Origin: Halobacterium sp. KA-4
Lineage (GTDB): Archaea > Halobacteriota > Halobacteria > Halobacteriales > Halobacteriaceae
DNA length: 64,000 nt
NCBI RefSeq assembly: GCF_021028995.1
Contig: NZ_JAJJZG010000004.1
Coordinates: 1-64,000 of the forward strand
Direction of reading: 5' to 3'
This document shows positions 1-64,000 of this stretch, one piece after another. Position 1 is the stretch's first letter; each line of letters begins with the position of its first letter. Position numbers and translations under genes: made by a program. The notes beneath the pieces were generated by a model. That model was not told the origin of the DNA, did no database searches, and saw only the letters and a program-made list of their open reading frames with translations.

Positions 1-224
1 TCTAGTGGTACTGATTATTTTCCCATGTCGAGGAGAATACACCCATTTACAGTCTGTTCGGAATTCACCGGTGTCTGTTGCACGCTTAATCGGGTTCCTC
101 TGTTAGCTATGATTGGCGGATGTTGACCCACTCCTGGGCTTTACTCAGGTCGTACGGATCCCCAAGTCAGGAACCCCTTCGGGGTTAACCTCCCGGGCTG
201 TACTTAGCCTTCAGGAGTTCGTCT
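1..224. other. Leading non-coding stretch
   Basis: No supportable gene. Short open frames here have no initiation context or family resemblance. The stretch is downstream of the minus-strand regulator that ends at 225 and probably holds its 3' UTR. Confidence 0.4.
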
Positions 225-761
225 TCACTCACTACTCTCTTCGGCTTGATCGTCCGCAATTGGCTCGAGTGATTCTTCCATGCGTTCGAATTTGGCTTCA
301 CGAAGTTCCTCCTCTGACGGAGCTTTCGGTACGAATGATGCGCCCTCGGGCAGGTCAACATTCTCGCCCTCCAGGGGGTCCGAATCCGCAACCATCTTGC
401 AGATTTCCATATCTCGATTGAGCTTCCCAATCAACTGCTCGAACGATGTATCACGCTCGTGACGCAGCCGGCGCAGTTCTCGAACCTTCCGCTCGAACTC
501 TGTCTGTTCTGCCCAATCATAGATTCGCCGTCCAAGCACCGTGAGCTCATACCGCTTTTCGGTTCCATGCTCAGTTGGCCTGTGACTCACCGTGAAAATA
601 TCGCGTTCAACACCCTCGGATACCCGTGAGGATACTGTCGAAGAACTCACCGCAACCGCGTCGACGAGTTCGTTAAACGTCGCTGTTCCTGTCCCGATCT
701 CCGTGACGAGTTCCGGTGCGCCCTTCTGCCGGAGAAACCCCTCCAAGTCGTCTAATCCCAT
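225..761 (-). CDS. Winged-helix transcriptional regulator (HxlR/ArsR-like)
   Basis: A 178-aa protein. Residues about 8-95 form a winged helix: a helix-turn-helix around FNELVDAVAVSSSTVSSRV, then a wing ending in KRYELTVLGRRIYDW. A charged, probably coiled-coil segment (about 98-140) and a very acidic tail follow. The open frame runs 38 codons further upstream, but I chose the internal ATG at 761. A TATA box (789-794) lies about 30 bp before it, as expected for a leaderless haloarchaeal mRNA, and the extra residues do not look haloarchaeal. The target is unknown. It stands alone beside a transposase gene and could control itself. The fold is fairly sure; the ligand and regulon are not visible. 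Confidence 0.75.
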   Translation of the reverse strand: MGLDDLEGFLRQKGAPELVTEIGTGTATFNELVDAVAVSSSTVSSRVSEGVERDIFTVSHRPTEHGTEKRYELTVLGRRIYDWAEQTEFERKVRELRRLRHERDTSFEQLIGKLNRDMEICKMVADSDPLEGENVDLPEGASFVPKAPSEEELREAKFERMEESLEPIADDQAEESSE

Positions 762-788
762 CGTATCCACGCATTCGCCACCAGCCAC

Positions 789-794
789 TATAAA
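789..794 (-). promoter_or_regulatory. TATA box for the winged-helix regulator
   Basis: TTTATA on the minus strand, centred about 30 bp upstream of the ATG at 761. This spacing fits a leaderless transcript and decides the start codon of the regulator. Confidence 0.6.
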
Positions 795-1058
795 TCCAAC
801 CAATAGATAACTCACACCGATATTTGGACTATACCGTATTTCAGCCACAACCAATTCTTCAACTACAGCACGCACACCCCTTCATACATCCGCAGTCACA
901 AGTTCCAGACAGACAACCGACGCTAATGACTGGTCCTAATCCTACTCTAATCTATACCGATTTCTGCCAGTCCAGCGGAACCACACTACGTTTGAACCAC
1001 TCCACAATCTGGCTAGCGTCACGCCACCAGTGCAGTAGGGCGGCTCGGAGGCGGGATA

Positions 1059-2792
1059 ATGACGGGTGATCCGGCGGCGGTCGCTGAGTCAATCGTCGTT
1101 CACGCGGAGACGCTCTGTGAGCGTGAAGACCACCTCTGGGATGTCATTCGCCAGCTTTCGATTCCAGTTAACGATCTCGAGGACGCCCGTGACCAGAACA
1201 AGGCCGATTTCGAGACCGACGAAATGTTTCGCACGCTCCTATTCAAAGGGATCCGTGGGATCTCACAGAATGAATTAGCGCAACAGCTCGGTCGGAAGCC
1301 AAACCTCGTCAAGAGCTTCCACTTCGATATTACTGACCTCGAGAAGACGCCGACCCAACAGCAACTCTCGTACACGCACGGGAAATTCAGTGAGGACACT
1401 CAGGAAGTCCTCAACCGGACTGTGGCTGGCGTCCGGCAAGTCGCGCTCGACAATGATGTCCTCACAGAAGCTCTCGTGCCGTCCGTCCCAACCGAAACCG
1501 GGGAAGAGGAGTCACAGAGCACGAGCGAGTACAAGAAGGAGAAGGCTCAGAAGACGCTGACGCTTGCTCGCAAACACGTTATCCCCGAGTTTGACACGCA
1601 CCGAGCGGCCCACAAGTCGTACTCCGACGAGGTAATCCTGGATATGTTTGCGAGTATCTGCGCGAACAACGGGAGTGCCCACTCAGAAGCCGAGTACGGC
1701 TGGCTCACCGACGACGACCTCACCTGCGACGACTCAACGTTCCTACGGGCAATCAAGAAAATCGCAACACCCGAAGACTCGGACAACCAGCTCACGTTCG
1801 CGGAGTTCGAGGACGATGATTCGATGCCCGAGATTGACCAGATTCGGGACGCAGTTATGACGGCGTTCAACGCCGCCACGGAGAACATCATCAACTCAAT
1901 TCGCGGTGACGATCCCTTCGACTCACGGGAGACCGTTGCAGCCATCGACATCACGCACGAGCAGTTCCACGTCTGGCCGTGGGAAGACAAGGAAGCGGGA
2001 GTTGCGAAGCCAGACTACCCGAAGATGGTGAGCGGCTACAAGAAAGACGGCGAGTTCAAACGTGGATATAAATACGCGACTATCACGCTCGTTGGTGACC
2101 ACGCACCAATCGTCCTCGGTATTGAGCCGGTCAAAGAGAACTCCAAGTGGGAGCCGGATGGGTCTCCCTCCTATTCGAAGGCGGACCTGGTGGGACGATT
2201 GCTGGACCGCGCTGAGCAGTTCGTTGACCTGGATATGGTGATGTTCGACCGAGGATTCTACATCAATCAAGCGTACGCGAACGTGCACGAGCGCGACATT
2301 ACGTATCTCTCGCCGGTCCCGAGATACGAGGACGAATTGGCGGCAATCCAGGATATTCAGGAGCATCCGACGGCGGACGAGGCCGTCAAACACGATGTGG
2401 CACTCGAGATTGACGGTGAGGTACACCACGAGGCGGAGTTCCTCTATACGCCGAGCACGAGTGATGATGCTGACGGGAAGTACGCGGTCTTCGTGACCAA
2501 CCAGGACCGCGTTGAGCCGGCGGAGATTGCGAGTGTGGTGAACGGGTACAGTCGGCGGTGGGACATCGAAAACCAGTACAAGTCGATCAAGGACTTTCTG
2601 CCGAAAACGTCGTCGACGGACTACCGGCTTCGGTTGTGTAACTTCGCGCTGTCGACGCTGATCTATAATCTGTGGCGGCTCACAGACTATCTGATCAAGG
2701 TCGCACTCGAGAAGTCGATCCGGTCGCCGCCAGTGATTACGGCGAAGACGTTCGTACGGGCGTTAGGAGACTTCCTCCGGGAGCTCGGGTAA
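1059..2792 (+). CDS. IS4-type DDE transposase
   Basis: A 577-aa transposase with a DDE catalytic set. The first Asp is D297 (VAAIDITHEQF), the second is D397 (VMFDRGF), and the Glu is E504. Y497, R500, E504 and K511 fit exactly the Y-(2)-R-(3)-E-(6)-K signature of the IS4 superfamily. The N-terminal 290 residues (about 60-75 helix-turn-helix-like: ISQNELAQQLGRKPN) would bind DNA and oligomerise. The frame is intact, so the protein may be active. I could not find convincing terminal inverted repeats or a target duplication in the flanks, so element borders are not given. The gene-poor AT-richer flanks fit an insertion hot spot. Confidence 0.85.
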   Translation: MTGDPAAVAESIVVHAETLCEREDHLWDVIRQLSIPVNDLEDARDQNKADFETDEMFRTLLFKGIRGISQNELAQQLGRKPNLVKSFHFDITDLEKTPTQQQLSYTHGKFSEDTQEVLNRTVAGVRQVALDNDVLTEALVPSVPTETGEEESQSTSEYKKEKAQKTLTLARKHVIPEFDTHRAAHKSYSDEVILDMFASICANNGSAHSEAEYGWLTDDDLTCDDSTFLRAIKKIATPEDSDNQLTFAEFEDDDSMPEIDQIRDAVMTAFNAATENIINSIRGDDPFDSRETVAAIDITHEQFHVWPWEDKEAGVAKPDYPKMVSGYKKDGEFKRGYKYATITLVGDHAPIVLGIEPVKENSKWEPDGSPSYSKADLVGRLLDRAEQFVDLDMVMFDRGFYINQAYANVHERDITYLSPVPRYEDELAAIQDIQEHPTADEAVKHDVALEIDGEVHHEAEFLYTPSTSDDADGKYAVFVTNQDRVEPAEIASVVNGYSRRWDIENQYKSIKDFLPKTSSTDYRLRLCNFALSTLIYNLWRLTDYLIKVALEKSIRSPPVITAKTFVRALGDFLRELG

Positions 2793-3392
2793 CGCTTTTC
2801 TCACGCCGGGTTCATCGATTCAGTAGCGGTGGCGCTGTTCATTTCCGCTCATTTTCACGGTATCTGTCAGTAGTTCGGATGATGTTCAGTCGGTAAGTCG
2901 ATCTCGTCCGTTTTTCGCGCTGGTAGCGGACTCACTAACTTCCAGAATCCCAGTTTCGTTTGTAGGCTTAAAAGGACGCGAAGAATGTGGGCTACCCGTA
3001 GACGCCACCGAACCCAGTTGATACGTGCGCTAATGCAGTTGTTCTCGCGAATCAGCGCTTGATGCGTCCGTGCAGCGACCACGCAGCGGTTCGCCGGGAC
3101 GCGGCCGTTCTTGAACCACGGGTACCGAACTTATTCGGCATTCGTACTATTTTCCCGTCGACAAATGCCCATTCAAACTCCTTAATGTGGTGGTATCCAT
3201 CCTAATACTGGTTGAACACTAGGCAGAACACGATATTATCGCCTAAACGTCAACGCGTAGGTTAATGTAGTTGGTAGTGCTCGATTTTCTCGTATCGATG
3301 TGGCCTCACATCCAGGATAGCGTGAAATCAGTGGACGACCGGTTTAGTGAAATCGAATTTGTTGGACGTTCGGGTGAAACTGCGGGGGTAGC
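2793..3392. other. 600-bp gene-poor region between transposase and narK
   Basis: No open frame here has haloarchaeal composition or a recognisable family. The base composition is AT-richer than its surroundings, as in old insertion scars. The last about 60 bp must hold the narK promoter, and a G-rich GGGGG tract just before the ATG at 3393 may act as a weak ribosome-binding site. The first part probably contains the unrecognised 3' end of the transposable element. Confidence 0.4.
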
Positions 3393-4712
3393 ATGGCGCT
3401 GATACGGATGACCAAATACCGGACGCTGTTGCTCGCGACCATCGGGTTCAACTTCTCGTTTCTCATCTGGTTCTCGTTCGCGCCGTTCACCGAGCCGATG
3501 GCCAGCGAGTTCGGGCTGTCGCTGGCGGAAATCGGCCTACTCGCCAGCGCAAACATCTGGCTTGCACCGTTCGGGCGCGCGCTAACCGGCTGGCTATCAG
3601 ACAAATTCGGCGCGCCATCGGTGTTCGCCATTGTGTTGGGGTACGTCGGCGTGTTCTCCATCGCGTCGGCGTTCGCGCAGTCCTACGAGGTGTTCTTCGT
3701 TGAGCGCCTCATCGTCGCGACGGCCGGCATCACGTTCGTCGTCGGCATCCAGCACGTCGCCGAATGGTTCGAGGAAGAGAACCTCGGGCTCGCAGAGGGC
3801 ATCTACGCGGGCGTCGGGAACGCCGGCGCTGCGGGTGGCGCGCTCATCCTCCCGCGCGTGTTCGGAACGAACTGGAACGGCCCGCTATTTTCGACGAACT
3901 GGCGGGCGGCGTTCTTCTACACGGGCATCATCTCGATTCTGCTTGGGGTAGCGTACTTCACGCTCGGGGAAGCCGCCAAGAGCGAGGAAAAACGCCAGGC
4001 AACCAAGGACAGCGCGAGCTTCGCGGGCTGGGTGCACACCGCCACGCGGTACGGGACGCTCGTCCTCGCGCTCGCGTACGTGATGACGTTCGGCCTCGAA
4101 CTGTCGATGAACGGCTGGCTTGCGACCTACTACCGCGAGGGGTTCGACACGAACAACCTCGTGCTCGCGAGCACGTTCGCGGCGACGTTCTCCGTCGCAG
4201 CGGGCCTGCTGCGCCCTATCGGTGGCTACGTCAGCGACCGGCTGGCACGCGCCGAGCGCAACATCCTCCCAATCTTCACGGGCCACTACCGCGAGCAGTG
4301 GACGTTCACGGCGATGTCGTTCGTCGTCGTTGCGATGTTCGGGATGACGCTCGCTGGAATGTCGGGCGAGGTGTTGCTCGCGGTCGGCGCGGGGTTCCTC
4401 GTCGGGATGGGCTGTGCGTTCGCGGAGGGCGCCATCTTCGCGCAGGTGCCAGCGATGTTCCCGAACAGTTCGGGGGCGGTCGCGGGCGTCGTCGGCGGCG
4501 TCGGCACCATCGGCGGCATTGTCTACCCGTTGGTGTACTCGGCGCAGTTCATGCCGAACCTCCACACGGGCTACTCGGTGGTCGCGGCGTCGATGATCCC
4601 CATCCTCGTGCTGACAGCGTGGGTGTTCCAGCCGAGAATCGCAAGCGTCGCCAACGAGGCCGGCTTCGGCGACTCGACGTCGTCGGCGGTTGAGGCGCCG
4701 GGTGACGACTGA
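3393..4712 (+). CDS. narK: Nitrate/nitrite MFS transporter NarK
   Basis: A 439-aa, 12-helix major facilitator protein that brings nitrate across the membrane and may export nitrite. The two glycine-rich nitrate signatures of the NNP family are present: [11 protein letters not shown] in helix 5 and [12 protein letters not shown] in helix 11. The TGA stop overlaps the ATG of mobA by one base, so the two are coupled. The setting with mobA, nirA and nasA indicates assimilatory uptake rather than respiration. The first residues (MALIRMTKY) offer a second possible ATG five codons later. Confidence 0.93.
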
Positions 4713-5293
4713 TGCGGACGGGGCTCGTGCTCGCGGGTGGCCACTCGACGCGCTTCGGCGAGGCGGACAAGTCTGTCGCCACCGTCGACGAAAATCCGAT
4801 GGTGCGCCGCGTCGCCGAGCGAATCGACAGTGTCACTGACGAGCTCGTAGTGAACTGCCGGGACGACCAGCGGACGGCGATTACAGATGCCCTCGATGGC
4901 CTCGACTACCGGATGGCGGTCGACCCGATTCCTGACGAGGGGCCCGTTGCGGGAATGCGGACCGGGCTACGAGTTGCGCGTGGCGACAGGGTTGCCGTCG
5001 TCGCCTGCGACATGCCGCTGGCCGACCCCGAGTTGTTCGAGCGGCTCTTCGAGCGTTCGGGTACCGCTGCGGTCCCGCGCGCAGACGGCCACTTACAGCC
5101 GTTGCATGCCGTCTACGGTCGTCACGCGGCACGGTTCGCGTGCGACCGGACGCTCGCGAACGGGTCGCGTCGGCTGGCCGATGCGCTCGCGCGCCTCGAT
5201 CCAGTGGTCGTCGACGTCGCCTCCACGGACTCATTCACGAACATCAACACTAGAGATGATTTAGTGGGCGTACGTGGAATACTCAGCAGGTAG
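4712..5293 (+). CDS. mobA: Molybdenum cofactor guanylyltransferase MobA
   Basis: A 193-aa GTP:molybdopterin guanylyltransferase that makes the bis-MGD form of the cofactor used by NasA. The N-terminal nucleotide-binding loop LAGGHSTRFG followed by DKS is the family hallmark. DEGPVAGM, ACDMPL and the late NTRDDL are also typical. Length and order match MobA. It is translationally coupled to narK (TGATG), which places cofactor maturation in the same transcript as nitrate uptake, just upstream of the reductases. Confidence 0.93.
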   Translation: MRTGLVLAGGHSTRFGEADKSVATVDENPMVRRVAERIDSVTDELVVNCRDDQRTAITDALDGLDYRMAVDPIPDEGPVAGMRTGLRVARGDRVAVVACDMPLADPELFERLFERSGTAAVPRADGHLQPLHAVYGRHAARFACDRTLANGSRRLADALARLDPVVVDVASTDSFTNINTRDDLVGVRGILSR

Positions 5294-5429
5294 TTGGCAA
5301 ATATATCTGTATAAGGTCCTTTAGATTCTGACGTTCGTCTGCATACACGTACTGCAATTCGACTTTTTCAACGCTGACCTTTATTATCTAGACGAGAGAC
5401 TCCTCTAACTGTATTAGACGCGACGGTCG

Positions 5430-5445
5430 TCCGGATATATCCGGA
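5430..5445. promoter_or_regulatory. Perfect 16-bp palindrome over the nirA TATA region
   Basis: TCCGGATATATCCGGA is a perfect inverted repeat. Its central GATATATC is centred about 32 bp upstream of the nirA ATG, where the TATA box of a leaderless or near-leaderless haloarchaeal transcript is expected. A dimeric protein bound here would block TBP/TFB, so it is a strong operator candidate for the nirA-ORF-nasA unit. The regulator is not identifiable here. Confidence 0.6.
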
Positions 5446-5469
5446 AAACAAGCCCAAACACAAACCACG

Positions 5470-7242
5470 ATGGCACACAAGAAAGAAGAGTGGAAGGCCG
5501 AGCAGTACGGTGACGAAGTCAGAGCACAGCTCGAGGAGTTCGCCGAGCGCGGTTGGGAGGCAATTCCCGAGGAGGAACATGACCAGTGGTTCTCCCGGTT
5601 CAAGTTCTGGGGGGTATTCCACCAGCGCGGCGGCCAGGAGAGCTACTTCATGATGCGGTTGACCAACTGCGGCGGCGTCCTCGAACCCGACCAACTGCGG
5701 GCCATCGGCGAGGTCGCCCGCGACTACGCGCAGGGACCCACCGAGAACCCCGAGTTCGGGAACGGGTGGATCGACCTCACGACCCGCCAGTCCATCCAAC
5801 TGCACTGGCTCAAACTCGAAGATATCCCCGAAATCTGGGAGAAACTCGAAGCCGTCGGCGTCTCCTCGCGCTCAGCGGGCGGAGACACGATGCGCAACAT
5901 CTCCGGCTGTCCGGTCGCCGGAAAAGCCGACGAGTACGTCGAGAGCCGCGAACTCCTTGACGAGATTCAGGACGGCATCCGCGGGGACGACGACCTCGCG
6001 AACATGCCCCGCAAGTTCAACATCTCGGTGACTGGCTGCCGGCAGGGCTGCGCGCAGGACGCACTCAACGACATCGGCCTTGAACCCGCGCACAAATTCG
6101 TCGAGGGAGAAGAAGTCAAAGGCTTCAACGTCCGCGCCGGCGGCGGACTCGGCGGCCGCGAGCCCCGTGCGGCACGCCCGCTCGATATCTTCGTCACGCG
6201 CGACCAGGCCTACGACACCGTGCGCGCGTTCGTCGAACTGTACCACGAGGAAGGCAACCGCGAGAACCGCTCGAAGAACCGCGGGCGCTTCTTCGTCGAC
6301 GAGTGGGGCACCGACGAGATTCGGGACGCCCTCGATGAGCGCCTAGACTTCGACCTCGAATCCGCGGGCACAGACTTCCGCGGCGAGTACACGTACAACG
6401 CCGGCAAGCCGTCCGAGCGCGGCGCGCACGACCACGTCGGCGTCTACGACCAGGAGGACGGCCAGAACTACGTCGGCATCAGCGTCGCCCTCGGGCGGCT
6501 GCGTGCCGACGAAGCAATCGAACTCGCGGACCTCACCGACGAGTACGGCAGCGGGGAAGTCCGCTTGACGCGCCGGCAGAACCCCATCATCACGGACGTC
6601 GCGGACAAGGATCTCGACAACCTGCTTGCGGAGCCACTACTCGACAAACACAAGCCCGAGCCCAACCCCTTCGAGCAGGGCGCGATGGCCTGTACTGGCA
6701 CGGAGTTCTGCTCCCTTGCGCTCACGGAGACGAAGGCGCGGATGGCGCGGCTGTTGCGCTGGCTCGGGGACAACGTCGAAGTCCCCGACGATGTCGACCG
6801 CATTAAGATGCACTTCTCGGGCTGCACCGCGGACTGCGGGCAGGCGATGACCGCGGACATCGGCCTTCAGGGGATGCGCGCACGCAAGGACGGCGAGATG
6901 GTCGAAGCCGTCGACGTCGGCGTCGGCGGCGGCGTCGGCGAGGAGCCGACGTTCATCGACTGGGTGCGCCAGCGCGTCCCCGCCGACGAACTCCCGGGCA
7001 TGATTGCGAACCTCGTGCGGGCGTTCGCCGCGCTCCGCGAGGACGGACAGACGTTCCGCGAGTGGGTGGAGGCGACCGGCCACGAGACCATCGTCGAACT
7101 CGCAGAACCTGAGGAGGTCGAGGGGTACACGGATCCCTGTCTCTACGACGCCAAGCAGTCGTGGTACCCGTTCGCGGAGGGGGACAGTCCGGCGCCGACC
7201 GCCGCTGACGGCACGCCGCTGGCCACCGAAAGCGATGACTGA
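5470..7242 (+). CDS. nirA: Ferredoxin-dependent assimilatory nitrite reductase
   Basis: A 590-aa siroheme/[4Fe-4S] enzyme that reduces nitrite to ammonium with six electrons, probably from ferredoxin. It has the duplicated nitrite/sulfite reductase fold with two ferredoxin-like half domains. The four cluster and siroheme cysteines lie in CTGTEFC (about residue 409) and FSGCTADC (about 453). The N-terminal ISGCPVAG and SVTGCRQGC segments are typical of NirA. Sulfite reductase is the closest alternative, but the nitrate context argues for nitrite. It starts a new transcript after a 176-bp gap and overlaps the next 34-aa ORF (ATGACTGA). Confidence 0.92.
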   Translation: MAHKKEEWKAEQYGDEVRAQLEEFAERGWEAIPEEEHDQWFSRFKFWGVFHQRGGQESYFMMRLTNCGGVLEPDQLRAIGEVARDYAQGPTENPEFGNGWIDLTTRQSIQLHWLKLEDIPEIWEKLEAVGVSSRSAGGDTMRNISGCPVAGKADEYVESRELLDEIQDGIRGDDDLANMPRKFNISVTGCRQGCAQDALNDIGLEPAHKFVEGEEVKGFNVRAGGGLGGREPRAARPLDIFVTRDQAYDTVRAFVELYHEEGNRENRSKNRGRFFVDEWGTDEIRDALDERLDFDLESAGTDFRGEYTYNAGKPSERGAHDHVGVYDQEDGQNYVGISVALGRLRADEAIELADLTDEYGSGEVRLTRRQNPIITDVADKDLDNLLAEPLLDKHKPEPNPFEQGAMACTGTEFCSLALTETKARMARLLRWLGDNVEVPDDVDRIKMHFSGCTADCGQAMTADIGLQGMRARKDGEMVEAVDVGVGGGVGEEPTFIDWVRQRVPADELPGMIANLVRAFAALREDGQTFREWVEATGHETIVELAEPEEVEGYTDPCLYDAKQSWYPFAEGDSPAPTAADGTPLATESDD

Positions 7243-7339
7243 CGACGCGACGGTGTCGACGGCACCGATGGACGTCGCGCCCGAACTGTTCCCGACGAAC
7301 GCCGACCAGCCCGACCCCGCCGAGGTGGACGACGCGTGA
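7235..7339 (+). CDS. 34-aa acidic micro-protein between nirA and nasA
   Basis: This small frame starts at an ATG inside the nirA stop region (8-bp overlap). Its TGA overlaps the GTG start of nasA by four bases (GTGA). Overlap at both ends is the usual sign of translational coupling, so it is probably translated. The peptide is acidic and Pro/Asp-rich (PELFPTNADQPDPAEVDDA), with no cysteine, signal or membrane segment. It may only relay ribosomes from nirA to nasA, or it may be a small assembly factor. I recognise no family. Confidence 0.6.
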   Translation: MTDDATVSTAPMDVAPELFPTNADQPDPAEVDDA

Positions 7340-9429
7340 GTGAGCCCGTCCAAACCACGTGCATGCGGTGTGCGGTCGGCTGCGGCCACCTAACCGACCG
7401 CGTGGATGCCGGCTACGGCATCGGGACCGTGCGCGGCGACGTCACCCACCCCGTCAACCGCGGGCTGGCGTGCTCGCGCGGCGTCGAGGAAACGAAATCA
7501 CCCGATGGAACGTGGCTGACACGCCCGCTCGTGCGGATGGACGGCGACCTCCAGCCGACGACGTGGGACGTGGCGCTCTCCCGCATCGCCAACGAGTTCG
7601 GGGCCGCCCTCGACCGCGACCACAACAGCGTCGCCGTGCTCGGGAGCGGCCAGCAGACCAACGAGGCGGCGTACGCGCTCGGAAAACTCGCACGCGGCGG
7701 GTTCGGCACCCGCTACTACGACGCCAACACGACGCTCTGCATGGCGAGTGCGGTGACTGCCTACTACGACGCGTTCGGCAGCGACGCGCCGCCGTGCACG
7801 TACGACGACATCGAGGACGCGAAGACGCACGTCGTCTGGGGCGCGAACCCGGCGGTCGCCCACCCGGTGATGTTCCGCTGGATTTCCGAGAGCGCGACAG
7901 CCGACGACAGTGAACTCGTGGTTGTGGACCCGGTCGGCACGAAGACCGCCCAGGGGGCCGACGAACACGTCGCGCTCGAACCGGGGACGGACCTCGCGCT
8001 CGCACGGGCCGTGCTCGCTCGCGTCGTCGAACGCGGTGACGTCGACGAAGAGTTCGTCGAGGAAGCGACGACGGGCTTCAAGGAGCTACGCGGCGATCTC
8101 CCGGACCCGGAGGAGGCAGCGGCGACCGCCGATGTGGACGTGGAGACCGTCGACAAGCTCGCGGACGCCTTCCGGGAGCAGACGCTCGTCTACTGGGGGA
8201 TGGGCGTCAACCAGAGCACGCAGGGGACGGAGACGGCGGGCGCGCTCGTGGACCTCTGCCTCGCGACGGGGAACCTCGGCCCCGGAACCGGTCCGTTCTC
8301 GCTGACCGGGCAGGCGAACTCGATGGGCACGCGCGTGTGCTCCTCGAAGGGCTCGTGGCCGGGAATGCGGTCGTTCACGGACCCGGACGAGCGCCAGGTC
8401 GTCGCAGACGCGTGGAACGTCCCGGTCGAACGCCTCCCCGACGACCCCGGACCCGGGCCGGTCGGCCTCGTGAACGCCATCGATGACGGCCCGGTGGAGG
8501 CAGTCTGGACGGTCGCGACGAACCCCGCGGCGGGCCTGCCGGACGCCTCCGCCGCGCGCGAACACCTCGAAGACGCGTTCCTCGTCGCGCAGGACGCCTT
8601 CCACACGGAGACGACGGAACTCGCGGACGTCGTGTTGCCGGCGGCGACGTGGGGTGAGTCCTCGGGGACGGCGGTGAACATGGAGCGTCGCGTCTCCCGC
8701 ATCCGGCCGGCGTCGGACCTCGTGCCGGACGTGCGCACCGACCTCGACATCATCACGACCATCGGCGAGCTGCTCGTCCCCGGACTCCTCGGCGACCCCG
8801 ACCCCCGGGACGTCTTCGACGAACTCGCGGCGCTGACGGCGGGGACGCTAGCGGATCTCTCGGGCATCAGTTACGCGCGCCTCGACGACCAGCAAGCGGT
8901 CAGGTGGCCCGCGCCGGACGCAGTTTCGGAGGGCGGCTACCGCTACTACGACGACGGCGACTGGTCGTTCCCGACGCCCTCTGGGAAGGCCCGGTTCTCC
9001 ACGGGACGCCATGAGGGCCTCCCGGAGCCGACCAACGAGACGTACCCGTTGACGTTGACGACCGCTCGCGAGGCGGACGGTTACAACACGGGCGTGCGCT
9101 CCCGGGGCGAGGACGCGCCAGCGAATCCGCTCGCACGCATTAACCCTGAGACCGTCGAGGCTGCCGACATCGCGGCGGACGCCGACGTCGCGGTCGTCGA
9201 GTCCCGTCGCGCGAACGTCCCCGTGCGGGTGGAGGTGGACGACGCCGTACCGACGGGCCTCGTCTGGCTGCCGATTCACCACCCGGAGACGAACGCGCTG
9301 ACGCTCCCCGAGACCGACCCGCGCTCGGACGAGCCGAACTTCAAGCAGTGCGCGGTGCGCGTGCGGCCGGTCATCGACGAGGCGGCTGCGGGTACGCTCG
9401 GCGATGCGGAAGCGCCCGCCGACGACTGA
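7336..9429 (+). CDS. nasA: Assimilatory nitrate reductase catalytic subunit
   Basis: A 697-aa molybdopterin oxidoreductase reducing nitrate to nitrite in the cytoplasm. C9, C12, C16 and C46 ligate the N-terminal [4Fe-4S] cluster. NTTLCMAS supplies the probable Mo-ligand Cys of Nas/NarB-type enzymes. The molybdopterin dinucleotide-binding domain is at the C-terminus (from about residue 570: LTLTTAREADGYNTGVRS). There is no Tat signal, as expected for the assimilatory form. The GTG start overlaps the preceding micro-ORF. Formate dehydrogenase-like proteins share the fold, but gene order and lack of selenocysteine favour nitrate reductase. Confidence 0.9.
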   Translation: MSEPVQTTCMRCAVGCGHLTDRVDAGYGIGTVRGDVTHPVNRGLACSRGVEETKSPDGTWLTRPLVRMDGDLQPTTWDVALSRIANEFGAALDRDHNSVAVLGSGQQTNEAAYALGKLARGGFGTRYYDANTTLCMASAVTAYYDAFGSDAPPCTYDDIEDAKTHVVWGANPAVAHPVMFRWISESATADDSELVVVDPVGTKTAQGADEHVALEPGTDLALARAVLARVVERGDVDEEFVEEATTGFKELRGDLPDPEEAAATADVDVETVDKLADAFREQTLVYWGMGVNQSTQGTETAGALVDLCLATGNLGPGTGPFSLTGQANSMGTRVCSSKGSWPGMRSFTDPDERQVVADAWNVPVERLPDDPGPGPVGLVNAIDDGPVEAVWTVATNPAAGLPDASAAREHLEDAFLVAQDAFHTETTELADVVLPAATWGESSGTAVNMERRVSRIRPASDLVPDVRTDLDIITTIGELLVPGLLGDPDPRDVFDELAALTAGTLADLSGISYARLDDQQAVRWPAPDAVSEGGYRYYDDGDWSFPTPSGKARFSTGRHEGLPEPTNETYPLTLTTAREADGYNTGVRSRGEDAPANPLARINPETVEAADIAADADVAVVESRRANVPVRVEVDDAVPTGLVWLPIHHPETNALTLPETDPRSDEPNFKQCAVRVRPVIDEAAAGTLGDAEAPADD

Positions 9430-9489
9430 CGTTCCCGGGGTCTGGGAGCGTGGGAAATCTGCTTTTGGCAGCGCCGCGAACGCCACGCC

Positions 9490-9912
9490 ATGAACGAGGT
9501 CACGGAGACGCGGCGTATCGAAGCGTCGCCTGACGCCATCCGGGACGCGATGGTGGACGTCGAAGCGTTCGTCGAGTCCGCGGGCTTCGACGACGTCGAA
9601 GTCGATGGGGAGACGATTCGCGTGGCCAATCAAGTGGGTATCGCGGAACTCGAACTGGAACTCGTCGCCGTTGAGCGCGAGGGCGCGGATGTCGCCCACG
9701 AGCAACGCGACGGCATCTTTGAGGAGATGTGGACGACGTACACCGTGGAACCGCGAGCGGGCGGCGACGAGGTCGACGTTACGGCGCACACAGAGTTCAC
9801 GCTCGACGTGCCTGTAGTCGGTGACATCCTTGACGCGACGGTCATCCAGCGCCAGCGTCGCAAAGAACTGAACGCGCAACTGGACTGGCTGGAGGGAGAG
9901 ACCCGACGGTAG
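9490..9912 (+). CDS. SRPBCC (START/polyketide-cyclase-like) domain protein
   Basis: A 140-aa single-domain protein with the SRPBCC pattern: an N-terminal strand with EASPDAIRDAMVDVEAF, central antiparallel strands, and a long C-terminal helix (RQRRKELNAQLDWLEGE). Such proteins bind hydrophobic ligands or act as small cyclases and chaperones, and this one cannot be assigned further. It is separated from nasA by 60 bp with its own leader. It lies between nitrate assimilation and the oxidase operon without clear coupling to either. Confidence 0.75.
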   Translation: MNEVTETRRIEASPDAIRDAMVDVEAFVESAGFDDVEVDGETIRVANQVGIAELELELVAVEREGADVAHEQRDGIFEEMWTTYTVEPRAGGDEVDVTAHTEFTLDVPVVGDILDATVIQRQRRKELNAQLDWLEGETRR

Positions 9913-9918
9913 CGCGAC

Positions 9919-10023
9919 GTGGCTCGAATTGGTGGTCTGGTCGGCGGCACAGTACTGGCGTTCGTCGCCAGTGGTCGATACGCACGGTACCTGCTGTCTT
10001 CGCGTGACGGGTACGACGAGTAG
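9919..10023 (+). CDS. Possible 34-aa single-TM peptide
   Basis: A GTG-started frame six bases after the SRPBCC stop encodes a peptide with a glycine/alanine-rich hydrophobic stretch (IGGLVGGTVLAFVASGRYA) and a short charged tail. Its position right behind a real gene suggests it could be co-translated. The weak start codon and lack of a recognisable family keep confidence low. Confidence 0.3.
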   Translation: MARIGGLVGGTVLAFVASGRYARYLLSSRDGYDE

Positions 10024-10198
10024 GGGAGAGTCGGAACGGACGACACGCAATCAGTGGACGCTATTGATTGCGTCATCCGGTCTGCACGGCAATTCCTTCC
10101 CCCGGCGCCGAACGGGGAAACCGCGTTGTCAGCCACTGGGAATCCGGACGAACGCGTTCGGGACAACTTCCTCCGAGGGTGCGTCACGACGCTCCATT

Positions 10199-10348
10199 AT
10201 GTCGGGTGACGCGAACGACGGGAGCGCGCCGTGGCCCCAGCAACTGCTCGACAGCGAGTGGCTGCTGGCGGGCGCGGCCATCCTGTACTTCATGGTCTCG
10301 TACGTCCTGTGGGGTGTAATCGACATTTTCACGGTTCCCGCGGGGTGA
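10199..10348 (+). CDS. cbaD: Small single-TM oxidase subunit (CbaD-like)
   Basis: A 49-aa protein with one hydrophobic helix (residues about 21-43, LLAGAAILYFMVSYVLWGV) immediately before subunits II and I. A small one-helix protein at this position occurs in archaeal ba3-type oxidase operons, where it packs against the catalytic subunit. A longer frame extends upstream, but I chose the ATG at 10199. It gives a compact membrane protein ending four bases before the next gene. The assignment rests on position and topology, not on sequence motifs. Confidence 0.6.
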   Translation: MSGDANDGSAPWPQQLLDSEWLLAGAAILYFMVSYVLWGVIDIFTVPAG

Positions 10349-10352
10349 CACG

Positions 10353-11330
10353 ATGGGCGACGACGACCACTCCCCGCTGGAGTCGCCGGAGGGCCACTGG
10401 TGGAACCAGTCGGTCAACCGCCGGGAGTCAATCTGGCTGGGCATCTCGGGCGCGTGGGCAGTGTCGATGTTCGGCTGGATGCTCGGCTGGACGCAGGTCG
10501 GCGAACAGAACCAGACCGGCCAGACCTACGAGGTGAGCACGGAGCGCTACCGGCAGAAGGTCCAGTCGTTCAAGGAGGCGGCGGGCACGCTGGAAGTCGA
10601 CGGCGAGGAGGTGCTCGTGCCGGACGGCAACGACGTCTACGTCGGCGCGCTCCAGTGGGCGTGGGACGGCCTCCCGGTCGTCCTGCAGCCGGGCGAGACG
10701 TACAACTTCCACCTCGGCTCCTACGACGTCCAGCACGGCTTCGGCGTGCGCCCGGAGGGGAACCTCAGCAAGCAGATTTCGCTCCAGATTCTCCCGGGTT
10801 ACGAGTGGGTCGTGGAGATGTCCTTCGACGAGACGGGCACCTACCATGTCGTCTGCAACGAGTTCTGCGGCGTCGGCCACCGCTCGATGCACGGGACGTT
10901 CGTCGTGCAGGACCACGAGCCCGTCGAGACCGGCAGCGGGGGCAGCGAATCGTCCGACGCGGCCTACGGCAGCTGGTTCACGAGCGACGCGCGCGGCGGC
11001 GCGACAGATTTCGACGGCGAGCCGACGGACGCCACCGACCAGAGCGACGTGACCGTGGAGGTCGGTGCGGACGGCAACGGCGGCCCGTACGCGTTCGCGC
11101 CGACCGCCGTGCAGGTGTCGTCGGGGACGACGGTGACCTTCGAGTGGGTGTCGGACAACCACAACGTCCTCGTGGAGTCCCAGCCCGATGGCGCGGACTG
11201 GGAGGGCGTCGATGCCTTCGAGAATGAGGGGTACAGCCACTCGTTCACGTTCGACGCGCAGGGCGTCTACGAGTACTACTGCGAGCCCCACCTCGGCATG
11301 GGAATGAAGGGCGTTGTGGAGGTGGTCTGA
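10353..11330 (+). CDS. cbaB: Heme-copper oxidase subunit II fused to a halocyanin domain
   Basis: A 325-aa protein with two copper domains. After one membrane anchor (about 27-48), residues 85-190 form the CuA domain with H128, C168, E170, C172, H176 and M179 all present. An acidic linker (about 195-230) leads to a complete type-I copper (halocyanin/plastocyanin) domain, residues 232-325. It has H270, C310, H313 and M316 or M318. Electrons could therefore pass from the tethered blue-copper domain to CuA and then to subunit I without a separate carrier. It lies four bases after cbaD and one base before the cbaA start. The fusion looks genuine: there is one frame and no break. Confidence 0.88.
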   Translation: MGDDDHSPLESPEGHWWNQSVNRRESIWLGISGAWAVSMFGWMLGWTQVGEQNQTGQTYEVSTERYRQKVQSFKEAAGTLEVDGEEVLVPDGNDVYVGALQWAWDGLPVVLQPGETYNFHLGSYDVQHGFGVRPEGNLSKQISLQILPGYEWVVEMSFDETGTYHVVCNEFCGVGHRSMHGTFVVQDHEPVETGSGGSESSDAAYGSWFTSDARGGATDFDGEPTDATDQSDVTVEVGADGNGGPYAFAPTAVQVSSGTTVTFEWVSDNHNVLVESQPDGADWEGVDAFENEGYSHSFTFDAQGVYEYYCEPHLGMGMKGVVEVV

Positions 11331-11331
11331 G

Positions 11332-13041
11332 ATGTTCGGCCTGAGCACGTTCGACTACGACGAGGACGGCTTCCGGGAGTGCGACGTTACGGGCCTGACG
11401 GTCCACAAGTCGGCCGAAGACCTCGTGAAACTGTTCGGCGTGACCGCCATCGTCTCACTTGCGGTTGGCGGCGCGTTCGCGCTCACGGTCGCACTGACGC
11501 GCTGGGAGGCCATCGGCTTCCTCGACCCCGGGCAGTACTACCGGTTCACGAGCCTGCACGCGTGGTTCATGATTCTATTCTGGATGGTGTTCATGGAAAT
11601 CGCCATCCTCTACGTCGGCGGGCCGTTCGTCCTCGGCCGCAAACTCTCCCTCTCACGACTCGGTTGGGCGGGCTACGGCATCATGCTGGCCGGCGGCGCG
11701 CTTGCCGTCTTCAGCATCGCGACCTACGACCTCCCGAACCAGGCGCCATTCTACACGTCGTACGTCCCGCTACCGTCGCCAGCGCCGTACTTCGCGGGCG
11801 CCGTGCTCTTCCTCTTGGGCGCGCTCGTCGCCGCCGTCCCGTTCTTTGTGACACTGTGGCACGAGAAGCGCGAACACCCCAGCAAAACGCTACCGCTCAT
11901 CACGTTCGGCGCGTTCATCACGGGCGTCATCGCGCTGGAGGCGCTCGTCGGCGGTATCACCGCACTCACGCCCGCGTTCCTCTGGCGCATCGGGTTCCTC
12001 GAACACCTCGACGCGGCGTGGTACCGCCAGATGTTCTGGACCATCGGCCACGGCAGCCAGCAAATCAACCTGCTGGCGATGATCACGGTCTGGTACTTCA
12101 TGACCCACGTCATCGGCGGCGCCGAAGTCGCCTCCGAGAAGATTTCCCGCGTCGCTTTCGTGCTCTATCTCTTCTTCATCAACCTCGGCGCCGCCCACCA
12201 CCTGATGTCCGACCCCGCGCTCTCCTCGTCGTGGCGCATGTGGAACACCTCCTACGCCGCCTACGGCGCGGTCGTCGCATCGATGATTCACGCATTCGCC
12301 ATCCCTGCTGGCCTGGAAGCCGGCCGCCGGCGGAAGGGTGCGGGCGGCGGGCTGTTCGGCTGGCTGTGGTCCGCACCGTGGAAGGACCCCGGGTTCTCCT
12401 CAACGATTCTCTCCATCATCCTCTTCGGCTTCCTCGGCGGCATCACCGGCGTCATGATGGGGCAGATGCAACTCAACATGAGCTGGCATAACAACCTCGC
12501 CGTCCCCGGCCACTTCCACGCCACCGTCGTCACCGGCACCACGCTGGCGTTCATGGGACTGGCGTACTACGTGCTCCGGCTGGTCTTCGGCCGCGACTGG
12601 TTCGCCAGCCGGCTCGCCTCGATTCAGCCGTTCTTCTACGGCGGCGCGATGGCCGTCGTCTGCCTGATGATGATGTACCTCGGCCTGCTGTTCGGTGTGC
12701 CACGCCGCCACCCCTCCGTGATGGACATTCCCGGGACGGCGTTCGACTTCTCGCCGTCGGAGCCGTTCTTCGTGGTGTTCGGCATCGCGGCCATTCTCTC
12801 CGTCGTCGGCGGCGCGCTGTTCGTCGTCATCGCCGTCGGCACGCTCCTCGCTGGCGGCACGTTCACACCCCCAATTGTCGAGGACCGTGCCATATCGCCG
12901 GTCAGCGGGGACGCCGCGCCGCCACACGAGCAGAGCATGCGTGGGACGTTCGTGCTCGTGCTCGTGTTCTTCGCGGTGTTCGTGGTGCTGTACGCGTTGA
13001 ATTGGTTCCTGCTCTCGCAGGTCTGGGAAATCGGCCCCTGA
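11332..13041 (+). CDS. cbaA: B-family (ba3-like) heme-copper oxidoreductase subunit I with Tyr-to-Gln active site
   Basis: A 569-aa membrane protein with about 13 helices, colinear with ba3-type oxygen reductases. H76 and H396 should ligate the low-spin heme. H394 should ligate the high-spin heme, and H240, H289 and H290 the second active-site metal. The position four residues after H240, where Thermus ba3 has the His-cross-linked Tyr (GHPIVY), is Gln here (GHGSQQ, Q244). Without that Tyr normal O2 chemistry is unlikely. Gln at this site points to one of the nitric-oxide-reducing offshoots of B-family enzymes, though that is inference. I used the ATG at 11332, directly after the cbaB stop, not the ATG 18 bases upstream inside cbaB. 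Confidence 0.85.
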   Translation: MFGLSTFDYDEDGFRECDVTGLTVHKSAEDLVKLFGVTAIVSLAVGGAFALTVALTRWEAIGFLDPGQYYRFTSLHAWFMILFWMVFMEIAILYVGGPFVLGRKLSLSRLGWAGYGIMLAGGALAVFSIATYDLPNQAPFYTSYVPLPSPAPYFAGAVLFLLGALVAAVPFFVTLWHEKREHPSKTLPLITFGAFITGVIALEALVGGITALTPAFLWRIGFLEHLDAAWYRQMFWTIGHGSQQINLLAMITVWYFMTHVIGGAEVASEKISRVAFVLYLFFINLGAAHHLMSDPALSSSWRMWNTSYAAYGAVVASMIHAFAIPAGLEAGRRRKGAGGGLFGWLWSAPWKDPGFSSTILSIILFGFLGGITGVMMGQMQLNMSWHNNLAVPGHFHATVVTGTTLAFMGLAYYVLRLVFGRDWFASRLASIQPFFYGGAMAVVCLMMMYLGLLFGVPRRHPSVMDIPGTAFDFSPSEPFFVVFGIAAILSVVGGALFVVIAVGTLLAGGTFTPPIVEDRAISPVSGDAAPPHEQSMRGTFVLVLVFFAVFVVLYALNWFLLSQVWEIGP

Positions 13042-13100
13042 CCGCAGGCAAATATATTCGGGACAACCCCCACCGGCCGCGACCGCCAACCACTACTCAA

Positions 13101-13106
13101 GGTGAT
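13101..13106 (+). promoter_or_regulatory. Shine-Dalgarno deciding a GTG start
   Basis: GGTGAT lies five bases before the GTG at 13112. It matches the anti-SD of haloarchaeal 16S rRNA and supports this GTG over the out-of-frame ATG at 13105, which meets a stop after four codons. Confidence 0.5.
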
Positions 13107-13111
13107 GCGCC

Positions 13112-13828
13112 GTGGCTAATCCGACCGAAACGTCGCCGTCCGCGCTCGCCGGCGTCACCAGTGCCGTCCGCAACGGCTGGCGGACCGCGAAAACAGTCTA
13201 CTACGCGAATTCGGTGAGTTGGCGGGTGCTGAAGAGCGGCGCGCTCCTCTTCCTCGGTTGCTTCCTCTGGGCGGGGTCGAACGTCCTCCAGTCGTACGTC
13301 GGCTGGCGCGTGCTCGACTACACGATGGCGTACGGGTTCGTCGTGCTGCTCTACGGGCCGGTCCACCACCTCGTCGTGATTCCGCTGGCGTTGCGGTGGA
13401 GGCGGTCGTCGGGGCTGCGCCAGCGTTTCGGGAAGCGTTTGCCGACGGCGATGCTGGCGGTGTTCCTCGCGGTCGTCCTGATTGCGGGGGCGTTCCCGGC
13501 GGGTGCAATGACCGTGGACTTCGGGTCGGCAATCGGAACCTCAGACAGCGCGACTGCTGCCCAGCCGGAGTTGGCGTGTACGACCGAGTCCGGCGGCGAA
13601 ACTATTGTCTGCGAGGTCACGAACGCCGGGCGCGTGGACCGCGTGGTCGTCACGAGCGCGGGCGAGCAGTTGCTCGCGGTCGACGACCCGCCCTACGACT
13701 TCACCGTCGAGGCGGCGAACGTCCAATCGACGATGGATCGCGAGCAGTTCCGCGTCGTCCTCTACGACGAGAACGGGAACCTCGTGCGACAGTACACGCG
13801 CCGGCTATCAACCATCGGGCTGAACTAG
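13112..13828 (+). CDS. Conserved membrane protein downstream of the oxidase
   Basis: A 238-aa protein of unknown function. About three hydrophobic helices lie at residues 42-62, 70-92 and 110-135. They are followed by an extracytoplasmic beta-rich domain (about 150-230) with two cysteines (LACTTESGGETIVCEVTN) that could form a disulfide. It follows cbaA by 70 bp with its own ribosome-binding site, so it may be part of the oxidase transcript. It could be an assembly or anchoring factor. It has no copper- or heme-binding motif of known accessory factors. Its end overlaps the convergent exporter gene by four bases. Confidence 0.7.
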   Translation: MANPTETSPSALAGVTSAVRNGWRTAKTVYYANSVSWRVLKSGALLFLGCFLWAGSNVLQSYVGWRVLDYTMAYGFVVLLYGPVHHLVVIPLALRWRRSSGLRQRFGKRLPTAMLAVFLAVVLIAGAFPAGAMTVDFGSAIGTSDSATAAQPELACTTESGGETIVCEVTNAGRVDRVVVTSAGEQLLAVDDPPYDFTVEAANVQSTMDREQFRVVLYDENGNLVRQYTRRLSTIGLN

Positions 13829-14757
13829 TCCGCGGGCTGAGACGGCCTGCCGTCGGCGAAGCGCCGGAGTTCGGTTCTGATGGCCCGGAACTTCGCGGCG
13901 AGGAAGCCTGCGAGGATGAAGACGAAGCCGGTCGCGGTGGTGGCAGTCACTTCCTGGCCGAGGACGAGCCAGCCTGCCAGCGCCGCGAACACCGGAATCA
14001 CGTACTCGATGAAGCTCATTTCGATGGGGCCGAGGTCGTCTAGGAGCGTGAAGTACAGCAGGAAGCCGCCCGCGCCGGCAACGACGGCGAGGTATGCGAT
14101 AGCGCCCAGCGCGGAGGGTGTCCACGTCGCGGCCGCGAACGACTGGCTGGGGAGCGCGAGCACGGCGATGTGGAGGACGAGCGCGCCGACGGCCATCATC
14201 CACGCCTGCGTCGCGAGGAACGGCAGCGACGGGGACCGACTGTGTGTGAGGACGGCGGCAAGCGCGAACGCGAGCGCGGAAGCGAGCACGAGCGCGACGC
14301 CAAGCACGCCGTCCGCGAGGTTCGCGGGGTCGGGGTTCGCGATGACGACGACGCCGGCGAACCCGAGCACGACGCCGAGCGCAGTCGCGGCGGTGAACTC
14401 CTCGTCGGTGGAGACGAGCCGCGTGAGCGCGGGCGTCACGACCGGGATGAGGCCGAGGAGGACGGCAGCGACGCCGCCGGCGACATACTGCTGGCCGGCG
14501 AACAGGAACGCGTGGTGGACGCCAATCATCAGCGCGCCGCCGACGAGCACGTAGACGTAGTCGTCGCGCGTCTGCGGCCGGAACTCGGTGCCAGAGGCGA
14601 GGACGGCCGCGAACAACAGCGCGGCGGCGACGTCGAAGCGCACGGCCGCGAACGGCACGGCCGGGAGGTCTGCGAGGCCGACGTCCGTAGCCATGAACGC
14701 CGTCCCCCAGATGGCAGCCAACAGCAGGTACTTGCCCGTGGTCCGGTAGCGACTCAT
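13825..14757 (-). CDS. EamA/DMT-superfamily exporter
   Basis: A 310-aa, ten-helix drug/metabolite transporter made of two EamA repeats of five helices each. The first begins near LLLAAIWGTAFMATDVGL and the second near VLGVALVLASALAFALAAVL. Family members export amino acids or small metabolites; the substrate here is unknown. The stop overlaps the convergent membrane-protein gene by four bases. There is no operon partner: the next minus-strand gene upstream starts about 970 bp away. Confidence 0.85.
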   Translation of the reverse strand: MSRYRTTGKYLLLAAIWGTAFMATDVGLADLPAVPFAAVRFDVAAALLFAAVLASGTEFRPQTRDDYVYVLVGGALMIGVHHAFLFAGQQYVAGGVAAVLLGLIPVVTPALTRLVSTDEEFTAATALGVVLGFAGVVVIANPDPANLADGVLGVALVLASALAFALAAVLTHSRSPSLPFLATQAWMMAVGALVLHIAVLALPSQSFAAATWTPSALGAIAYLAVVAGAGGFLLYFTLLDDLGPIEMSFIEYVIPVFAALAGWLVLGQEVTATTATGFVFILAGFLAAKFRAIRTELRRFADGRPSQPAD

Positions 14758-14819
14758 TCATGAGTAGGTCGCCGTCCGACGTGGATATGTGCGTCGAACC
14801 GACCGGATCACCCGAGCGC

Positions 14820-15731
14820 TCAGATGTGTGCGGCGACCGTGTCGAGCGCGTCGTCGGCCACTGCCACGTCGTCGCTGAGACTGAGGAAACCGTGGGCCAT
14901 CGTCGGGAAGTGTAGACGTTCGACTGGTGTCCCCGCGTCGTCGAGTGCGTCGGCGTACGCGCGGCCCTCGTCGCGGAGTGGGTCGTGCCCCGCCGTGACG
15001 ACCGTCGCGGGCGGGAGGTCAGCGTGGTTGGCGCGTAGGACGCTCGCGTACGGGTTCACGGCGTCAACAGGGCTCCGGCAGTAGTTCCCCCAGAACCACT
15101 CGACGTCCGCGCGCGTCAACAGCGGGCCGTCGCCGTGCTCCTCGTAGGACGGCCAAGTCGTATCGCGGTCGGTCATCGGATAGAGTAGGTGCTGGGCGGA
15201 AATCTCGGAGCCATCGAAGTCTCGGGCGCGTAGCGCGACGGCGGCCGCGAGGTTCGCGCCCGCGCTCGTCCCTGCGACGGCGATGTGCTCGGGGTCGCCG
15301 CCGAATGCGTCAGTGGTCTCGACGGTCCACTCCAAGGCGGCGTATGCGTCGTCCAGCGGCGCGGGGAACGGGTGTTCGGGCGCGAGCCGGTAGTCCACGC
15401 TGACGACGATACAGCCGGCACGCGCCGCGACTTCACGGCAGACGCCGCCGATGGAGTCGAGCATTCCGAGCATCCAGCCGCCACCGTGGTAGAAGACGAC
15501 CACGGGTGCGGGCTGGTCTGGGTCGTCGTGGTAGACGCGAACTGGGACGTTGCAGTTCGGACCTGAGAACGAGAGGTCGCGGACGAACGCCACGTCGCGA
15601 CGCTCGTCGGGCGTGAACACGTCGTCCTCAACGCGGCGCGCGATTGCGACCGAGAGCTGGTGCCACTCCGGGACGCCCGCGGCTTCGATGTCCTTGATGG
15701 CTGCGGCGAGTTCGGGGTCGAGTGCGGTCAC
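14820..15731 (-). CDS. Alpha/beta hydrolase of the hormone-sensitive-lipase type
   Basis: A 303-aa esterase-family enzyme. The oxyanion-hole motif HGGGW is in VVFYHGGGWMLGM. The nucleophile elbow is GTSAGAN. The acid is likely the Asp in TAGHDPLRDEG, and the His is in MAHGFLSL. I took the GTG giving VTALDPELAAAI as start because homologues of this type begin there, and earlier starts would run into the divergent kynureninase promoter. Standing back to back with kynU, it is a candidate N-formylkynurenine hydrolase, since some formamidases share this fold. That role is inferred from position only. Confidence 0.8.
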   Translation of the reverse strand: MTALDPELAAAIKDIEAAGVPEWHQLSVAIARRVEDDVFTPDERRDVAFVRDLSFSGPNCNVPVRVYHDDPDQPAPVVVFYHGGGWMLGMLDSIGGVCREVAARAGCIVVSVDYRLAPEHPFPAPLDDAYAALEWTVETTDAFGGDPEHIAVAGTSAGANLAAAVALRARDFDGSEISAQHLLYPMTDRDTTWPSYEEHGDGPLLTRADVEWFWGNYCRSPVDAVNPYASVLRANHADLPPATVVTAGHDPLRDEGRAYADALDDAGTPVERLHFPTMAHGFLSLSDDVAVADDALDTVAAHI

Positions 15732-15812
15732 GGATGGCTGTCTCGTCGCTGGCACCTGAACGTTCGGGACGCGGTCCACAACGTTCTCGGCGCTCGCCGG
15801 GAATGACGAGAC

Positions 15813-17084
15813 ATGGACGAGTTTGACGCGTCGCTGGCGGCCGCCCGGATGCGGGACGCCGAGTCGTCGCTGACCGGGCTCCGCGAGCGCTTCTCCGTAC
15901 CCGAGGACACCGTCTACATGGACGGAAACAGCCTCGGCGTCCACGGGCAGGACGCCGCGGACGCCCTAGAGCGCGCCCTCACGCAGTGGAAGGAGTACGG
16001 CATCGAGGGGTGGACACAGGCGGACCCGCCATGGTTCGAGTACGGCGAACGCCTCGGTGACCGACTCGCCGACGTCGTCGGCGCGAAGCCCGACGAGTGC
16101 GTCGCCGCAAACTCCACCACCGTGAACATCCACGCACTCGTCGGGACGTTCCTTGATGTCGCCAACGGCACCGAGGTAGTCGTCAACGAACTGGACTTCC
16201 CGACCGACCACTACGCGATTCGCTCCCAACTGCGAGCGCGACACCTCGACCCCGACGAGCACCTCGTCGTCGTGGAGAGCGACGACGGCCGCACAATCGA
16301 GACGGACGCAATCGCAGATGCCGTGACCGACGATACCGCCATCGTGTTCATGCCGTCGGTGCTCTATCGTAGCGGCCAACTTCTCGATGTCGAAGCCATC
16401 ACCGACATCGCCCACGAGCACGACGCGTTCGCGGGGTTCGACCTCGCGCACTCGGTTGGAGTCGTCAACCACGACCTCCACTTCGACGGCGTGGACTTCG
16501 CGGTGTGGTGTAGCTACAAGTACCTCAACGCCGGCCCCGGTGCCATCGGCGGCCTCTACGTCCACGAGGACCACTTCGACCGCTCGCCTGCGATGGCTGG
16601 CTGGTGGGGGAATGCGGACGGGACGCAGTTCGATCTCGCTCCCGAATTCGACCCCGCACGCGGCGCTGCTGCGTTCCAAATCGGGACTGTGCCCGTCTTC
16701 GCCGCCGCGCCACTGTTCGGGACGCTCGACGTCACCGAGGCTGCGGGCGTCGACTCGCTCCGCGAGCGCTCCGTCGAGTTGACACGCTACCTCGTCAGCC
16801 TCGTGGATGAACGGCTCCCCGAGTGTGAAATTGGGACGCCCCGAGAGGCCGAGCGCCGCGGCGGCCACGTCGCCGTCGAACACCCCGACGCCGGGAAGCT
16901 CAGCCGTGCGCTCCGTGATCGGGGCGTCGTTGTGGACTTCCGCCCACCGAACGTCGTCCGCGTCGCGCCTTCCCCGTACTACGTCGGCTTCGATGACATC
17001 TGGCACGCCGTTGACGAAGTCCGCGCGATTTTGGATGCGGACGCCCACCACGCGTACGACGAGGGCGACGAACAGGTGACTTGA
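15813..17084 (+). CDS. kynU: Kynureninase
   Basis: A 423-aa PLP enzyme that cleaves kynurenine to anthranilate and alanine. It shows the class V aminotransferase fold with the early YMDGNSLG. The substrate-site segment AANSTTVNIH and the PLP lysine K236 in WCSYKYLNAGPG are present. The C-terminal domain reads RPPNVVRVAPSPYYVGFDD. Length and motifs match bona fide KynU rather than cysteine desulfurase. It is divergent from an alpha/beta hydrolase with only 81 bp between starts, so both may share a control region. An IS605 right-end relic follows its stop. Confidence 0.9.
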   Translation: MDEFDASLAAARMRDAESSLTGLRERFSVPEDTVYMDGNSLGVHGQDAADALERALTQWKEYGIEGWTQADPPWFEYGERLGDRLADVVGAKPDECVAANSTTVNIHALVGTFLDVANGTEVVVNELDFPTDHYAIRSQLRARHLDPDEHLVVVESDDGRTIETDAIADAVTDDTAIVFMPSVLYRSGQLLDVEAITDIAHEHDAFAGFDLAHSVGVVNHDLHFDGVDFAVWCSYKYLNAGPGAIGGLYVHEDHFDRSPAMAGWWGNADGTQFDLAPEFDPARGAAAFQIGTVPVFAAAPLFGTLDVTEAAGVDSLRERSVELTRYLVSLVDERLPECEIGTPREAERRGGHVAVEHPDAGKLSRALRDRGVVVDFRPPNVVRVAPSPYYVGFDDIWHAVDEVRAILDADAHHAYDEGDEQVT

Positions 17085-17095
17085 CAGCGGTGTTA

Positions 17096-17125
17096 GCGGA
17101 AGCCCACCCCTTCAGGGGTGGATGC
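17096..17125 (+). repeat. Solo IS200/IS605-type right end
   Basis: A perfect 7-bp stem CCACCCC / GGGGTGG (17104-17110 and 17115-17121) with a TTCA loop follows GCGGAAGCC. This hairpin with a TTCA loop is how haloarchaeal IS605/tnpB elements end. No transposase remains beside it, so it is a relic. It now sits between the converging kynU and histidine kinase genes and may also act as a transcript end. Confidence 0.55.
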
Positions 17126-17155
17126 AAGCGATAGGCATCGCAGACCAATCTACGT

Positions 17156-19450
17156 CTACACCCGGAACTCGAAGCGCGCGCCGCCGTCCGCGCCGTCGGT
17201 AACGCTGGCCGTCCAGCCATGGGCCTCCGCGATGTTCTTCACGATGGCGAGCCCGAACCCTGTGCCGTCCTCGTTTCTGGTTTCGCCGTTTTCGAAGACG
17301 TGCTCGCGGCGCTCGGGCGAGATGCCGCGGCCATCGTCCTCGACAAAGAAGCCTGGGACGCCGTCGAGGCAACCGACGGACACGGCCACGTCGCGGCCTC
17401 CGTGTTCGATGGCGTTCCGAAACAGGTTCTCCAGGAGCGAGCCCAACCGCGAGGGGTCAGCTTCCAACGTGGCGTCGTCGGCGACGTTGAGGGTGGCGTC
17501 CGCGGTGTCGACGTTCGCCCACGCGTCGTCGGCGGCCTCCGAGAGTGACAGCTCACGGACGTCGTCGAGGCTGCGGCCGTGGCGCGCGAGCGCGAGCACG
17601 CTCTCGATGATTTCGTGCATGCGATCCAGCGATGTGTCCATGCGCTCGAAGTACTCGTCGTCGCCGGTCTGCTCGGCAAGTTCGAGGTAGCCGCGGGCGA
17701 CGTTGAGGGGGTTGCGGAGGTCGTGACTGACGATGCTCGCGAACTCCTCGAGGCGGTCGTTCTGGCGTTCGAGTTCGCGCTCGTGTTCTTTCCGGTCGGT
17801 GATATCCGTGTACATCGCGTAGCCGTGGATGTTTGGCTCGTCAAGGCGGAACGGCACGACGTCAAGTAGGAAGTCCCGAGGGCCGTCGGCGGTCTCGCGG
17901 CGGACTTCGACGTTGATGTTCTGGCCGTCGAAGAGCTTCTGGTTGTATTCGTCGGCCTCGGCCTGCTCTTCCGCGGGAATAATGTAGTCGTCGATGTTCT
18001 CGCCGACGAGCTCGTCCTCGCTGTAGCCAAACACGTCCTCGAAGGCGGGGTTGACCGCGCGAACGAGTGGTTCGTTATTCTCCACGACGAAGCTCGCTGT
18101 GGGGCTGGGGACGTTCTCGAACAGCGCCGCGAGTCGGCTGTGTTCGCGCCGCAGGTCGGCTTCTCGGCGGCGGAGTTGGCGGACGCGCTCGGCGCGGTCG
18201 AGGGCGGCTTCGGCGTTCGTTGCGAGCACGCGCACGAGGTCGTGGTCGGTACTGTCGAAGCTCCCGGCGTCGGTCGCGCCAATCATTAGGACGCCGTGGT
18301 CGCCCAGCGGGTGGATTATCTCCTCGCGGATGACCGTCTCGGGGTTGTGGACGTTGGGCTGCCTGTGGACGTCCGTGAACGTTTTTGGTTCCCCGGATTC
18401 GTAGACGTCCCACGCGAGGCTCTCGCCGGCCTCGAACGTCGGCGGCGTGTCGCCGGTGACGGGGTCGGAGACGGACGCCGGCCGGAGTTCACCGGCGTCG
18501 GCCGCGGCGTAGAACACGCCGACGTACGGGAGTTCAAGGAGGTCGTCGGCGGCCTCCACGATGACTGCGGCGATGTCGTTGCGGTCGTCCACTACGAGCA
18601 TCCGCCGAGTCGCGTCGTGGAGCCCGGTGAGGGTGTGCTCGCGGTGGCGCTGCTCGGTGACGTCGCTGACGACCGCGAACGCGTCCGGGCCGTCCTGGTG
18701 GAGGAATTGCTTGACCGTGACCTCGAAGATGCGGCCGTCACCGGCGAACCCGGCTTCGAACGTCTTTGCGCCGTTTCCGGGGATGAACTGCTCAGGGTGC
18801 GCGTCGAAGCACGCGGCCAGCGACTTCCCCTGGAGGTCGGCTTCGTCGGTGCCGACGACGCGCTCCGCGGCGTCGTTGACGAGGCGGACTTCGGTGTCAC
18901 CGTCGGCAGTGACATCGTAGAGTACGAGTGCGTCGTCGTTCTGTTCGAACAGTTCGCGGAAGCGCGCTTCGCTTTCACGGAGGTCGCGCTGTGAGCGGAT
19001 GCGCTGGACGGCCTGGTAGGCGTGGGAGGCGAGCAGCTCCGCGAGTTCGACGTCGTCCTCATCGAAGCCCTCGGGTTCGTCCATGCCCGCTTGGAAGACG
19101 CCGATGTCGCCGATGGGGACGCTGACGACGGACTGTGGCGTACCGACTGGCGGGTCCGTGATGCGGGGGTCCTCGTGGATGTCCGCGACTAGCTGGGGTT
19201 CGCCGGTACGGTAAGTCTCCCCGGCGATGCCCTCGTCGGTGGGGATGCCGTCGACGCTTGGCGCGCGGCCGCTCCACGAGCGCACGGCCAGCATTCCGTT
19301 GGTCTCGGTTTCGACGACTGCCGAGGAGAAGTCGAACGCCGCCTCTGCGGCGTCGGCCATCGCGTCGTAGACCGCTTCCACGTCGTCGGCGCTCGCAACT
19401 TCAGTGGCGTAGGAGAGGAGGTCGCTACGGTAGTCGCGGTCACTCGTCAT
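17156..19450 (-). CDS. Soluble multi-sensor histidine kinase (GAF-PAS-GAF-PAS-HisKA-HATPase)
   Basis: A 764-aa cytoplasmic sensor kinase without membrane segments. Approximate domains are GAF 15-150, PAS 155-270, GAF 285-420, PAS 440-560, HisKA 565-630 and HATPase 665-764. The phospho-acceptor is H576 in SIVSHDLRNPLN. The ATP-lid boxes NAIEHG, DDGRGIS and GTGFGLAIVK are intact. The signal is probably a small molecule, light or redox, but no cofactor residue is diagnostic. The ATG at 19450 lies within the end of the HalX response regulator (11-bp overlap), so the pair is co-translated and should work together. Confidence 0.9.
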   Translation of the reverse strand: MTSDRDYRSDLLSYATEVASADDVEAVYDAMADAAEAAFDFSSAVVETETNGMLAVRSWSGRAPSVDGIPTDEGIAGETYRTGEPQLVADIHEDPRITDPPVGTPQSVVSVPIGDIGVFQAGMDEPEGFDEDDVELAELLASHAYQAVQRIRSQRDLRESEARFRELFEQNDDALVLYDVTADGDTEVRLVNDAAERVVGTDEADLQGKSLAACFDAHPEQFIPGNGAKTFEAGFAGDGRIFEVTVKQFLHQDGPDAFAVVSDVTEQRHREHTLTGLHDATRRMLVVDDRNDIAAVIVEAADDLLELPYVGVFYAAADAGELRPASVSDPVTGDTPPTFEAGESLAWDVYESGEPKTFTDVHRQPNVHNPETVIREEIIHPLGDHGVLMIGATDAGSFDSTDHDLVRVLATNAEAALDRAERVRQLRRREADLRREHSRLAALFENVPSPTASFVVENNEPLVRAVNPAFEDVFGYSEDELVGENIDDYIIPAEEQAEADEYNQKLFDGQNINVEVRRETADGPRDFLLDVVPFRLDEPNIHGYAMYTDITDRKEHERELERQNDRLEEFASIVSHDLRNPLNVARGYLELAEQTGDDEYFERMDTSLDRMHEIIESVLALARHGRSLDDVRELSLSEAADDAWANVDTADATLNVADDATLEADPSRLGSLLENLFRNAIEHGGRDVAVSVGCLDGVPGFFVEDDGRGISPERREHVFENGETRNEDGTGFGLAIVKNIAEAHGWTASVTDGADGGARFEFRV

Positions 19451-20036
19451 CGGCTGAGAGCCGGCGGAACAGGACTTCGTAGTCGTCCTCGTCGAACTCA
19501 TCGACAACGTCGTCGAGCCGGCTCCGGAGGTCGTCGAGGCGGTCTTCGAGCGTTTCGAACTCCGCCGATTCGGTGACGCTCGGATCGTTGGACTCGGTGA
19601 GTAGTGCGTGTTTCCGGGCGGCGGCGAAGTACCGTTGGACGGTCTCGTCGTAGGCCGAGCGGCGGAGGAGGCGGTCGACGGTCTCGCGGAGGGTCTCGCG
19701 GTCGACGGGTTTGCGTAGGTAGTCGTCGAAACCGAGGTCGACGATGTCGAGTTCGGGCTCGACGGCGGTTACCATCGCGACGCGGCAGTCGAGGCCGCGC
19801 TCACGGATGGTTTCGAGGACGTCGTCGCCGGAGACGCCAGGCATCTGTCGGTCCAGTAGGACCACGTCGACGTCCTCGTCGAGGGCGGTGAGGGCGGCTT
19901 CGCCGTCGTAGGCGGTCTCGACGGTGTATCGGTCGCGGAGCCAGATGGCGTAGAGGTCGGCGAGTCCTTCCTCGTCGTCGACGACCAGCACTGTGGCTTC
20001 GTCGGCGCTTGCGTCGTCCGAACCTTCCCCTGTCAT
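19440..20036 (-). CDS. HalX-domain response regulator
   Basis: A 198-aa protein. The receiver domain (about 14-125) has the acidic pair in VVDDEEG, the phospho-acceptor D62 (VLLDRQMPG) and the conserved Lys in DYLRKPVD. The C-terminal HalX domain (about 135-190) is a helical, acidic coiled-coil module known only from haloarchaea. There is no DNA-binding domain, so output is through protein contacts. I started at the ATG at 20036; a longer frame has an unlikely leader. It is translated just before, and overlaps, the histidine kinase. Confidence 0.9.
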   Translation of the reverse strand: MTGEGSDDASADEATVLVVDDEEGLADLYAIWLRDRYTVETAYDGEAALTALDEDVDVVLLDRQMPGVSGDDVLETIRERGLDCRVAMVTAVEPELDIVDLGFDDYLRKPVDRETLRETVDRLLRRSAYDETVQRYFAAARKHALLTESNDPSVTESAEFETLEDRLDDLRSRLDDVVDEFDEDDYEVLFRRLSADDE

Positions 20037-20109
20037 AGTTGTCCGCGTACCGCGGGTCTGGCGAACCTTCGACGTGTACCTATTTATGGATGTTGCAAGT
20101 TGAAAATCT

Positions 20110-20136
20110 CCGTCGTTCAAGGCGGGGAGGATGTCA
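20110..20136 (+). repeat. Degenerate IS605-type right end
   Basis: CTCC...GTTCAAGGCGGGGAGGATGTCA resembles the end of the haloarchaeal tnpB elements seen at 31977 and 32976 (GGAGGATGTC), but the stem is imperfect. It is a relic between the response regulator and the glycosyltransferase gene, with no transposase nearby. Confidence 0.45.
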
Positions 20137-20157
20137 ACGCTTGTTGCCGACCGGACT

Positions 20158-20173
20158 TTTTGGTAAGCCTAAA
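20158..20173. promoter_or_regulatory. DtxR-type operator candidate upstream of the GT2 gene
   Basis: TTTTGG-TAAG-CCTAAA matches the TTTAGG-N4-CCTAAA palindrome at four other strong sites in this window, with one mismatch in the left arm. Its right arm runs into CCTAAAATAA, a TATA-like sequence about 26 bp before the ATG at 20199. Binding would block the promoter. Confidence 0.55.
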
Positions 20174-20198
20174 ATAACGGGGCGTCCTACCGGCTGTC

Positions 20199-20906
20199 AT
20201 GTCCGAGTCAGAGGCGCCGTACACGCTCGACGACGTTACCGTCGTCATGGGAACGTACAATGAGGAAGCCGCAATTGCGACCGTCCTCGAAGACATCGAC
20301 AACGTCACGGACGGCCGCGCATCCGTCGTCTGCGTCGACAGCTCGTCCGACCGAACGCCCGAAATCGCACGCGAGCACGGCGCTCGCGTCGTTGAACAAG
20401 AGCCGCTCGGCTACGGCGTCGCCGTCCGGTCGGCGCTGTACGAGGCCGACACCGAGGTCGTGATCACGACCGACTGCGACGACACCTACCCGATGGAGCG
20501 CATCCCGGACTTCCTCGAGTACGTCAACGAGGGGTACGACGTCGTCAGCGGCGACCGCCTCTACTGGGGTGCCGACGAGATGCCCGCCGTCAACCGCCTC
20601 GGCAACGCCACGTTCGCCGCCATCGCGTCGCTATTCGTCGGCGAGCGCGTTCACGACACCACCACGGGGATGCGCGCGTACCGCCGCGACGTTATCCAGG
20701 ACATCGACTGGACGCAGAACACGGGTCTCTCCGCGGAACTGCTGATTCGACCGCTCTGCCGGGACTACGACGTCATCGAGGTCCCCATCGAGTACGACGA
20801 GCGCCTCGGCGAGACGAAACTCGACCCGCTCTCGGGCGGCGCCGAAATCATGGGATCCATTCTGAAAGTGTGTGTGGAGGAACGGCTCCACGGGCTGCTG
20901 CATTGA
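20199..20906 (+). CDS. Family 2 glycosyltransferase (dolichol-phosphate sugar synthase type)
   Basis: A 235-aa cytoplasmic GT-A enzyme. It shows the opening TVVMGTYNEEAAI, the nucleotide-sugar site VCVDSSSDRTPEI, the metal site TTDCDDTYP and the acceptor-side motif HDTTTGMRAYRRDV. These match dolichyl-phosphate mannose/glucose synthases that load a sugar on a lipid carrier for protein N-glycosylation or exopolysaccharide. It has no C-terminal membrane helices. It is preceded by a metal-type operator and faces the convergent membrane glycosyltransferase at 21097, so both may serve the same glycan. Confidence 0.85.
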   Translation: MSESEAPYTLDDVTVVMGTYNEEAAIATVLEDIDNVTDGRASVVCVDSSSDRTPEIAREHGARVVEQEPLGYGVAVRSALYEADTEVVITTDCDDTYPMERIPDFLEYVNEGYDVVSGDRLYWGADEMPAVNRLGNATFAAIASLFVGERVHDTTTGMRAYRRDVIQDIDWTQNTGLSAELLIRPLCRDYDVIEVPIEYDERLGETKLDPLSGGAEIMGSILKVCVEERLHGLLH

Positions 20907-20935
20907 TATCCTCCTCCGCGTTCACGGGGAGGAAT
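20907..20935 (-). repeat. IS605-type right-end relic after the GT2 gene
   Basis: Read on the minus strand, a CCTCCCCGTGAACGCGGAGG hairpin (one mismatch, TTCA/TGAA loop) leads to GAGGATATC, close to the GGAGGATGTC ends elsewhere. It starts at the GT2 stop codon. The sequence behind it (to about 21090) has short repeats such as GGGAGTGCCA but no transposase. Confidence 0.5.
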
Positions 20936-20971
20936 CCCGAGCGGTGGGAGTGCCAGGTCTGACAGCTCACC

Positions 20972-21006
20972 GAACAGCCAGTCAGTGCGAATCTAACTGG
21001 CTGTTC
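20972..21006. terminator. Strong hairpin between convergent glycosyltransferase genes
   Basis: GAACAGCCAGT (20972-20982) and ACTGGCTGTTC (20996-21006) form a perfect 11-bp stem with a 13-nt loop. It may end both converging transcripts or be the inner stem of a defective transposon. No T-run follows, so the terminator reading is uncertain. Confidence 0.35.
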
Positions 21007-21096
21007 ACGGACTGAGTGGGTGGGAGTACTGGGAGTGCCAAGCCCCCGGGGACTCCTATCCTCGGTCAGATAGGGACTCTCAGAGTTGTTTGTGCC

Positions 21097-23163
21097 TCAA
21101 GGGAGTCCCCCAGACTTCGACGGACTCGGAGTCACCGACGTGTTCACGTAGGCGCCGTCCGGCCCGACGCCGGGCACGTACGCGGCGCCACCCTCGCAGT
21201 TCCGCAGGTCTGTGCAAAGTTCGCGGTACGGCGTCAACGTCTGGTACTCCCCGTCGGCTCGCTCAATGGGGAACCGGACGCGGTACGCGAACCCCGCGCC
21301 GTAGCCGCCGTCGACGTGCGCGTCCAGCACGACACTTACTCCGTCCTCGACCGGTATCGACGCGGTCTCATCGCCGGCCGACAGTCGCATTCGGCCGTCC
21401 GCGACCACAAGGTCGATGTTCGCGCGCGACGCGTTCTGTGGCGTGAGCGTAACGTACGTCTCTTCATCGGCCGCCGATACCGTGAGCGTCACCGTCTCCG
21501 TCCACGACGGCAGCCCCAGTTCCGCGTTCACGGTCAGCGAGTCGCCCGATGCGACGTGGATTCGCCGGAGGTCGGGGTCGACGGGGTCGTCGCCGTACGG
21601 CGACCACGACCCACGGTAGACGTACCGGTAGAATACGCGGTCCGGATATTCGGCGGCGATGTCGAGCGGCCGCTCGTTGACCGCATAGACGGTGCGGCCG
21701 TCGAAGCTCGGGTTGTTACGCAGCGGCTGGAACGGGTGGTTCAGCCAGTCACCGTACGGGTCCGGGAGGAAGACGACGCTGTTCGTGGGCGGTTTGGGTT
21801 CGAACGGCTCGTAGGCCGCCTCGTAGTGGTCGGTGAGTTCAGCGTTGTCCCGTACCTGTTCGGCGGTCGCTGACGCCGCGACGCCGCCGAGTACTGCGCT
21901 CGCGACGAGTAGCACGGCGAGCGTGGCTGCGACGGCGCGGCTCGTCGAAAGTCGGTTCGTAGCCGCGTCGCGAACACGGTCGGCGGCAGCGAGCACTCCC
22001 GTCGCGGCGAACGCGCTCACGGGTACGAGCAGGTCGAAGTGGTAGTACGGCCCGAGCGTCGTAATCAGGCCGTTCGGGTCCTCGACGTCTCCGAGGACGT
22101 TGAAGTTCCCCCAGAAGTAGATGTTCCCAACGACGACGCTGGCGGCGACGCCCGCGAGCACGGCCTGCTGCCACGCCCAGCCCCGACGGTGTGTCACGAG
22201 CGCGCCGACGGCGGCCAGCGGCACGCCGAGAACGCCGAGTGGCGCCCACTCCGTGACGAACTGTTCGAGGACGCTGGCGTTCGCGCGCAGCGCGAGCCTG
22301 GGGGTGTACTGGATTTCGTGGTTCAGTATCTCGCGGCGGCCGAAGCCGAGGCCGTCCAGCGGCGCGAACGCCTGATATGGGAACATCAGCGGGTCACCCG
22401 TAACGACGGCGTTGTACGCGAGCGTGACGGCGACGCCGCAGAGACCGAGGCTGGCAGTCGCGACGCGGCGCCGGAATAGCGCGGAGAGGTGGCGATCCTG
22501 GAACGGTTCGCGGAGTGTCCAGACGGCGTGGACGATGAACGGCGTCGCGAACAGGACTGCCGTATAGGGACGCGAGAAGAACGCGAGGCCGATAGCGGCC
22601 CCCGCGACGGCCGCCCAGCGGACGCTCCCGGTGCGTTCGGCACGGAAGTACGCGAGCGCGAATGCGAGGTTGAGCATCGTCGTCGGCGCGTACGGGAGGA
22701 AGACGGCAGACTGCATGAGGAACAGCGGCGAGCAAAGCAGCACGACGGCGGCGAGTACGCCCGTGCGGTGGTCGAACGGCTCCCGGACGACGCCGTAGAG
22801 GAGCGCGACGTTGGCGGCGGCGACGGCGGGGAGCGCGTATCGGTATGCGCCCGCGAGTTCGCCGAGCGCGTAAATGGCGGCCGTGACAGGCGCGTACTTC
22901 GAGTAGAGGCCGCGCGGCGAGTCCACGAAGAACCATGGGCGGAACGAGCCCTCGACGGGCGGGTGGAGGAACAGTTTGCCGTCGAGCAGCATCGCGGCCT
23001 GTTGGAGGTAGACGGCTTCGTCGTGGTTCGTGGAGTGGTACGGAAAGACGGTGACGGAGAGCACGTACGCCGTGACCGCGGCGACAACCGCGAGCGCGGC
23101 GGGCGCGAGAAACTGACTGCCGCGGACGCGAGTGACGAGTCGGCGGATGCGCCCGTCCGTCAT
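21097..23163 (-). CDS. Multi-spanning GT39-type glycosyltransferase
   Basis: A 688-aa membrane protein with about ten helices in the first 440 residues. A long extracytoplasmic domain (about 445-688) is predicted to be beta-rich. NHDEAVYLQQAAML near residue 55 is the first-loop Asp-Glu motif of ArnT/PMT-type (GT-C) transferases, which move a lipid-linked sugar to an acceptor outside the membrane. The ATG at 23163 overlaps the ABC-ATPase stop (ATGA), so it is the last gene of the iron-type ABC operon. That position for a glycosyltransferase is unusual. The acceptor is unknown. Confidence 0.75.
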   Translation of the reverse strand: MTDGRIRRLVTRVRGSQFLAPAALAVVAAVTAYVLSVTVFPYHSTNHDEAVYLQQAAMLLDGKLFLHPPVEGSFRPWFFVDSPRGLYSKYAPVTAAIYALGELAGAYRYALPAVAAANVALLYGVVREPFDHRTGVLAAVVLLCSPLFLMQSAVFLPYAPTTMLNLAFALAYFRAERTGSVRWAAVAGAAIGLAFFSRPYTAVLFATPFIVHAVWTLREPFQDRHLSALFRRRVATASLGLCGVAVTLAYNAVVTGDPLMFPYQAFAPLDGLGFGRREILNHEIQYTPRLALRANASVLEQFVTEWAPLGVLGVPLAAVGALVTHRRGWAWQQAVLAGVAASVVVGNIYFWGNFNVLGDVEDPNGLITTLGPYYHFDLLVPVSAFAATGVLAAADRVRDAATNRLSTSRAVAATLAVLLVASAVLGGVAASATAEQVRDNAELTDHYEAAYEPFEPKPPTNSVVFLPDPYGDWLNHPFQPLRNNPSFDGRTVYAVNERPLDIAAEYPDRVFYRYVYRGSWSPYGDDPVDPDLRRIHVASGDSLTVNAELGLPSWTETVTLTVSAADEETYVTLTPQNASRANIDLVVADGRMRLSAGDETASIPVEDGVSVVLDAHVDGGYGAGFAYRVRFPIERADGEYQTLTPYRELCTDLRNCEGGAAYVPGVGPDGAYVNTSVTPSPSKSGGLP

Positions 23164-24290
23164 CCCTGTTTGGGGTACCATGCGAGTGAGTGGTCGGCGA
23201 CGAGGTCGACGGTGACGGGTTCGCCGACTGTCATGTCCTCAGCGTGGTTGTGGAGGCAGCGTACGAGATCGCCGTTGTCCAGTTCGACGTGGTAGATGAA
23301 CGAGGGGCCGGTGTACTGTCGGCGGACGATTGTGCCGTTGGCGTTGGCTTCGTTCTCGGGGACGGCGCGGAGGTCGTCCGGGCGCACGAGTACGTCAACC
23401 ATCGCGCCCGCGTAGCCATCCGCGAGCCCCTTCAGGAGGGTGCGGTCGTAACTCCCTATAGAGGTGTCGACGGTGTCGCTGCCAACGCGCGCGGAGAGGA
23501 ACCCGGCCTGTCCAAGGAACGACGCGACGAAGCGCGACTCGGGGTGTTCGAACACTTCCTCGGGGTCGCCGATCTGTTCGAGTTGGCCGTCGTTGAGCAC
23601 TGCAACGCGGTCCGAGATGGAGAGTGCTTCCTCTTGGTCGTGGGTGACGGAGACAGCCGTGACACCGGCCTCCTTGAGGATGCGCCGGACTTCCTCACGC
23701 ATTTCCACGCGCAGCCGGACGTCCAGATTCGAGAACGGTTCGTCGAGCAGCAGGATGTCGGGTTCGGGCGCAAGGCTGCGCGCGAGTGCGACACGCTGCT
23801 GTTGGCCGCCCGAGAGCTGGTCGGGCGAGCGGTCGCCCATCCCGGGCATGTCCACAAGGTCGAGGAGGTCGTCGACGCGCTCGTCGGCGGCGTCGCCGTC
23901 GCGATCGGTGAGCCCGAACGCGACGTTTTCCCGGACCGAGAGGTGGGGGAACAGTGCGAAGTCCTGGAAGACGATGCCGACGCCGCGGGACTCGGCCTCT
24001 ATGAACGTTGACGGCCCGGCGACTTCCTCGTCCGCCAGCGAGATGACGCCCTCGCTGGGGCGTTCGAGGCCGGCGAGCATGCGTAGCGTCGTCGTCTTCC
24101 CGCAACCCGACGGCCCAAGAAGTGTGAGAAGTTCGCCGTCGCGGACGGACAGCGAGAGGTCCGTGACCGCGGTCTCGGAGCCGTACTCCTTGGTCACGCC
24201 GTCGAGTTCGAGGACTGCGTCGGCGGCGTCGGTCGGTCCGTCTATGTCGGGCTCGACCGCCGCGTTCGTCGTAAGTTCGCTGTCAGCCAT
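23160..24290 (-). CDS. Iron(III)-type ABC transporter ATP-binding protein
   Basis: A 376-aa ATPase of the FbpC/PotA class. Walker A is GPSGCGKTT, the signature is LSGGQQQRVALARSL and Walker B is DILLLDEPFSN. The switch His is in VSVTHDQEEA. A TOBE domain (about 285-370) sits at the C-terminus. The ATG at 24290 overlaps the permease stop by eight bases. A longer frame exists upstream, but it lies inside the permease gene and has shadow-like composition. It energises import with the two genes before it. Confidence 0.9.
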   Translation of the reverse strand: MADSELTTNAAVEPDIDGPTDAADAVLELDGVTKEYGSETAVTDLSLSVRDGELLTLLGPSGCGKTTTLRMLAGLERPSEGVISLADEEVAGPSTFIEAESRGVGIVFQDFALFPHLSVRENVAFGLTDRDGDAADERVDDLLDLVDMPGMGDRSPDQLSGGQQQRVALARSLAPEPDILLLDEPFSNLDVRLRVEMREEVRRILKEAGVTAVSVTHDQEEALSISDRVAVLNDGQLEQIGDPEEVFEHPESRFVASFLGQAGFLSARVGSDTVDTSIGSYDRTLLKGLADGYAGAMVDVLVRPDDLRAVPENEANANGTIVRRQYTGPSFIYHVELDNGDLVRCLHNHAEDMTVGEPVTVDLVADHSLAWYPKQG

Positions 24291-25893
24291 TGTATCGTTC
24301 CTGTGCGAGGATGACGACCATCGAGAGCGCGGACACGCCCACGAGTACGAGCGCGGGTATCGCGGCCGCGCCGTACGAGCCGGCCCCTCTAACGAGCCAG
24401 ATGTACGAGACGAGGGTTTCAAAGCCTATCGGACTCAGCATTAGCGTCGCTGGAAGCTCCTTCATCGTCGTGAGGAAGACCAGCGCCGCGCCGGCGGCGA
24501 CGCCGGGCGCGATGAGCGGCAGCGTCACCTTCCGGAACGCACCCATTGGGGACCGGCCGAGCGTGCGTGCGGCCTCCGTGAGCTTCGGATCCACCTGAAG
24601 AACCGACGACCGGACGGTGCCGACCGCCTGCGGGAGGAAGCGCACAACATACGCGAACACGAGCAGCGGCACGGTCTTGTACAGCGACTGGGCGAACTCC
24701 GTGGAGAGGTACAGCAGCGCGAGCCCGACGACGACGCCTGGGACCGCATAGCCGACATACGTCAGACGGTCCGCGAGCGTCGATAACAGCGACGTCGAGC
24801 GAGCAGCGTACCCAGCGACGGGTAGCGCGAGTAGCGAGGCGGCGACGGCAGCGGCGACAGCCACCTTCAGGGAGTTCCACGCGACGGCGGGCTCGAACTC
24901 GAAGACCGCAGCGCCAGCCTGCTCGAACCACCACGCGAGTACGCCCAACGGCACGCCGAGCGAGAGCACGGCGATACTTGCGCAGAACACCAGCGCGGGC
25001 CATTTCCACGCACCGAGCGTGATTTGGCCGGGCTGGCGGGAGCCCCGGGAGATGTACGACGCGTTGGCGTCGCTGCCGATGCGGGACTCCAGCGCGAGCA
25101 CGACCGCGACCACCGCGAGCAACTGCAGGGAGAGCAACGCGGGGTAGCCCTCGGGGACACCGAGGCTGCGCTGCGCGACATAAATCTGCTGGGTGAACAC
25201 CTCGTAGCGCATGATAGAGGGCGTCCCGAAGTCCGAGAGCGCGTATAGCGCAGCGAGCAGCGCGCCCGCGGTAACGCCGGGCAGAATCTGGGGGACAGTG
25301 ACGCGCTTGAACGCTTCCCACCGCGAGTGGTTGAGGGTGCGCGCGGCCTCGACGAGCGTTCCGTCAAACGAGAGCAACGCGGCTCGCGTAGTCAGGAAGA
25401 CGTAGGGATACGTGAACAGAACCAACACGAGCGCGGTGCCGTGGAGCCCGTAGATAGCAGGGATGCGTTCAACCCCAAGTGGAGCGAGTGCATCCGCAAG
25501 GTCGCCCTGCGGACCGAACGCGGAGACAAACGTGAACGCGCCAATATAGCTCGGGACAACCAGCGGGAGCGCTGCGACAACCGTCCAGAACCGCCGCCCC
25601 GGGAGGTCGGTTTGGACGGTGAGCACAGCCAGCGGCACGCCGACGAGCACGCACCCCAGTGTCACCCAGAACACGAGTACGAGGCTGTTGAGAAGCACGT
25701 CGAGGCTGTCGGTCTCGGTGAGCAGGCCGACGAGGTGGCCGAATCCGTAGTTCGACGCGCGGACGAGTAGGCCGACCAGCGGCAGGGAGACGAACGCCGC
25801 GACGGCACCGGCCAGCACTGCGAGCGAGAGCCCCGGCTCGTCGTCGCCGCCGACGGCGTCGCGGAGGCGTGCGAGGCGCTCGCTGACTGCCAT
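24283..25893 (-). CDS. Iron(III)-type ABC transporter permease (FbpB-like)
   Basis: A 536-aa double permease with about 12 helices. Each half holds a binding-protein-dependent transport motif facing the ATPase: EAARTLNHSRWEAFKRVTVP in the first and EAARTLGRSPMGAFRKVTLP in the second. This two-in-one layout is typical of FbpB-class ferric iron importers; thiamine permeases are the close alternative. It begins directly after the binding-protein stop, with no spacing. Confidence 0.9.
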   Translation of the reverse strand: MAVSERLARLRDAVGGDDEPGLSLAVLAGAVAAFVSLPLVGLLVRASNYGFGHLVGLLTETDSLDVLLNSLVLVFWVTLGCVLVGVPLAVLTVQTDLPGRRFWTVVAALPLVVPSYIGAFTFVSAFGPQGDLADALAPLGVERIPAIYGLHGTALVLVLFTYPYVFLTTRAALLSFDGTLVEAARTLNHSRWEAFKRVTVPQILPGVTAGALLAALYALSDFGTPSIMRYEVFTQQIYVAQRSLGVPEGYPALLSLQLLAVVAVVLALESRIGSDANASYISRGSRQPGQITLGAWKWPALVFCASIAVLSLGVPLGVLAWWFEQAGAAVFEFEPAVAWNSLKVAVAAAVAASLLALPVAGYAARSTSLLSTLADRLTYVGYAVPGVVVGLALLYLSTEFAQSLYKTVPLLVFAYVVRFLPQAVGTVRSSVLQVDPKLTEAARTLGRSPMGAFRKVTLPLIAPGVAAGAALVFLTTMKELPATLMLSPIGFETLVSYIWLVRGAGSYGAAAIPALVLVGVSALSMVVILAQERYNG

Positions 25894-27057
25894 CTATGAG
25901 AGGATGCCGACGTCCTCTAGGAGTTGGATGGTAGGCTGGACGTCCGACAGCGACTGGAGGTCGAGGTCCGGCGGCGAGAGTTCCTCGATGGTGGGGAGCG
26001 GGCCGACGGGTTCGACGCCCTCAATCATCGGGAACGCGAAGCCGCGGGTGGCGAGGAACTCCTGGGCTTCCGCGGAGAGCAGGTGGCGGACGAACAGTTC
26101 CGCGAGGTCGGGGTTGGAAGCGCCGTCGAGGACGCTCGCGCCCGCGGTGTTGACGAGGGCGCCGGCGTCATTCTCGGTGAACGCCAGGTCGAGAGGAGCG
26201 TCGGGGGTGTTGGCGAAGACGAGCATGGGGTAGTAGTGGTTCGTCAGCCCGACGCCGACTTCGCCGTTTGTGATGCCCTGCGAGACGGTGGCGTACTCGC
26301 TGTCATAGCGCGCGGGGTTCTGGTCGAGCATGTTGTTCAGCCACTCGCGCGTGCCGTCCTCGCCGCGAAGCTGGCGCATCGCGGTGACGAACCCGTGGAA
26401 CGCGCCGTACGTGGGCGCCCAGCCGATGGTGTCGGTGAATCGGTCCTCGGTCGCAATCGCGTCGACGCTGGTGGGGATCTCGGACGCGCTGAATTGGTTC
26501 GTGTTGTACGGAATCGCGCGCGACCGGCCGGCGACGCCGGCCCACTGGTCGGTCACGAATCGGTCGTCGGCGACCATCGAGGTGGCGTCGCTGGAGAGGT
26601 CGAGGGTCGCGCTGTTGTCCGCGACGTACGCCAGCGAGCCGGCGTCGACCGACCAGAAGACGTCCGCTTGCGTGGTCCCGCTTTCGTACTCGTCGACGAT
26701 GACGTTTGCGAGCTGCGAGGACGGCTGCGTCTGGGCGGACGCCTCGAAGCCGTCGTAGTACTGGTTGAGCAGGTCGATGAGCGTGGTGTAGCGGCCGCCT
26801 TCGCCGCCGCCGAGGTAGATGGAGAGTTCGCCTTCGAGGTCGGGGAGGTCCTCGATGGAGGTGCCGCCGGGGGCGGGCCGCCCGGAGACGAGTTCGCCGG
26901 AACCGCGGAAGTCCGCGAGCGTCGGTTGGTCGTTCTCACCGCTGCTGCCGCTCCCCCCGTCGCCGAGGATGCCCGTACAGCCCGCGAGTGCGGTCGTCGA
27001 AGCTACACCTGCCGCCGCGAGGAAGCGCCGGCGCGTCTGACTCTTTCGCTCTTTCAT
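25894..27057 (-). CDS. Iron(III)-type ABC transporter substrate-binding lipoprotein
   Basis: A 387-aa extracellular binding protein. It has a twin-arginine signal (QTRRRFLAAAG) and a lipobox ALAGC, so it is Tat-exported and lipid-anchored, as is common in haloarchaea. A Ser/Gly/Asp linker precedes the two-lobed domain (IYLGGGEGGRYTTL, VDAGSLAYVADN). The fold is the FbpA/extracellular solute-binding type for ferric iron. Its promoter has a TATA box 30 bp upstream and a metal-type palindrome between TATA and ATG, which supports iron-dependent control. Confidence 0.88.
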   Translation of the reverse strand: MKERKSQTRRRFLAAAGVASTTALAGCTGILGDGGSGSSGENDQPTLADFRGSGELVSGRPAPGGTSIEDLPDLEGELSIYLGGGEGGRYTTLIDLLNQYYDGFEASAQTQPSSQLANVIVDEYESGTTQADVFWSVDAGSLAYVADNSATLDLSSDATSMVADDRFVTDQWAGVAGRSRAIPYNTNQFSASEIPTSVDAIATEDRFTDTIGWAPTYGAFHGFVTAMRQLRGEDGTREWLNNMLDQNPARYDSEYATVSQGITNGEVGVGLTNHYYPMLVFANTPDAPLDLAFTENDAGALVNTAGASVLDGASNPDLAELFVRHLLSAEAQEFLATRGFAFPMIEGVEPVGPLPTIEELSPPDLDLQSLSDVQPTIQLLEDVGILS

Positions 27058-27064
27058 GTATTGA

Positions 27065-27080
27065 ATTAGGTCGGCCTAAA
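27065..27080. promoter_or_regulatory. DtxR-type operator upstream of the iron ABC operon
   Basis: ATTAGG-TCGG-CCTAAA, a near-perfect inverted repeat, lies 8-23 bp before the binding-protein ATG. It is just downstream of the TATA box at 27084-27090, so it covers the expected transcription start. The position is ideal for repression by a metal-loaded DtxR-family (SirR/Idr) regulator. Confidence 0.7.
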
Positions 27081-27083
27081 ACT

Positions 27084-27090
27084 CTTATAA
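27084..27090 (-). promoter_or_regulatory. TATA box of the iron ABC operon
   Basis: TTATAAG on the minus strand, about 30 bp upstream of the ATG at 27057. It indicates a leaderless transcript, with the operator at 27065-27080 sitting over the start site. Confidence 0.6.
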
Positions 27091-27117
27091 CTACCGATTC
27101 CGGTGCCTGCGGTCTGG

Positions 27118-28266
27118 TTAGTCGTCGGCGGGCGCAGCCGTACGCTGGTCCGCCAGCGCCGCACAGCAGTCCACCCAGTCCAGCAGATACTCCCCGCACT
27201 CCACGAGGAACGCGCCGTTGTTGTACTCCTCATAGTCGCCCTCCACGAGGCGCTCGCCGACCGCACGGGCGACTGCCTCGTAGGAGTCCTCGTCGGGCTC
27301 AACGGCCGCGACCTCCTTCCAGAAGTGCTCGTTCAGTTCGAGGCCCGCGACCTCGTTGGCGAGGTCGTCGAACGTCGACCGCGGCGCCTTGTTGTGCTCG
27401 CACAGCGGCGCACCGTTGTAGATTTCGCCGCCCACCACGTCGGCCGCGCGCTTCAGGAGCACACCGCTCCAGATGTCGTCGAAGCGCCCGACCTCCCACG
27501 CGTTGTCGTCCATCGGGAACTGGTAGAACGCGGGCACGACCTCGCGGCGGAACGCGAGGTTCATCGAGCACACCGTGAGGTAGTCGCCCTCGGCGGCCAC
27601 GAAGTCGCGATCGAAGTCCTCGAAGTCCGTGCGCGTCTGAGCCTGCCCCTGCAGATCGCCGTCCATCAGGATACGCACCGCGTCGAGGTCCGGGACGTTC
27701 GTCCAGAGCCCCTGCGAGGCGACCACGTGGTCGGTCTCCGTGGTGTCGGTCTCGATGTCCTCATCCATCGCGGAGTAGGGGTACCCGCGCGGGTAGAGGT
27801 CAGATTCGGACTGGTAGAGGACGTTCACCCAGCGCTCGTCCGAGGAGACTTCCTCTACTTCGCCCTCGTGGGCGAGGTTATCGAGATGCGTGCCGAAGAA
27901 GTCCCACTCGTCGTGGGGGAGCGTGTCGTCGTCGATGAACACGCCGTACTCGAAGTCGTTTGCCCAGAGGTAGAGCAGGCCGAACGAGGTCTGGGCGTGG
28001 CTGGCGGCGGGAATCAGGTGGCTGTACTGTTCGAGGCCCTGCTCGGCGAACCACGCCTCGCGGTCGCTGCCGTCGAAGACAGCGCCGGCGACGCCCTCCT
28101 CGTCGAGCATCTCCCGCATCCCCTCGGTGTCACAGAAGTCCTCGGTGACGAGGACGACGAACAGGCGGTCCAAGTCAAAGCCGTGGTCGCGGGCGTTTCG
28201 GAAGTACTCGCGCATGCATTCGTACTCTCGAATCGTCGGCACGATCACGCAGACGTCTTGGTTCAT
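27118..28266 (-). CDS. Reversibly-glycosylated-polypeptide (GT75)-like glycosyltransferase/mutase
   Basis: A 382-aa cytoplasmic protein resembling the RGP/UDP-arabinopyranose-mutase family. It opens with VCVIVPTIREYE, has the DxD metal site YGVFIDDDTLPHD, and has a late FDDIWSGVLLKR segment. In plants such proteins interconvert nucleotide-sugar ring forms or self-glycosylate. The archaeal function is undefined. Two metal-type palindromes precede it, and it lies upstream of, and in the same direction as, the iron ABC operon. This makes it the third sugar-handling gene tied to that control. Confidence 0.75.
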   Translation of the reverse strand: MNQDVCVIVPTIREYECMREYFRNARDHGFDLDRLFVVLVTEDFCDTEGMREMLDEEGVAGAVFDGSDREAWFAEQGLEQYSHLIPAASHAQTSFGLLYLWANDFEYGVFIDDDTLPHDEWDFFGTHLDNLAHEGEVEEVSSDERWVNVLYQSESDLYPRGYPYSAMDEDIETDTTETDHVVASQGLWTNVPDLDAVRILMDGDLQGQAQTRTDFEDFDRDFVAAEGDYLTVCSMNLAFRREVVPAFYQFPMDDNAWEVGRFDDIWSGVLLKRAADVVGGEIYNGAPLCEHNKAPRSTFDDLANEVAGLELNEHFWKEVAAVEPDEDSYEAVARAVGERLVEGDYEEYNNGAFLVECGEYLLDWVDCCAALADQRTAAPADD

Positions 28267-28282
28267 CTGTTGGAGTGGTCTA

Positions 28283-28298
28283 TTTAGGCCACCCTAAA
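28283..28298. promoter_or_regulatory. DtxR-type operator, proximal copy
   Basis: TTTAGG-CCAC-CCTAAA, with perfect 6-bp arms, 17-32 bp before the ATG of the GT75-like gene. It pairs with a second copy whose centre is 29 bp further upstream. Confidence 0.65.
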
Positions 28299-28311
28299 AT
28301 GTGTGTCGATG

Positions 28312-28327
28312 TTTAGGGCGTCCTAAA
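28312..28327. promoter_or_regulatory. DtxR-type operator, distal copy
   Basis: TTTAGG-GCGT-CCTAAA, with perfect arms, 29 bp centre to centre from the proximal copy. Together they could load two dimers about three helical turns apart. It ends three bases before the stop of the 7-TM protein gene. Confidence 0.65.
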
Positions 28328-28330
28328 TTG

Positions 28331-29038
28331 TCAAGTAAGGCCAGCGACCGACTGCTGAAGGCGTACCGTCGGCGGCACCAGCAGGCCGCCCAGCAGCACG
28401 AGGAACACGTGGAACACGCCATCGGCGACCGCAGCGGGCGCTAGCAGCGCCAACGCATCGGCGGCTGCCACGCCGGTCGCACACACCAACACGAGCAGTA
28501 GGTGGCGGCGTAAACTGTCCAGCGCCGTCCCGTGCGCCAGCGTCTCCAGACGCTCGCTGAACGCCACGCCGTACGCCGCGAACCCGAGCGCGCCCAGCGC
28601 CTTCACGCCCGCAGCTATCGCGGGCTGGTCGATGAGCAACACGACCAGCCACTCCGCGGCGATGACGACCACGAACCCGAATTCGAGCCGCCTGACCCGG
28701 TCGAGCGAGACCGCGCGCTCCTCGGGCGACGGCGCAAGTGCGCTGTTGAAGTACACCTCCCGCAGCGCGAACGTCAGAAACGCGATAGCCACGAGCAACG
28801 AGACATCCGCGAATGCACGCACTACGCTCGCGTTCCGCACTGTCAACACGAGCCCAAGCACGCCGAAGGCCGCGAACGACAGCCCGAGATAGGTGAGGTA
28901 TCCCCAGAAGTCGTCGTATCCCTCTAGCCGGTCGAAGGCATAGTTCTGGACCGCGTAGTACGTGAACGCCAGCCCGGCGACGACGACGATGCCGTAGCCC
29001 GCGAACGCCACCGCTGACAGCGTCTCCGTAGCGGTCAT
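28331..29038 (-). CDS. Seven-helix membrane protein, function unknown
   Basis: A 235-aa protein with about seven hydrophobic segments (for example 8-27, 48-66, 74-93, 122-136, 178-196 and 200-224) and short loops. I see no transporter or enzyme motif. It overlaps the HEAT/pseudokinase gene by four bases (ATGA), so the two are co-translated and the kinase-like protein may dock on it. A membrane sensor partner is conceivable. The family is not recognised. Confidence 0.7.
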   Translation of the reverse strand: MTATETLSAVAFAGYGIVVVAGLAFTYYAVQNYAFDRLEGYDDFWGYLTYLGLSFAAFGVLGLVLTVRNASVVRAFADVSLLVAIAFLTFALREVYFNSALAPSPEERAVSLDRVRRLEFGFVVVIAAEWLVVLLIDQPAIAAGVKALGALGFAAYGVAFSERLETLAHGTALDSLRRHLLLVLVCATGVAAADALALLAPAAVADGVFHVFLVLLGGLLVPPTVRLQQSVAGLT

Positions 29039-30543
29039 CGACGCACCCCACCGAGGTCGGCGGTGAAGTCGTCGAGCGCGCGCTGGAAGTCCAGCACGGT
29101 CGCGAACCGCGCACGCTTCTCCGGGGCCAGCGCCCGCGCGAACAGGTCGTCAGCGCTCCCTGGGAGCGCCGGGTTCTGCTCGGACGCCGGAATCCGTTTC
29201 TCTTCTTTACCTGGTGGCTCGCCCGTCAGCAGGAAGTACGTCAGCGCGCCCAGCCCGTAGACGTCCGTCGCCTGGTCGAAACGGCCGTACGTCTCCGGGT
29301 CGTGATGCTCGGGGGCCGCGAACGCGGCTGGAATTGGCGGCGTCCGGCGCGCGCTGGCGGCGTGCGCGAACCCCCAGTCGCCCAGCAGCGGCGCGTCCCA
29401 TGTCCGCGCGCCCGTCTCCACGAACCGTACCGCGCCCGGGTGGATACCGCCGTGGACGACGCCACGCGAGTGGGCGTGACTGACCGCGCGAGTTAGCGCA
29501 CTGGCATTCCAGACGGCCTCCGTGAGCGTCGTCGGAGCCCCACGGCTGTCGAGCGTGTCGCCGTCATCGTAGCGCGTCGCCAGCCATCGCGCGCCGTAGC
29601 CGAGCACGGCGACCACGTGGTCGTGGTCGTCCACGCCCGCCCACTGCTCGACGCCGTCCGCAAACGCCGACGTGACCGCGCTCTCGTCGGCGTGCAGCCG
29701 CCGCACCGTCGCCAGCCCGTGTTCAAGCACATCTTCGTCGACGTCCGCGCGGTAGTCTGTCGTGAGCACGCCCTCGCGGACTTTCAGGTTCGGTGAGACG
29801 TCCTCGGCGGCGAGCGTCACGTCCGGCGGGTCCGGAATCTCCGCGGGCGGCCCCGCGTCCGTCTCGTCGCTCTCGGCCTCCTCGCTGTGGACCGGCGCGT
29901 TCTGCCCGAAGGAGACGTGAATCGGCCGCGAACGGTCGTCGTCGTCGTTCACTGTGACCACGGAGACGCCGTCGGGGAACAGGTCTGCGTACGCCGGGTG
30001 CGAGCGCACGACCATCGGGTAGCCCGCGTCCTCGGCCCGCTTCGCGATGGCGGTCGTTACCTCAGCGACCGCCTGCTTCGCGTACCGCTGGACGAGCGCG
30101 TCCTCGGACTGCGTGAGTGGCGCAATTGCTGACAGGCCCGTCGAAGCCCGCGCAGGGTATGACTTTGTGACGCCAGCGAGCGCGACTACACCATTCTGCC
30201 GAACAAGCGGGTCCTCTGCTCGCGTCAGCGAGACGAGGTCGGAAAACTCTACGGAGAGCGCGTCAGGCTGGCGCTCGGCTAGTTCCGCGAGCACCCACGT
30301 AGCCCCCCGCCGCACCCACACGTCGTCGTCCTCGACCGCGTCGCGGATATCATTGAGGACGGCGCGAACCTCGGTCGGCTCGGTGGTGACGGCCTCCACG
30401 AGCCGCCACGCGGCGCCCGCGCGCTCGTCGGCGTCGTCGCTGTGGAGGCGCTCCGCGAGTTCCTCGACGCCGTCGGCGTCCACCGACTGCCGGAGCGCGG
30501 CGACGCGCTCCTCGTCGACCGAGCCATCTGTGTGGCGTTCCAT
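29035..30543 (-). CDS. HEAT-repeat protein with a degenerate Ser/Thr kinase domain
   Basis: A 502-aa cytoplasmic protein. Residues about 10-175 are HEAT-type helical pairs (ERAGAAWRLVEAV, VRRGATWVLAELA, VRQNGVVALAGV). An acidic linker (about 215-260) follows. Residues about 265-500 follow a protein-kinase C-lobe layout, with a catalytic loop HGGIHPGAV instead of HRDxKPxN, GDWG for DFG, and APEHHDP. The catalytic Asp and the Asn are missing, so it is probably a pseudokinase or works by another mechanism. The start at 30543 excludes an upstream frame with shadow composition. It is coupled to the 7-TM gene. Confidence 0.78.
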   Translation of the reverse strand: MERHTDGSVDEERVAALRQSVDADGVEELAERLHSDDADERAGAAWRLVEAVTTEPTEVRAVLNDIRDAVEDDDVWVRRGATWVLAELAERQPDALSVEFSDLVSLTRAEDPLVRQNGVVALAGVTKSYPARASTGLSAIAPLTQSEDALVQRYAKQAVAEVTTAIAKRAEDAGYPMVVRSHPAYADLFPDGVSVVTVNDDDDRSRPIHVSFGQNAPVHSEEAESDETDAGPPAEIPDPPDVTLAAEDVSPNLKVREGVLTTDYRADVDEDVLEHGLATVRRLHADESAVTSAFADGVEQWAGVDDHDHVVAVLGYGARWLATRYDDGDTLDSRGAPTTLTEAVWNASALTRAVSHAHSRGVVHGGIHPGAVRFVETGARTWDAPLLGDWGFAHAASARRTPPIPAAFAAPEHHDPETYGRFDQATDVYGLGALTYFLLTGEPPGKEEKRIPASEQNPALPGSADDLFARALAPEKRARFATVLDFQRALDDFTADLGGVRR

Positions 30544-30634
30544 GCGCGTTGCTATCGAGCCAACTTCGCCGGCACCCGCATTGAACCTTCGGCTTCCCCC
30601 GGTGGTTTTGCTGCCCCGGTACGTCTCGCCCGGT

Positions 30635-31962
30635 ATGGTAGATATCCGGGACCAGGCGACGCTCGCTGAGACGCCCGCCCGCGAGACGGCGCTGGCGTGT
30701 GTCGAGGCCGGCATCGACGCCGCGCACCCCGCCCGCGTGGTCACCGACGAAGTGACGGTCGACGGAGACGTGCTCCGGGTTGGAGACGCGACTTACGACC
30801 TCGCCGGCCACGACCGCGTCGTCGTGCTCGGTGGCGGGAACGCGGCTGCACACGTCGCTCGCGCACTCGTCGACGTTCTGGGCGACCGGCTCAACGGCGG
30901 GTGTGTAGTAACCGACGACCCGGTCGACGTACCAGGCGTGGCCGTGCTCCCGAGTGACCACCCCGTCCCCTCGAAGCGAGGCGTCGATTCCACTGCGGAC
31001 CTGCTTGACGCCGCCCACGGCTACGACGCGGATACGCTCGTGCTCACAGTGATAACGGGGGGTGGCAGCGCGGTGATGCCCGCTCCCGCAGACGGACTTT
31101 CCCTCTCCAACTTGCAGGCCACGACCGAGGCGCTGTTGCGCTCGGGCGCGCCGATTCACGACGTGAACGCCGTCCGCAAGCACTGCTCGGCGCTGAAAGG
31201 CGGGCAGCTCGCGCGAGCGCTCGCACCGGCGACTGTCGCTACGCTCGTGTTCAGCGACGTCGTCGGCAACGACCTCGATGTCGTCGCCAGCGGGCCGACA
31301 GTCCCGGACACCTCGACGTACGACGACGCGCTCGCCGTTCTCGACGACTACGTGGTCGACGTTCCGACCGCAGTCTGCGACCACCTTGAACGCGGCGCGC
31401 GCGGCGACCTCCCCGAGACGCCTGGTAAGGAAGACCCAGCGTTCGAGGCCGTCGACACGCACGTGCTCGCGGACGGGTCTACTGCGCTCGCCGCGGCAAG
31501 CAATGCCGCCCGGGAACGCGGCTATGAGTCGCTGATCTCTCCTCGTGTATCGAGGGTGAAGCCCGCGAAATCGGAGGGGTTCACGCCGCGATTGGAACAG
31601 AAACCGCGCACACGGGCGACCCGGTCGAACCACCCGCCGTCCTGCTCTCGGGCGGCGAACTCACGGTCACCGTCGGGGGCGACGGCGTCGGCGGCCCGAA
31701 TCAGGAATGCGTGCTCGCCGCTGCCCACCGTCTCCCGGGAGGCGCGGCGTTCGCGTGCGTGGACACGGACGGCATCGACGGCGCAAGCGAGTACGCAGGC
31801 GCGCTCGTCGACAGCGAGACGGTCGACGACCCCGCCGACGCTCGCGCGGCGCTCCGCGAGAACGACGCGGGCGGCTTCCTCGCCAACCGAAACGCGCTAC
31901 TCCGTACTGGTCCGACCGGGACGAACGTCAACGACCTGCGCGTGCTCGTCGTCGAGAACTGA
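30635..31962 (+). pseudogene. Glycerate 2-kinase (MOFRL family), frameshifted
   Basis: The first part (to about 31537) encodes the N-domain of a D-glycerate 2-kinase, which makes 2-phosphoglycerate. It has VVVLGGGNAAAHVARAL, VITGGGSAVM and DVVGNDLDVVASGPTVPD. After ESLI the frame is lost. From 31540 the family sequence resumes in another frame (EGEAREIG, VLLSGGELTVTVGGDG, GGPNQECVLAAAHR) and runs to the TGA at 31962. One base is missing at about 31538-31539. The rest looks well preserved, so it is either a very recent mutation or an assembly error. It is divergent from the pseudokinase. Confidence 0.85.
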
Positions 31963-31976
31963 GTGCCTACCTGATC

Positions 31977-32010
31977 GACATCCTCCTCCGCCTGAAAGCG
32001 GAGGAATCCC
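31977..32010 (-). repeat. IS605-type right end of the minus-strand tnpB
   Basis: The stem CCTCCGC/GCGGAGG (31985-31991 and 31998-32004) is followed on the minus strand by GGAGGATGTC. It lies directly behind the tnpB stop, where these elements end and where the 3' part of the guide (omega) RNA is encoded in intact elements. Confidence 0.65.
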
Positions 32011-32023
32011 GAGCGTTGGGATA

Positions 32024-32821
32024 TTAAGGTTTGCAGACGCCCTGTTCTCTCGGTGTGAACCGGCCGCTCTCGCGGTCGAACAGGAAGACTCCGGGCTGTG
32101 CCAACCAGCCGGGACTCATATCCCCAGTCGGAGGACTCTGAGTTATCTTTCGTCGGATGTTCACTGCGCCGTTCACGTTCGCGTTCATCGTCGTCTTGCA
32201 CGATGAACAGACGTACAGACCACGCTCCACGCGATTACTGTCTCGAATCTGCCCACAACACGAACATGTCTTCGACGTGTTCTCCTCGTCCACGCGGTCA
32301 ACGAGGATACCGTGTTCCTCGGCCTTGTATTCGAGCAGACGGGCGAATCGGTCGAACTCCCATCCGTGGAGTTTCTTGTTCCCCGACGCTCCCCAGTTCC
32401 GCGAGTCGCCGTTCTCATCCTCGCGGATGTCACTAAGGTCGCCAACTGCTATCTCTGCCACGCCTGCTTCGACACACCGTGTGACGATGTGCTTGCTGAG
32501 GGTGTGGAGGAAGTGGTCTTTGCGGCGAGAGAGTTTCCGACGAGCCTTCAACGCCCGCTTGGATGGCCCGTTCTCGCCTTCAGTCTGGTACTCCTCACGA
32601 GTGAAGTAGTGCTTGTCTTCTTTCAGCACATTCCCTGGATACAACTCATTCGAGCCGTCTTCATAGTCGATGGCGAGATAGTTGCTGATGCCGAGGTCGA
32701 TACCCGCTGTCTTGTCACCGGGAGCGTCCTCAACGGGAATTGCTTTCTTGCAGACGAGGTGGAGTTCCCAGCGGTCGCCGTGGTATTGCGCCTGCTCCGC
32801 GTATAACACGGTCGATGACAC
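32024..32821 (-). CDS. tnpB: TnpB, N-terminally truncated and RuvC-mutated
   Basis: 265 aa remain of a protein usually near 400. The oligonucleotide-binding N-terminal part is gone, and the RuvC half is kept: RuvC-I Asp in AGIDLGISN, and a zinc finger CSCCGQ...CSSC. RuvC-II reads AVGDLSDI with no Glu at the usual site. RuvC-III reads NANVNG where active members have NADVNG (Asp to Asn). Nuclease activity is therefore very unlikely. The frame opens near 32835, where an oppositely oriented fragment of a second element begins. I list it as CDS because the remaining frame is open, but functionally it is a relic. Confidence 0.8.
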
Positions 32822-32925
32822 GGCCTGTATGCCTCAAGTGGGACGACCATCACTGGTCAGAGTCATCACGCTCTGTTCCCAACGAGGAGCATACGAACCC
32901 GCAAGTTGCCTCCGTGGGCCGGTAA
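32822..32925 (+). pseudogene. Possible C-terminal fragment of a second tnpB
   Basis: The plus-strand frame from the junction with the minus-strand tnpB to the TAA at 32923-32925 encodes a short tail ending [11 protein letters not shown]. It lies right before an IS605-type right end on the same strand, which is where a tnpB C-terminus belongs. The resemblance is weak and positional. Confidence 0.4.
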
Positions 32926-32939
32926 GCGATACCCCCAGC

Positions 32940-32976
32940 GCGAGGAAACCCCGGCGTTCACGCCGGGGAGGATGTC
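32940..32976 (+). repeat. IS605-type right end, plus orientation
   Basis: A perfect 8-bp stem CCCCGGCG/CGCCGGGG (32949-32956 and 32961-32968) with a TTCA loop, then GAGGATGTC. It is inverted relative to the end at 31977, so the 1-kb segment is bounded by two right ends facing outward. Its last bases form the stop codon of the neighbouring UspA gene. Confidence 0.65.
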
Positions 32977-33844
32977 ATAGCCAGCGGGAGAACACGGACT
33001 CGTCCGTGTCGCGGTGGACGGTCAGGACCGGGCCGGATTCGCCGTCCTGTTCGACTTCGTCGGTCGTCGACCCGAAGAGGAACCGCCTGAGCCGCCCCTT
33101 CTCGGGCGCGCCCAGCACCGTCACGTCGTGGTAGCCGGCGTGCTTGATGATTTCGTCCGCGGGCTCCGCGGCTTCGACGATGTGATGGTCGACTTCGACG
33201 TCGTCGCCCAGCCGGTGCTCGTATGCATCCAGTAGCGCGTCGGCGTTCCCTCGCTCCGACTCGCTCGCGTCCTCGTTGACGACGTGGAAGAGTTCGATCC
33301 AGCAGCCGGAGGCGCGCGCAATCGCCTCCGCGATGCGCGTCGCCAGTCCCGAGTGTGGGCCCTTCGCCACCGGCACGAGAATGCTGGACGGCGACTCGAA
33401 GGTGTCCATGCGCGTCCCGACGACGTTGTGACACCCCGATGCGACCGTCTGCTCGTCGCGGCTCCGCGAGAAGAAGCCCCGTTCCTCGCGGTCGACGACC
33501 GTCGCCGTTATCGAGTGCGAATCGACGAACGTGTCGAGGACTCGGTTCGAGAAGTCGTCCTCGAACTGCGCGACGGGGATGTCGAACTCTTCGCGGACCG
33601 CCAGCTCCAGCTCCGCCTCGTCGCGCAACTCGTTCGCGTCCGCCAGCCCGCCCGCTTCGGTCGCGTGCAGGATGTACAGTTCGCCGTCACTCCCGAACGT
33701 GATGCTCGCACCGAGGAGGCTCGTCTCCGTTCGGTTCGCGGCTTCGCAGAACGGCACGAGGATGCGCTGCTCGTCGGCCGGCCAGTCGACGCCCTCGTGG
33801 TCGAGGACCTGCGGCCACGGTCGGTCGCCGGAGTTGATGCTCAT
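32975..33844 (-). CDS. Double UspA-domain protein
   Basis: A 289-aa protein with two universal-stress domains. The first (about 15-140) opens with RILVPFCEAANRTETSL. The second (about 158-270) opens with SSILVPVAKGPHSGL and has GAPEKGRLRRFLFGSTTDEV, like the nucleotide-binding loop G-x2-G-x9-G(S/T). Stress binding or adenine-nucleotide sensing is typical. The ATG at 33844 was chosen because the upstream frame is unlike the family. The TGA uses the end of an IS605 right end, so the natural C-terminus after SRWL may be lost or altered. Confidence 0.8.
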   Translation of the reverse strand: MSINSGDRPWPQVLDHEGVDWPADEQRILVPFCEAANRTETSLLGASITFGSDGELYILHATEAGGLADANELRDEAELELAVREEFDIPVAQFEDDFSNRVLDTFVDSHSITATVVDREERGFFSRSRDEQTVASGCHNVVGTRMDTFESPSSILVPVAKGPHSGLATRIAEAIARASGCWIELFHVVNEDASESERGNADALLDAYEHRLGDDVEVDHHIVEAAEPADEIIKHAGYHDVTVLGAPEKGRLRRFLFGSTTDEVEQDGESGPVLTVHRDTDESVFSRWL

Positions 33845-33982
33845 GGATGGGGCGTTCGGTGGATGGAGTGATAAATTGTCGCCGTCGTCGCAACGGTCTC
33901 GAGATGGCATTCAAAATTCGTTCGTCCATCCTATTATAGAATACCGGGACAAGAAGATAGTAATTCGAGTATAGTGCAAACG

Positions 33983-33990
33983 TATATATT
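33983..33990 (+). promoter_or_regulatory. TATA box upstream of the His-kinase-like gene
   Basis: TATATATT in an AT-rich 40-bp stretch. It predicts a start near 34010 and a leader of about 40 nt before the ATG at 34052, which is itself preceded by GGGGAG. This favours the ATG over the GTG at 34007. Confidence 0.5.
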
Positions 33991-34051
33991 GTAATAATAG
34001 GATTTAGTGCTCGAGCGGCAAGAAACATACGTGTGGGCGTGGAACGGGGAG

Positions 34052-35101
34052 ATGATGGAAGGTAACGATTCGAGCCCCCTCGAACCCCGCGAGGACGCCG
34101 GTCGGTTCCAGTACCTTTTCGAGCACGTGCAGGACGCCGTCGTGGAGTTCGAACTGGACGGCGAGGAGCCTATCGTCGCAACGGTCAACGACTCGTTCTG
34201 CGAGATGTTCGGCGTGGACCGCGAGGCGGTCGTGGGCGCGTCGCTGAACGACCTCATCGTTCCGAGCGAGCGGGTGACCGAAAGCAACCGCTTCGACCAG
34301 CGCACCGCCGCGGGCAAGTCGAACTACGCCATCGTCGACCGGCGCACCGAGAACGGCCTCAAGACACTGCTCTACCGCGGCATCCCCTTCGACGGCGGCG
34401 ACGGAGGATTCGCGCTCTACACCGACCTCACCGACGAGATTCGCCAAGAGCGCGAATTGGCGGTGCTCAACCGCGTGCTCCGGTACAACCTCTCCGAGGA
34501 AGTCGACGCCTTGCTCGACCACGCCGAGGCCCTCGCCGAGAACGTCGAGGACCCCGAACTGGCCGACACCGCGCGGGAAATCCAGGAGCGCGCGCTCGCG
34601 CTCGACCGCACCAGCGAGGAAGCGAGGGACGTCGAGCGCGTGCTGGACGCCGACCCCGACCTGGAGCCGACCGACCTCGGCGACGTGGTGCGGGCGGCGC
34701 TCGACGACGTGCCGCTGGTCGACTACGCGGACGTGACCGTCGACGTCGAGGACGCGCCGCAAGTCATGTCCGGCGGCCACCTCGACCGCGCGGTCGCCGC
34801 GCTCGTCGACAACGCGATTCGCTACACCGACGACGAGACGCCGCGCGTCCAAATTACCGCACGTCGGACCGACGGCGCGGTCGCGCTGACAGTGAGCGAC
34901 GACGGACCCGGCCTCCCAGACAAGGAGCGGCGGCTCCTCACCGGCGACGTCGACCTGACGCCGCTCGACCACGGAAGCGGGCTCGGGCTGTGGCTGGTCC
35001 GGTGGATTGCGACGGCCTACAACGGCGCCGTCACCTACGAAGAGCGTGCGAGCGGCGGGAGCGACGTCACGCTCGAAGTCCGCGCCGCGCCGAATCACTG
35101 A
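34052..35101 (+). CDS. PAS histidine-kinase-like protein lacking the phospho-acceptor His
   Basis: A 349-aa protein. The PAS domain spans about 15-130 (FQYLFEHVQDAVVEF, VNDSFCEMFGVDREAV). A dimerisation helix pair (about 136-200) follows. The HATPase (about 235-345) has NAIRYT, SDDGPGLP and GSGLGLWLVR. In this haloarchaeal kinase class the H-box reads VLRHNL. Here it is VLRYNL, with Tyr at residue 145. ATP binding should remain but autophosphorylation on His cannot occur. It may be an inactive partner, a phosphatase or an ATP-driven scaffold. No response regulator lies beside it. Confidence 0.85.
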   Translation: MMEGNDSSPLEPREDAGRFQYLFEHVQDAVVEFELDGEEPIVATVNDSFCEMFGVDREAVVGASLNDLIVPSERVTESNRFDQRTAAGKSNYAIVDRRTENGLKTLLYRGIPFDGGDGGFALYTDLTDEIRQERELAVLNRVLRYNLSEEVDALLDHAEALAENVEDPELADTAREIQERALALDRTSEEARDVERVLDADPDLEPTDLGDVVRAALDDVPLVDYADVTVDVEDAPQVMSGGHLDRAVAALVDNAIRYTDDETPRVQITARRTDGAVALTVSDDGPGLPDKERRLLTGDVDLTPLDHGSGLGLWLVRWIATAYNGAVTYEERASGGSDVTLEVRAAPNH

Positions 35102-35239
35102 ACGACAGCGGGAGTGGGCTGAGACGTATTCGAGGCCGCGAACCCGGGCAGACCACCGTGTAGCGGCGATATTTCGCGTCCGGCCGCGTGTCGGCGCGAA
35201 CGTGAAAGCGTAAAGACCCCGCTCCGAGACGGTGGGGGT

Positions 35240-36391
35240 ATGGACCGCGTAGCAATCATCGGTGCGTCGATGACGACGTTCGGCGACCGCGACGCGTGGG
35301 TGCGGGAGTTGCTGGCGGAGGCCGGCGACGCCGCCCTGCGGGACGCGGGCGTGGACGGCGACGACCTCGACCACCTCTACGTCTCGAACATGGCCAGCGG
35401 CGAGTTCGAGGGACAGACCGGCGTCCCGAACGCGCTCGCCCACGACCTCGGCGCGCTCGGCGCGTACACCCAGCGCGTCGACCAGACGAGCGCCTCCGGC
35501 GGCGCGGGCATCTACGCCGCGTGGCAGTCCGTCGCCTCCGGCGCGAGCGACATGACGCTGCTCGTCGGCGGCGAGAAGATGACCCACAAGACGACGGGCG
35601 AGGCGACCGACGTCATCGCCAGCCTCACGCACCCCGTGGAGTACAAGCACGGCGTCACACTCCCGAGTTTCGCGGGCCTCACCGCACGCAAGTACCTTGA
35701 CGAGTACGACGCGCCCCGCGAGAGCCTCGGCAAAGTCGCCGTGAAGAACCACCGCAACGGCGTGGACAACCCCCACGCGCAGTTCCGTAAGGAAGTCGAC
35801 CTGGAGACTGTTCTCGACTCCCCCATCGTCGCGGACCCGCTCCGGCTGTACGACTTCTGCCCGATTACGGACGGTAGTTCCGCGCTGCTGTTCTGCCCGG
35901 AGTCCGTCGCCGAGGAGTACGCCGACGACTACGTCGTCGTCTCCGGTATCGGCGGCGCGACCGACACCCACGTCGTCCACGAGCGCGAGGACCCGACGAC
36001 GATGCAGGGCGTCGTGGAGTCCTCCGAAATCGCCTACGAGATGGCCGACCGCGGCCCCGAGGACGTCGACTTCGCGGAACTCCACGACATGTTCACGATT
36101 CTGGAGTTCCTCCAGAGCGAGGACCTCGGCTTCTTCGAGAAGGGCGAGGGCTGGAAGGCCGCCGAGGAGGGCGTCACCGCTCGCGACGGCGACCTCCCCA
36201 TCAACACCTCTGGAGGACTGAAGTCGAAGGGCCACCCGCTCGGCGCGAGCGGCGTCGCACAGGCGTACGAACTCTACGTGCAGTTGCTCGGCAACGCGGG
36301 CGACCGACAGGTCGAGGGTGACGTCGGCCTCGCCTGCAACGTCGGCGGCTTCGGCAACTGCGTGACCACCACCATCCTCGAACAGCCATGA
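35240..36391 (+). CDS. Thiolase-family protein with Ser at the nucleophile position
   Basis: A 383-aa protein of the SCP2/archaeal acetyl-CoA acetyltransferase family. The nucleophile segment usually reads CASGG; here it is TSASGG, with Ser at residue 84. The catalytic-base His is kept (GHPLGASG), and the C-terminal NVGGFGNCVTTTIL closes the active site. It is coupled (ATGA) to a DUF35 zinc-ribbon/OB protein, the usual partner in archaeal acyl-CoA condensation complexes. Without Cys, classical thiolysis is doubtful. It could bind acyl-CoA or carry a changed reaction. Confidence 0.85.
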   Translation: MDRVAIIGASMTTFGDRDAWVRELLAEAGDAALRDAGVDGDDLDHLYVSNMASGEFEGQTGVPNALAHDLGALGAYTQRVDQTSASGGAGIYAAWQSVASGASDMTLLVGGEKMTHKTTGEATDVIASLTHPVEYKHGVTLPSFAGLTARKYLDEYDAPRESLGKVAVKNHRNGVDNPHAQFRKEVDLETVLDSPIVADPLRLYDFCPITDGSSALLFCPESVAEEYADDYVVVSGIGGATDTHVVHEREDPTTMQGVVESSEIAYEMADRGPEDVDFAELHDMFTILEFLQSEDLGFFEKGEGWKAAEEGVTARDGDLPINTSGGLKSKGHPLGASGVAQAYELYVQLLGNAGDRQVEGDVGLACNVGGFGNCVTTTILEQP

Positions 36392-36753
36392 GCTTCGACG
36401 CACACCGCTGCCCGAACGGCCACGTCACGTACCCCGGACACACGCGCTGCCCGGAGTGCGGGGAAGCACAGACCGAGACCATCGACCTCGCCGAGCGCAC
36501 CGCTACAGTCGTCACATGGACGACATCCACGGCGACGCCGCCGGGCGTCCGCGAGCCCAACCACCTCGCAATCGTCGAGTTCCAGGTAGAGGGTGAGAGC
36601 GTCCGCGCGCTCGGCCAGCTCACGACCGCCGACGACGTCGAAATCGGCGACGACGTCGAACCGGTGTACGAAGAACAGCTACGCGACCCCGAGGCGGGCA
36701 TCCGCGAGCCCGACAGCCACGAGTGGGACGGCTACCGGTTCGAACCTCCGTAG
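36388..36753 (+). CDS. DUF35 zinc-ribbon/OB-fold acyl-CoA-binding protein
   Basis: A 121-aa protein. The N-terminal rubredoxin-like zinc ribbon is built from CPNGH and CPECG, followed by an OB-fold (about 35-115). Family members stabilise thiolases and shuttle acyl-CoA between partner enzymes. Its ATG overlaps the thiolase stop, which fits a stoichiometric complex. The first zinc site reads C-P-N-G-H with no second Cys, so His may be the ligand. Confidence 0.88.
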   Translation: MSFDAHRCPNGHVTYPGHTRCPECGEAQTETIDLAERTATVVTWTTSTATPPGVREPNHLAIVEFQVEGESVRALGQLTTADDVEIGDDVEPVYEEQLRDPEAGIREPDSHEWDGYRFEPP

Positions 36754-36763
36754 CCGCTTAAAC

Positions 36764-37129
36764 CTACTCGGGCGTCACGTGGTCGACGACTGCGCCGAGC
36801 TTCTCGACGCCGCCGTCGAGGAACGACCGCACGGAGCCGAGGATGTCGCCAACGAAGTCCGGGACGGGCTCGGGCAGGCTCGCGACCGCAGAGAGCCCGT
36901 GGAGGTCGTGAAAATCGCCGCGAATCCGCGTCCGGAAGTCGATGTGCTTGGAGGTCGTCAGGAGGTCGTCGCCGTCGTAGAGCCCGTAGCGGGTGCCGAC
37001 CGTCGCGGGTGTGGGGACGTCCTTGGGGTCGAAGTCCTTGACTGGGCCCGCTTCGGGGCGGAACGCGTACGAGACCAGCGAGTGGAAGGCCTCGCGGTCG
37101 TCGTCGGGGACCGCGTGAAACTCGGGCAT
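36764..37129 (-). pseudogene. N-terminal fragment of an Eis-like GNAT acetyltransferase
   Basis: The 121-aa frame begins like Eis-type acetyltransferases (MPEFHAVPDDDREAF, LVSYAFRPE, YDGDDLLTTSKHIDF). It reaches GLSAVAS and a diverged FVGDILGSVRSFLDGGV, then stops. Intact members are near 400 aa with a second GNAT and a sterol-carrier domain, all missing here. The acetyl-CoA loop (RRQG type) is also degraded. It is most likely a decayed remnant. Expression as a short protein cannot be excluded. Confidence 0.6.
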
Positions 37130-37191
37130 ACCACGAGAAGTGGCGGTCGCCCGCTTGAAACTATTGGGCCCGTGTGAATCGGCGTCGGGCC

Positions 37192-38289
37192 CTAGAACGC
37201 GCGGTGGTACTGGACGGGGACGTCGACAGCCTCCTCGCGGTCGAGTTCCTTCGCGGCGTGCAGCGGGAAGTAGGGGTCACGGAGGAACTCGCGGCCGACG
37301 ATGGCGAGGTCCGCGCGGTCGTTGCGGATGATGGCGTCGGCCTGCTCGGCGGACGTGATGCCGCCGACGGTGCCAACCTTCACGTCAGTGTCGCGGCTGT
37401 TCCGGATGTGTTCGGCGAATCGGAGCTGGTAGTTCGGGCCGGTCCACTCGATGTTCTGGTCGGGGTGAATGCCACCGGAGGAGACGTCGACGAGGTCCGC
37501 GCCGACCTCGTAGAGGTCGTCGGCGAGGCGGGCGGACTGCTCGACGTCCCAGGAATCGCGGTCGTCGAGCCAGTCGGTCGCGGAGATGCGCACGAAGACG
37601 GCTTTGTCCTCGCCCATCTCCTCGCGGACGGCTTCGGTGACCTCGCGGACGATGCGGGTGCGGTTCTCGAAGCTGCCGCCGTACTCGTCGTCGCGGTCGT
37701 TGGTCACAGGGGAGAGGAATTCGTGGAGGAGGTAACCGTGAGCCGCGTGGACCTCAGCGATTTCGAAGCCGGCTTCCCGGGAGCGTCGGGCGGCCTCGCG
37801 GAACGATTCGATGACTTCATCGATGCCGTCCGAATCGAGGGCTTCGGTCGCAGGCGGCTCCTGGTCGTAGGGCCACGGTTCGTCGGAGGGACCGACGACC
37901 GTCCAACCGCCGTCCTCGGGGTGGACTGGTTCGGAGCCCTCCCACGGTCGGGACTTCGACCCCTTCCGGCCGGCGTGCGCGAGTTGGATGCCGGGTGTCG
38001 CGCCCTGGGACTTCACGAAGTCGACGATGGGTTCGAGCGCGTCGCGGTGCTCGTCGCTCCAGATGCCGAGGTCCTCGGGTGTGATGCGGCCACGGGATTC
38101 GACGGCAGTGGCTTCAGTCATCACGATGCCAGCGCCGCCGGTGGCGCGCGAACCGAGGTGGACGCGGTGCCAGTCCGTGGCGAGGCCGTCGCGGGCGTCG
38201 ACGGAGTACTGGCACATCGGGGACACGACGAACCGATTCCGGGCGGTCACGTCTCGCAACTCCAGCGGCGAGAACACGTCGTCTGTCAT
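37192..38289 (-). CDS. NADH:flavin oxidoreductase, old-yellow-enzyme YqjM type
   Basis: A 365-aa FMN-dependent TIM-barrel ene-reductase. Visible motifs are the early SPMCQYS, the flavin site QLAHAGRKG, the substrate His pair in VHAAHGYLLHEFLSP and the phosphate site VGTVGGITSAEQAD. The short YqjM/NamA class reduces activated C=C bonds with NADPH and often serves electrophile or oxidative stress. It stands alone between a GNAT fragment and the small acidic protein gene. Substrate unknown. Confidence 0.9.
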   Translation of the reverse strand: MTDDVFSPLELRDVTARNRFVVSPMCQYSVDARDGLATDWHRVHLGSRATGGAGIVMTEATAVESRGRITPEDLGIWSDEHRDALEPIVDFVKSQGATPGIQLAHAGRKGSKSRPWEGSEPVHPEDGGWTVVGPSDEPWPYDQEPPATEALDSDGIDEVIESFREAARRSREAGFEIAEVHAAHGYLLHEFLSPVTNDRDDEYGGSFENRTRIVREVTEAVREEMGEDKAVFVRISATDWLDDRDSWDVEQSARLADDLYEVGADLVDVSSGGIHPDQNIEWTGPNYQLRFAEHIRNSRDTDVKVGTVGGITSAEQADAIIRNDRADLAIVGREFLRDPYFPLHAAKELDREEAVDVPVQYHRAF

Positions 38290-38564
38290 CGCGTGGCTGT
38301 AGTGCTGCCGGGGGTTTATCCGCGATGACTGAGGGGCTGCTTGCCGGCTTCGCGTCTGACTGAGGATTTTTCACTCGGCGAAAACACACGATATCCACCG
38401 ATTTGATTGGTGTTTGTACATGTACGAGTCAGCCAACACCGCCCCGGCATCGTGGTCGAGGGACTACTTGGACAGTTTGACGCTGTCGTCGAAGGTGGCG
38501 GCAACGACCAGTGGCAGCGCTGGCACCTCCCCGACAAGTCGCTGTCCACGCGCTGGCCGGAACT

Positions 38565-38831
38565 CTAGTCTTCCTCCAACCCTTCTTCCTCGTCCTCTTC
38601 GAGTTTCATTCCCTCGGCTTCCGGCGCGTAGTACTCGTCTTCGCCCTCCTCGGATTCCTCGCTCTCTGCGCCCGTCTCCTCGCCGGCGACCTCGATTTCG
38701 GCTTCCACTTCGATGGAGACCCCCGGCGCGTCCAATTCCGCCTCGAACTCCTCCTCGTCGCCGGCTTCGATCTCAAGTTCGGTCGAGTCGACTTCCACTT
38801 CGACCTCGGTGTCGACGTACGTATCAGACAT
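38565..38831 (-). CDS. Highly acidic small protein
   Basis: An 88-aa protein in which about half of the residues are Glu or Asp, in alternating patterns (DTEVEVEVDSTELEIEAG, then AELDAPGVSIEVEAEIEVAG). The repeated beta-like phases suggest a small beta-structured or disordered protein. The tail EEDEEEGLEED is pure charge. It lacks motifs for any known family. I used MSDTYVD as start (ATG at 38831) and not the Met four codons earlier. Function unknown. Confidence 0.6.
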   Translation of the reverse strand: MSDTYVDTEVEVEVDSTELEIEAGDEEEFEAELDAPGVSIEVEAEIEVAGEETGAESEESEEGEDEYYAPEAEGMKLEEDEEEGLEED

Positions 38832-38918
38832 ACTCGGAGCCACACCACGACGACTGGTAAACGGTGTGGCCGGCCGCAGTGCTGGCCGGCGTGAAAATAA
38901 TGCGGCGAAGCGGAGCCG

Positions 38919-39560
38919 CTAGAAGGTTTCGCGGTGGAGAACGTCGTCGACGTCGCGGCGCGGCAGGCGCTCGGGCTCGTCGCCACCGCTTGGGCCAACC
39001 GCAATCAGGACGACCGGAATCGTGTCCTCGGGCAGGTCGACGAAGTCCGCAGCAGCCTCGAAGTCGAAGCCAGTCATCGGCGTCGCGGTGAGGCCGCGGG
39101 CGTGCGCGGACAGCAGGATGTTCTGTGCGGCGAGGGAGGCGTTGCGAATCGCGTAGTCGCGGCCCGCGCGGTCGGACTCGTAGCCGGCGACGGTCTGCTC
39201 TTTCATCGCCTCGCCGGTCTCGGCGTCGACGCGGCCGGCTTCGACCCACTCGTCGAAGACGCGGTCGGCGGTCTTCGTCTCGGTGTGGCCAGCGACGAGA
39301 ATTGCGGTGCCGGCCTCCTTGATGTGCTCTTGGCCGTTCGCAATCTCGACGAGTTCGTCGAGGCGGTCGTCGTCCTGAATCGCGACGAAGTCCCACGGCT
39401 GGAGGTTGAACGAGGAGGGTGCGAGCGTCGCGTCCTCGACGATTGCTTCCAGGGTCTCATCGTCGACGTCCTCGCTGGGGTCGAAGTTGTGCCCGGAGCG
39501 GCGGCTGCGCAGCGCCTCGATGGCGGCGTCGGTTCGCGACTGCTGGCTGGCTTCTGACAT
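38919..39560 (-). CDS. Nitroreductase-family FMN oxidoreductase
   Basis: A 213-aa protein with the nitroreductase fold: RRSGHNFDP (FMN phosphate contact), APSSFNLQPWDF, and the C-terminal GFDFEAAADFVDLP...VVLIAVG. Members reduce nitro-compounds, quinones or flavins with NAD(P)H and bind FMN at the dimer interface. It diverges from a TetR regulator gene with about 144 bp between starts. That regulator may control it in response to an electrophilic compound. The ATG at 39560 is the family-consistent start. Confidence 0.88.
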   Translation of the reverse strand: MSEASQQSRTDAAIEALRSRRSGHNFDPSEDVDDETLEAIVEDATLAPSSFNLQPWDFVAIQDDDRLDELVEIANGQEHIKEAGTAILVAGHTETKTADRVFDEWVEAGRVDAETGEAMKEQTVAGYESDRAGRDYAIRNASLAAQNILLSAHARGLTATPMTGFDFEAAADFVDLPEDTIPVVLIAVGPSGGDEPERLPRRDVDDVLHRETF

Positions 39561-39704
39561 CGGCTTACGATAGGTTACCCGTACGGAGGGGGCTGGCGGT
39601 CCCAGCGCGTCCCGCCGATTGGAGTGCGTGAGCGACCGACACGCGCGAACCCCGTTCCCGGCCACCGACATCACTATCCCGTTCGCTTGACTACCCGTTC
39701 GCCG

Positions 39705-40310
39705 ATGGTGGACGCTCACCCGTTCTCCGGCGAGCCGGCGACCACGCGGGAAGCGATCATGCAGGCGACGTTCCGCGCGCTCCGCGAGCATGGCTACGCG
39801 GGGTTGACGATTCAGCGAATTGGCGATCACTTTGAGAAAAGCAAGTCGCTGCTCTACCACCACTACGACAGCAAGGACGAACTCCTCTTGGAGTTTCTGG
39901 CGTACATGCTCGCGGAATTCGAGCAGGCTGCACCTGATGACGACCTGCCGCCGCGCGAGCGTCTCGACGCGATTCTCGACCACGTGCTCGCGGTGAAACT
40001 CCCCGACGACCGGCGGGAGTTCACGAGGGCGATGGTCGAACTCCGCGCGCAGGCCGCCCACGATGAGCGCTATCGCGACCATTTCACGCGTAGCGACGAC
40101 TCGCTGCACGACGAAATCGCAGGCATCGTCCGCGAAGGCGTCGAGTCGGGCGAATTCCGCGACCTCGACCCCGACGATGTCGCGTCGTTCCTGTTGACGC
40201 TCGTGAATGGCGCGATGTTTCAGCGAGTCACTGCCGAGGAAACGCGCACGGAAGCGGTCCGCGACGAAGTCGACGCCTACCTCGAATCGCAGCTGCTGGC
40301 CGAGGAGTAG
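39705..40310 (+). CDS. TetR-family regulator
   Basis: A 201-aa repressor-type protein. Its N-terminal helix-turn-helix reads TREAIMQATFRALREHGYAGLTIQRIGDHFEKSKSLLYHHYDSKDEL in three helices (about 12-58), followed by a helical ligand domain. The ATG at 39705 was chosen from several in-frame options because the family starts a dozen residues before the HTH. It is divergent from the nitroreductase gene, a common arrangement for control of both. The ligand is unknown. Confidence 0.88.
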   Translation: MVDAHPFSGEPATTREAIMQATFRALREHGYAGLTIQRIGDHFEKSKSLLYHHYDSKDELLLEFLAYMLAEFEQAAPDDDLPPRERLDAILDHVLAVKLPDDRREFTRAMVELRAQAAHDERYRDHFTRSDDSLHDEIAGIVREGVESGEFRDLDPDDVASFLLTLVNGAMFQRVTAEETRTEAVRDEVDAYLESQLLAEE

Positions 40311-40325
40311 GGCGGGCGAGGCGCG

Positions 40326-40682
40326 TTAGAACGTGATAATCTCGTAGTCGTCGTCGACGAGCGAGCGGATGCTTGGGTGGCCGTCGTGTTCGTCGACGGT
40401 GACGACGCCCGCGTCCTCGATGGCTTCGTCGACCCCGAACGCGCCCGAGCAGTGGTCGCACGCGGAGCTGTCGTCCTTGACCGTGGCGTAGAGGTGGTGG
40501 TAGTCGTGGTCGGGGTCTTCGAGTTCGGGAATCCACTGCGTGCCCGCGCCGTCGAAGATGAGTTCGAGGTCGTCCTCGGGGTTCTCGGCGAACTCGCGGG
40601 CGGCTTCGAGGCCGTTGACGAGCCGGCCGAGGTCGCTGTGGGATTCGGTGCCTGCCAGAATTACGATTGCGGCATTCGTCAT
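40326..40682 (-). CDS. DsrE/F-like small protein
   Basis: A 118-aa protein with the DsrE layout: AAIVILAGTESHSDLGRLVNGLEAAREF, a strand LELIFDGAGTQWIPEL, and a C-x2-C motif in ACDHCSGAFG. DsrE-fold proteins handle sulfur or act in small redox steps; here the two Cys could be redox active. The ATG at 40682 (MTNAAIV) fits the family. No sulfur relay partner lies next to it. Confidence 0.7.
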   Translation of the reverse strand: MTNAAIVILAGTESHSDLGRLVNGLEAAREFAENPEDDLELIFDGAGTQWIPELEDPDHDYHHLYATVKDDSSACDHCSGAFGVDEAIEDAGVVTVDEHDGHPSIRSLVDDDYEIITF

Positions 40683-40766
40683 TACACTCCGACCCACGAG
40701 CGCCGGTCAGAAAAGGTCGCGCGAACGTCTCAGTAACGAGGTTACGGGACAGTAATCCCGGGACGG

Positions 40767-42194
40767 CTAGTGGTGGTGTTCGTGGCCGCGGCTGAACTGC
40801 CCGGAGAACGCGCGCTGGACGACCTCCGGGAGCGCGGGGTGGACGTGAATCGACTCGCGGATGTCTCGCACGGTGCCGGAGCCGGCTTTCATTGCGACGA
40901 CGACCTCCTGAATCAGCGTCGAGGCGTCCGGGCCGACGATGTGGCAGCCCAGAATCTCGCCGTCGAGGTTGACGAGCACCTTCACGAATCCGTCGGCGTG
41001 CATCGCGTCGCCGCGTGCGGTGTCCGCGAAGTCGTACGTGTTCGTCGCGTACTCGCGGTCCGCGTCGCGGAGTTCGGCTTCGGTCGCGCCGACGCCCGCG
41101 ACCTCCGGCGACCCGAACACGGCGAACGGCATCGCCGAGTAGTCGACCGGCTCGGGTTCGCTCCCGAAGATGTTGCGCGCGACTGCCTGCGCCTCGTGGT
41201 TGGCGCTGTGCTTGAGGAGGTACTCGCCGACGACGTCGCCGAGCGCCCACACGTCCTCGACGTCGGTTTCGAGGTAGTCGTCAGTCGCCACGAACCCGCG
41301 GTCGTCAGTCTCGACACCCGTCGCGTCGAGGTTCAGTGTGTCCGTGTTCGGCGTGCGACCGGCCGCCACGAGCAGCGCGTCGCCGGTGACGGACAAAGTT
41401 TCGCCGGCCTCGACGACGCCGCCGCCCTCTCCGTACTCGTACTCGCGGGCTTCTAAGGTCACTTCGCCGTCTGACTGGGAGACGCTCGTCGCCTCGTAGC
41501 CCGTGTAGACGTCGGCGCGCTCGGCGAACTGGTCGGTGAACGCCGCCGCGACCTCGCTGTCGGCGTTCGGCAGCAGGTTCGGACGCCGGCCGACGACCGT
41601 GACGTCGCTGCCGAACGTCTCGAAGAAATGCCCGAGTTCCGCTGCGATGTAGCCGCCGCCGACAACGACGAGGCGGTCGGGCGGCGTCTCCAACTGGAGC
41701 GCCTCCTGGCTCGTAAGGTAGTCGACCTCTTCGATGCCGTCGATAGGTGGAATCGCGGGGCGCGTGCCCGCCGCGATGAGTACGGTCTCGGCACGGATGC
41801 GCGCACCGTCGTCTTCGCCACCCGAAATCTCGACCTCGTGATCGTCCAAGAAGCGCGCTTCACCCTCATAGAGCGTGTGTCTGTCCGACGAGCGCAGGCC
41901 GCGCCGAATCGAATCCGCGTCCGCCTGCACCTCCTCGTTGACCTTGCGGACGATACGCTCGAAGTCGACGCCGTTGACTTCGGCGTCGATCTCGAACTCG
42001 CCGGCGCGCTCGATGGTTTCGAGCACGTCAGCGTGGTACAACAGGAGCTTCGAGGGAATGCAGCCGCGGTTCAGACATGTCCCGCCCAACGGCCCCTTCT
42101 CCACGACGGCGACCGACTGGCCCTGATTGGCGGCGACGTTCGCGACGTCCAGCCCGGACCCCGAACCGATGACGAGAAAGTCGAATTCGTCCAT
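40767..42194 (-). CDS. Pyridine nucleotide-disulfide oxidoreductase (glutathione/mercuric-reductase type)
   Basis: A 475-aa FAD enzyme. It has the FAD loop IGSGSGLDVANVAANQG, the redox pair GGTCLNRGCIPSK, the NAD(P) loop VVVGGGYIAAELGHFFE, an FAD contact VWALGDV and the C-terminal base HPALPEVV. It lacks the extra Cys pair of mercuric reductases at the C-terminus and the full lipoamide signature. In haloarchaea, which use gamma-glutamylcysteine instead of glutathione, a bis-gamma-glutamylcystine reductase of this type is a good candidate. Substrate unproven. Confidence 0.85.
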   Translation of the reverse strand: MDEFDFLVIGSGSGLDVANVAANQGQSVAVVEKGPLGGTCLNRGCIPSKLLLYHADVLETIERAGEFEIDAEVNGVDFERIVRKVNEEVQADADSIRRGLRSSDRHTLYEGEARFLDDHEVEISGGEDDGARIRAETVLIAAGTRPAIPPIDGIEEVDYLTSQEALQLETPPDRLVVVGGGYIAAELGHFFETFGSDVTVVGRRPNLLPNADSEVAAAFTDQFAERADVYTGYEATSVSQSDGEVTLEAREYEYGEGGGVVEAGETLSVTGDALLVAAGRTPNTDTLNLDATGVETDDRGFVATDDYLETDVEDVWALGDVVGEYLLKHSANHEAQAVARNIFGSEPEPVDYSAMPFAVFGSPEVAGVGATEAELRDADREYATNTYDFADTARGDAMHADGFVKVLVNLDGEILGCHIVGPDASTLIQEVVVAMKAGSGTVRDIRESIHVHPALPEVVQRAFSGQFSRGHEHHH

Positions 42195-42293
42195 ACGCCG
42201 CACACGCGTGCCGGCGTCAAGAAACCGCTTGCAGCCGCGAACCCCGCCGGTTGGCCCGAAAGTTATCCGGGACGGGGGTGAAGGCGAGCGTAG

Positions 42294-42977
42294 ATGACCT
42301 TCGACTCGGAGCGCGTCACGACGGTGACCTTCGACTCGTACAGCACGCTCGTGGACGTGGACGCCGCCGAGCGCGCGCTCGCCGACCGCGTCGCCGACCC
42401 GAAGCCGGTCTCTCGGCTGTGGCGGTCGCGGTCGCTGGCGTACACGTTCGTCGCCAACCAAATCGACGCCTACCAGCCGTTCTATGAGATGAACCGGGAC
42501 GCCCTCCAGTACGCGCTGGACGCCCACGGCGCGGACGTCACCACCGCGGAGCGCGACGAGATTCTCGCTGTCTACCACGAACTCGACGTCTTCGACGACG
42601 TCCGCAGCGGCCTCGAAGCGCTCACCGACGCGGGCTACGACTGCTACGTCGTCTCGAACGGCAACCCCGAGATGCTGGCGTCGATGGTCGACCACGCCGA
42701 CATCGGCGACCTCCTCGAGGACACGGTGAGCGCCGATGAGGTGGGGACGTTCAAGCCCGCCGCCGAACTCTACCGCCACGCTGCCGCCCGGACGGGGACG
42801 CCAATCGACGAAATCGTCCACGTCACGGCGGGCTGGTTCGACGTGCTCGGCGCGAGTCACGCGGGTATGCAGAGCGCGTGGGTCGATCGGAAGTCGTCGC
42901 CGTGGGAGCCGTTCGCGGGCGACCCGGACCTCACGGTTTCTGACTTCCATGACCTCGTCGCGGCGCTCTCGGCCTGA
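42294..42977 (+). CDS. HAD-superfamily hydrolase (2-haloacid dehalogenase type II-like)
   Basis: A 227-aa protein with HAD motif I VTFDSYSTLVDV (nucleophile Asp), motif II VVSNGNPEM, a Lys in FKPAAELYRHAA and motif IV region HVTAGWFDVLGASHAG. The layout matches L-2-haloacid dehalogenases, although many such proteins are phosphatases of unknown substrate. It is divergent from the disulfide reductase gene with 99 bp between starts and is not clearly linked to its neighbours. Confidence 0.82.
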   Translation: MTFDSERVTTVTFDSYSTLVDVDAAERALADRVADPKPVSRLWRSRSLAYTFVANQIDAYQPFYEMNRDALQYALDAHGADVTTAERDEILAVYHELDVFDDVRSGLEALTDAGYDCYVVSNGNPEMLASMVDHADIGDLLEDTVSADEVGTFKPAAELYRHAAARTGTPIDEIVHVTAGWFDVLGASHAGMQSAWVDRKSSPWEPFAGDPDLTVSDFHDLVAALSA

Positions 42978-43056
42978 TTCGCCGCGTGGTGGGCGCGTGG
43001 TATCCGCCTCAACCCCGAGTTATTTGTCCCCGCATGACACACTCCGGGACGATTAG

Positions 43057-43926
43057 ATGACGACCGAAGAGACGAGCGTCGAGCCGCAGGTGGTCGGCGA
43101 CGCGCTCGACCAAATCCAGTCTGCCGCGACCGCGCTTGGGGTTCCCGCGGAGACGACGGAGACCGCGATTGCGGTGTTCCGCCGTCACCGCGACCAGCGC
43201 GCGGCCCACGCGCACAACGTCGCGACGACTGCAGCGGCATGCCTGTACGTTGCGTGCAAAGTTGAGCGAGTCCCGCGTACGGTCGACGAGTTCGTCGACG
43301 CGACGGGCGTCGATCGCACGCAGCTCCTGCGGCGCGCAAAGGCGGTGACCAGCGAACTCGGCATCGACCTCTCGGGGTTCGCGGACGCCTCCCAGTACGT
43401 CGACCGGTACGCCGACGAGCTCTCGCTCCCCGAGGACGTCGCGGACCGCGCGCGGGAAATCGTCGACCACTGCGAGGACGCCGGCATCGCGGGCGGTAAG
43501 TCGCCAAGCGGGTGGGCGGCGGCCGCCATCTACAATGCCTCTGTGGAGGCCGACATGAACGTGCGGCAGGACACGCTCACGGAACTGGCGGACGTCACGC
43601 ACGTCACCATCAGGAACCGCTACAAGGAGCAACGCGAAGTGCTGCGCGAGCGGAACCCGCCGCCCGCAACCGCGGTGGCCGCTATCGACTGGTATCGCGA
43701 GTACCTGCCCGCGTCGGATTACGTTGCGAGCACGGCGCGCGACCTGCTGGAGTCGGCGGCGGACGTCCGATCCGTGGACGACGAGCCCGCTGCGTGGGCG
43801 GCCGCCGCGCTCCGGGTCGCGGGCGAGCGAGCGGGCGCTCCAATCGGCATGAAGGCGCTGAAGACGCCCGCGGGCTGTGCTTCGACGGACATCCATGACC
43901 GCGCTAGCGATCTCGAATCGCTGTAG
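43057..43926 (+). CDS. TFB-like factor lacking the zinc ribbon
   Basis: A 289-aa paralogue of archaeal transcription factor B. Two cyclin repeats are clear (about 14-102: TTAAACLYVACKVERVPRTVDEF; about 110-195: GWAAAAIYNASVEADMNVRQD). The N-terminal zinc ribbon and B-reader that recruit and open the polymerase are absent; the protein begins at the first repeat. Beyond the second repeat, residues 204-289 look like another cyclin-type half (EPAAWAAAALRVAGERAG). It may bind TBP-promoter complexes without recruiting polymerase, or act in a non-promoter role. Confidence 0.82.
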   Translation: MTTEETSVEPQVVGDALDQIQSAATALGVPAETTETAIAVFRRHRDQRAAHAHNVATTAAACLYVACKVERVPRTVDEFVDATGVDRTQLLRRAKAVTSELGIDLSGFADASQYVDRYADELSLPEDVADRAREIVDHCEDAGIAGGKSPSGWAAAAIYNASVEADMNVRQDTLTELADVTHVTIRNRYKEQREVLRERNPPPATAVAAIDWYREYLPASDYVASTARDLLESAADVRSVDDEPAAWAAAALRVAGERAGAPIGMKALKTPAGCASTDIHDRASDLESL

Positions 43927-44437
43927 TCTGAGGCGTGGCGCGCACTCGACGGATTCGTCGAGATCGGCGACGTAGCCGTCGTCGCTACTATCGAGGCTGT
44001 TCTCGGTGACTTCGTTCGCCGGCTTGTGCGCGTGGACGAACGACTACTCAAACCCGTGAAATAGCGATATACCCGGGGGAGAACAGCAGGTCCCCGGGCT
44101 GTAGTTCGTCGCGCTCTCCGGCGTCGCCGACAGCGCGTTGCTGGTCGGCGTCCCGCGGGCGCGTATCACCGTGGCGCCGAAATACGGCCCAGACGAGGAC
44201 CGAGAAGTCGATACTGGCGTCCGTGAAGCGGCCCCAGCGGTAGGGCGTCAACGCGTACTCGCGGGCCGCCGATCGGCTTTTGCGTCCGTGCGGAAAGGCA
44301 CGCGTTGCCAGTCGTCGCGGGCATCGCGATAGTATCGAAGCACGGTCACGTCGAAGGCGAGTGGCGGGTACGATAGCGCTGGACGGCGAGCGTTGCGCGG
44401 CGGGCAGCGTCCACACCATCGGGGGTGCGAACCGGCG
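43927..44437 (-). pseudogene. NlpC/P60 peptidase pseudogene
   Basis: Pieces of one NlpC/P60 cell-wall-type peptidase appear in order but in different frames. First VTVLRYYRDARDDWQRVPFRTD, then EYALTPYRWGRFT, ADQQRAVG and LQPGDLLFSPG ending in a stop, then VHAHKPANEVTENSLD and YVADLDESVECAPR. The catalytic DCSG is changed to DFSV. At least two frameshifts, one stop and the lost Cys show it is dead. It fills the 511-bp gap after the TFB-like gene. Confidence 0.75.
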
Positions 44438-45214
44438 TCAAGAATCCTCGCCGAACACGTCGATGAACTCGCGCTGCTCGGCCAGAATCTTGGGGTCAAG
44501 GTCGGCGACGAGCGTGCGTTCGTCGCGGTTGAGCGCAGCGCTGACGGCGCCGTCCGGCCGCACGACGGCGGACTTGCCGGCGTAGTCGACGACACGGGCG
44601 TCCGGGAGGTCGCGACGGCCAGTGCGACCGCAGCCGACGACCCAGCGTACGCCGTCGAGGGCGCGGGCGCGCAGGAGGAGCCGCCAGTTCTCGCTGTGCG
44701 TGCCCGGCCACGCACCAACGACGAAGAGGGCGTCAACGCGTTCGCGGGCGAATTCGGCGCTAACGTCCACGAAGTTGAGGTCGTAACAGGTGATGACGCC
44801 CGTCCTCCCGGCGGGGGTCTCCACGGTGACTGCGTCGTCGCCGGCCGTGAGTACGTCGGCTTCGCCGCCCCAGAGGTTACGCTTCCGGTAGTACGTACGG
44901 TCGCCGTCCGGCGTGATGTAGCCGGTGGTGTTGTAGTAGTCGTCGCCCGCATCCTCGACGAAGCCCGCGAGCACGCTCACGTCGTAGTCCGCGGCGGAGG
45001 CGGCGAGGCGGTCGAGTGCGTCGCTGTCGTGGGCGAGCGCGGCGTCGTGGACGCGGTCGTCGGCGACGAAGCCAGTGAGCGCGTACTCGGGGAACAGTGC
45101 GACATCCACGCGGTCGTCGAGGCCGGCGAGGCGTTCGCCGACGGTAGCGAGGTTGGCGGGCGGGTCGAGGTCTGCGAGGTCGGTCTGACAGGCGGCGACG
45201 GTCGGTGTCGGCAC
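44438..45214 (-). CDS. Carbon-nitrogen hydrolase (nitrilase family)
   Basis: A 258-aa amidase-type enzyme with the Glu-Lys-Cys triad: LFPEYALTGF (Glu), YYRKRNLWGGE (Lys) and VITCYDLNF (Cys). The structure is a single alpha-beta-beta-alpha sandwich. Family members hydrolyse omega-amides, carbamoyl or deaminated glutathione-like compounds; the substrate here is open. I took the GTG at 45214 (start VPTPTVAACQ), since the frame before it, from a TTG, is atypical. It follows the NlpC/P60 relic without spacing. Confidence 0.85.
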   Translation of the reverse strand: MPTPTVAACQTDLADLDPPANLATVGERLAGLDDRVDVALFPEYALTGFVADDRVHDAALAHDSDALDRLAASAADYDVSVLAGFVEDAGDDYYNTTGYITPDGDRTYYRKRNLWGGEADVLTAGDDAVTVETPAGRTGVITCYDLNFVDVSAEFARERVDALFVVGAWPGTHSENWRLLLRARALDGVRWVVGCGRTGRRDLPDARVVDYAGKSAVVRPDGAVSAALNRDERTLVADLDPKILAEQREFIDVFGEDS

Positions 45215-45273
45215 GCCGCGGAATCGGCGCGCAGCCAGCAAAAACCCGGCGGACCGTTTTAATACGAATTTGA

Positions 45274-45286
45274 GTAAAGTCTTTAC
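45274..45286. promoter_or_regulatory. Palindrome at the aldehyde dehydrogenase promoter
   Basis: GTAAAG-T-CTTTAC, a perfect inverted repeat around a single base, lies 24-36 bp before the ATG at 45310. That overlaps the expected TATA position and suggests an operator for a dimeric regulator. Confidence 0.45.
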
Positions 45287-45309
45287 CCGGGGCGTGCCAA
45301 TCTCCGCGT

Positions 45310-46755
45310 ATGGAACGAGAGGCCATCCGTCGCCGGGAGCGGCTGTACGTGGGTGGCGAGTGGGTCACGGGGCCTGACACCTTCCCCGTCACCGACCTCG
45401 CCGAAGGCGGCACGTTCGCCGAAGTCGCGGCGGCCGACGAGGACGCTGCCAACGACGCGCTCGCCGCCGCCGAGGACGCGAAGGCGACGCTTCGAGACAC
45501 CACGATTCCGCAGCGCTGCGAGTGGCTGCAGGCCATCGCGGACGGCCTGCGCGACCGTAAAACCGAGCTCGCGGAGGTCATCGTCCGCGAGGCCGGCAAA
45601 CCAATCTCCTCGGCGCGCGGCGAGGTCGACAGCGCCGCCGAGCGCTTCGAGCGCGCCATCGAGGAGATTCGCCACCTCAAGGGCGAGTACCGGGAGGGCA
45701 CCACAAGCGGCCACGAGGGCTGGGAGGCCATCGTGAAGCACGAGCCGGTCGGTGCTGTGCTCTGCATCACGCCGTACAACTATCCGCTCGCGACGACGGC
45801 GCTGCAGGTCGCGCCCGCTCTCGCCGCCGGGAACGCGGTCGTCCTCAAGCCCGCGAGCAAGACGCCCGTGAGCGCCGCTATCCTCACTGAAATCGTCGAC
45901 GAGGTCGGGCTCCCGGACGGCGCATTCAACTTCGTGCCGGGGAAGGCCAGCGTCATCGGCGACGAATTGGCGGGTGACGACCGCGTGAACGCAATCGCGA
46001 TGACCGGCTCCTCGGGCGCCGGCAAGCACGTCGCCTACGAGTCCGGGATGGTGAACCTCCACATGGAACTCGGCGGGAACGCGCCCGCCGTCGTCTTCGA
46101 CGACGCGGACCTCGACGAGGCCGCCGGTGCGGCCGCGAAGGGATCGCTGAAGTACGCCGGCCAGCGCTGTTCGGCCATCTCGCGCGTGCTCGCTCACGAA
46201 TCCATCCACGACGACATCGTCGAGCGCATCGACGCTGGGATGGACGACTGGGTGCAGGGCGACCTCTTCGACGAGGACACCGACCTCGGCCCGCTCATCA
46301 GCGCCGAGCAGGCGGACTGGGTCGAGGAACTGGTCGATGAGGCCGTCGATCGCGGTGCGACCGTCGTGCGCGGCGGCGACCGATACGAGCAAAAAGAGGG
46401 CGTCCACGTCTTCGAGCCGACGCTGCTCGCGGACGTCCCACAGGACGCCCGCATCGTCGACGAGGAGCAGTTCGGGCCCGTCTGCGCGGTGACGACGTTC
46501 GAGGACGACGACGAAGCCCTCGAAGTCGCGAACCGCTCGGACCTGGCGCTGGACGCCTGCGTGTTCACCAGCGACTACGACCGCGCGATGCGGATGGCCG
46601 AGTACATCGACGCGGGCGCGGTCCGCATCAACGGCGCGCCCTCCCACGGCCTCGGCGACATTCCGTTCGGCGGGAACGAGGACTCCGGCATCGGTCGCGA
46701 GGGACTGGACTCGACCATCCACGAGTTCGTCCGCAAGAAGTCGATTATTCTATAG
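45310..46755 (+). CDS. Aldehyde dehydrogenase (lactaldehyde/GAPN-like)
   Basis: A 481-aa NAD(P)-dependent enzyme. The catalytic Cys is in KYAGQRCSAIS and the general-base Glu in MELGGNAP. The cofactor segment ITPYNYPLATTALQVAPALA is followed by MTGSSGAGKHVA, and the C-terminal INGAPSHGLGDIPFGGNEDSGIG is of the GAPN/lactaldehyde type. It could oxidise glyceraldehyde-3-phosphate irreversibly or a hydroxyaldehyde; sequence alone does not decide. It converges on the MFS gene with an 11-bp overlap. The palindrome before it implies regulation by substrate. Confidence 0.88.
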   Translation: MEREAIRRRERLYVGGEWVTGPDTFPVTDLAEGGTFAEVAAADEDAANDALAAAEDAKATLRDTTIPQRCEWLQAIADGLRDRKTELAEVIVREAGKPISSARGEVDSAAERFERAIEEIRHLKGEYREGTTSGHEGWEAIVKHEPVGAVLCITPYNYPLATTALQVAPALAAGNAVVLKPASKTPVSAAILTEIVDEVGLPDGAFNFVPGKASVIGDELAGDDRVNAIAMTGSSGAGKHVAYESGMVNLHMELGGNAPAVVFDDADLDEAAGAAAKGSLKYAGQRCSAISRVLAHESIHDDIVERIDAGMDDWVQGDLFDEDTDLGPLISAEQADWVEELVDEAVDRGATVVRGGDRYEQKEGVHVFEPTLLADVPQDARIVDEEQFGPVCAVTTFEDDDEALEVANRSDLALDACVFTSDYDRAMRMAEYIDAGAVRINGAPSHGLGDIPFGGNEDSGIGREGLDSTIHEFVRKKSIIL

Positions 46756-48034
46756 TCCGGCGGGTCACCGTCGCGACTACCGCTCCCGCGAGTACGAGCC
46801 CGCCAGCGACGGCGAACGCGCCGACGTAACTGAGTTCTGTGGCGAGGAGACCGCCGACGACGCTGCCAACCGCCGTTCCTAGTCCGCCCAGCGCCGTGTA
46901 CGCGCCGAGCGCGTCCCCACGAACTGCGGGCGGGGCGAGTCGCGCGACAATGGTCGTCCCGGTGACGGCGACGACCGCCCACGTCAAGCCGACCGCGACG
47001 AACAGCACGACTAGCCCCGGGAGCGCGAGCGCGCCGAGCACGGCTGCGAACGCGACTGCGGGGAAGAGGACGACGCGTGCGGCGAGCGCGGCGGTCTGTA
47101 CGGCTTCCGGGCTGCGGGCCGCAGCAAGCGCGCCGACGCGCTCGTAGGCGACCGCGGAGGCCGCGCTGGAGACGAGGAACAGCGCGAACACGTTGCCGGA
47201 CGCGAGTCCAAGGTCCGTGGCGAGGTACGACGGGAGCGGGCCGAAAAACACCGCGAACCCCGTGAAGAACAGCGTCGCGGCCACGAGGTAGCCCGATAGC
47301 GCGGGCGTCAGCCGGGCGGCGAGCGTGCGTGGGTGGAGCCGGCGGAGCGCCCAGAACGATCGCACGCCGGAGAATGGCGCGAGCCGGGCGGCTCGACCCG
47401 CACCGCGCTGGAGGCTCTCGATGGAGACTGTGGCGCGACCGAACCGCGCCGCTGAGACGTCGGGCCGGCCGGGTAGCCAGCGCCACGCGAGCACGGTGGC
47501 TAGCCCGCATGCGGCGGCCGAGGCGTAGAAGAACCAGCGCTGGGCGGTGATGGCGGCCGTGTACTGGCTGGCGATGGCGGTCCACGCGGCGCCCGCGAGC
47601 AGGCCGGCGAGCCAGCCGTAGCCCTGCCACGCGTTCAGCACGCCGATGCGGCGGTCCCACTCCGCGTCGGGGTGGCCGGAGACGACCAGCAGCGCGAGCA
47701 CGGGCGCGGCGGCGGCGACGGCGAACTGGAGCGCGGCGTTCGCGGCGACGACCGCGGGCAACGACTCCGCGAGCGGGAGCGCGACAAACGAGACGGCCGA
47801 GAGGCCGAGGCTGACGAGGAGGAACGGGCGGTAGCGGCCGGTGCGGGTAGCGAGGTTCCCCCACGCGAGCGCGCCGGGGATGCCGGCGAACGCAGCGGTC
47901 GCAGCGACGACGGCGACGACGAACGCGTCCGCGCCGAGCGCGATGGCGTACAGCGGCACGAGCACGGACGAAGCGCCGACGGCGGCGTAGCCGAGACTCC
48001 ACGCGACCAGCCAGCGGTCCCCGGTGTCGAACAC
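46745..48034 (-). CDS. MFS transporter
   Basis: A 429-aa, 12-helix major facilitator protein with a long central cytoplasmic loop (about 195-230). The helix 2-3 loop carries GNLATRTGRYRP, a version of the MFS A-motif, and WQGYGWLAGLLAGAAW lies in helix 5. The start is uncertain: I used the GTG giving FDTGDRWLVAW, which puts the first helix directly after it and lies 32 bp past the ZIP stop. Substrate unknown; it is downstream of the ZIP gene in one direction. Confidence 0.8.
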   Translation of the reverse strand: MFDTGDRWLVAWSLGYAAVGASSVLVPLYAIALGADAFVVAVVAATAAFAGIPGALAWGNLATRTGRYRPFLLVSLGLSAVSFVALPLAESLPAVVAANAALQFAVAAAAPVLALLVVSGHPDAEWDRRIGVLNAWQGYGWLAGLLAGAAWTAIASQYTAAITAQRWFFYASAAACGLATVLAWRWLPGRPDVSAARFGRATVSIESLQRGAGRAARLAPFSGVRSFWALRRLHPRTLAARLTPALSGYLVAATLFFTGFAVFFGPLPSYLATDLGLASGNVFALFLVSSAASAVAYERVGALAAARSPEAVQTAALAARVVLFPAVAFAAVLGALALPGLVVLFVAVGLTWAVVAVTGTTIVARLAPPAVRGDALGAYTALGGLGTAVGSVVGGLLATELSYVGAFAVAGGLVLAGAVVATVTRRTIE

Positions 48035-48066
48035 GCCCGAACCCTCGCGGGGCGGGGACAAATCGC

Positions 48067-48864
48067 TTACGCGACCAGCAGCGGGAGCATCGCGGCGACG
48101 CCGACGACCAGCCCGACGAGCAGTTCGCGGTGGCCGTCGTTCGGGAGGCGGCGGCCGACTGCGCGGGCTTCGGGAATGAACTCGGTGAGCACGAGGTAGA
48201 CCATCGCGCCGCCCGCGAATCCGTAGCCGGCGGGGAGCAGCGTGCGCGCGAACTGGACGAACACGAACGCCAGCACCGCGCCGATTGGCTGGGGGACGCT
48301 TGTGAAGACGGCGACACCGACAAGTTTCCAGCGGCGCGCGCCGTGCTCGTGGAGCGGAATCGATACCGCCAGCCCCTCCGGGATGTTGTGGATGGAGATG
48401 GCGATGGTCATGAACACCGCGAGCAGCGGCACGGAGAAGCCCAAGATTGGGTAGCCACCCTCCAGCCCCATGTCGGCGAAGGAGACGCCGACGGCGACGC
48501 CCTCGGGGAACGAGTGGACGGTGAGTACGCCCGCGACGAGCACGAGCTTCTCGAAGTCGGCCTGCGCGATTTCCCGGGGCTCGAACTCGTAGTCGTCGAT
48601 GACGCGACGGGCGACGACGACGAGCGCGACGCCGACGAGCGCGCCCGCGGCGACGTCCAGCGGCGTGCCGTAGTTGAGCCCCTCGCGGAACAGTCCGAAC
48701 CCGGATGCGGAGAGCATGATGCCGGAGGCGAGTCCCCAGAGGCCGACGCGCCAGCGGTCGTTGACGTCGTCGACGAAGAAGAAGGGGAGTGCGCCGAGGC
48801 CGGTTGCGAGGTCCGTCAACAGGCCGGCGAAGAAGACGAACGCGAGCGCACCCGTGAGTTCCAT
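48067..48864 (-). CDS. ZIP-family metal transporter (GufA-like)
   Basis: A 265-aa, eight-helix carrier for Zn2+, Fe2+ or Mn2+. The metal-binding helices 4 and 5 show HSFPEGVAVG and HNIPEGLAVS, the family signature. The frame is complete. A degenerate metal-type palindrome (48917-48932) lies in the region it shares with the divergent MazG gene. If real, this would tie it to the same regulator as the iron ABC operon. The MFS gene follows by 32 bp and may be co-transcribed. Confidence 0.9.
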   Translation of the reverse strand: MELTGALAFVFFAGLLTDLATGLGALPFFFVDDVNDRWRVGLWGLASGIMLSASGFGLFREGLNYGTPLDVAAGALVGVALVVVARRVIDDYEFEPREIAQADFEKLVLVAGVLTVHSFPEGVAVGVSFADMGLEGGYPILGFSVPLLAVFMTIAISIHNIPEGLAVSIPLHEHGARRWKLVGVAVFTSVPQPIGAVLAFVFVQFARTLLPAGYGFAGGAMVYLVLTEFIPEARAVGRRLPNDGHRELLVGLVVGVAAMLPLLVA

Positions 48865-48916
48865 GTGCGGCGGTACGAACGCTCGTGGAATAGTCTTTCC
48901 CTTCCCAGAAAGAAAA

Positions 48917-48932
48917 GTTTGGGAAACCTAAA
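48917..48932. promoter_or_regulatory. Degenerate DtxR-type operator between ZIP and MazG genes
   Basis: GTTTGG-GAAA-CCTAAA keeps the GG-N4-CC core and a perfect right arm, with two mismatches in the left arm. It lies between the divergent ZIP (start 48864) and MazG (start 48973) genes. This is weaker than the other sites, but its position by a metal transporter is telling. Confidence 0.35.
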
Positions 48933-48972
48933 AACCATCCAAGTGAAGGGGGTTCAGTCTCTCCCGCGGCGT

Positions 48973-49275
48973 ATGGACGAGCAAGCCCGCGTCGCCGCGT
49001 TCCTCGACGAGGAGGACCTCCACGCACCGCCAGCCAACCGCGTGCTCGATCTCGCCAGCGAGGTCGGCGAACTCTCGAAGAACGTCAACGAATCCACCGA
49101 CTACGGAGCTAGCGCGGGCGCGGACGTCGACCGCGACGAACTCGGGGACGCCCTGTTCTGCCTGCTCGCGCTCGCCGACGAACTCGACTACGACGCGAGT
49201 GCGGCGCTCGACGAGGCGCTCGGGAAATATGAGGACCGGCTCGCCGACTCCGGGACGGCCGGCTCCGGCGAGTAG
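48973..49275 (+). CDS. MazG-like nucleotide pyrophosphohydrolase
   Basis: A 100-aa all-helical protein with the MazG metal site EVGELSKN (E-x2-E) and DELGDALFCLLAL (E-x2-D). Such house-cleaning enzymes hydrolyse nucleoside triphosphates to monophosphates plus pyrophosphate. The longer frame upstream is antisense to the ZIP gene, so I started at MDEQARV. It stands alone ahead of the acyl-CoA synthetase gene. Confidence 0.85.
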   Translation: MDEQARVAAFLDEEDLHAPPANRVLDLASEVGELSKNVNESTDYGASAGADVDRDELGDALFCLLALADELDYDASAALDEALGKYEDRLADSGTAGSGE

Positions 49276-49335
49276 CGGGTTCTCGTCTCCCGGGAGGCGC
49301 GGACGCTTTTATAGCCCTGCTGTGCGTCGGTCAAC

Positions 49336-51438
49336 GTGAAGATGGAAGACGACGCAAGCGGGCTGTTCGCGCCCGACAGAGTCGCCGTCGTCGGTGCAAC
49401 CGACCGGGAGGGTTCTATCGGTCGCGCCATCGCGACGAACCTCGCTGACTTCGACGGCGACGTCGTCGCCGTCAACCCGGGCCGCGACGCAGTGCTCGGC
49501 TACGACTGCTACCCGGACCTCCAGTCTGCCCCCGACGCCGACCTCGCGGTCGTCGTCGTCCCACCTTCTGTAGTGGTCGACGCCGTCCGTGACGCCGGCG
49601 AAGCAGGCGTCCGGAACGTGGTGGTCATCACCGCGGGGTTCAGCGAGACCGGCAGCGAGGGCGCGGCCCGCGAGCACGAACTCGCGGCCGTCGCCGACGA
49701 GTACGACCTCAACCTCGTCGGCCCGAACAGCCTCGGCGTGCTCTCCACGCCGTCGGGACTGAACGCAACGTTCGGCCCGTCGAACGCGCTCCCCGGCTCG
49801 CTCTCGTTCATGAGTCAGTCGGGCGCGTTCATCACGGCCGTATTGGACTGGGCGAACGACCAGGGAATCGGCTTCAAGGACGTCGTCAGCCTCGGGAACA
49901 AGGCCGTCATGGACGAGACGGACTTTCTCCGGCAGTGGCACGACGACCCCGAGACGAACGTCGTGCTCGGCTACCTCGAGGGCATCGAGGACGGCCGCGA
50001 TTTCATCGACACCGCCCGCGAGGTCACGCAGGACACGCCCGCGGTCGTCGTGAAGTCCGGCCGCACGGAGGCCGGCGCGCAGGCCGCGTCCTCGCACACG
50101 GGGACCATCGCGGGCAGCGAGGCCGCCTACGAGGCAGGCTTCGAGCAGGCGGGCGTCGTCCGCGCGGAGAACGTCCAGGAACTGTTCGACTTCGCGCGCG
50201 CCCTCGACGGCCTCCCGCTCCCGGACTCCGAGGAGGTCGCGGTCGTCACGAACGCAGGCGGTCCGGGCGTGATGGCGACGGACGCAGTCGGCGATGCTCG
50301 ACTGTCGATGGCGTCGTTCGGCGACGACACGCTCGACGCGCTCTCCGACTCGCTGCCAGACGCGGCGAACGTCTACAACCCCGTGGACGTGCTCGGGGAC
50401 GCCGGCGTCGACCGGTTCGCGGACGCCCTCGACACCGTACTCGGCTCGGAGGACGTCGGCTGCGCGGTCGTCGTCGCCGCACCCACGGCCGTCATGGACT
50501 TCGGCGACCTCGCGGAGGTGCTCGCCAAGCGGCAGGCCGAACACGGCAAGCCCGTGGTCGCGTGCCTGATGGGTGGCGAGCGCACTGAGGCCGCGGCCGA
50601 CACGCTCTCAGCGGCGGGCATCCCGAACTACTTCGACCCAGCACGGGCGGTGCGTAGCCTGGACGCGCTCGCCGTCCAGCGCGCCGTCGAGGCCCGCGAG
50701 TACGAGGAACCCACCGAGTTCGACGTAGATCGTGAACGTGCTCGCGAGATTCTTGATGCCGCCGCGGAACGGGATTCTCGCCGGCTCGGCGTCGAAGCGA
50801 TGGATCTGCTCGATGCCTACGGCATTCCGACACCCGGGGGCGAAGTCGTCGACGATCCCATAGCAGCCGAGGAGGTCGCTCACGACATCGACGGCGATGT
50901 CGTGATGAAAATCGTCAGTCCGGATATCCTCCACAAGTCCGATATCGGCGGCGTGAAAGTCGGTGTCTCCGACGAGGCGGTCCGGGATGCCTACGAGGAC
51001 CTCGTAACGCGCGCGAAGAACTACCAGCCCGACGCCACTATCCTCGGCGTCCAAGTCCAGGAGATGGTCGACACCGAGGCTGGGGCGGAGACGATTCTTG
51101 GGATGAATCGCGACCCCCAGTTCGGGCCGCTCGTGCTGTTCGGGCTGGGCGGCATCTTTGTTGAAGTACTGGAGGACACGAGCGTCCGTGTCGCACCCGT
51201 CTCCGAGCGCGAGGCCGACGAGATGATAGACGACCTCGACTCCGCGCCGCTGCTGCGCGGGGCGCGCGGCCGCGAACCGGCCGATGAGACAGCAGTCACA
51301 GAAGCCGTCCAGCGGCTCAGCCAGCTGGTCACCGACTTCCCCGCGATACTGGAACTCGACGTGAACCCGCTACTGGCAACCGCTGACGGCGTGCAGGCGC
51401 TGGACGTCCGACTCACCATCGACCCCGAGGAACTATGA
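49336..51438 (+). CDS. ADP-forming acyl-CoA (acetyl-CoA) synthetase
   Basis: A 700-aa fusion of the alpha and beta subunits of ADP-forming acetyl-CoA synthetase. It makes acetate and ATP from acetyl-CoA, ADP and phosphate, the usual acetate route in haloarchaea. The CoA-binding domain (about 8-100: VAVVGATDREGSIG) and ligase-CoA domain (about 150-430) are followed by the ATP-grasp half (from about 475: EAMDLLDAYGIPTPGG). The phospho-His is probably the one in VKSGRTEAGAQAASSHTGT. The start is at the GTG (49336) or the ATG two codons later. The stop overlaps the next gene (ATGA). Confidence 0.9.
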   Translation: MKMEDDASGLFAPDRVAVVGATDREGSIGRAIATNLADFDGDVVAVNPGRDAVLGYDCYPDLQSAPDADLAVVVVPPSVVVDAVRDAGEAGVRNVVVITAGFSETGSEGAAREHELAAVADEYDLNLVGPNSLGVLSTPSGLNATFGPSNALPGSLSFMSQSGAFITAVLDWANDQGIGFKDVVSLGNKAVMDETDFLRQWHDDPETNVVLGYLEGIEDGRDFIDTAREVTQDTPAVVVKSGRTEAGAQAASSHTGTIAGSEAAYEAGFEQAGVVRAENVQELFDFARALDGLPLPDSEEVAVVTNAGGPGVMATDAVGDARLSMASFGDDTLDALSDSLPDAANVYNPVDVLGDAGVDRFADALDTVLGSEDVGCAVVVAAPTAVMDFGDLAEVLAKRQAEHGKPVVACLMGGERTEAAADTLSAAGIPNYFDPARAVRSLDALAVQRAVEAREYEEPTEFDVDRERAREILDAAAERDSRRLGVEAMDLLDAYGIPTPGGEVVDDPIAAEEVAHDIDGDVVMKIVSPDILHKSDIGGVKVGVSDEAVRDAYEDLVTRAKNYQPDATILGVQVQEMVDTEAGAETILGMNRDPQFGPLVLFGLGGIFVEVLEDTSVRVAPVSEREADEMIDDLDSAPLLRGARGREPADETAVTEAVQRLSQLVTDFPAILELDVNPLLATADGVQALDVRLTIDPEEL

Positions 51439-52496
51439 AAACGCTACTGGTCACATCCACGGAAGCAGGCACCGGCAAGACCGCGGTCGCGCTCGCGCTC
51501 GCGCGGCTCGCGACCGAACGCGGCGACGACGTCGGCTACATGAAGCCCAAGGGCACCCGGCTGGAGAGCAACGTCGGGAAGACCCTCGACGCCGACCCGA
51601 TGCTCGCCCGGGAACTACTCCCGCTCGACGCCGAGATGCATGAACTCGAACCCGTCGTCTACTCGCCGACGTTCATCGAGGGCGCGATTCGCGGCCGCGA
51701 GAACCCCGCGGAACTCCGATCGCGCGTGCAGGAGGCCTTCGACGGGCTCGCCGGGGGCAAGGATCTGATGGTCGTGGAGGGTGCCGACGACCTCGCGACG
51801 GGTGGCATCGTCGACCTCACAGACGCCGAGGTCGCGGATCTATTAGACGCCGAGGTCGTCGTGCTCTCACGGTACAGCGAGCCGGGTGACATCGATGATG
51901 TGCTCGCAGCCGCGGACGACCTCGGCGACCGGTGTGCTGGCGTCGTCTTTAACGCCGTCCAGGACGCCGTCTACGACGACGTGGAGACGAATATCGCGCC
52001 GTTCCTTGACGGCCGCGACGTCCCCGTGCTCGGCGTACTCCCGCGGGACGCGGACCTTGCTGGCGTGACGATTGCGGATCTCGCGACAGAACTCGGCGCG
52101 GAGGTTCTCACCGAGGACGGCGCGGGGACCGACGAGCGCGTCGAGCGATTCCTCGTCGGCGCGATGAGCGGCGAAGCTGCGCTGAGTCACTTCCGGCGCA
52201 CGAAAGACGCCGCGGTCATCACGGGCGGCGACCGCGCCGACGTCCAGACTGCCGCCCTCGACGCGCCGGGTGTGACGTGTCTCGTGCTCACGGGCGGCCA
52301 CCGGCCGTCTGGCGCGGTGCTTGGGAAGGCAGCGGAGAACGGCGTGCCCGTCCTCTCGGTGCAATCGGACACGCTGACGACCGTCGAACGTGCCGAAGAA
52401 CTAGTACGGGGCGGGCGCGTCCGCGACGAGCGTACCGTCGACCGGATGCAGGAACTGCTCTACGACCACGCGGACGTCGACGCACTCCTCGACTAG
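51435..52496 (+). CDS. Pta-like P-loop/DRTGG-domain protein
   Basis: A 353-aa protein matching the regulatory N-terminal half of long phosphotransacetylases without the catalytic half. It has a BioD-type P-loop domain (LLVTSTEAGTGKTAVALAL, about 1-200) and a DRTGG domain (about 212-320: LVGAMSGEAALSHFRR, LVLTGGHRPSGAVLGKA). The co-translated partner is the ADP-forming acyl-CoA synthetase. It probably senses a nucleotide or acyl-CoA and controls that enzyme, but this is inference. The tail converges on cheW with a 4-bp overlap. Confidence 0.85.
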   Translation: MKTLLVTSTEAGTGKTAVALALARLATERGDDVGYMKPKGTRLESNVGKTLDADPMLARELLPLDAEMHELEPVVYSPTFIEGAIRGRENPAELRSRVQEAFDGLAGGKDLMVVEGADDLATGGIVDLTDAEVADLLDAEVVVLSRYSEPGDIDDVLAAADDLGDRCAGVVFNAVQDAVYDDVETNIAPFLDGRDVPVLGVLPRDADLAGVTIADLATELGAEVLTEDGAGTDERVERFLVGAMSGEAALSHFRRTKDAAVITGGDRADVQTAALDAPGVTCLVLTGGHRPSGAVLGKAAENGVPVLSVQSDTLTTVERAEELVRGGRVRDERTVDRMQELLYDHADVDALLD

Positions 52497-52888
52497 ACGA
52501 GGGCGGTCGGCTCGATCCAGACGACGAAGCGGTCGTCGCGGCGGACGACGCCGTGGGTCGTCTCGGAGGCCGCCGAGTCGTCGACGTCGGCGGGGTCGAC
52601 GCACTCCACTTCGTGGACATCGTCGACCAGCAGGCCCGTGCTCTCGTGCTCGGAGAGGACGACGATGCGGCTGCCGTCTGGCGATCCCTCGACGCCGAGG
52701 CGGACCCGCGGGTCGACCACGGTCGTCGTCTCGCCGCGGAGGTCGACGACGCCCACGACGTTGGCGTCTGCGTTCGGAATCGCGGTGACGTCCTCGGCTG
52801 CGTCCACGATTTCGTCGACGTGCGCGATGTCGATGCAGTAGCGGTTGTCGCCGAGGGAGAACTCCAGCACGTCCGTCTCCGATGTCAT
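52493..52888 (-). CDS. cheW: CheW-like chemotaxis coupling protein
   Basis: A 131-aa single CheW domain (FSLGDNRYCIDIAHVDEIV, VVGVVDLRGETTTVVDPR, LLVDDVHEVECVDP). It links transducers to CheA in chemotaxis and phototaxis. It lies alone, with no CheA or transducer beside it, so it may be an accessory or specialised copy. The end overlaps the Pta-like gene by four bases (convergent). Confidence 0.88.
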   Translation of the reverse strand: MTSETDVLEFSLGDNRYCIDIAHVDEIVDAAEDVTAIPNADANVVGVVDLRGETTTVVDPRVRLGVEGSPDGSRIVVLSEHESTGLLVDDVHEVECVDPADVDDSAASETTHGVVRRDDRFVVWIEPTALV

Positions 52889-53043
52889 GGCCGCGAGTCT
52901 GGTTCCAACCGAATTAAGCGTTGGGTCTGTCCAGCGAATATGTCGCCAGTCGAACTACTCCGTCGTACTGTCGGCGAATTCTCCGCCGAATCGGCACGCC
53001 GACCCCGACACTCTTTTTTCCCTCCGTATTCATCATCAGTTCG

Positions 53044-53385
53044 ATGGACCCGGTGGACGTGTTGCGGGTACTCGGCAACAAGTACAACGCCGAGATTCTC
53101 GAAGCCACGCACGCCCCGAAGTCAGCCCAGGAGCTCAGCGAGGAGCTCGACATTCCGATTGCGACGAGCTACCGGCGCATCGAGGAGCTCAACGAACACG
53201 ACCTCCTCAAACTCGAAGGGAAAGAGCTCTCCGACGAGGGCCGCCGCACGAAGGTGTACCGCCGGCAGGTCGACGAACTCACCGTGAAGTTTGGCGTCGA
53301 CGAGACTGACATCGAGACGACCGAACGCACCGAAGCGAAGAACGCCCTTGTAGACGTCTGGAGCGACCTCCGCTCCGAGCAGTAG
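53044..53385 (+). CDS. ArsR-type winged-helix regulator
   Basis: A 113-aa protein with a classic winged helix: VLRVLGNKYNAEILEATHAPKSAQELSEELDIPIATSYRRIEEL (three helices), then a wing (TKVYRRQVDEL). No metal Cys pattern of metal-sensing ArsR members is visible. The frame opens earlier (52921), but the ATG at 53044 gives the normal family N-terminus. It is followed 110 bp downstream by a small membrane protein gene that carries a palindrome in its promoter, a frequent haloarchaeal pair. Confidence 0.85.
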   Translation: MDPVDVLRVLGNKYNAEILEATHAPKSAQELSEELDIPIATSYRRIEELNEHDLLKLEGKELSDEGRRTKVYRRQVDELTVKFGVDETDIETTERTEAKNALVDVWSDLRSEQ

Positions 53386-53423
53386 GCTCGCAGGCCGCCC
53401 GTAGTGGGCGTCGTACGTGCGTA

Positions 53424-53435
53424 ATTCTATAGAAT
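53424..53435. promoter_or_regulatory. 12-bp palindrome before the small membrane protein gene
   Basis: ATTCTATAGAAT, a perfect inverted repeat, lies about 20 bp upstream of a TATA-like TTTATA (53454-53459). The ArsR-type regulator encoded just before is the obvious candidate to bind it. Confidence 0.45.
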
Positions 53436-53495
53436 AATAATCGCAGGGTCATCTTTATACGGAGTCTGTGGGACGTGGGTACGAGCCACGCGACC

Positions 53496-53777
53496 ATGCG
53501 CCCAATTGAAGCAATCTACCTCGTCTTCAGCGCGACCCTCGCCACCGCCGGCCTCAGCATGGTAGCGTTCGCAGTTCGCGCCTACCTCGACACCGGCCGG
53601 CACTCAATGATGCACCTTTCAGCCGGCTTCGCGCTGGTTGTTACCGCCGCCATCGGCACGACCGTTGTGGCCTTCGTCACTGACTTCGAGCACACCCGGA
53701 CGCTGCTGACGGCGAACTATGTGCTCACGACGGCGGGATACCTCTTCGTTATGTACAGCATCGTCACGCCCGAGTGA
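53496..53777 (+). CDS. Three-helix small membrane protein
   Basis: A 93-aa protein with hydrophobic segments at about 5-25, 40-62 and 70-90 and a positively charged loop (RAYLDTGRHSMM). Similar proteins are found right after HTH regulators in haloarchaea and may act as membrane-side sensors or effectors for them. The ATG at 53496 is preferred over the GTG at 53475 because of the TATA box position. No catalytic residue is visible. Confidence 0.7.
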   Translation: MRPIEAIYLVFSATLATAGLSMVAFAVRAYLDTGRHSMMHLSAGFALVVTAAIGTTVVAFVTDFEHTRTLLTANYVLTTAGYLFVMYSIVTPE

Positions 53778-53850
53778 CAAAATCCCGTCTGCAAGGGGCA
53801 GCGCTTTCTCCTTGATTCACGCCCGCCGTGAATGGCGGGATTCTCTCGCT
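53775..53850. repeat. Possible IS605-type end relic
   Basis: The stretch holds a CCCGCC/GGCGGG hairpin (53822-53827 and 53834-53839, with a short GTGAAT loop) and short GC-rich repeats. Together they recall the ends of haloarchaeal IS200/IS605 elements. No transposase is present. The relation is uncertain; a plain terminator for the membrane protein gene is the alternative. Confidence 0.3.
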
Positions 53851-53922
53851 GGGTCAAGATAGCGCCCTCTCTCGTTTGCCGCACCCGGAACGCTTACGCG
53901 GTCACCCCGGAAAGCCGCGGAC

Positions 53923-54651
53923 ATGCATTGGATGCGTTTCCGTGATCGGGCAGGAGCAGTACGACGCGGCGAATACGAAGACGGTACTGTCTCCTTCGGT
54001 GGGCGGACGTACGATGTCGATGACGTTGAGGTACTGCCGCCGGCGGAGCCGTCGAAAGTCGTCTGCGTCGGCCGGAACTACGCTGCGCACGCCGAGGAGC
54101 GCGGTGAGGAAGTGCCAGACCGCCCGCTTCTCTTCTTGAAGCCACCGAACGCCGTAGCCAGCGACGGCGACACCGTCACGCTGCCCGGCGACAACTACAT
54201 TGAGCACGAGGCGGAGGTCGCGGTCGTCATCGGCGAGCAGTGTCGGAATGTCGCCGTCGAAGATGCTCTCGACGTGGTTGCGGGATACACGGCCGCCGAC
54301 GACGTCTCGAACCGCACTGACCAGTCCCAAGAGAAGAACTGGGTGCGCGGGAAGGCCTTCGACGGTGCGTGCCCGCTCGGCCCGGTGCTCGCGTCGCCCG
54401 ACGAGGTGCCCCACGACGCGAGCGTCGAACTGCGCGTGAACGGCGAAACACGACAGTCGTCCTCGATAGAGCACTTCATCTTCACTGTCCCCGAGCTCAT
54501 CGCCGAGATTACGGAGTACATGACCCTCGAACCTGGCGACGTCATCATCACGGGGACGCCCGAGGGCGTGGCCGAACTGGAGGACGGCGACAGCGTTGAG
54601 GTCGAGGTCGAGGGCGTCGGCACGCTCTCCCACGACGTCGAACGACGCTGA
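53923..54651 (+). CDS. Fumarylacetoacetate hydrolase-family protein
   Basis: A 242-aa enzyme of the FAH/2-hydroxyhepta-diene-dioate isomerase family. The N-terminal entry reads KVVCVGRNYAAHAEERGEEVP. The metal-binding EHEAEVAVVIG (Glu pair) and a following DDVSNRTDQ (Asp) follow. C-terminal LEPGDVIITGTPEGV is diagnostic. Such enzymes cleave C-C bonds in aromatic or keto-acid breakdown, or decarboxylate oxaloacetate. The substrate is undefined. It is 47 bp before the Tat-subunit gene and operator. Confidence 0.85.
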   Translation: MHWMRFRDRAGAVRRGEYEDGTVSFGGRTYDVDDVEVLPPAEPSKVVCVGRNYAAHAEERGEEVPDRPLLFLKPPNAVASDGDTVTLPGDNYIEHEAEVAVVIGEQCRNVAVEDALDVVAGYTAADDVSNRTDQSQEKNWVRGKAFDGACPLGPVLASPDEVPHDASVELRVNGETRQSSSIEHFIFTVPELIAEITEYMTLEPGDVIITGTPEGVAELEDGDSVEVEVEGVGTLSHDVERR

Positions 54652-54672
54652 GTACGAAGGACAACGCTAAAG

Positions 54673-54688
54673 ATTAGGCCGACCTAAG
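54673..54688. promoter_or_regulatory. DtxR-type operator upstream of the GMC dehydrogenase genes
   Basis: ATTAGG-CCGA-CCTAAG lies 11-26 bp before the ATG at 54699. A TATA-like CTAAAGA (54667-54673) sits right in front of it. The arrangement (TATA, palindrome, ATG) copies that of the iron ABC operon, with the same core TTAGG-N4-CCTAA. Confidence 0.65.
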
Positions 54689-54698
54689 ACTCGGCCGA

Positions 54699-55229
54699 AT
54701 GGAGCTGACGCGACGCGACGTGCTCGCCGCGCTCGGCGCTGCGGGCGCCGCAGGTGCGGTCGGCGCTGGCGCACTCACGCTCTCCCAACGCGACAACACC
54801 GGGAATCCTGTTGGCGACCACGAAGTAGCAACGCTGGTCGCGGTCGCGGGCGTCGTCTATCCCAGCGAGGTTGAAGGCGTCGAGACATTCGTCCGGGAGT
54901 ACAGTGTCGCCCGCTTCGCGGACCGCCCCGAGTACGCGGCGGGCGTTGCGGACGCCGTCGCCGCGCTCGACGAGTACACGCGAACCTGGCATGACGCGGC
55001 CTTCGTCGGCCTCGACGCTAATGCGCGCGAGGAGACGCTTTCCGGAATGGAAGTTGACATCGCCGACCCCGTACCCGAGGGGGACCATCGCGAGCGCGTC
55101 CGCTACTACCTCGTGAACGAACTGCTGTACGCGCTGTTCTCGACGCCAACCGGCGGCGAACTCGCGGGCATCGAGAACCCGCAAGGCCACCCCGGCGGCA
55201 CGACGAGCTACCAGCGGGGGCCACAGTGA
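54699..55229 (+). CDS. Gluconate 2-dehydrogenase subunit 3-like Tat protein
   Basis: A 176-aa protein with a twin-arginine signal (TRRDVLAALGAAGAAGAVGAGALTL, residues about 4-28). A helical domain of the gluconate-2-dehydrogenase subunit 3 family (about 40-165) follows. It normally binds a GMC flavoprotein and carries it through the Tat system. That partner follows, with TGATG overlap. The operator upstream ties the pair to metal control. Confidence 0.85.
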   Translation: MELTRRDVLAALGAAGAAGAVGAGALTLSQRDNTGNPVGDHEVATLVAVAGVVYPSEVEGVETFVREYSVARFADRPEYAAGVADAVAALDEYTRTWHDAAFVGLDANAREETLSGMEVDIADPVPEGDHRERVRYYLVNELLYALFSTPTGGELAGIENPQGHPGGTTSYQRGPQ

Positions 55230-56824
55230 TGCAGTCGAACCGCGAGCCCTCCGAGCGCGCGGACGTCTGCGTCGTGGGTGCTGGCCCCGCCGGTGGCATC
55301 GTCGCGGACAAACTCGCCAGCGAAGGCTACGACGTGGTCGTCCTCGAAGCCGGGCCGCGATTCGACGACGACGAGCGCGAGCAGCGCATGGAGCGCTCGA
55401 TTCGGCCCGCGCACGGCCCGCATTCGGTTTGGGAGATGGGCGGCGAGCGCGATGCCTACGCGTCGACGGGCGACCGCCACTATCCGCTGAACGCGGCGCG
55501 CGTGAAGGGCGTCGGCGGGTCGACGCTGCACTGGCAGGGGATGGTGATGCGCCTGCACGAGCAGGACTTCACCCTCGAGAGCGAGACCGGCGTCGGCACG
55601 GACTGGCCGGTGAGCTACGACGATCTGCGGCCATACTACGCCGACGCCGAGGAAGAATTGGGCGTCGCGGGCGCTAGCGACAACCCGTTCGCGCCGCCGC
55701 GCAAGCAGCCCCACCCACTGCCCGCGTTCCCGCCGAGCTACTCGGACTCGCTTTTCGCCGAGGCCTGCGAAGCAGTCGGCGTGACGACGCACTCGGTGCC
55801 GAACGCCCGACTCTCCGAGTCTCGGAACGACCGGAGCGCGTGCGTGGGCTACGGCACCTGCCAGCCCGTCTGCCCGTCGGGCGCGAAGTACGACGCGACA
55901 ATTCACGTTGAACAGGCCGAGCAACGTGGGGCTCGTGTCGTGGACCGTGCGCCAGTCCAGCGTCTTGAACACGACGACGCGGGCGAACGCGTGACGGCGG
56001 CCGTCTACGCGACACCGGATGGCACCGAACACCGACAGGAGGCCCGCGAGTTCGTGCTCGCTGCGGGTGGCGTCGAGAATCCACGGTTGCTCTTGCTCTC
56101 CGAATCGGAGCAGTACCCGGACGGCCTCGCGAACTCCTCGGGACTCGTCGGTCGGTACTTCATGGACCACCTGTTCGCGGGCGCCGGCGGCACGCTCGAC
56201 GAACCCACCCGGCAGAACCACGTCGGCTTCAACACCACGGAGAGCCACCAATTCTACGACCGAGAGGACGACTCACGGGGCGCCATCAAGCTCGAGTTCC
56301 TCAACTACGCCGGCCCCTCGCCCCTGGAGATGGCGCTATCCGGCGACGACTGGGGCGACGCGATGCTCGACCGCATCCGCGACGGCTACGGCACGCACGT
56401 CGCAGTAGGGGCGCTCGTCGAGCAACCCCCGAAGAAGGAGAACCAAATCCGCCTCCACCCCGAGCGCACCGACGACCACGGCAACCCTGTGCCAGACGTG
56501 GTGTGGTCGGTCGACGACCAGACACGCCGGACCATCAAGCGCGCGAACGAGATTCAACACGAGATTCTGACCGAACTCGGCGCGGACATTCAGTGGACGG
56601 TCGGCCCTGACGCGACGGGACCGGCGTTCCACCACATGGGTACGACGCGGATGGGCGACAACCCCGAGACGAGCGTCGTCGACGCCCAACTACGCACGCA
56701 CGACCTCGCAAACCTCACGATTCCGTCCTCAAGCGTCTTCCCGACGGGCGGCGCGATGAACCCGACGCTCACCATTGCCGCGCTCGCGTTGAAGGCCGCC
56801 AACCACGTCGCCGAGCGGATCTAG
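55229..56824 (+). CDS. GMC-family flavin oxidoreductase
   Basis: A 531-aa FAD enzyme. The FAD fold starts at VCVVGAGPAGGIVADKL. The GMC segments GVGGSTLHWQGM and AAGGVENPRLLLL follow. CVGYGTCQPVCPSGAKYDA resembles the cysteine-rich insert of membrane gluconate/sorbitol dehydrogenases. The C-terminal PTGGAMNPTLTIAALALKAANH is the family end with the active-site His/Asn. It has no signal of its own and probably rides with the Tat subunit. The substrate would be a sugar or polyol. The start could also be the GTG three bases earlier. Confidence 0.85.
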   Translation: MQSNREPSERADVCVVGAGPAGGIVADKLASEGYDVVVLEAGPRFDDDEREQRMERSIRPAHGPHSVWEMGGERDAYASTGDRHYPLNAARVKGVGGSTLHWQGMVMRLHEQDFTLESETGVGTDWPVSYDDLRPYYADAEEELGVAGASDNPFAPPRKQPHPLPAFPPSYSDSLFAEACEAVGVTTHSVPNARLSESRNDRSACVGYGTCQPVCPSGAKYDATIHVEQAEQRGARVVDRAPVQRLEHDDAGERVTAAVYATPDGTEHRQEAREFVLAAGGVENPRLLLLSESEQYPDGLANSSGLVGRYFMDHLFAGAGGTLDEPTRQNHVGFNTTESHQFYDREDDSRGAIKLEFLNYAGPSPLEMALSGDDWGDAMLDRIRDGYGTHVAVGALVEQPPKKENQIRLHPERTDDHGNPVPDVVWSVDDQTRRTIKRANEIQHEILTELGADIQWTVGPDATGPAFHHMGTTRMGDNPETSVVDAQLRTHDLANLTIPSSSVFPTGGAMNPTLTIAALALKAANHVAERI

Positions 56825-56997
56825 CGCCAGCGCCAGCCGAGCGCGAGCGGTCCATCGTCGCTCTCGGCTGTGTTCACCTACAAGTGCTTTTCCCGGCTTC
56901 GGGAGGGGGCGACACAGAAACGAATTTCAGCAAGCTCGCTTACAGAAATGTCGTTCAGATTATCCTTATGGGGTGCGGGGCCATTCATCCATCTGTG

Positions 56998-57237
56998 ATG
57001 AGACCAGGTACCTCACACGCCCCGGCCGACGCGCACAGCCTCCGAACGACTGTCGCGGCCGCGGCACTGGTCGTCGTCGTCACGTTCGCCACGGTCGCCG
57101 TGGCAGTCGCCCCCCGAACCACGGCCACGGTCGCCGCGACCACGGTCGTCGTCCTCGGTATCCAGCGCGGCGTCGCGGCCTACCGTGGCGTCCGCTGGGA
57201 CCCGCTGGCGCTCCACGCAGAAGAGACCGACGGCTAG
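56998..57237 (+). CDS. Small two-helix membrane protein
   Basis: A 79-aa protein with two hydrophobic segments (about 13-34 and 39-55) and a basic-aromatic tail (RGVAAYRGVRWDP). Longer frames upstream are possible, but the ATG at 56998 sits about 28 bp after a TATA-like ATTATCC. It ends two bases before the proA stop in the opposite direction. Function unknown. Confidence 0.5.
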   Translation: MRPGTSHAPADAHSLRTTVAAAALVVVVTFATVAVAVAPRTTATVAATTVVVLGIQRGVAAYRGVRWDPLALHAEETDG

Positions 57238-57239
57238 AA

Positions 57240-58571
57240 CTATTCGACGTGGAGGCGGCCCGGCTGCCACTCCGCGTCGAAGTCCTCGTGCGCGAACGGC
57301 ACGGCGTCCTCGCCGCTGTACGTCGCGACGAGCTGGCCGTCGCCCTCTAGGTAGTACTTGTACGTCGTCAGGCCTTCGAGGCCGACCGGGCCGCGCGCGT
57401 GAATCTTCCCCGTAGAAATGCCGACTTCGGCGCCGAGCCCGTAGCGGTAGCCGTCCGCGAACCGCGTGGAGGCGTTGTGGAAGACGCTCGCGGCGTCGAT
57501 GCCCTGCATGAACACCGCGGCGGCGTCCTCGTCTTCCGTGAGGATGGACTCCGTGTGCTTGGAGCCGTGCGTGTTGACGTGGTCGACGGCGTCGTAGACG
57601 TCCGCGACGACCTTGATGGCGAGTTCGAGGTCGCCGTACTCGGTGTCCCAGTCGTCCTCGGTCGCCGGGTCAATATCCACGATGTCGCGGGTGGCGTCGT
57701 CGCCACGGAGTTCCACGCCCGCGTTCTCGTAGCGCTCGACCATCTCCGGGAGGAACTCCTCGGCGACGGCCTCGTTCACGAGCAGCGTCTCCACGGCGTT
57801 GCACACCGCGGGGTACTGGACTTTCGCGTCGAAGGCGACGTCCTCGGCCATGTCGAGGTCGGCGTCGTCGTCCACGTAGACGTGGCAGACGCCCTCCGTG
57901 TGGCCGAGCACGGGAATCTGGGTGTTGTCCTGAATGTAACTGACGAATTCGGAGGACCCCCGCGGCATCACGAGGTCGACTTTGTCGTCCATCTCCAGCA
58001 GCCGGTCGACGTCTTCCCGGGCCTCGATGAGTTGCGCCCACCCGGTCGGCAGGTCCTCGGTCGCGTCCCGGATGATGTCGTAGAGCACGCGGTTGGACTC
58101 GCTGGCCTCGCTGCCGCCCTTCAGGATGACTGCGTTCCCGGATTTGAGGGCGAGCGCCGCAATCTGGACGAGTGCGTCGGGCCGCGACTCGAAGACCGTC
58201 GCGACGACGCCGATGGGCACCGCGACCTTGTACAGTTCGAGGTCGTCGTCCAGTTTTCGGGCTTCGAGGGTCTCGCCGAGTGGGTCGTCCTGGCCCGCGA
58301 CGGACTCGACCATCTCCGCGATGTTCTCCAGCTTGGCGTCGTCGAGCTTGAGGCGGTCGACGAGCGCCTGCGTGTACTCGCCGCGTTCGAGCATCTCCTC
58401 GGCGGCTTCGACGTCGTCCTCGTTCGCAGCGAGAATTTCGTCCTCGTGGGCGCGAATCGCGTCCGCCATCGACTGGAGCGCGTCGTTGCGCGCCGCCTCG
58501 TCGATGTTCGCGAGGTCGAGCGCCGCGCGCTGTGCCTCAGTCACCTGGGCGTCGGTGTCGCGTTCACTCAT
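57240..58571 (-). CDS. proA: Gamma-glutamyl phosphate reductase
   Basis: A 443-aa NADPH enzyme that turns gamma-glutamyl phosphate into glutamate semialdehyde, the second step of proline synthesis. The aldehyde-dehydrogenase-like fold shows [34 protein letters not shown], the catalytic Cys segment [13 protein letters not shown] and the C-terminal [17 protein letters not shown]. The ATG at 58571 overlaps the proB stop (ATGAGTGA, eight bases). It is the last gene of proC-proB-proA. Confidence 0.95.
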
Positions 58572-59412
58572 CGTGCTCACCATTCGTGGGAACGAATAGC
58601 GTGCCGACGGGCTTGGCAGTAGCGATTTTCTCGAGCACGTCGGGCTCGGTGGACTGTGCGATAATGGCGGGGATGTCGTGTTCGGCGGCCGCGCGCGCCC
58701 GCTCGACTTTCGTCTGGATGCCGCCGAACTGCTCGGGCGTGCTCTCGCTGACCAACTGCTGGACGTCGCCGTAGTTCTCACCGACGGACTCGATGCGCTG
58801 GGCGGTCTCGTCGTGTTTCGGGTTCGCGGTGTAGACGCCGCCGACGTCAGTCAGCGTCACCAGCAAGTCGACGTCCACGCCGATGGCGACCGACGACGAC
58901 AGCATGTCGTTGTCGCCGATGCGAATCTCCTCGGTGGCGACCGCATCGTTCTCGTTGATGATGGGGACGATCCCCCAGTCGAGCAGCGTCTCGATGGTGT
59001 TGCGGGTGTTCGTGAACCGCTCGGGGTTCGAGAGGTCGTGCTCGGTCAGCAACAACTGAGCGATCTTCTGGTCGTAGCGGTCGAAGCTCTCCGTGTAGTG
59101 GCGCATCAGGTGACTCTGCCCGACCGTGGCGAGCGCCTGACTTTCCTCGACGGTCTCGACGTCGTGGTCGACGCGCCCCTTCCCGGCGCCGACTGCACCC
59201 GATGAAACGAGTAGGACGTCCTTCCCGCGCTCGCGGAGGTCCATGATGTCGTCGACGAGCTTGTCGAGCTTCTCGCGGTCGAGGCGCGACTGGTCGTCGG
59301 TCAGCGAGTTCGTCCCCGCCTTCACGACGACGCGCTGGGCGTCCGCCGCACGCTGGCGCGCGTGCTCGACGGCGTCCGTGTCTGCGGCTTTCGTCTGCAC
59401 CTGCTCACTCAT
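58564..59412 (-). CDS. proB: Glutamate 5-kinase
   Basis: A 282-aa amino-acid kinase that phosphorylates glutamate. It has the entry [28 protein letters not shown], the Glu-binding [23 protein letters not shown] and the nucleotide site [18 protein letters not shown]. The PUA domain of bacterial ProB is absent, which shortens the protein and may remove one mode of control. It overlaps both proC and proA by eight bases. Confidence 0.93.
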
Positions 59413-60181
59413 CCTCGAACTCCTCCGCGAGTTCCCGGGAGCGCCGCTCTGCCGCCTCGACGGCCGCGCGCACGGCCTCGTCGGCGTCGCTGTCCCATAG
59501 CACTTCCATGCCCTCGATGGTCGTTCCCTTCGGCGAGCAGACCGCGTCGATGAGTTCGTCGACGCTGCGCTCGTCCTGGAGCACCGTCTCTGCGGCGCCC
59601 TTGAACGTCTGCGCGGCGAGCGTTTCCGCCTGCTCGGCGTCCAGCCCGGCCTCGACGCCGGCTTCCTTCATCGCCTCGATGAGGTAGAACGCGAACGCCG
59701 GGCCGCTGCCGTTGACCGCGGTCGCGATGTCCATCTGCTCCTCATCGACGACGACGAACTCCCCGAGGTCGTCGAGGAGCGCGCGCACATCGTCAGTGAT
59801 GCCTTCCTGGGTGGCCGCAGCGGCCATGTCCCGCGTCTCCGCGGCGACGTTCGGCATGATTCGCACGACATTGGCGTCCGTCTGCGCGGCGACAAAGTCC
59901 CGGGGGACGCCCGCGGCGAGCGTAATCAGGGTCTGGTCCGCGCGCAGGTCGAGGTCGTCAAGGACCGCCGCGGCGATGCTGGGCTTCACTGCGAGCACCA
60001 CGATGTCCGCGTCCCGCGCCGCCGCGCTGTCCGTCGTGGTCGTGTCCGCGGCATCCGCGACGCGCTCGAGCGCGTCGGGGTCGAGGTCAATTGCCGTCAC
60101 TTCGTAACCGCCGGCCTTCGCGAGCCCTCGGACGAAGGCCCCACCCATGTTTCCGCAGCCGATGACGCTGACGTGTTTCAT
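59405..60181 (-). CDS. proC: Pyrroline-5-carboxylate reductase
   Basis: A 258-aa enzyme for the last step of proline synthesis. The Rossmann loop [19 protein letters not shown] binds NAD(P)H. The diagnostic RIMPNVAA and the C-terminal [14 protein letters not shown] form the substrate site. The order C-B-A with 8-bp overlaps at each junction means one transcript with coupled translation. A short CCCCT/AGGGG hairpin directly precedes the ATG and could affect the ribosome start. Confidence 0.95.
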
Positions 60182-60280
60182 CTTACCCCTACAGAGGGGA
60201 CTGGGGGTCATACCGTCTACGCTTCCGACACAACCATCCTGCAGGTAGGCTTTTGTCGCCATCGCGTAAACGACGACACG

Positions 60281-60679
60281 ATGACAGACCCGACCGAGAA
60301 CGAGTCCCGCTCGCTGTCCAGCCTCGGCCGCGTCGCGCTCGGCCTCGGGCTCGCACTGCAAGCGAGCGAGGACTTCCGCGACATGGACGACACCGTCGAG
60401 TACGCCGAGTCCGCGGGCGTCCCGATGCCCGACCTGATGGCGCCGCTCGCGTCGGGCATGATGGTCGCCGCGGGCCTCGGCATCGCGCTCTGGCGGCTCC
60501 CCCGGCTCGCGACCGGTGCGGCCGCGACGTTCCTCACCGTCGTCACCGCGACGATGCACGACTTCTGGAACGCCGACGAGGACGACGCCAGCGGCGAGCG
60601 CCTCGCGTTCTTCGGGAACCTCGCCATGCTTGGCGGCGTGCTCGTCTTCCTCCGAGAAGCGTACCGCAGCGAGGACTAA
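60281..60679 (+). CDS. DoxX-like membrane protein
   Basis: A 132-aa, four-helix protein (SLGRVALGLGLALQASED, LMAPLASGMMVAAGLGIALW, TGAAATFLTVVTATMHDFW, LAFFGNLAMLGGVLVFL). DoxX members act with quinone or thiosulfate oxidation or in redox stress; no specific role is visible here. The ATG at 60281 starts at MTDPTEN, which is family-like. It diverges from proC and converges on the ACR3-like gene. Confidence 0.82.
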   Translation: MTDPTENESRSLSSLGRVALGLGLALQASEDFRDMDDTVEYAESAGVPMPDLMAPLASGMMVAAGLGIALWRLPRLATGAAATFLTVVTATMHDFWNADEDDASGERLAFFGNLAMLGGVLVFLREAYRSED

Positions 60680-60684
60680 ACCGG

Positions 60685-61650
60685 CTACTCGTTCTCCGGA
60701 AGTAGCCACGCCGGAACGACGCGCGTGAGCGTGACCATTCCAGCGAGTTCGACGAGCGTCTGCGTCACGACGACCGCGGGAGCCAACTCGTAGCCGGCGG
60801 GGAGCGCGAGCGCCAGCGGAAGCACGACAAGCGAGTTGCGCGTCACCGACGTGAACACGAGCGCACGCCCCTCGCCAACATCCATTTCGAGCAGGCTCAC
60901 CGCCACCCGCGCAAGCAACGGCACAACGACGAGGAACGCGACGTAGACCGGGACGACGGCCGCGACCTGGTCGATGGAGCTGCGAACGCGCGGGAACTGC
61001 GACGCGACGACGACGAACAGCGTCGCGGCCATCATCGGCACGGGCAGCCACCCCATCGTTGCCTGCCACTGGCGGCCCGACGCGGAGCGTTCGGCCCACG
61101 CTTCGGTGAGCCATGCCAACGTCAACGGCAACGCGATAAGGAAAAGGAATGCCTCGATGAAGGGGCCTGCTTCGACGACTTCTGCGACGCGCGGCCCCAC
61201 GAACAGCCAGAGGTACACCGGGAGCAACAGGAGTTGCACGAGCATCAGCGCCGGCGTCGTCGCGGTCAGTTGCTCCGCGTCCCCACCCGCGAGCTTCGTG
61301 AACGGGACGACGTAGTCAATGCACGGCGTCAACAGCACCATCAGCGCGCCGACGAGTACGACCGGTTCCTGCAGGAACACTCGCGTGAGCACCCAGACGA
61401 CGACGGGGACGACGAGGAAGTTCATTGCGAGCGCCGCGCCCACGAAGCGCGTGTTCGTGAACGCGCGGCGGAGCCGCACAAACGGGATTTCGAGGAACGT
61501 CACGTAGAGGAGCACGGCTAGCACGGGGTCGATGACGCGCTCGACGGCCCGCGCGGCGGCCGGGCGGCTCGCCGCGACTGCGACGGCGAGCACGACCACG
61601 ACTGCGTAGACGCCGACCTGCCGACGCTGCAGCCACTCCTTCCCGCTCAT
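60685..61650 (-). CDS. ACR3-like arsenite/bile-acid-type transporter
   Basis: A 321-aa, ten-helix member of the BART superfamily. The conserved Cys-bearing helix LTPCIDYVVPFTKLAGGD is like the APC/LTPC motif of ACR3, which exports arsenite. The remaining helices match ACR3 order (AMNFLVVPVVVWVLTRVF, FTSVTRNSLVVLPLALALP). No arsenate reductase or ArsR gene lies beside it, so another anion is possible. It converges on the DoxX gene with five bases between. Confidence 0.78.
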   Translation of the reverse strand: MSGKEWLQRRQVGVYAVVVVLAVAVAASRPAAARAVERVIDPVLAVLLYVTFLEIPFVRLRRAFTNTRFVGAALAMNFLVVPVVVWVLTRVFLQEPVVLVGALMVLLTPCIDYVVPFTKLAGGDAEQLTATTPALMLVQLLLLPVYLWLFVGPRVAEVVEAGPFIEAFLFLIALPLTLAWLTEAWAERSASGRQWQATMGWLPVPMMAATLFVVVASQFPRVRSSIDQVAAVVPVYVAFLVVVPLLARVAVSLLEMDVGEGRALVFTSVTRNSLVVLPLALALPAGYELAPAVVVTQTLVELAGMVTLTRVVPAWLLPENE

Positions 61651-61696
61651 GTACTGGTCGTGTCCACAAACCGGCTAAAAGCCGGGTGTCTCGCGC

Positions 61697-62119
61697 TTAG
61701 AACTGAAGATGCGAAGTCGAACTCGGGCCGCCATCGTCGGCTTCGTCCTGTTTCAGCCCGTCGTGGAGGTAGCGCACGTCGTCGTCCGTGAGGTACACCT
61801 GGCCGTCCTCGACGGTAATGTCGACGTCAACGAGCGTCGTATCCGCGGCTTCGCCGTTGTCGCAGTGGCCGCTGCACGTGTCGAACATCGACCCGTGCTT
61901 CGGACAGACGACCTCCCCGTTCCGCACGACCGCGCCGACGCCCTCGCGGTAGAGCCGCTGGGCCTCGTGCGTGCAGCGGTTCACCCACGCCTCCACGCCG
62001 TCCTCACAGGGCACCAACAGCACTTCCTCGTCGCCGCCGTGTTCGTCCCGCACCGTGAACACCCAGCCGCCCTCCTCGTGAACGTCTGCGACGCTCGTCA
62101 CGCGATAACGACTCGTCAT
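61697..62119 (-). CDS. Rieske [2Fe-2S] protein
   Basis: A 140-aa soluble ferredoxin-type Rieske domain. The ligand sets C-x-H (NRCTHEAQRL) and C-x2-H (VCPKHGSMFD) are spaced as in Rieske-type ferredoxins of oxygenases. Additional Cys in DTCSGHCDNG are notable. No oxygenase is nearby, so its electron partner is open. I took the ATG at 62119. It lies just before the CopD-like gene in the same direction. Confidence 0.85.
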   Translation of the reverse strand: MTSRYRVTSVADVHEEGGWVFTVRDEHGGDEEVLLVPCEDGVEAWVNRCTHEAQRLYREGVGAVVRNGEVVCPKHGSMFDTCSGHCDNGEAADTTLVDVDITVEDGQVYLTDDDVRYLHDGLKQDEADDGGPSSTSHLQF

Positions 62120-62194
62120 AGCGGTAGAGGCGGCGCCGACCCCGTTAATTCCAACGGTCACGGCGGCAAGCGGGGAAAAGTGCCTTCGGCCGGC

Positions 62195-62620
62195 TCAGAG
62201 CCCGCCGGTGGCGAGCGCACCTGCATCGAGCAGCAGGAGGACGGCAACGGTGGATGCGCCGTAGAGGATGGAGGTAGCGTCTTCACCGTCTTCGAGTTTG
62301 CCGGCGGCGACTTCGGTGAGACCGGCAAGAGCGAACCACAGCACGAGCATCGCCAACACGAGATGGCCCTGGCCAGTACCCGTGAGAACGCCACTCTCGG
62401 TGTAGCCAGCGAGCGTGAGCATGTAGCCGCCCGAGAGGAAGAGAACAGCGGCGCTGACGCGGGAGACCTTCCGGAGCGTCCCGACGAACGACTCGCGAGC
62501 GCTCGCGGACAGCGTCCCGCCGATTCCGGGCAGCGTCGCCGTCGCGAACAGCACGCTCCCGGTCCAGAGGCCGGCGAACAACAGGTGGAACGCGTAGACG
62601 ACTGTCTCGATGACTGTCAT
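62195..62620 (-). CDS. CopD/DUF4149-like four-helix membrane protein
   Basis: A 141-aa protein with four helices. The first holds YAFHLLFAGLWTGSVLFA, with a His likely facing the membrane side. The CopD-type layout (His/Trp in helix 1, Gly-rich VLFLSGGYML in helix 2) is known from copper and heme-related proteins. A role in metal or redox handling is possible. The ATG at 62620 diverges from hisC, with about 97 bp between them. Confidence 0.7.
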   Translation of the reverse strand: MTVIETVVYAFHLLFAGLWTGSVLFATATLPGIGGTLSASARESFVGTLRKVSRVSAAVLFLSGGYMLTLAGYTESGVLTGTGQGHLVLAMLVLWFALAGLTEVAAGKLEDGEDATSILYGASTVAVLLLLDAGALATGGL

Positions 62621-62717
62621 GGCCCTCAGTTGTTGGCGTGTGGTCGTAAAACGCCGGGGTTGCGGCGGACGCCTCCGTGAGGGCAATCTTAAGGCACGCC
62701 CGCTATTCGATTCGGGC

Positions 62718-63791
62718 ATGGAACTACGGGACCTCTCCGACCATGTGGAGTACCGGGCCGGTCGGGGTATTGAGGAGGTTGCGCGCGAACTTGGGCGCGA
62801 TCCTGCGGAGTTCGTGAAGCTCTCCTCGAACGAGAACCCCCACGGTCCGAGTCCGAAGGCTGAAGCCGAAATCCGTGAGACCGCTTCGGAGGTCCACCGC
62901 TACCCGAAGGCCGTCCACGCCGACCTCACGGCCGCGCTCGCCGACCGGTGGGACGTTGCCGACGAGCAGGTGTGGCTGGCGAACGGCGGCGACGGTGCGC
63001 TCGACTACCTCGCGCGGGCGACGCTTGCGCCGGGCGATCGCGTGCTCGTGCCGACGCCCGGTTTCACGTACTATGGGATGAGCGCGCGCTTCCACCACGG
63101 CGAGGTTGCCGAGTACGATGTCCGGACCGACGACGGGTTCGCGCTCACTGCCGAGAGCGTGCTTGACGCGTACGACGGCGAGCGCGTCGTCTACCTCACG
63201 AGCCCGCACAACCCCACGGGACATCGGTTCACGCTGGACGCGGTCACGGACATCGCAGATAAGACCGACGAGGATACGCTCGTTGTCGTGGACGAGGCGT
63301 ACGGTGAATTCACGGACGCGCCCTCCGCCGTCTCCCTGCTTGACGAGCGCGACGATATCGCGGTGCTGCGGACGTTCTCGAAGGCGTACGGGCTCGCGGG
63401 CCTCCGGCTCGGCTACGCGCTCACGCCACCGGAGTGGGCGGACGCGTACGCTCGCGTGCAGACACCGTTCGCCGCGAGCGCCATCGCGTGCCGCGCTGGC
63501 ACCGCCGCACTGGACGACGACGAACACGTCGAGCAGACCGTCGACAGCGTCGAGTGGTCCCGGCAGTACATGTACGACGAACTCGACGCACCGACCTACG
63601 AGAGCCACGGGAACTTCGTGCTCGCGAACGTCGGCGACGCCACCGAAGTTGCGGACGCCGCGAAGCGTGAGGGTGTCCTGATTCGGGACTGTTCGAGTTT
63701 TGGGCTCCCCGAGCACGTCCGCATCACGTGTGGGACCCGCGAGGAGACCGAGCGCGCGGTCGCCGTGCTCAACGAGGTGCTCGCAGAATGA
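62718..63791 (+). CDS. hisC: Histidinol-phosphate aminotransferase
   Basis: A 357-aa PLP aminotransferase for the histidine pathway. The start matches the family: VKLSSNENPHGPSP. The PLP sites TSPHNPTG, VVDEAYGEF and the Lys in RTFSKAYGLAGLRLGY are present. The C-terminal GVLIRDCSSFGLPEHVRITCG binds the phosphate of histidinol phosphate. It overlaps the next gene (ATGA), so the two are co-translated. Confidence 0.93.
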   Translation: MELRDLSDHVEYRAGRGIEEVARELGRDPAEFVKLSSNENPHGPSPKAEAEIRETASEVHRYPKAVHADLTAALADRWDVADEQVWLANGGDGALDYLARATLAPGDRVLVPTPGFTYYGMSARFHHGEVAEYDVRTDDGFALTAESVLDAYDGERVVYLTSPHNPTGHRFTLDAVTDIADKTDEDTLVVVDEAYGEFTDAPSAVSLLDERDDIAVLRTFSKAYGLAGLRLGYALTPPEWADAYARVQTPFAASAIACRAGTAALDDDEHVEQTVDSVEWSRQYMYDELDAPTYESHGNFVLANVGDATEVADAAKREGVLIRDCSSFGLPEHVRITCGTREETERAVAVLNEVLAE

Positions 63792-64000
63792 GAGTCGCCG
63801 TTACCGGAACGCCGGGCACGGGGAAGACGACCGCCACAGAGCACCTCGATACCGACCTCGACATCGTCCACCTCAACGACGTTATCCAAGAAGAAGGCCT
63901 CTACACCGAGGTCGACGAAGCCCGCGACAGCAAGGTCGCCGACCTTGACGCCGTCCGCGACTGGCTGGAGGGGCGCGAGGACGTGCTCGTGGAGTCTCAC
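63788..64000 (+). CDS. AK6/Fap7-type adenylate kinase, start only
   Basis: The first 71 codons before the window ends. It begins MRVAVTGTPGTGKTTATEHL, a Walker A motif with the Thr-Pro-Gly spacing of the AK6/hCINAP/Fap7 family. LNDVIQEEGLYTEVDEARD, typical of that family, follows. These enzymes bind nucleotides and help mature the small ribosomal subunit. It is translationally coupled to hisC. The rest lies outside the window. Confidence 0.8.
   Translation, partial: MRVAVTGTPGTGKTTATEHLDTDLDIVHLNDVIQEEGLYTEVDEARDSKVADLDAVRDWLEGREDVLVESH

Follow-up and report, generated by a model that had tools for sequence, protein, structure and literature searches.

Gene content of the locus

The genes described here lie in the window (the whole 64,000-nucleotide stretch of DNA that was analysed) and are listed in Table 1. 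Three of them make up the enzyme: a gene for a one-helix protein of 49 residues, followed by the genes for subunit II and subunit I. A fourth conserved gene is found downstream. The reading frame of subunit I is uninterrupted and its product is a 569-residue COX1-family protein (191 bits to PF00115 in a profile search). Among solved structures, profile searching ranked B-type oxidases first (E ~1e-62 to Thermus ba3), and no chain labelled NO reductase was found among the solved relatives. The AlphaFold2 model of subunit I has a mean pLDDT of 84.7, and its top solved match by E-value is Thermus ba3 (TM 0.76). Subunit I groups with the eNOR family of NO reductases (see below), and related loci are called eNOR loci here.

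Table 1. Positions in the window of the enzyme genes, their diagnostic sites and the neighbouring genes.
Feature	Position	Strand	Evidence
NirA-like ferredoxin-nitrite reductase (neighbour, outside the enzyme)	5470..7242	+	best NCBIfam match NF007125, 427 bits, below cut-off 594
Assimilatory nitrate reductase NasA (neighbour, outside the enzyme)	7336..9429	+	NF041323, 1206 bits, cut-off 1000
Small one-helix subunit, 49 aa, putative counterpart of subunit IIa/CbaD of B-type oxidases	10199..10348	+	orthologs
Predicted eNOR subunit II, 325 aa: one membrane helix, CuA cupredoxin, C-terminal halocyanin	10353..11330	+	profiles, alignment, ligands
Fused halocyanin (type 1 blue copper) domain of subunit II	10998..11327	+	TIGR03102
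Predicted eNOR subunit I, heme-copper catalytic subunit, 569 aa	11332..13041	+	PF00115, His ligands, eNOR clade, AlphaFold2
Codons of H240-G-S-Q243-Q244 (CuB ligand, then the diagnostic Gln-Gln)	12049..12063	+	sequence and alignment
Conserved membrane protein, 238 aa, fourth gene of haloarchaeal eNOR loci	13112..13828	+	orthologs; no confident family

Subunit II matches the CoxB and NosZ CuA models in profile searches. Alignment with standalone subunits II indicated a complete set of CuA ligands (H128, C168, C172, H176 and M179). Its C-terminal halocyanin domain scores 97.4 bits to TIGR03102, above the cut-off of 93.8, and the type 1 copper ligands are complete as well (H270, C310, H313 and M318). 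This CuA-halocyanin fusion is found in 10 of 30 haloarchaeal eNOR loci; in the other 20 only the CuA part of about 180 to 190 residues matches. The fusion requires three changes on the tree (see below) and so was gained or lost more than once. In the fusion published for haloarchaeal B-type oxidases, the partner of halocyanin is the small subunit IIa and not the CuA subunit (PMC3128077). In a literature search that covered few subscription papers, we found no report of a CuA-halocyanin fusion. The fused domain allows a concrete, testable statement on the electron donor of an archaeal eNOR.

In each of the 14 other mapped haloarchaeal loci, subunit II is preceded by an ortholog of the small subunit; the same holds for Thermus, Thermomicrobium and Defluviimonas. 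By analogy, the 49-aa protein is a putative counterpart of subunit IIa and may share its role (PMC3128077). The fourth gene is equally constant: its ortholog adjoins subunit I, or lies one gene off, in 14/14 other haloarchaeal loci mapped and in Natronomonas pharaonis. Its best Pfam match, DUF5793, is below threshold. About three helices are predicted, together with a soluble-looking C-terminal part, and the protein is a constant neighbour across the loci L129-L142, L145 and L147-L149.

Two further neighbours were seen in related loci. Most of the mapped haloarchaeal eNOR loci have a heme O synthase-like gene next to them, and one is found in 58 of 80 bacterial loci (L047-L126), which suggests a farnesylated heme in bacterial eNOR; a check of 15 kb of the window detected none. 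A cytochrome b/iron-sulfur protein, seen originally beside the eNOR of Defluviimonas (L038:12414-13994), has matches in 64 of the 80 bacterial loci (L047-L126). It could be an electron donor of bacterial eNOR.

Active site and family placement of subunit I

The six metal-ligand His residues that the original prediction had listed (H76, H240, H289, H290, H394 and H396) were all located by alignment. We take H76 and H396 to bind the low-spin heme, H394 the high-spin heme, and H240, H289 and H290 CuB. The active-site stretch reads WTIGH240-G-S-Q243-Q244-I-N. Gln244 aligns with the Tyr of GHPxVYF in every ba3-type sequence compared, so the reported replacement of the cross-linked Tyr by Gln holds. 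The motif GHGSQQ is also present in two same-genus copies of subunit I (95% and 91% identical), and thus Gln244 is not a sequencing error.

In all 114 aligned homologs, Gln is found at both 243 and 244, versus V-Y in four Tyr-type outgroups. Eight residues are invariant in the 114 homologs and absent from the four ba3-type outgroups: E89, Q243, Q244, N246, Y279, N305, Y308 and H320. The bacterial homologs were fetched by two peptide patterns, one spanning the E89 stretch and the other the QQ stretch, and bacterial invariance at these two stretches is therefore partly due to selection. The haloarchaeal homologs were fetched by whole-protein similarity and are unbiased for QQ; the invariance of Y279, N305, Y308 and H320 is free of pattern selection. 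Position 320, which corresponds to T312 of Thermus ba3, is occupied by Thr in the outgroups and always by His in the 114 homologs. The K-channel positions Y255 and S317 are conserved. An invariant His320 beside them suggests a modified K-type proton path in subunit I (Y255, S317 and H320).

One ligand varies elsewhere in the family. At the position of the low-spin heme ligand His396 (GHFH), the four Thermus eNORs (L036, L039, L047 and L048) all have Lys (GHFK), as does a Chitinophagaceae sequence (L078, Bacteroidota). If active, the GHFK enzymes would have an unusual His/Lys-ligated heme.

The Gln-for-Tyr exchange is not new. It is the published hallmark that defines eNOR, the family of Hemp & Gennis 2008, which has already been reported in Natronomonas and other Halobacteria (PMC8756737). 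The present analysis adds how widespread eNOR is in haloarchaea and how tightly it is linked to NirK, as well as the fusion with halocyanin and the constancy of the fourth gene.

Family membership was examined in a maximum-likelihood tree of eNOR and ba3 members (47 rows). Subunit I of the window, the bacterial eNORs and the N. pharaonis enzyme form one clade with support of 100/99. The ba3 enzymes, including that of N. pharaonis, are on a separate branch (98/89). When qNOR served as outgroup, the tree contained a very long branch, and it was rebuilt without qNOR and without the long-branched Thermomicrobium row; the placement of subunit I was unchanged. Subunit I shares 59% identity with the Gln enzyme of N. 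pharaonis and 28% with the Tyr-bearing ba3 oxidase of the same organism. The genome used for these comparisons (G099) is that of N. pharaonis DSM 2160, since it contains the first 5000 bases of plasmid PL131 at 100% identity. Membership among the ba3 oxygen reductases was rejected: the fourth residue past the first CuB His is Gln244, not Tyr.

eNOR is counted among the biochemically characterised NO reductases, with reference to Murali et al. 2024 (PMC11388526), and we infer NO reduction for the window protein from this family literature. The bacterial comparison consisted of the best 80 matches listed. The characterised eNOR is reportedly that of Rhodothermus marinus; its sequence was not among these matches, and the tie to measured activity therefore runs through the family definition of the literature. 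To our knowledge, no activity is known for any haloarchaeal member.

NirK and the source of NO

The nitrate and nitrite reductases next to the operon had been proposed as a natural source of NO. This part of the original prediction was not borne out: both score as assimilatory enzymes (NasA and NirA-like), which yield ammonium and not NO, and the proposed local source is therefore absent. Of the 14 other mapped haloarchaeal loci, a single one, in a genome of the same genus (G067), has the NasA/NirA pair beside the eNOR operon.

A link to NO was found at the genome level. eNOR is present in 43 of 242 sampled Halobacteria genomes at 59 to 100% identity, with a clear gap below these sequences down to about 30% for ba3 enzymes. 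NirK is encoded in 42 of the 43 eNOR genomes versus 85 of the 199 genomes without eNOR (Fisher p = 1e-12). When labels were shuffled within genera, a test that covers all but a few of the sampled genomes, 23.5 genomes with both genes were expected and 34 were observed, a number reached in 0 of 100,000 shuffles. One genus is split completely (NirK in 9/9 genomes with eNOR vs 0/6 without). NirK lies within 11 kb of the eNOR gene in at least 17 of the 43 genomes; the eNOR copy of the window itself is not near NirK. Next to the eNOR operon of Thermus are genes for an Rrf2 regulator, a ScdA_N/DUF542 protein and a NirK-like multicopper oxidase, the last scoring 155 bits and thus under the cut-off of TIGR02376. 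Several haloarchaeal NirK matches to TIGR02376 (G154, G084, G102 and others) contain one TGA in the matched stretch, near the end of the profile (position 325), which is probably the stop codon of the gene itself.

The genome of the window (G000) carries two NirK genes on other contigs (C51 and C8) and one qNOR with the NorZ-type N-terminal domain PF22085 on C51 (L004). eNOR may thus be redundant in this strain or have another role. A NosZ-like protein scores below the cut-off of that model. The bacterial narG model detected no dissimilatory nitrate reductase in this genome, a result from a bacterial model that says little on the haloarchaeal type of enzyme. Near the second NirK (C8:20779-21693), at about 26.2 kb of C8, a 192-aa fragment of an aa3-type subunit I (L005) runs into what looks like a gene for a TnpB/OrfB-type transposon protein, as if the oxidase gene had been cut by a mobile element.

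Thirty genomes with NirK have no detected qNOR domain (PF22085). Twelve of these carry eNOR, and in those 12 it is the only NO reductase found. According to two papers on haloarchaeal denitrification, haloarchaea have no NO reductase other than qNOR/NorZ (PMC8400030 and PMC8301774; the survey among these searched by gene and protein names). The 43 of 242 genomes with eNOR, 42 of them with NirK, run against these statements. Because annotation usually names eNOR genes as cytochrome oxidase, the N2O potential of saline systems may be undercounted.

Interpretation and comparison with known systems

Taken together, the tree, the Gln hallmark and the NirK association give good support to the assignment as an NO reductase of the eNOR type, as opposed to an oxygen reductase. 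We put the probability that the operon encodes such an enzyme at roughly 85%.

It is improbable that the operon encodes an oxygen reductase of the B family that functions with Gln, or one in which another helix supplies the Tyr, as happens in cbb3, even though the fold and the subunits are of the B family, with the Thermus ba3 match given above, a CuA domain and a small IIa-like subunit. An invariant Tyr (Y279) does occur on the helix that carries H289/H290. In cbb3 enzymes the Tyr is on helix VII and precedes the CuB His pair by six residues. That site is occupied here by Ile or Leu (I283; L or I in 114 of 114 homologs) and Y279 is one helical turn further, so that by sequence register a Tyr from another helix appears unable to fill the space of Gln244, and this candidate was rejected. 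Subunit I lies outside the Tyr-bearing ba3 clade, that of N. pharaonis included, and the genome already has two aa3-type oxidases (L001 and L002). The presence of eNOR tracks NirK, which counts against an oxygen reductase. Co-occurrence with NirK would also fit an NO-resistant oxygen reductase.

Assignment to another alternative NO reductase family (sNOR, gNOR, bNOR, nNOR, cNOR or qNOR) seems very improbable. Each of these families consists of heme-copper NO reductases whose active site is altered, and nNOR has been named as an NO reductase family (PMC11388526, PMC12569097). The residue at the Tyr position is, however, N in sNOR and CuANOR, D in gNOR and E in cNOR and qNOR, compared to Q in the window (PMC8756737). 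Furthermore, PF22085 is absent from the window protein and sits in the separate qNOR on C51.

Dual function would extend the assignment as an NO reductase and does not exclude it. Such an enzyme would take NO and, at low oxygen, also O2, supporting NO-tolerant microaerobic respiration with energy conserved via one proton channel. One predicted proton channel is listed for the eNOR family (PMC8756737, Table A4), and NO reduction by eNOR has been stated to take place when conditions are microoxic (PMC11388526). The invariant K-channel-like set described above, with His320 in place of Thr, is consistent with such a channel. Against O2 turnover, four-electron cleavage of O2 would lose its usual donor when the Tyr is missing. 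We regard dual function as a tentative extension, rather doubtful at present.

For the eNOR-type NO reductase, the following scheme can be proposed. Electrons would arrive at the blue-copper site of the fused halocyanin and pass to CuA of subunit II, from there to the low-spin heme (H76/H396) and on to the high-spin heme/CuB site of subunit I (H394; H240, H289 and H290), where two NO would be converted to N2O. Gln244 could replace the Tyr because NO reduction needs no tyrosyl radical. Protons probably enter through the modified K-type channel. The enzyme would remove or respire NO produced by NirK encoded elsewhere in the genome, alongside qNOR. We lean towards a broader view in which the halocyanin-CuA fusion forms, in one haloarchaeal group, a halocyanin-CuA-heme wire analogous to caa3 with its fused cytochrome c, and in which eNOR is the sole respiratory NO reductase in at least a dozen NirK-bearing species, in contradiction to the qNOR-only view.

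The closest known system is the eNOR of N. pharaonis. It has the GH-x-x-QQ-I-N motif, the gene order small subunit-II-I and the same fourth gene downstream. It differs from the window in that its subunit II matches the CuA part only, a fused halocyanin was not found, and upstream there is a heme O synthase-like gene. The bacterial eNORs (Thermus, Thermomicrobium and Defluviimonas) show 40 to 45% identity to subunit I and share the signature residues and the small-II-I order. They differ in that subunit II is about 175 to 184 aa and carries CuA only (three annotated loci), in that the 80 bacterial loci yielded no homolog of the fourth gene (238 aa), and, for Thermus, in the Lys at His396.

The ba3 oxygen reductases (Thermus thermophilus, and N. 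pharaonis CbaA, whose enzyme is described as biochemically characterised; PMC3128077) resemble the window enzyme in the B-family fold, the six His ligands, the CuA subunit II and the one-helix small subunit, but have Tyr at the Gln244 position, share only about 28% identity and form a separate clade. qNOR/NorZ is predicted to catalyse the same reaction as eNOR and also occurs in NirK-bearing haloarchaea, including the strain of the window. It is a quinol-dependent single chain of the C-family branch with Glu at the site, whereas eNOR would receive its electrons via CuA.
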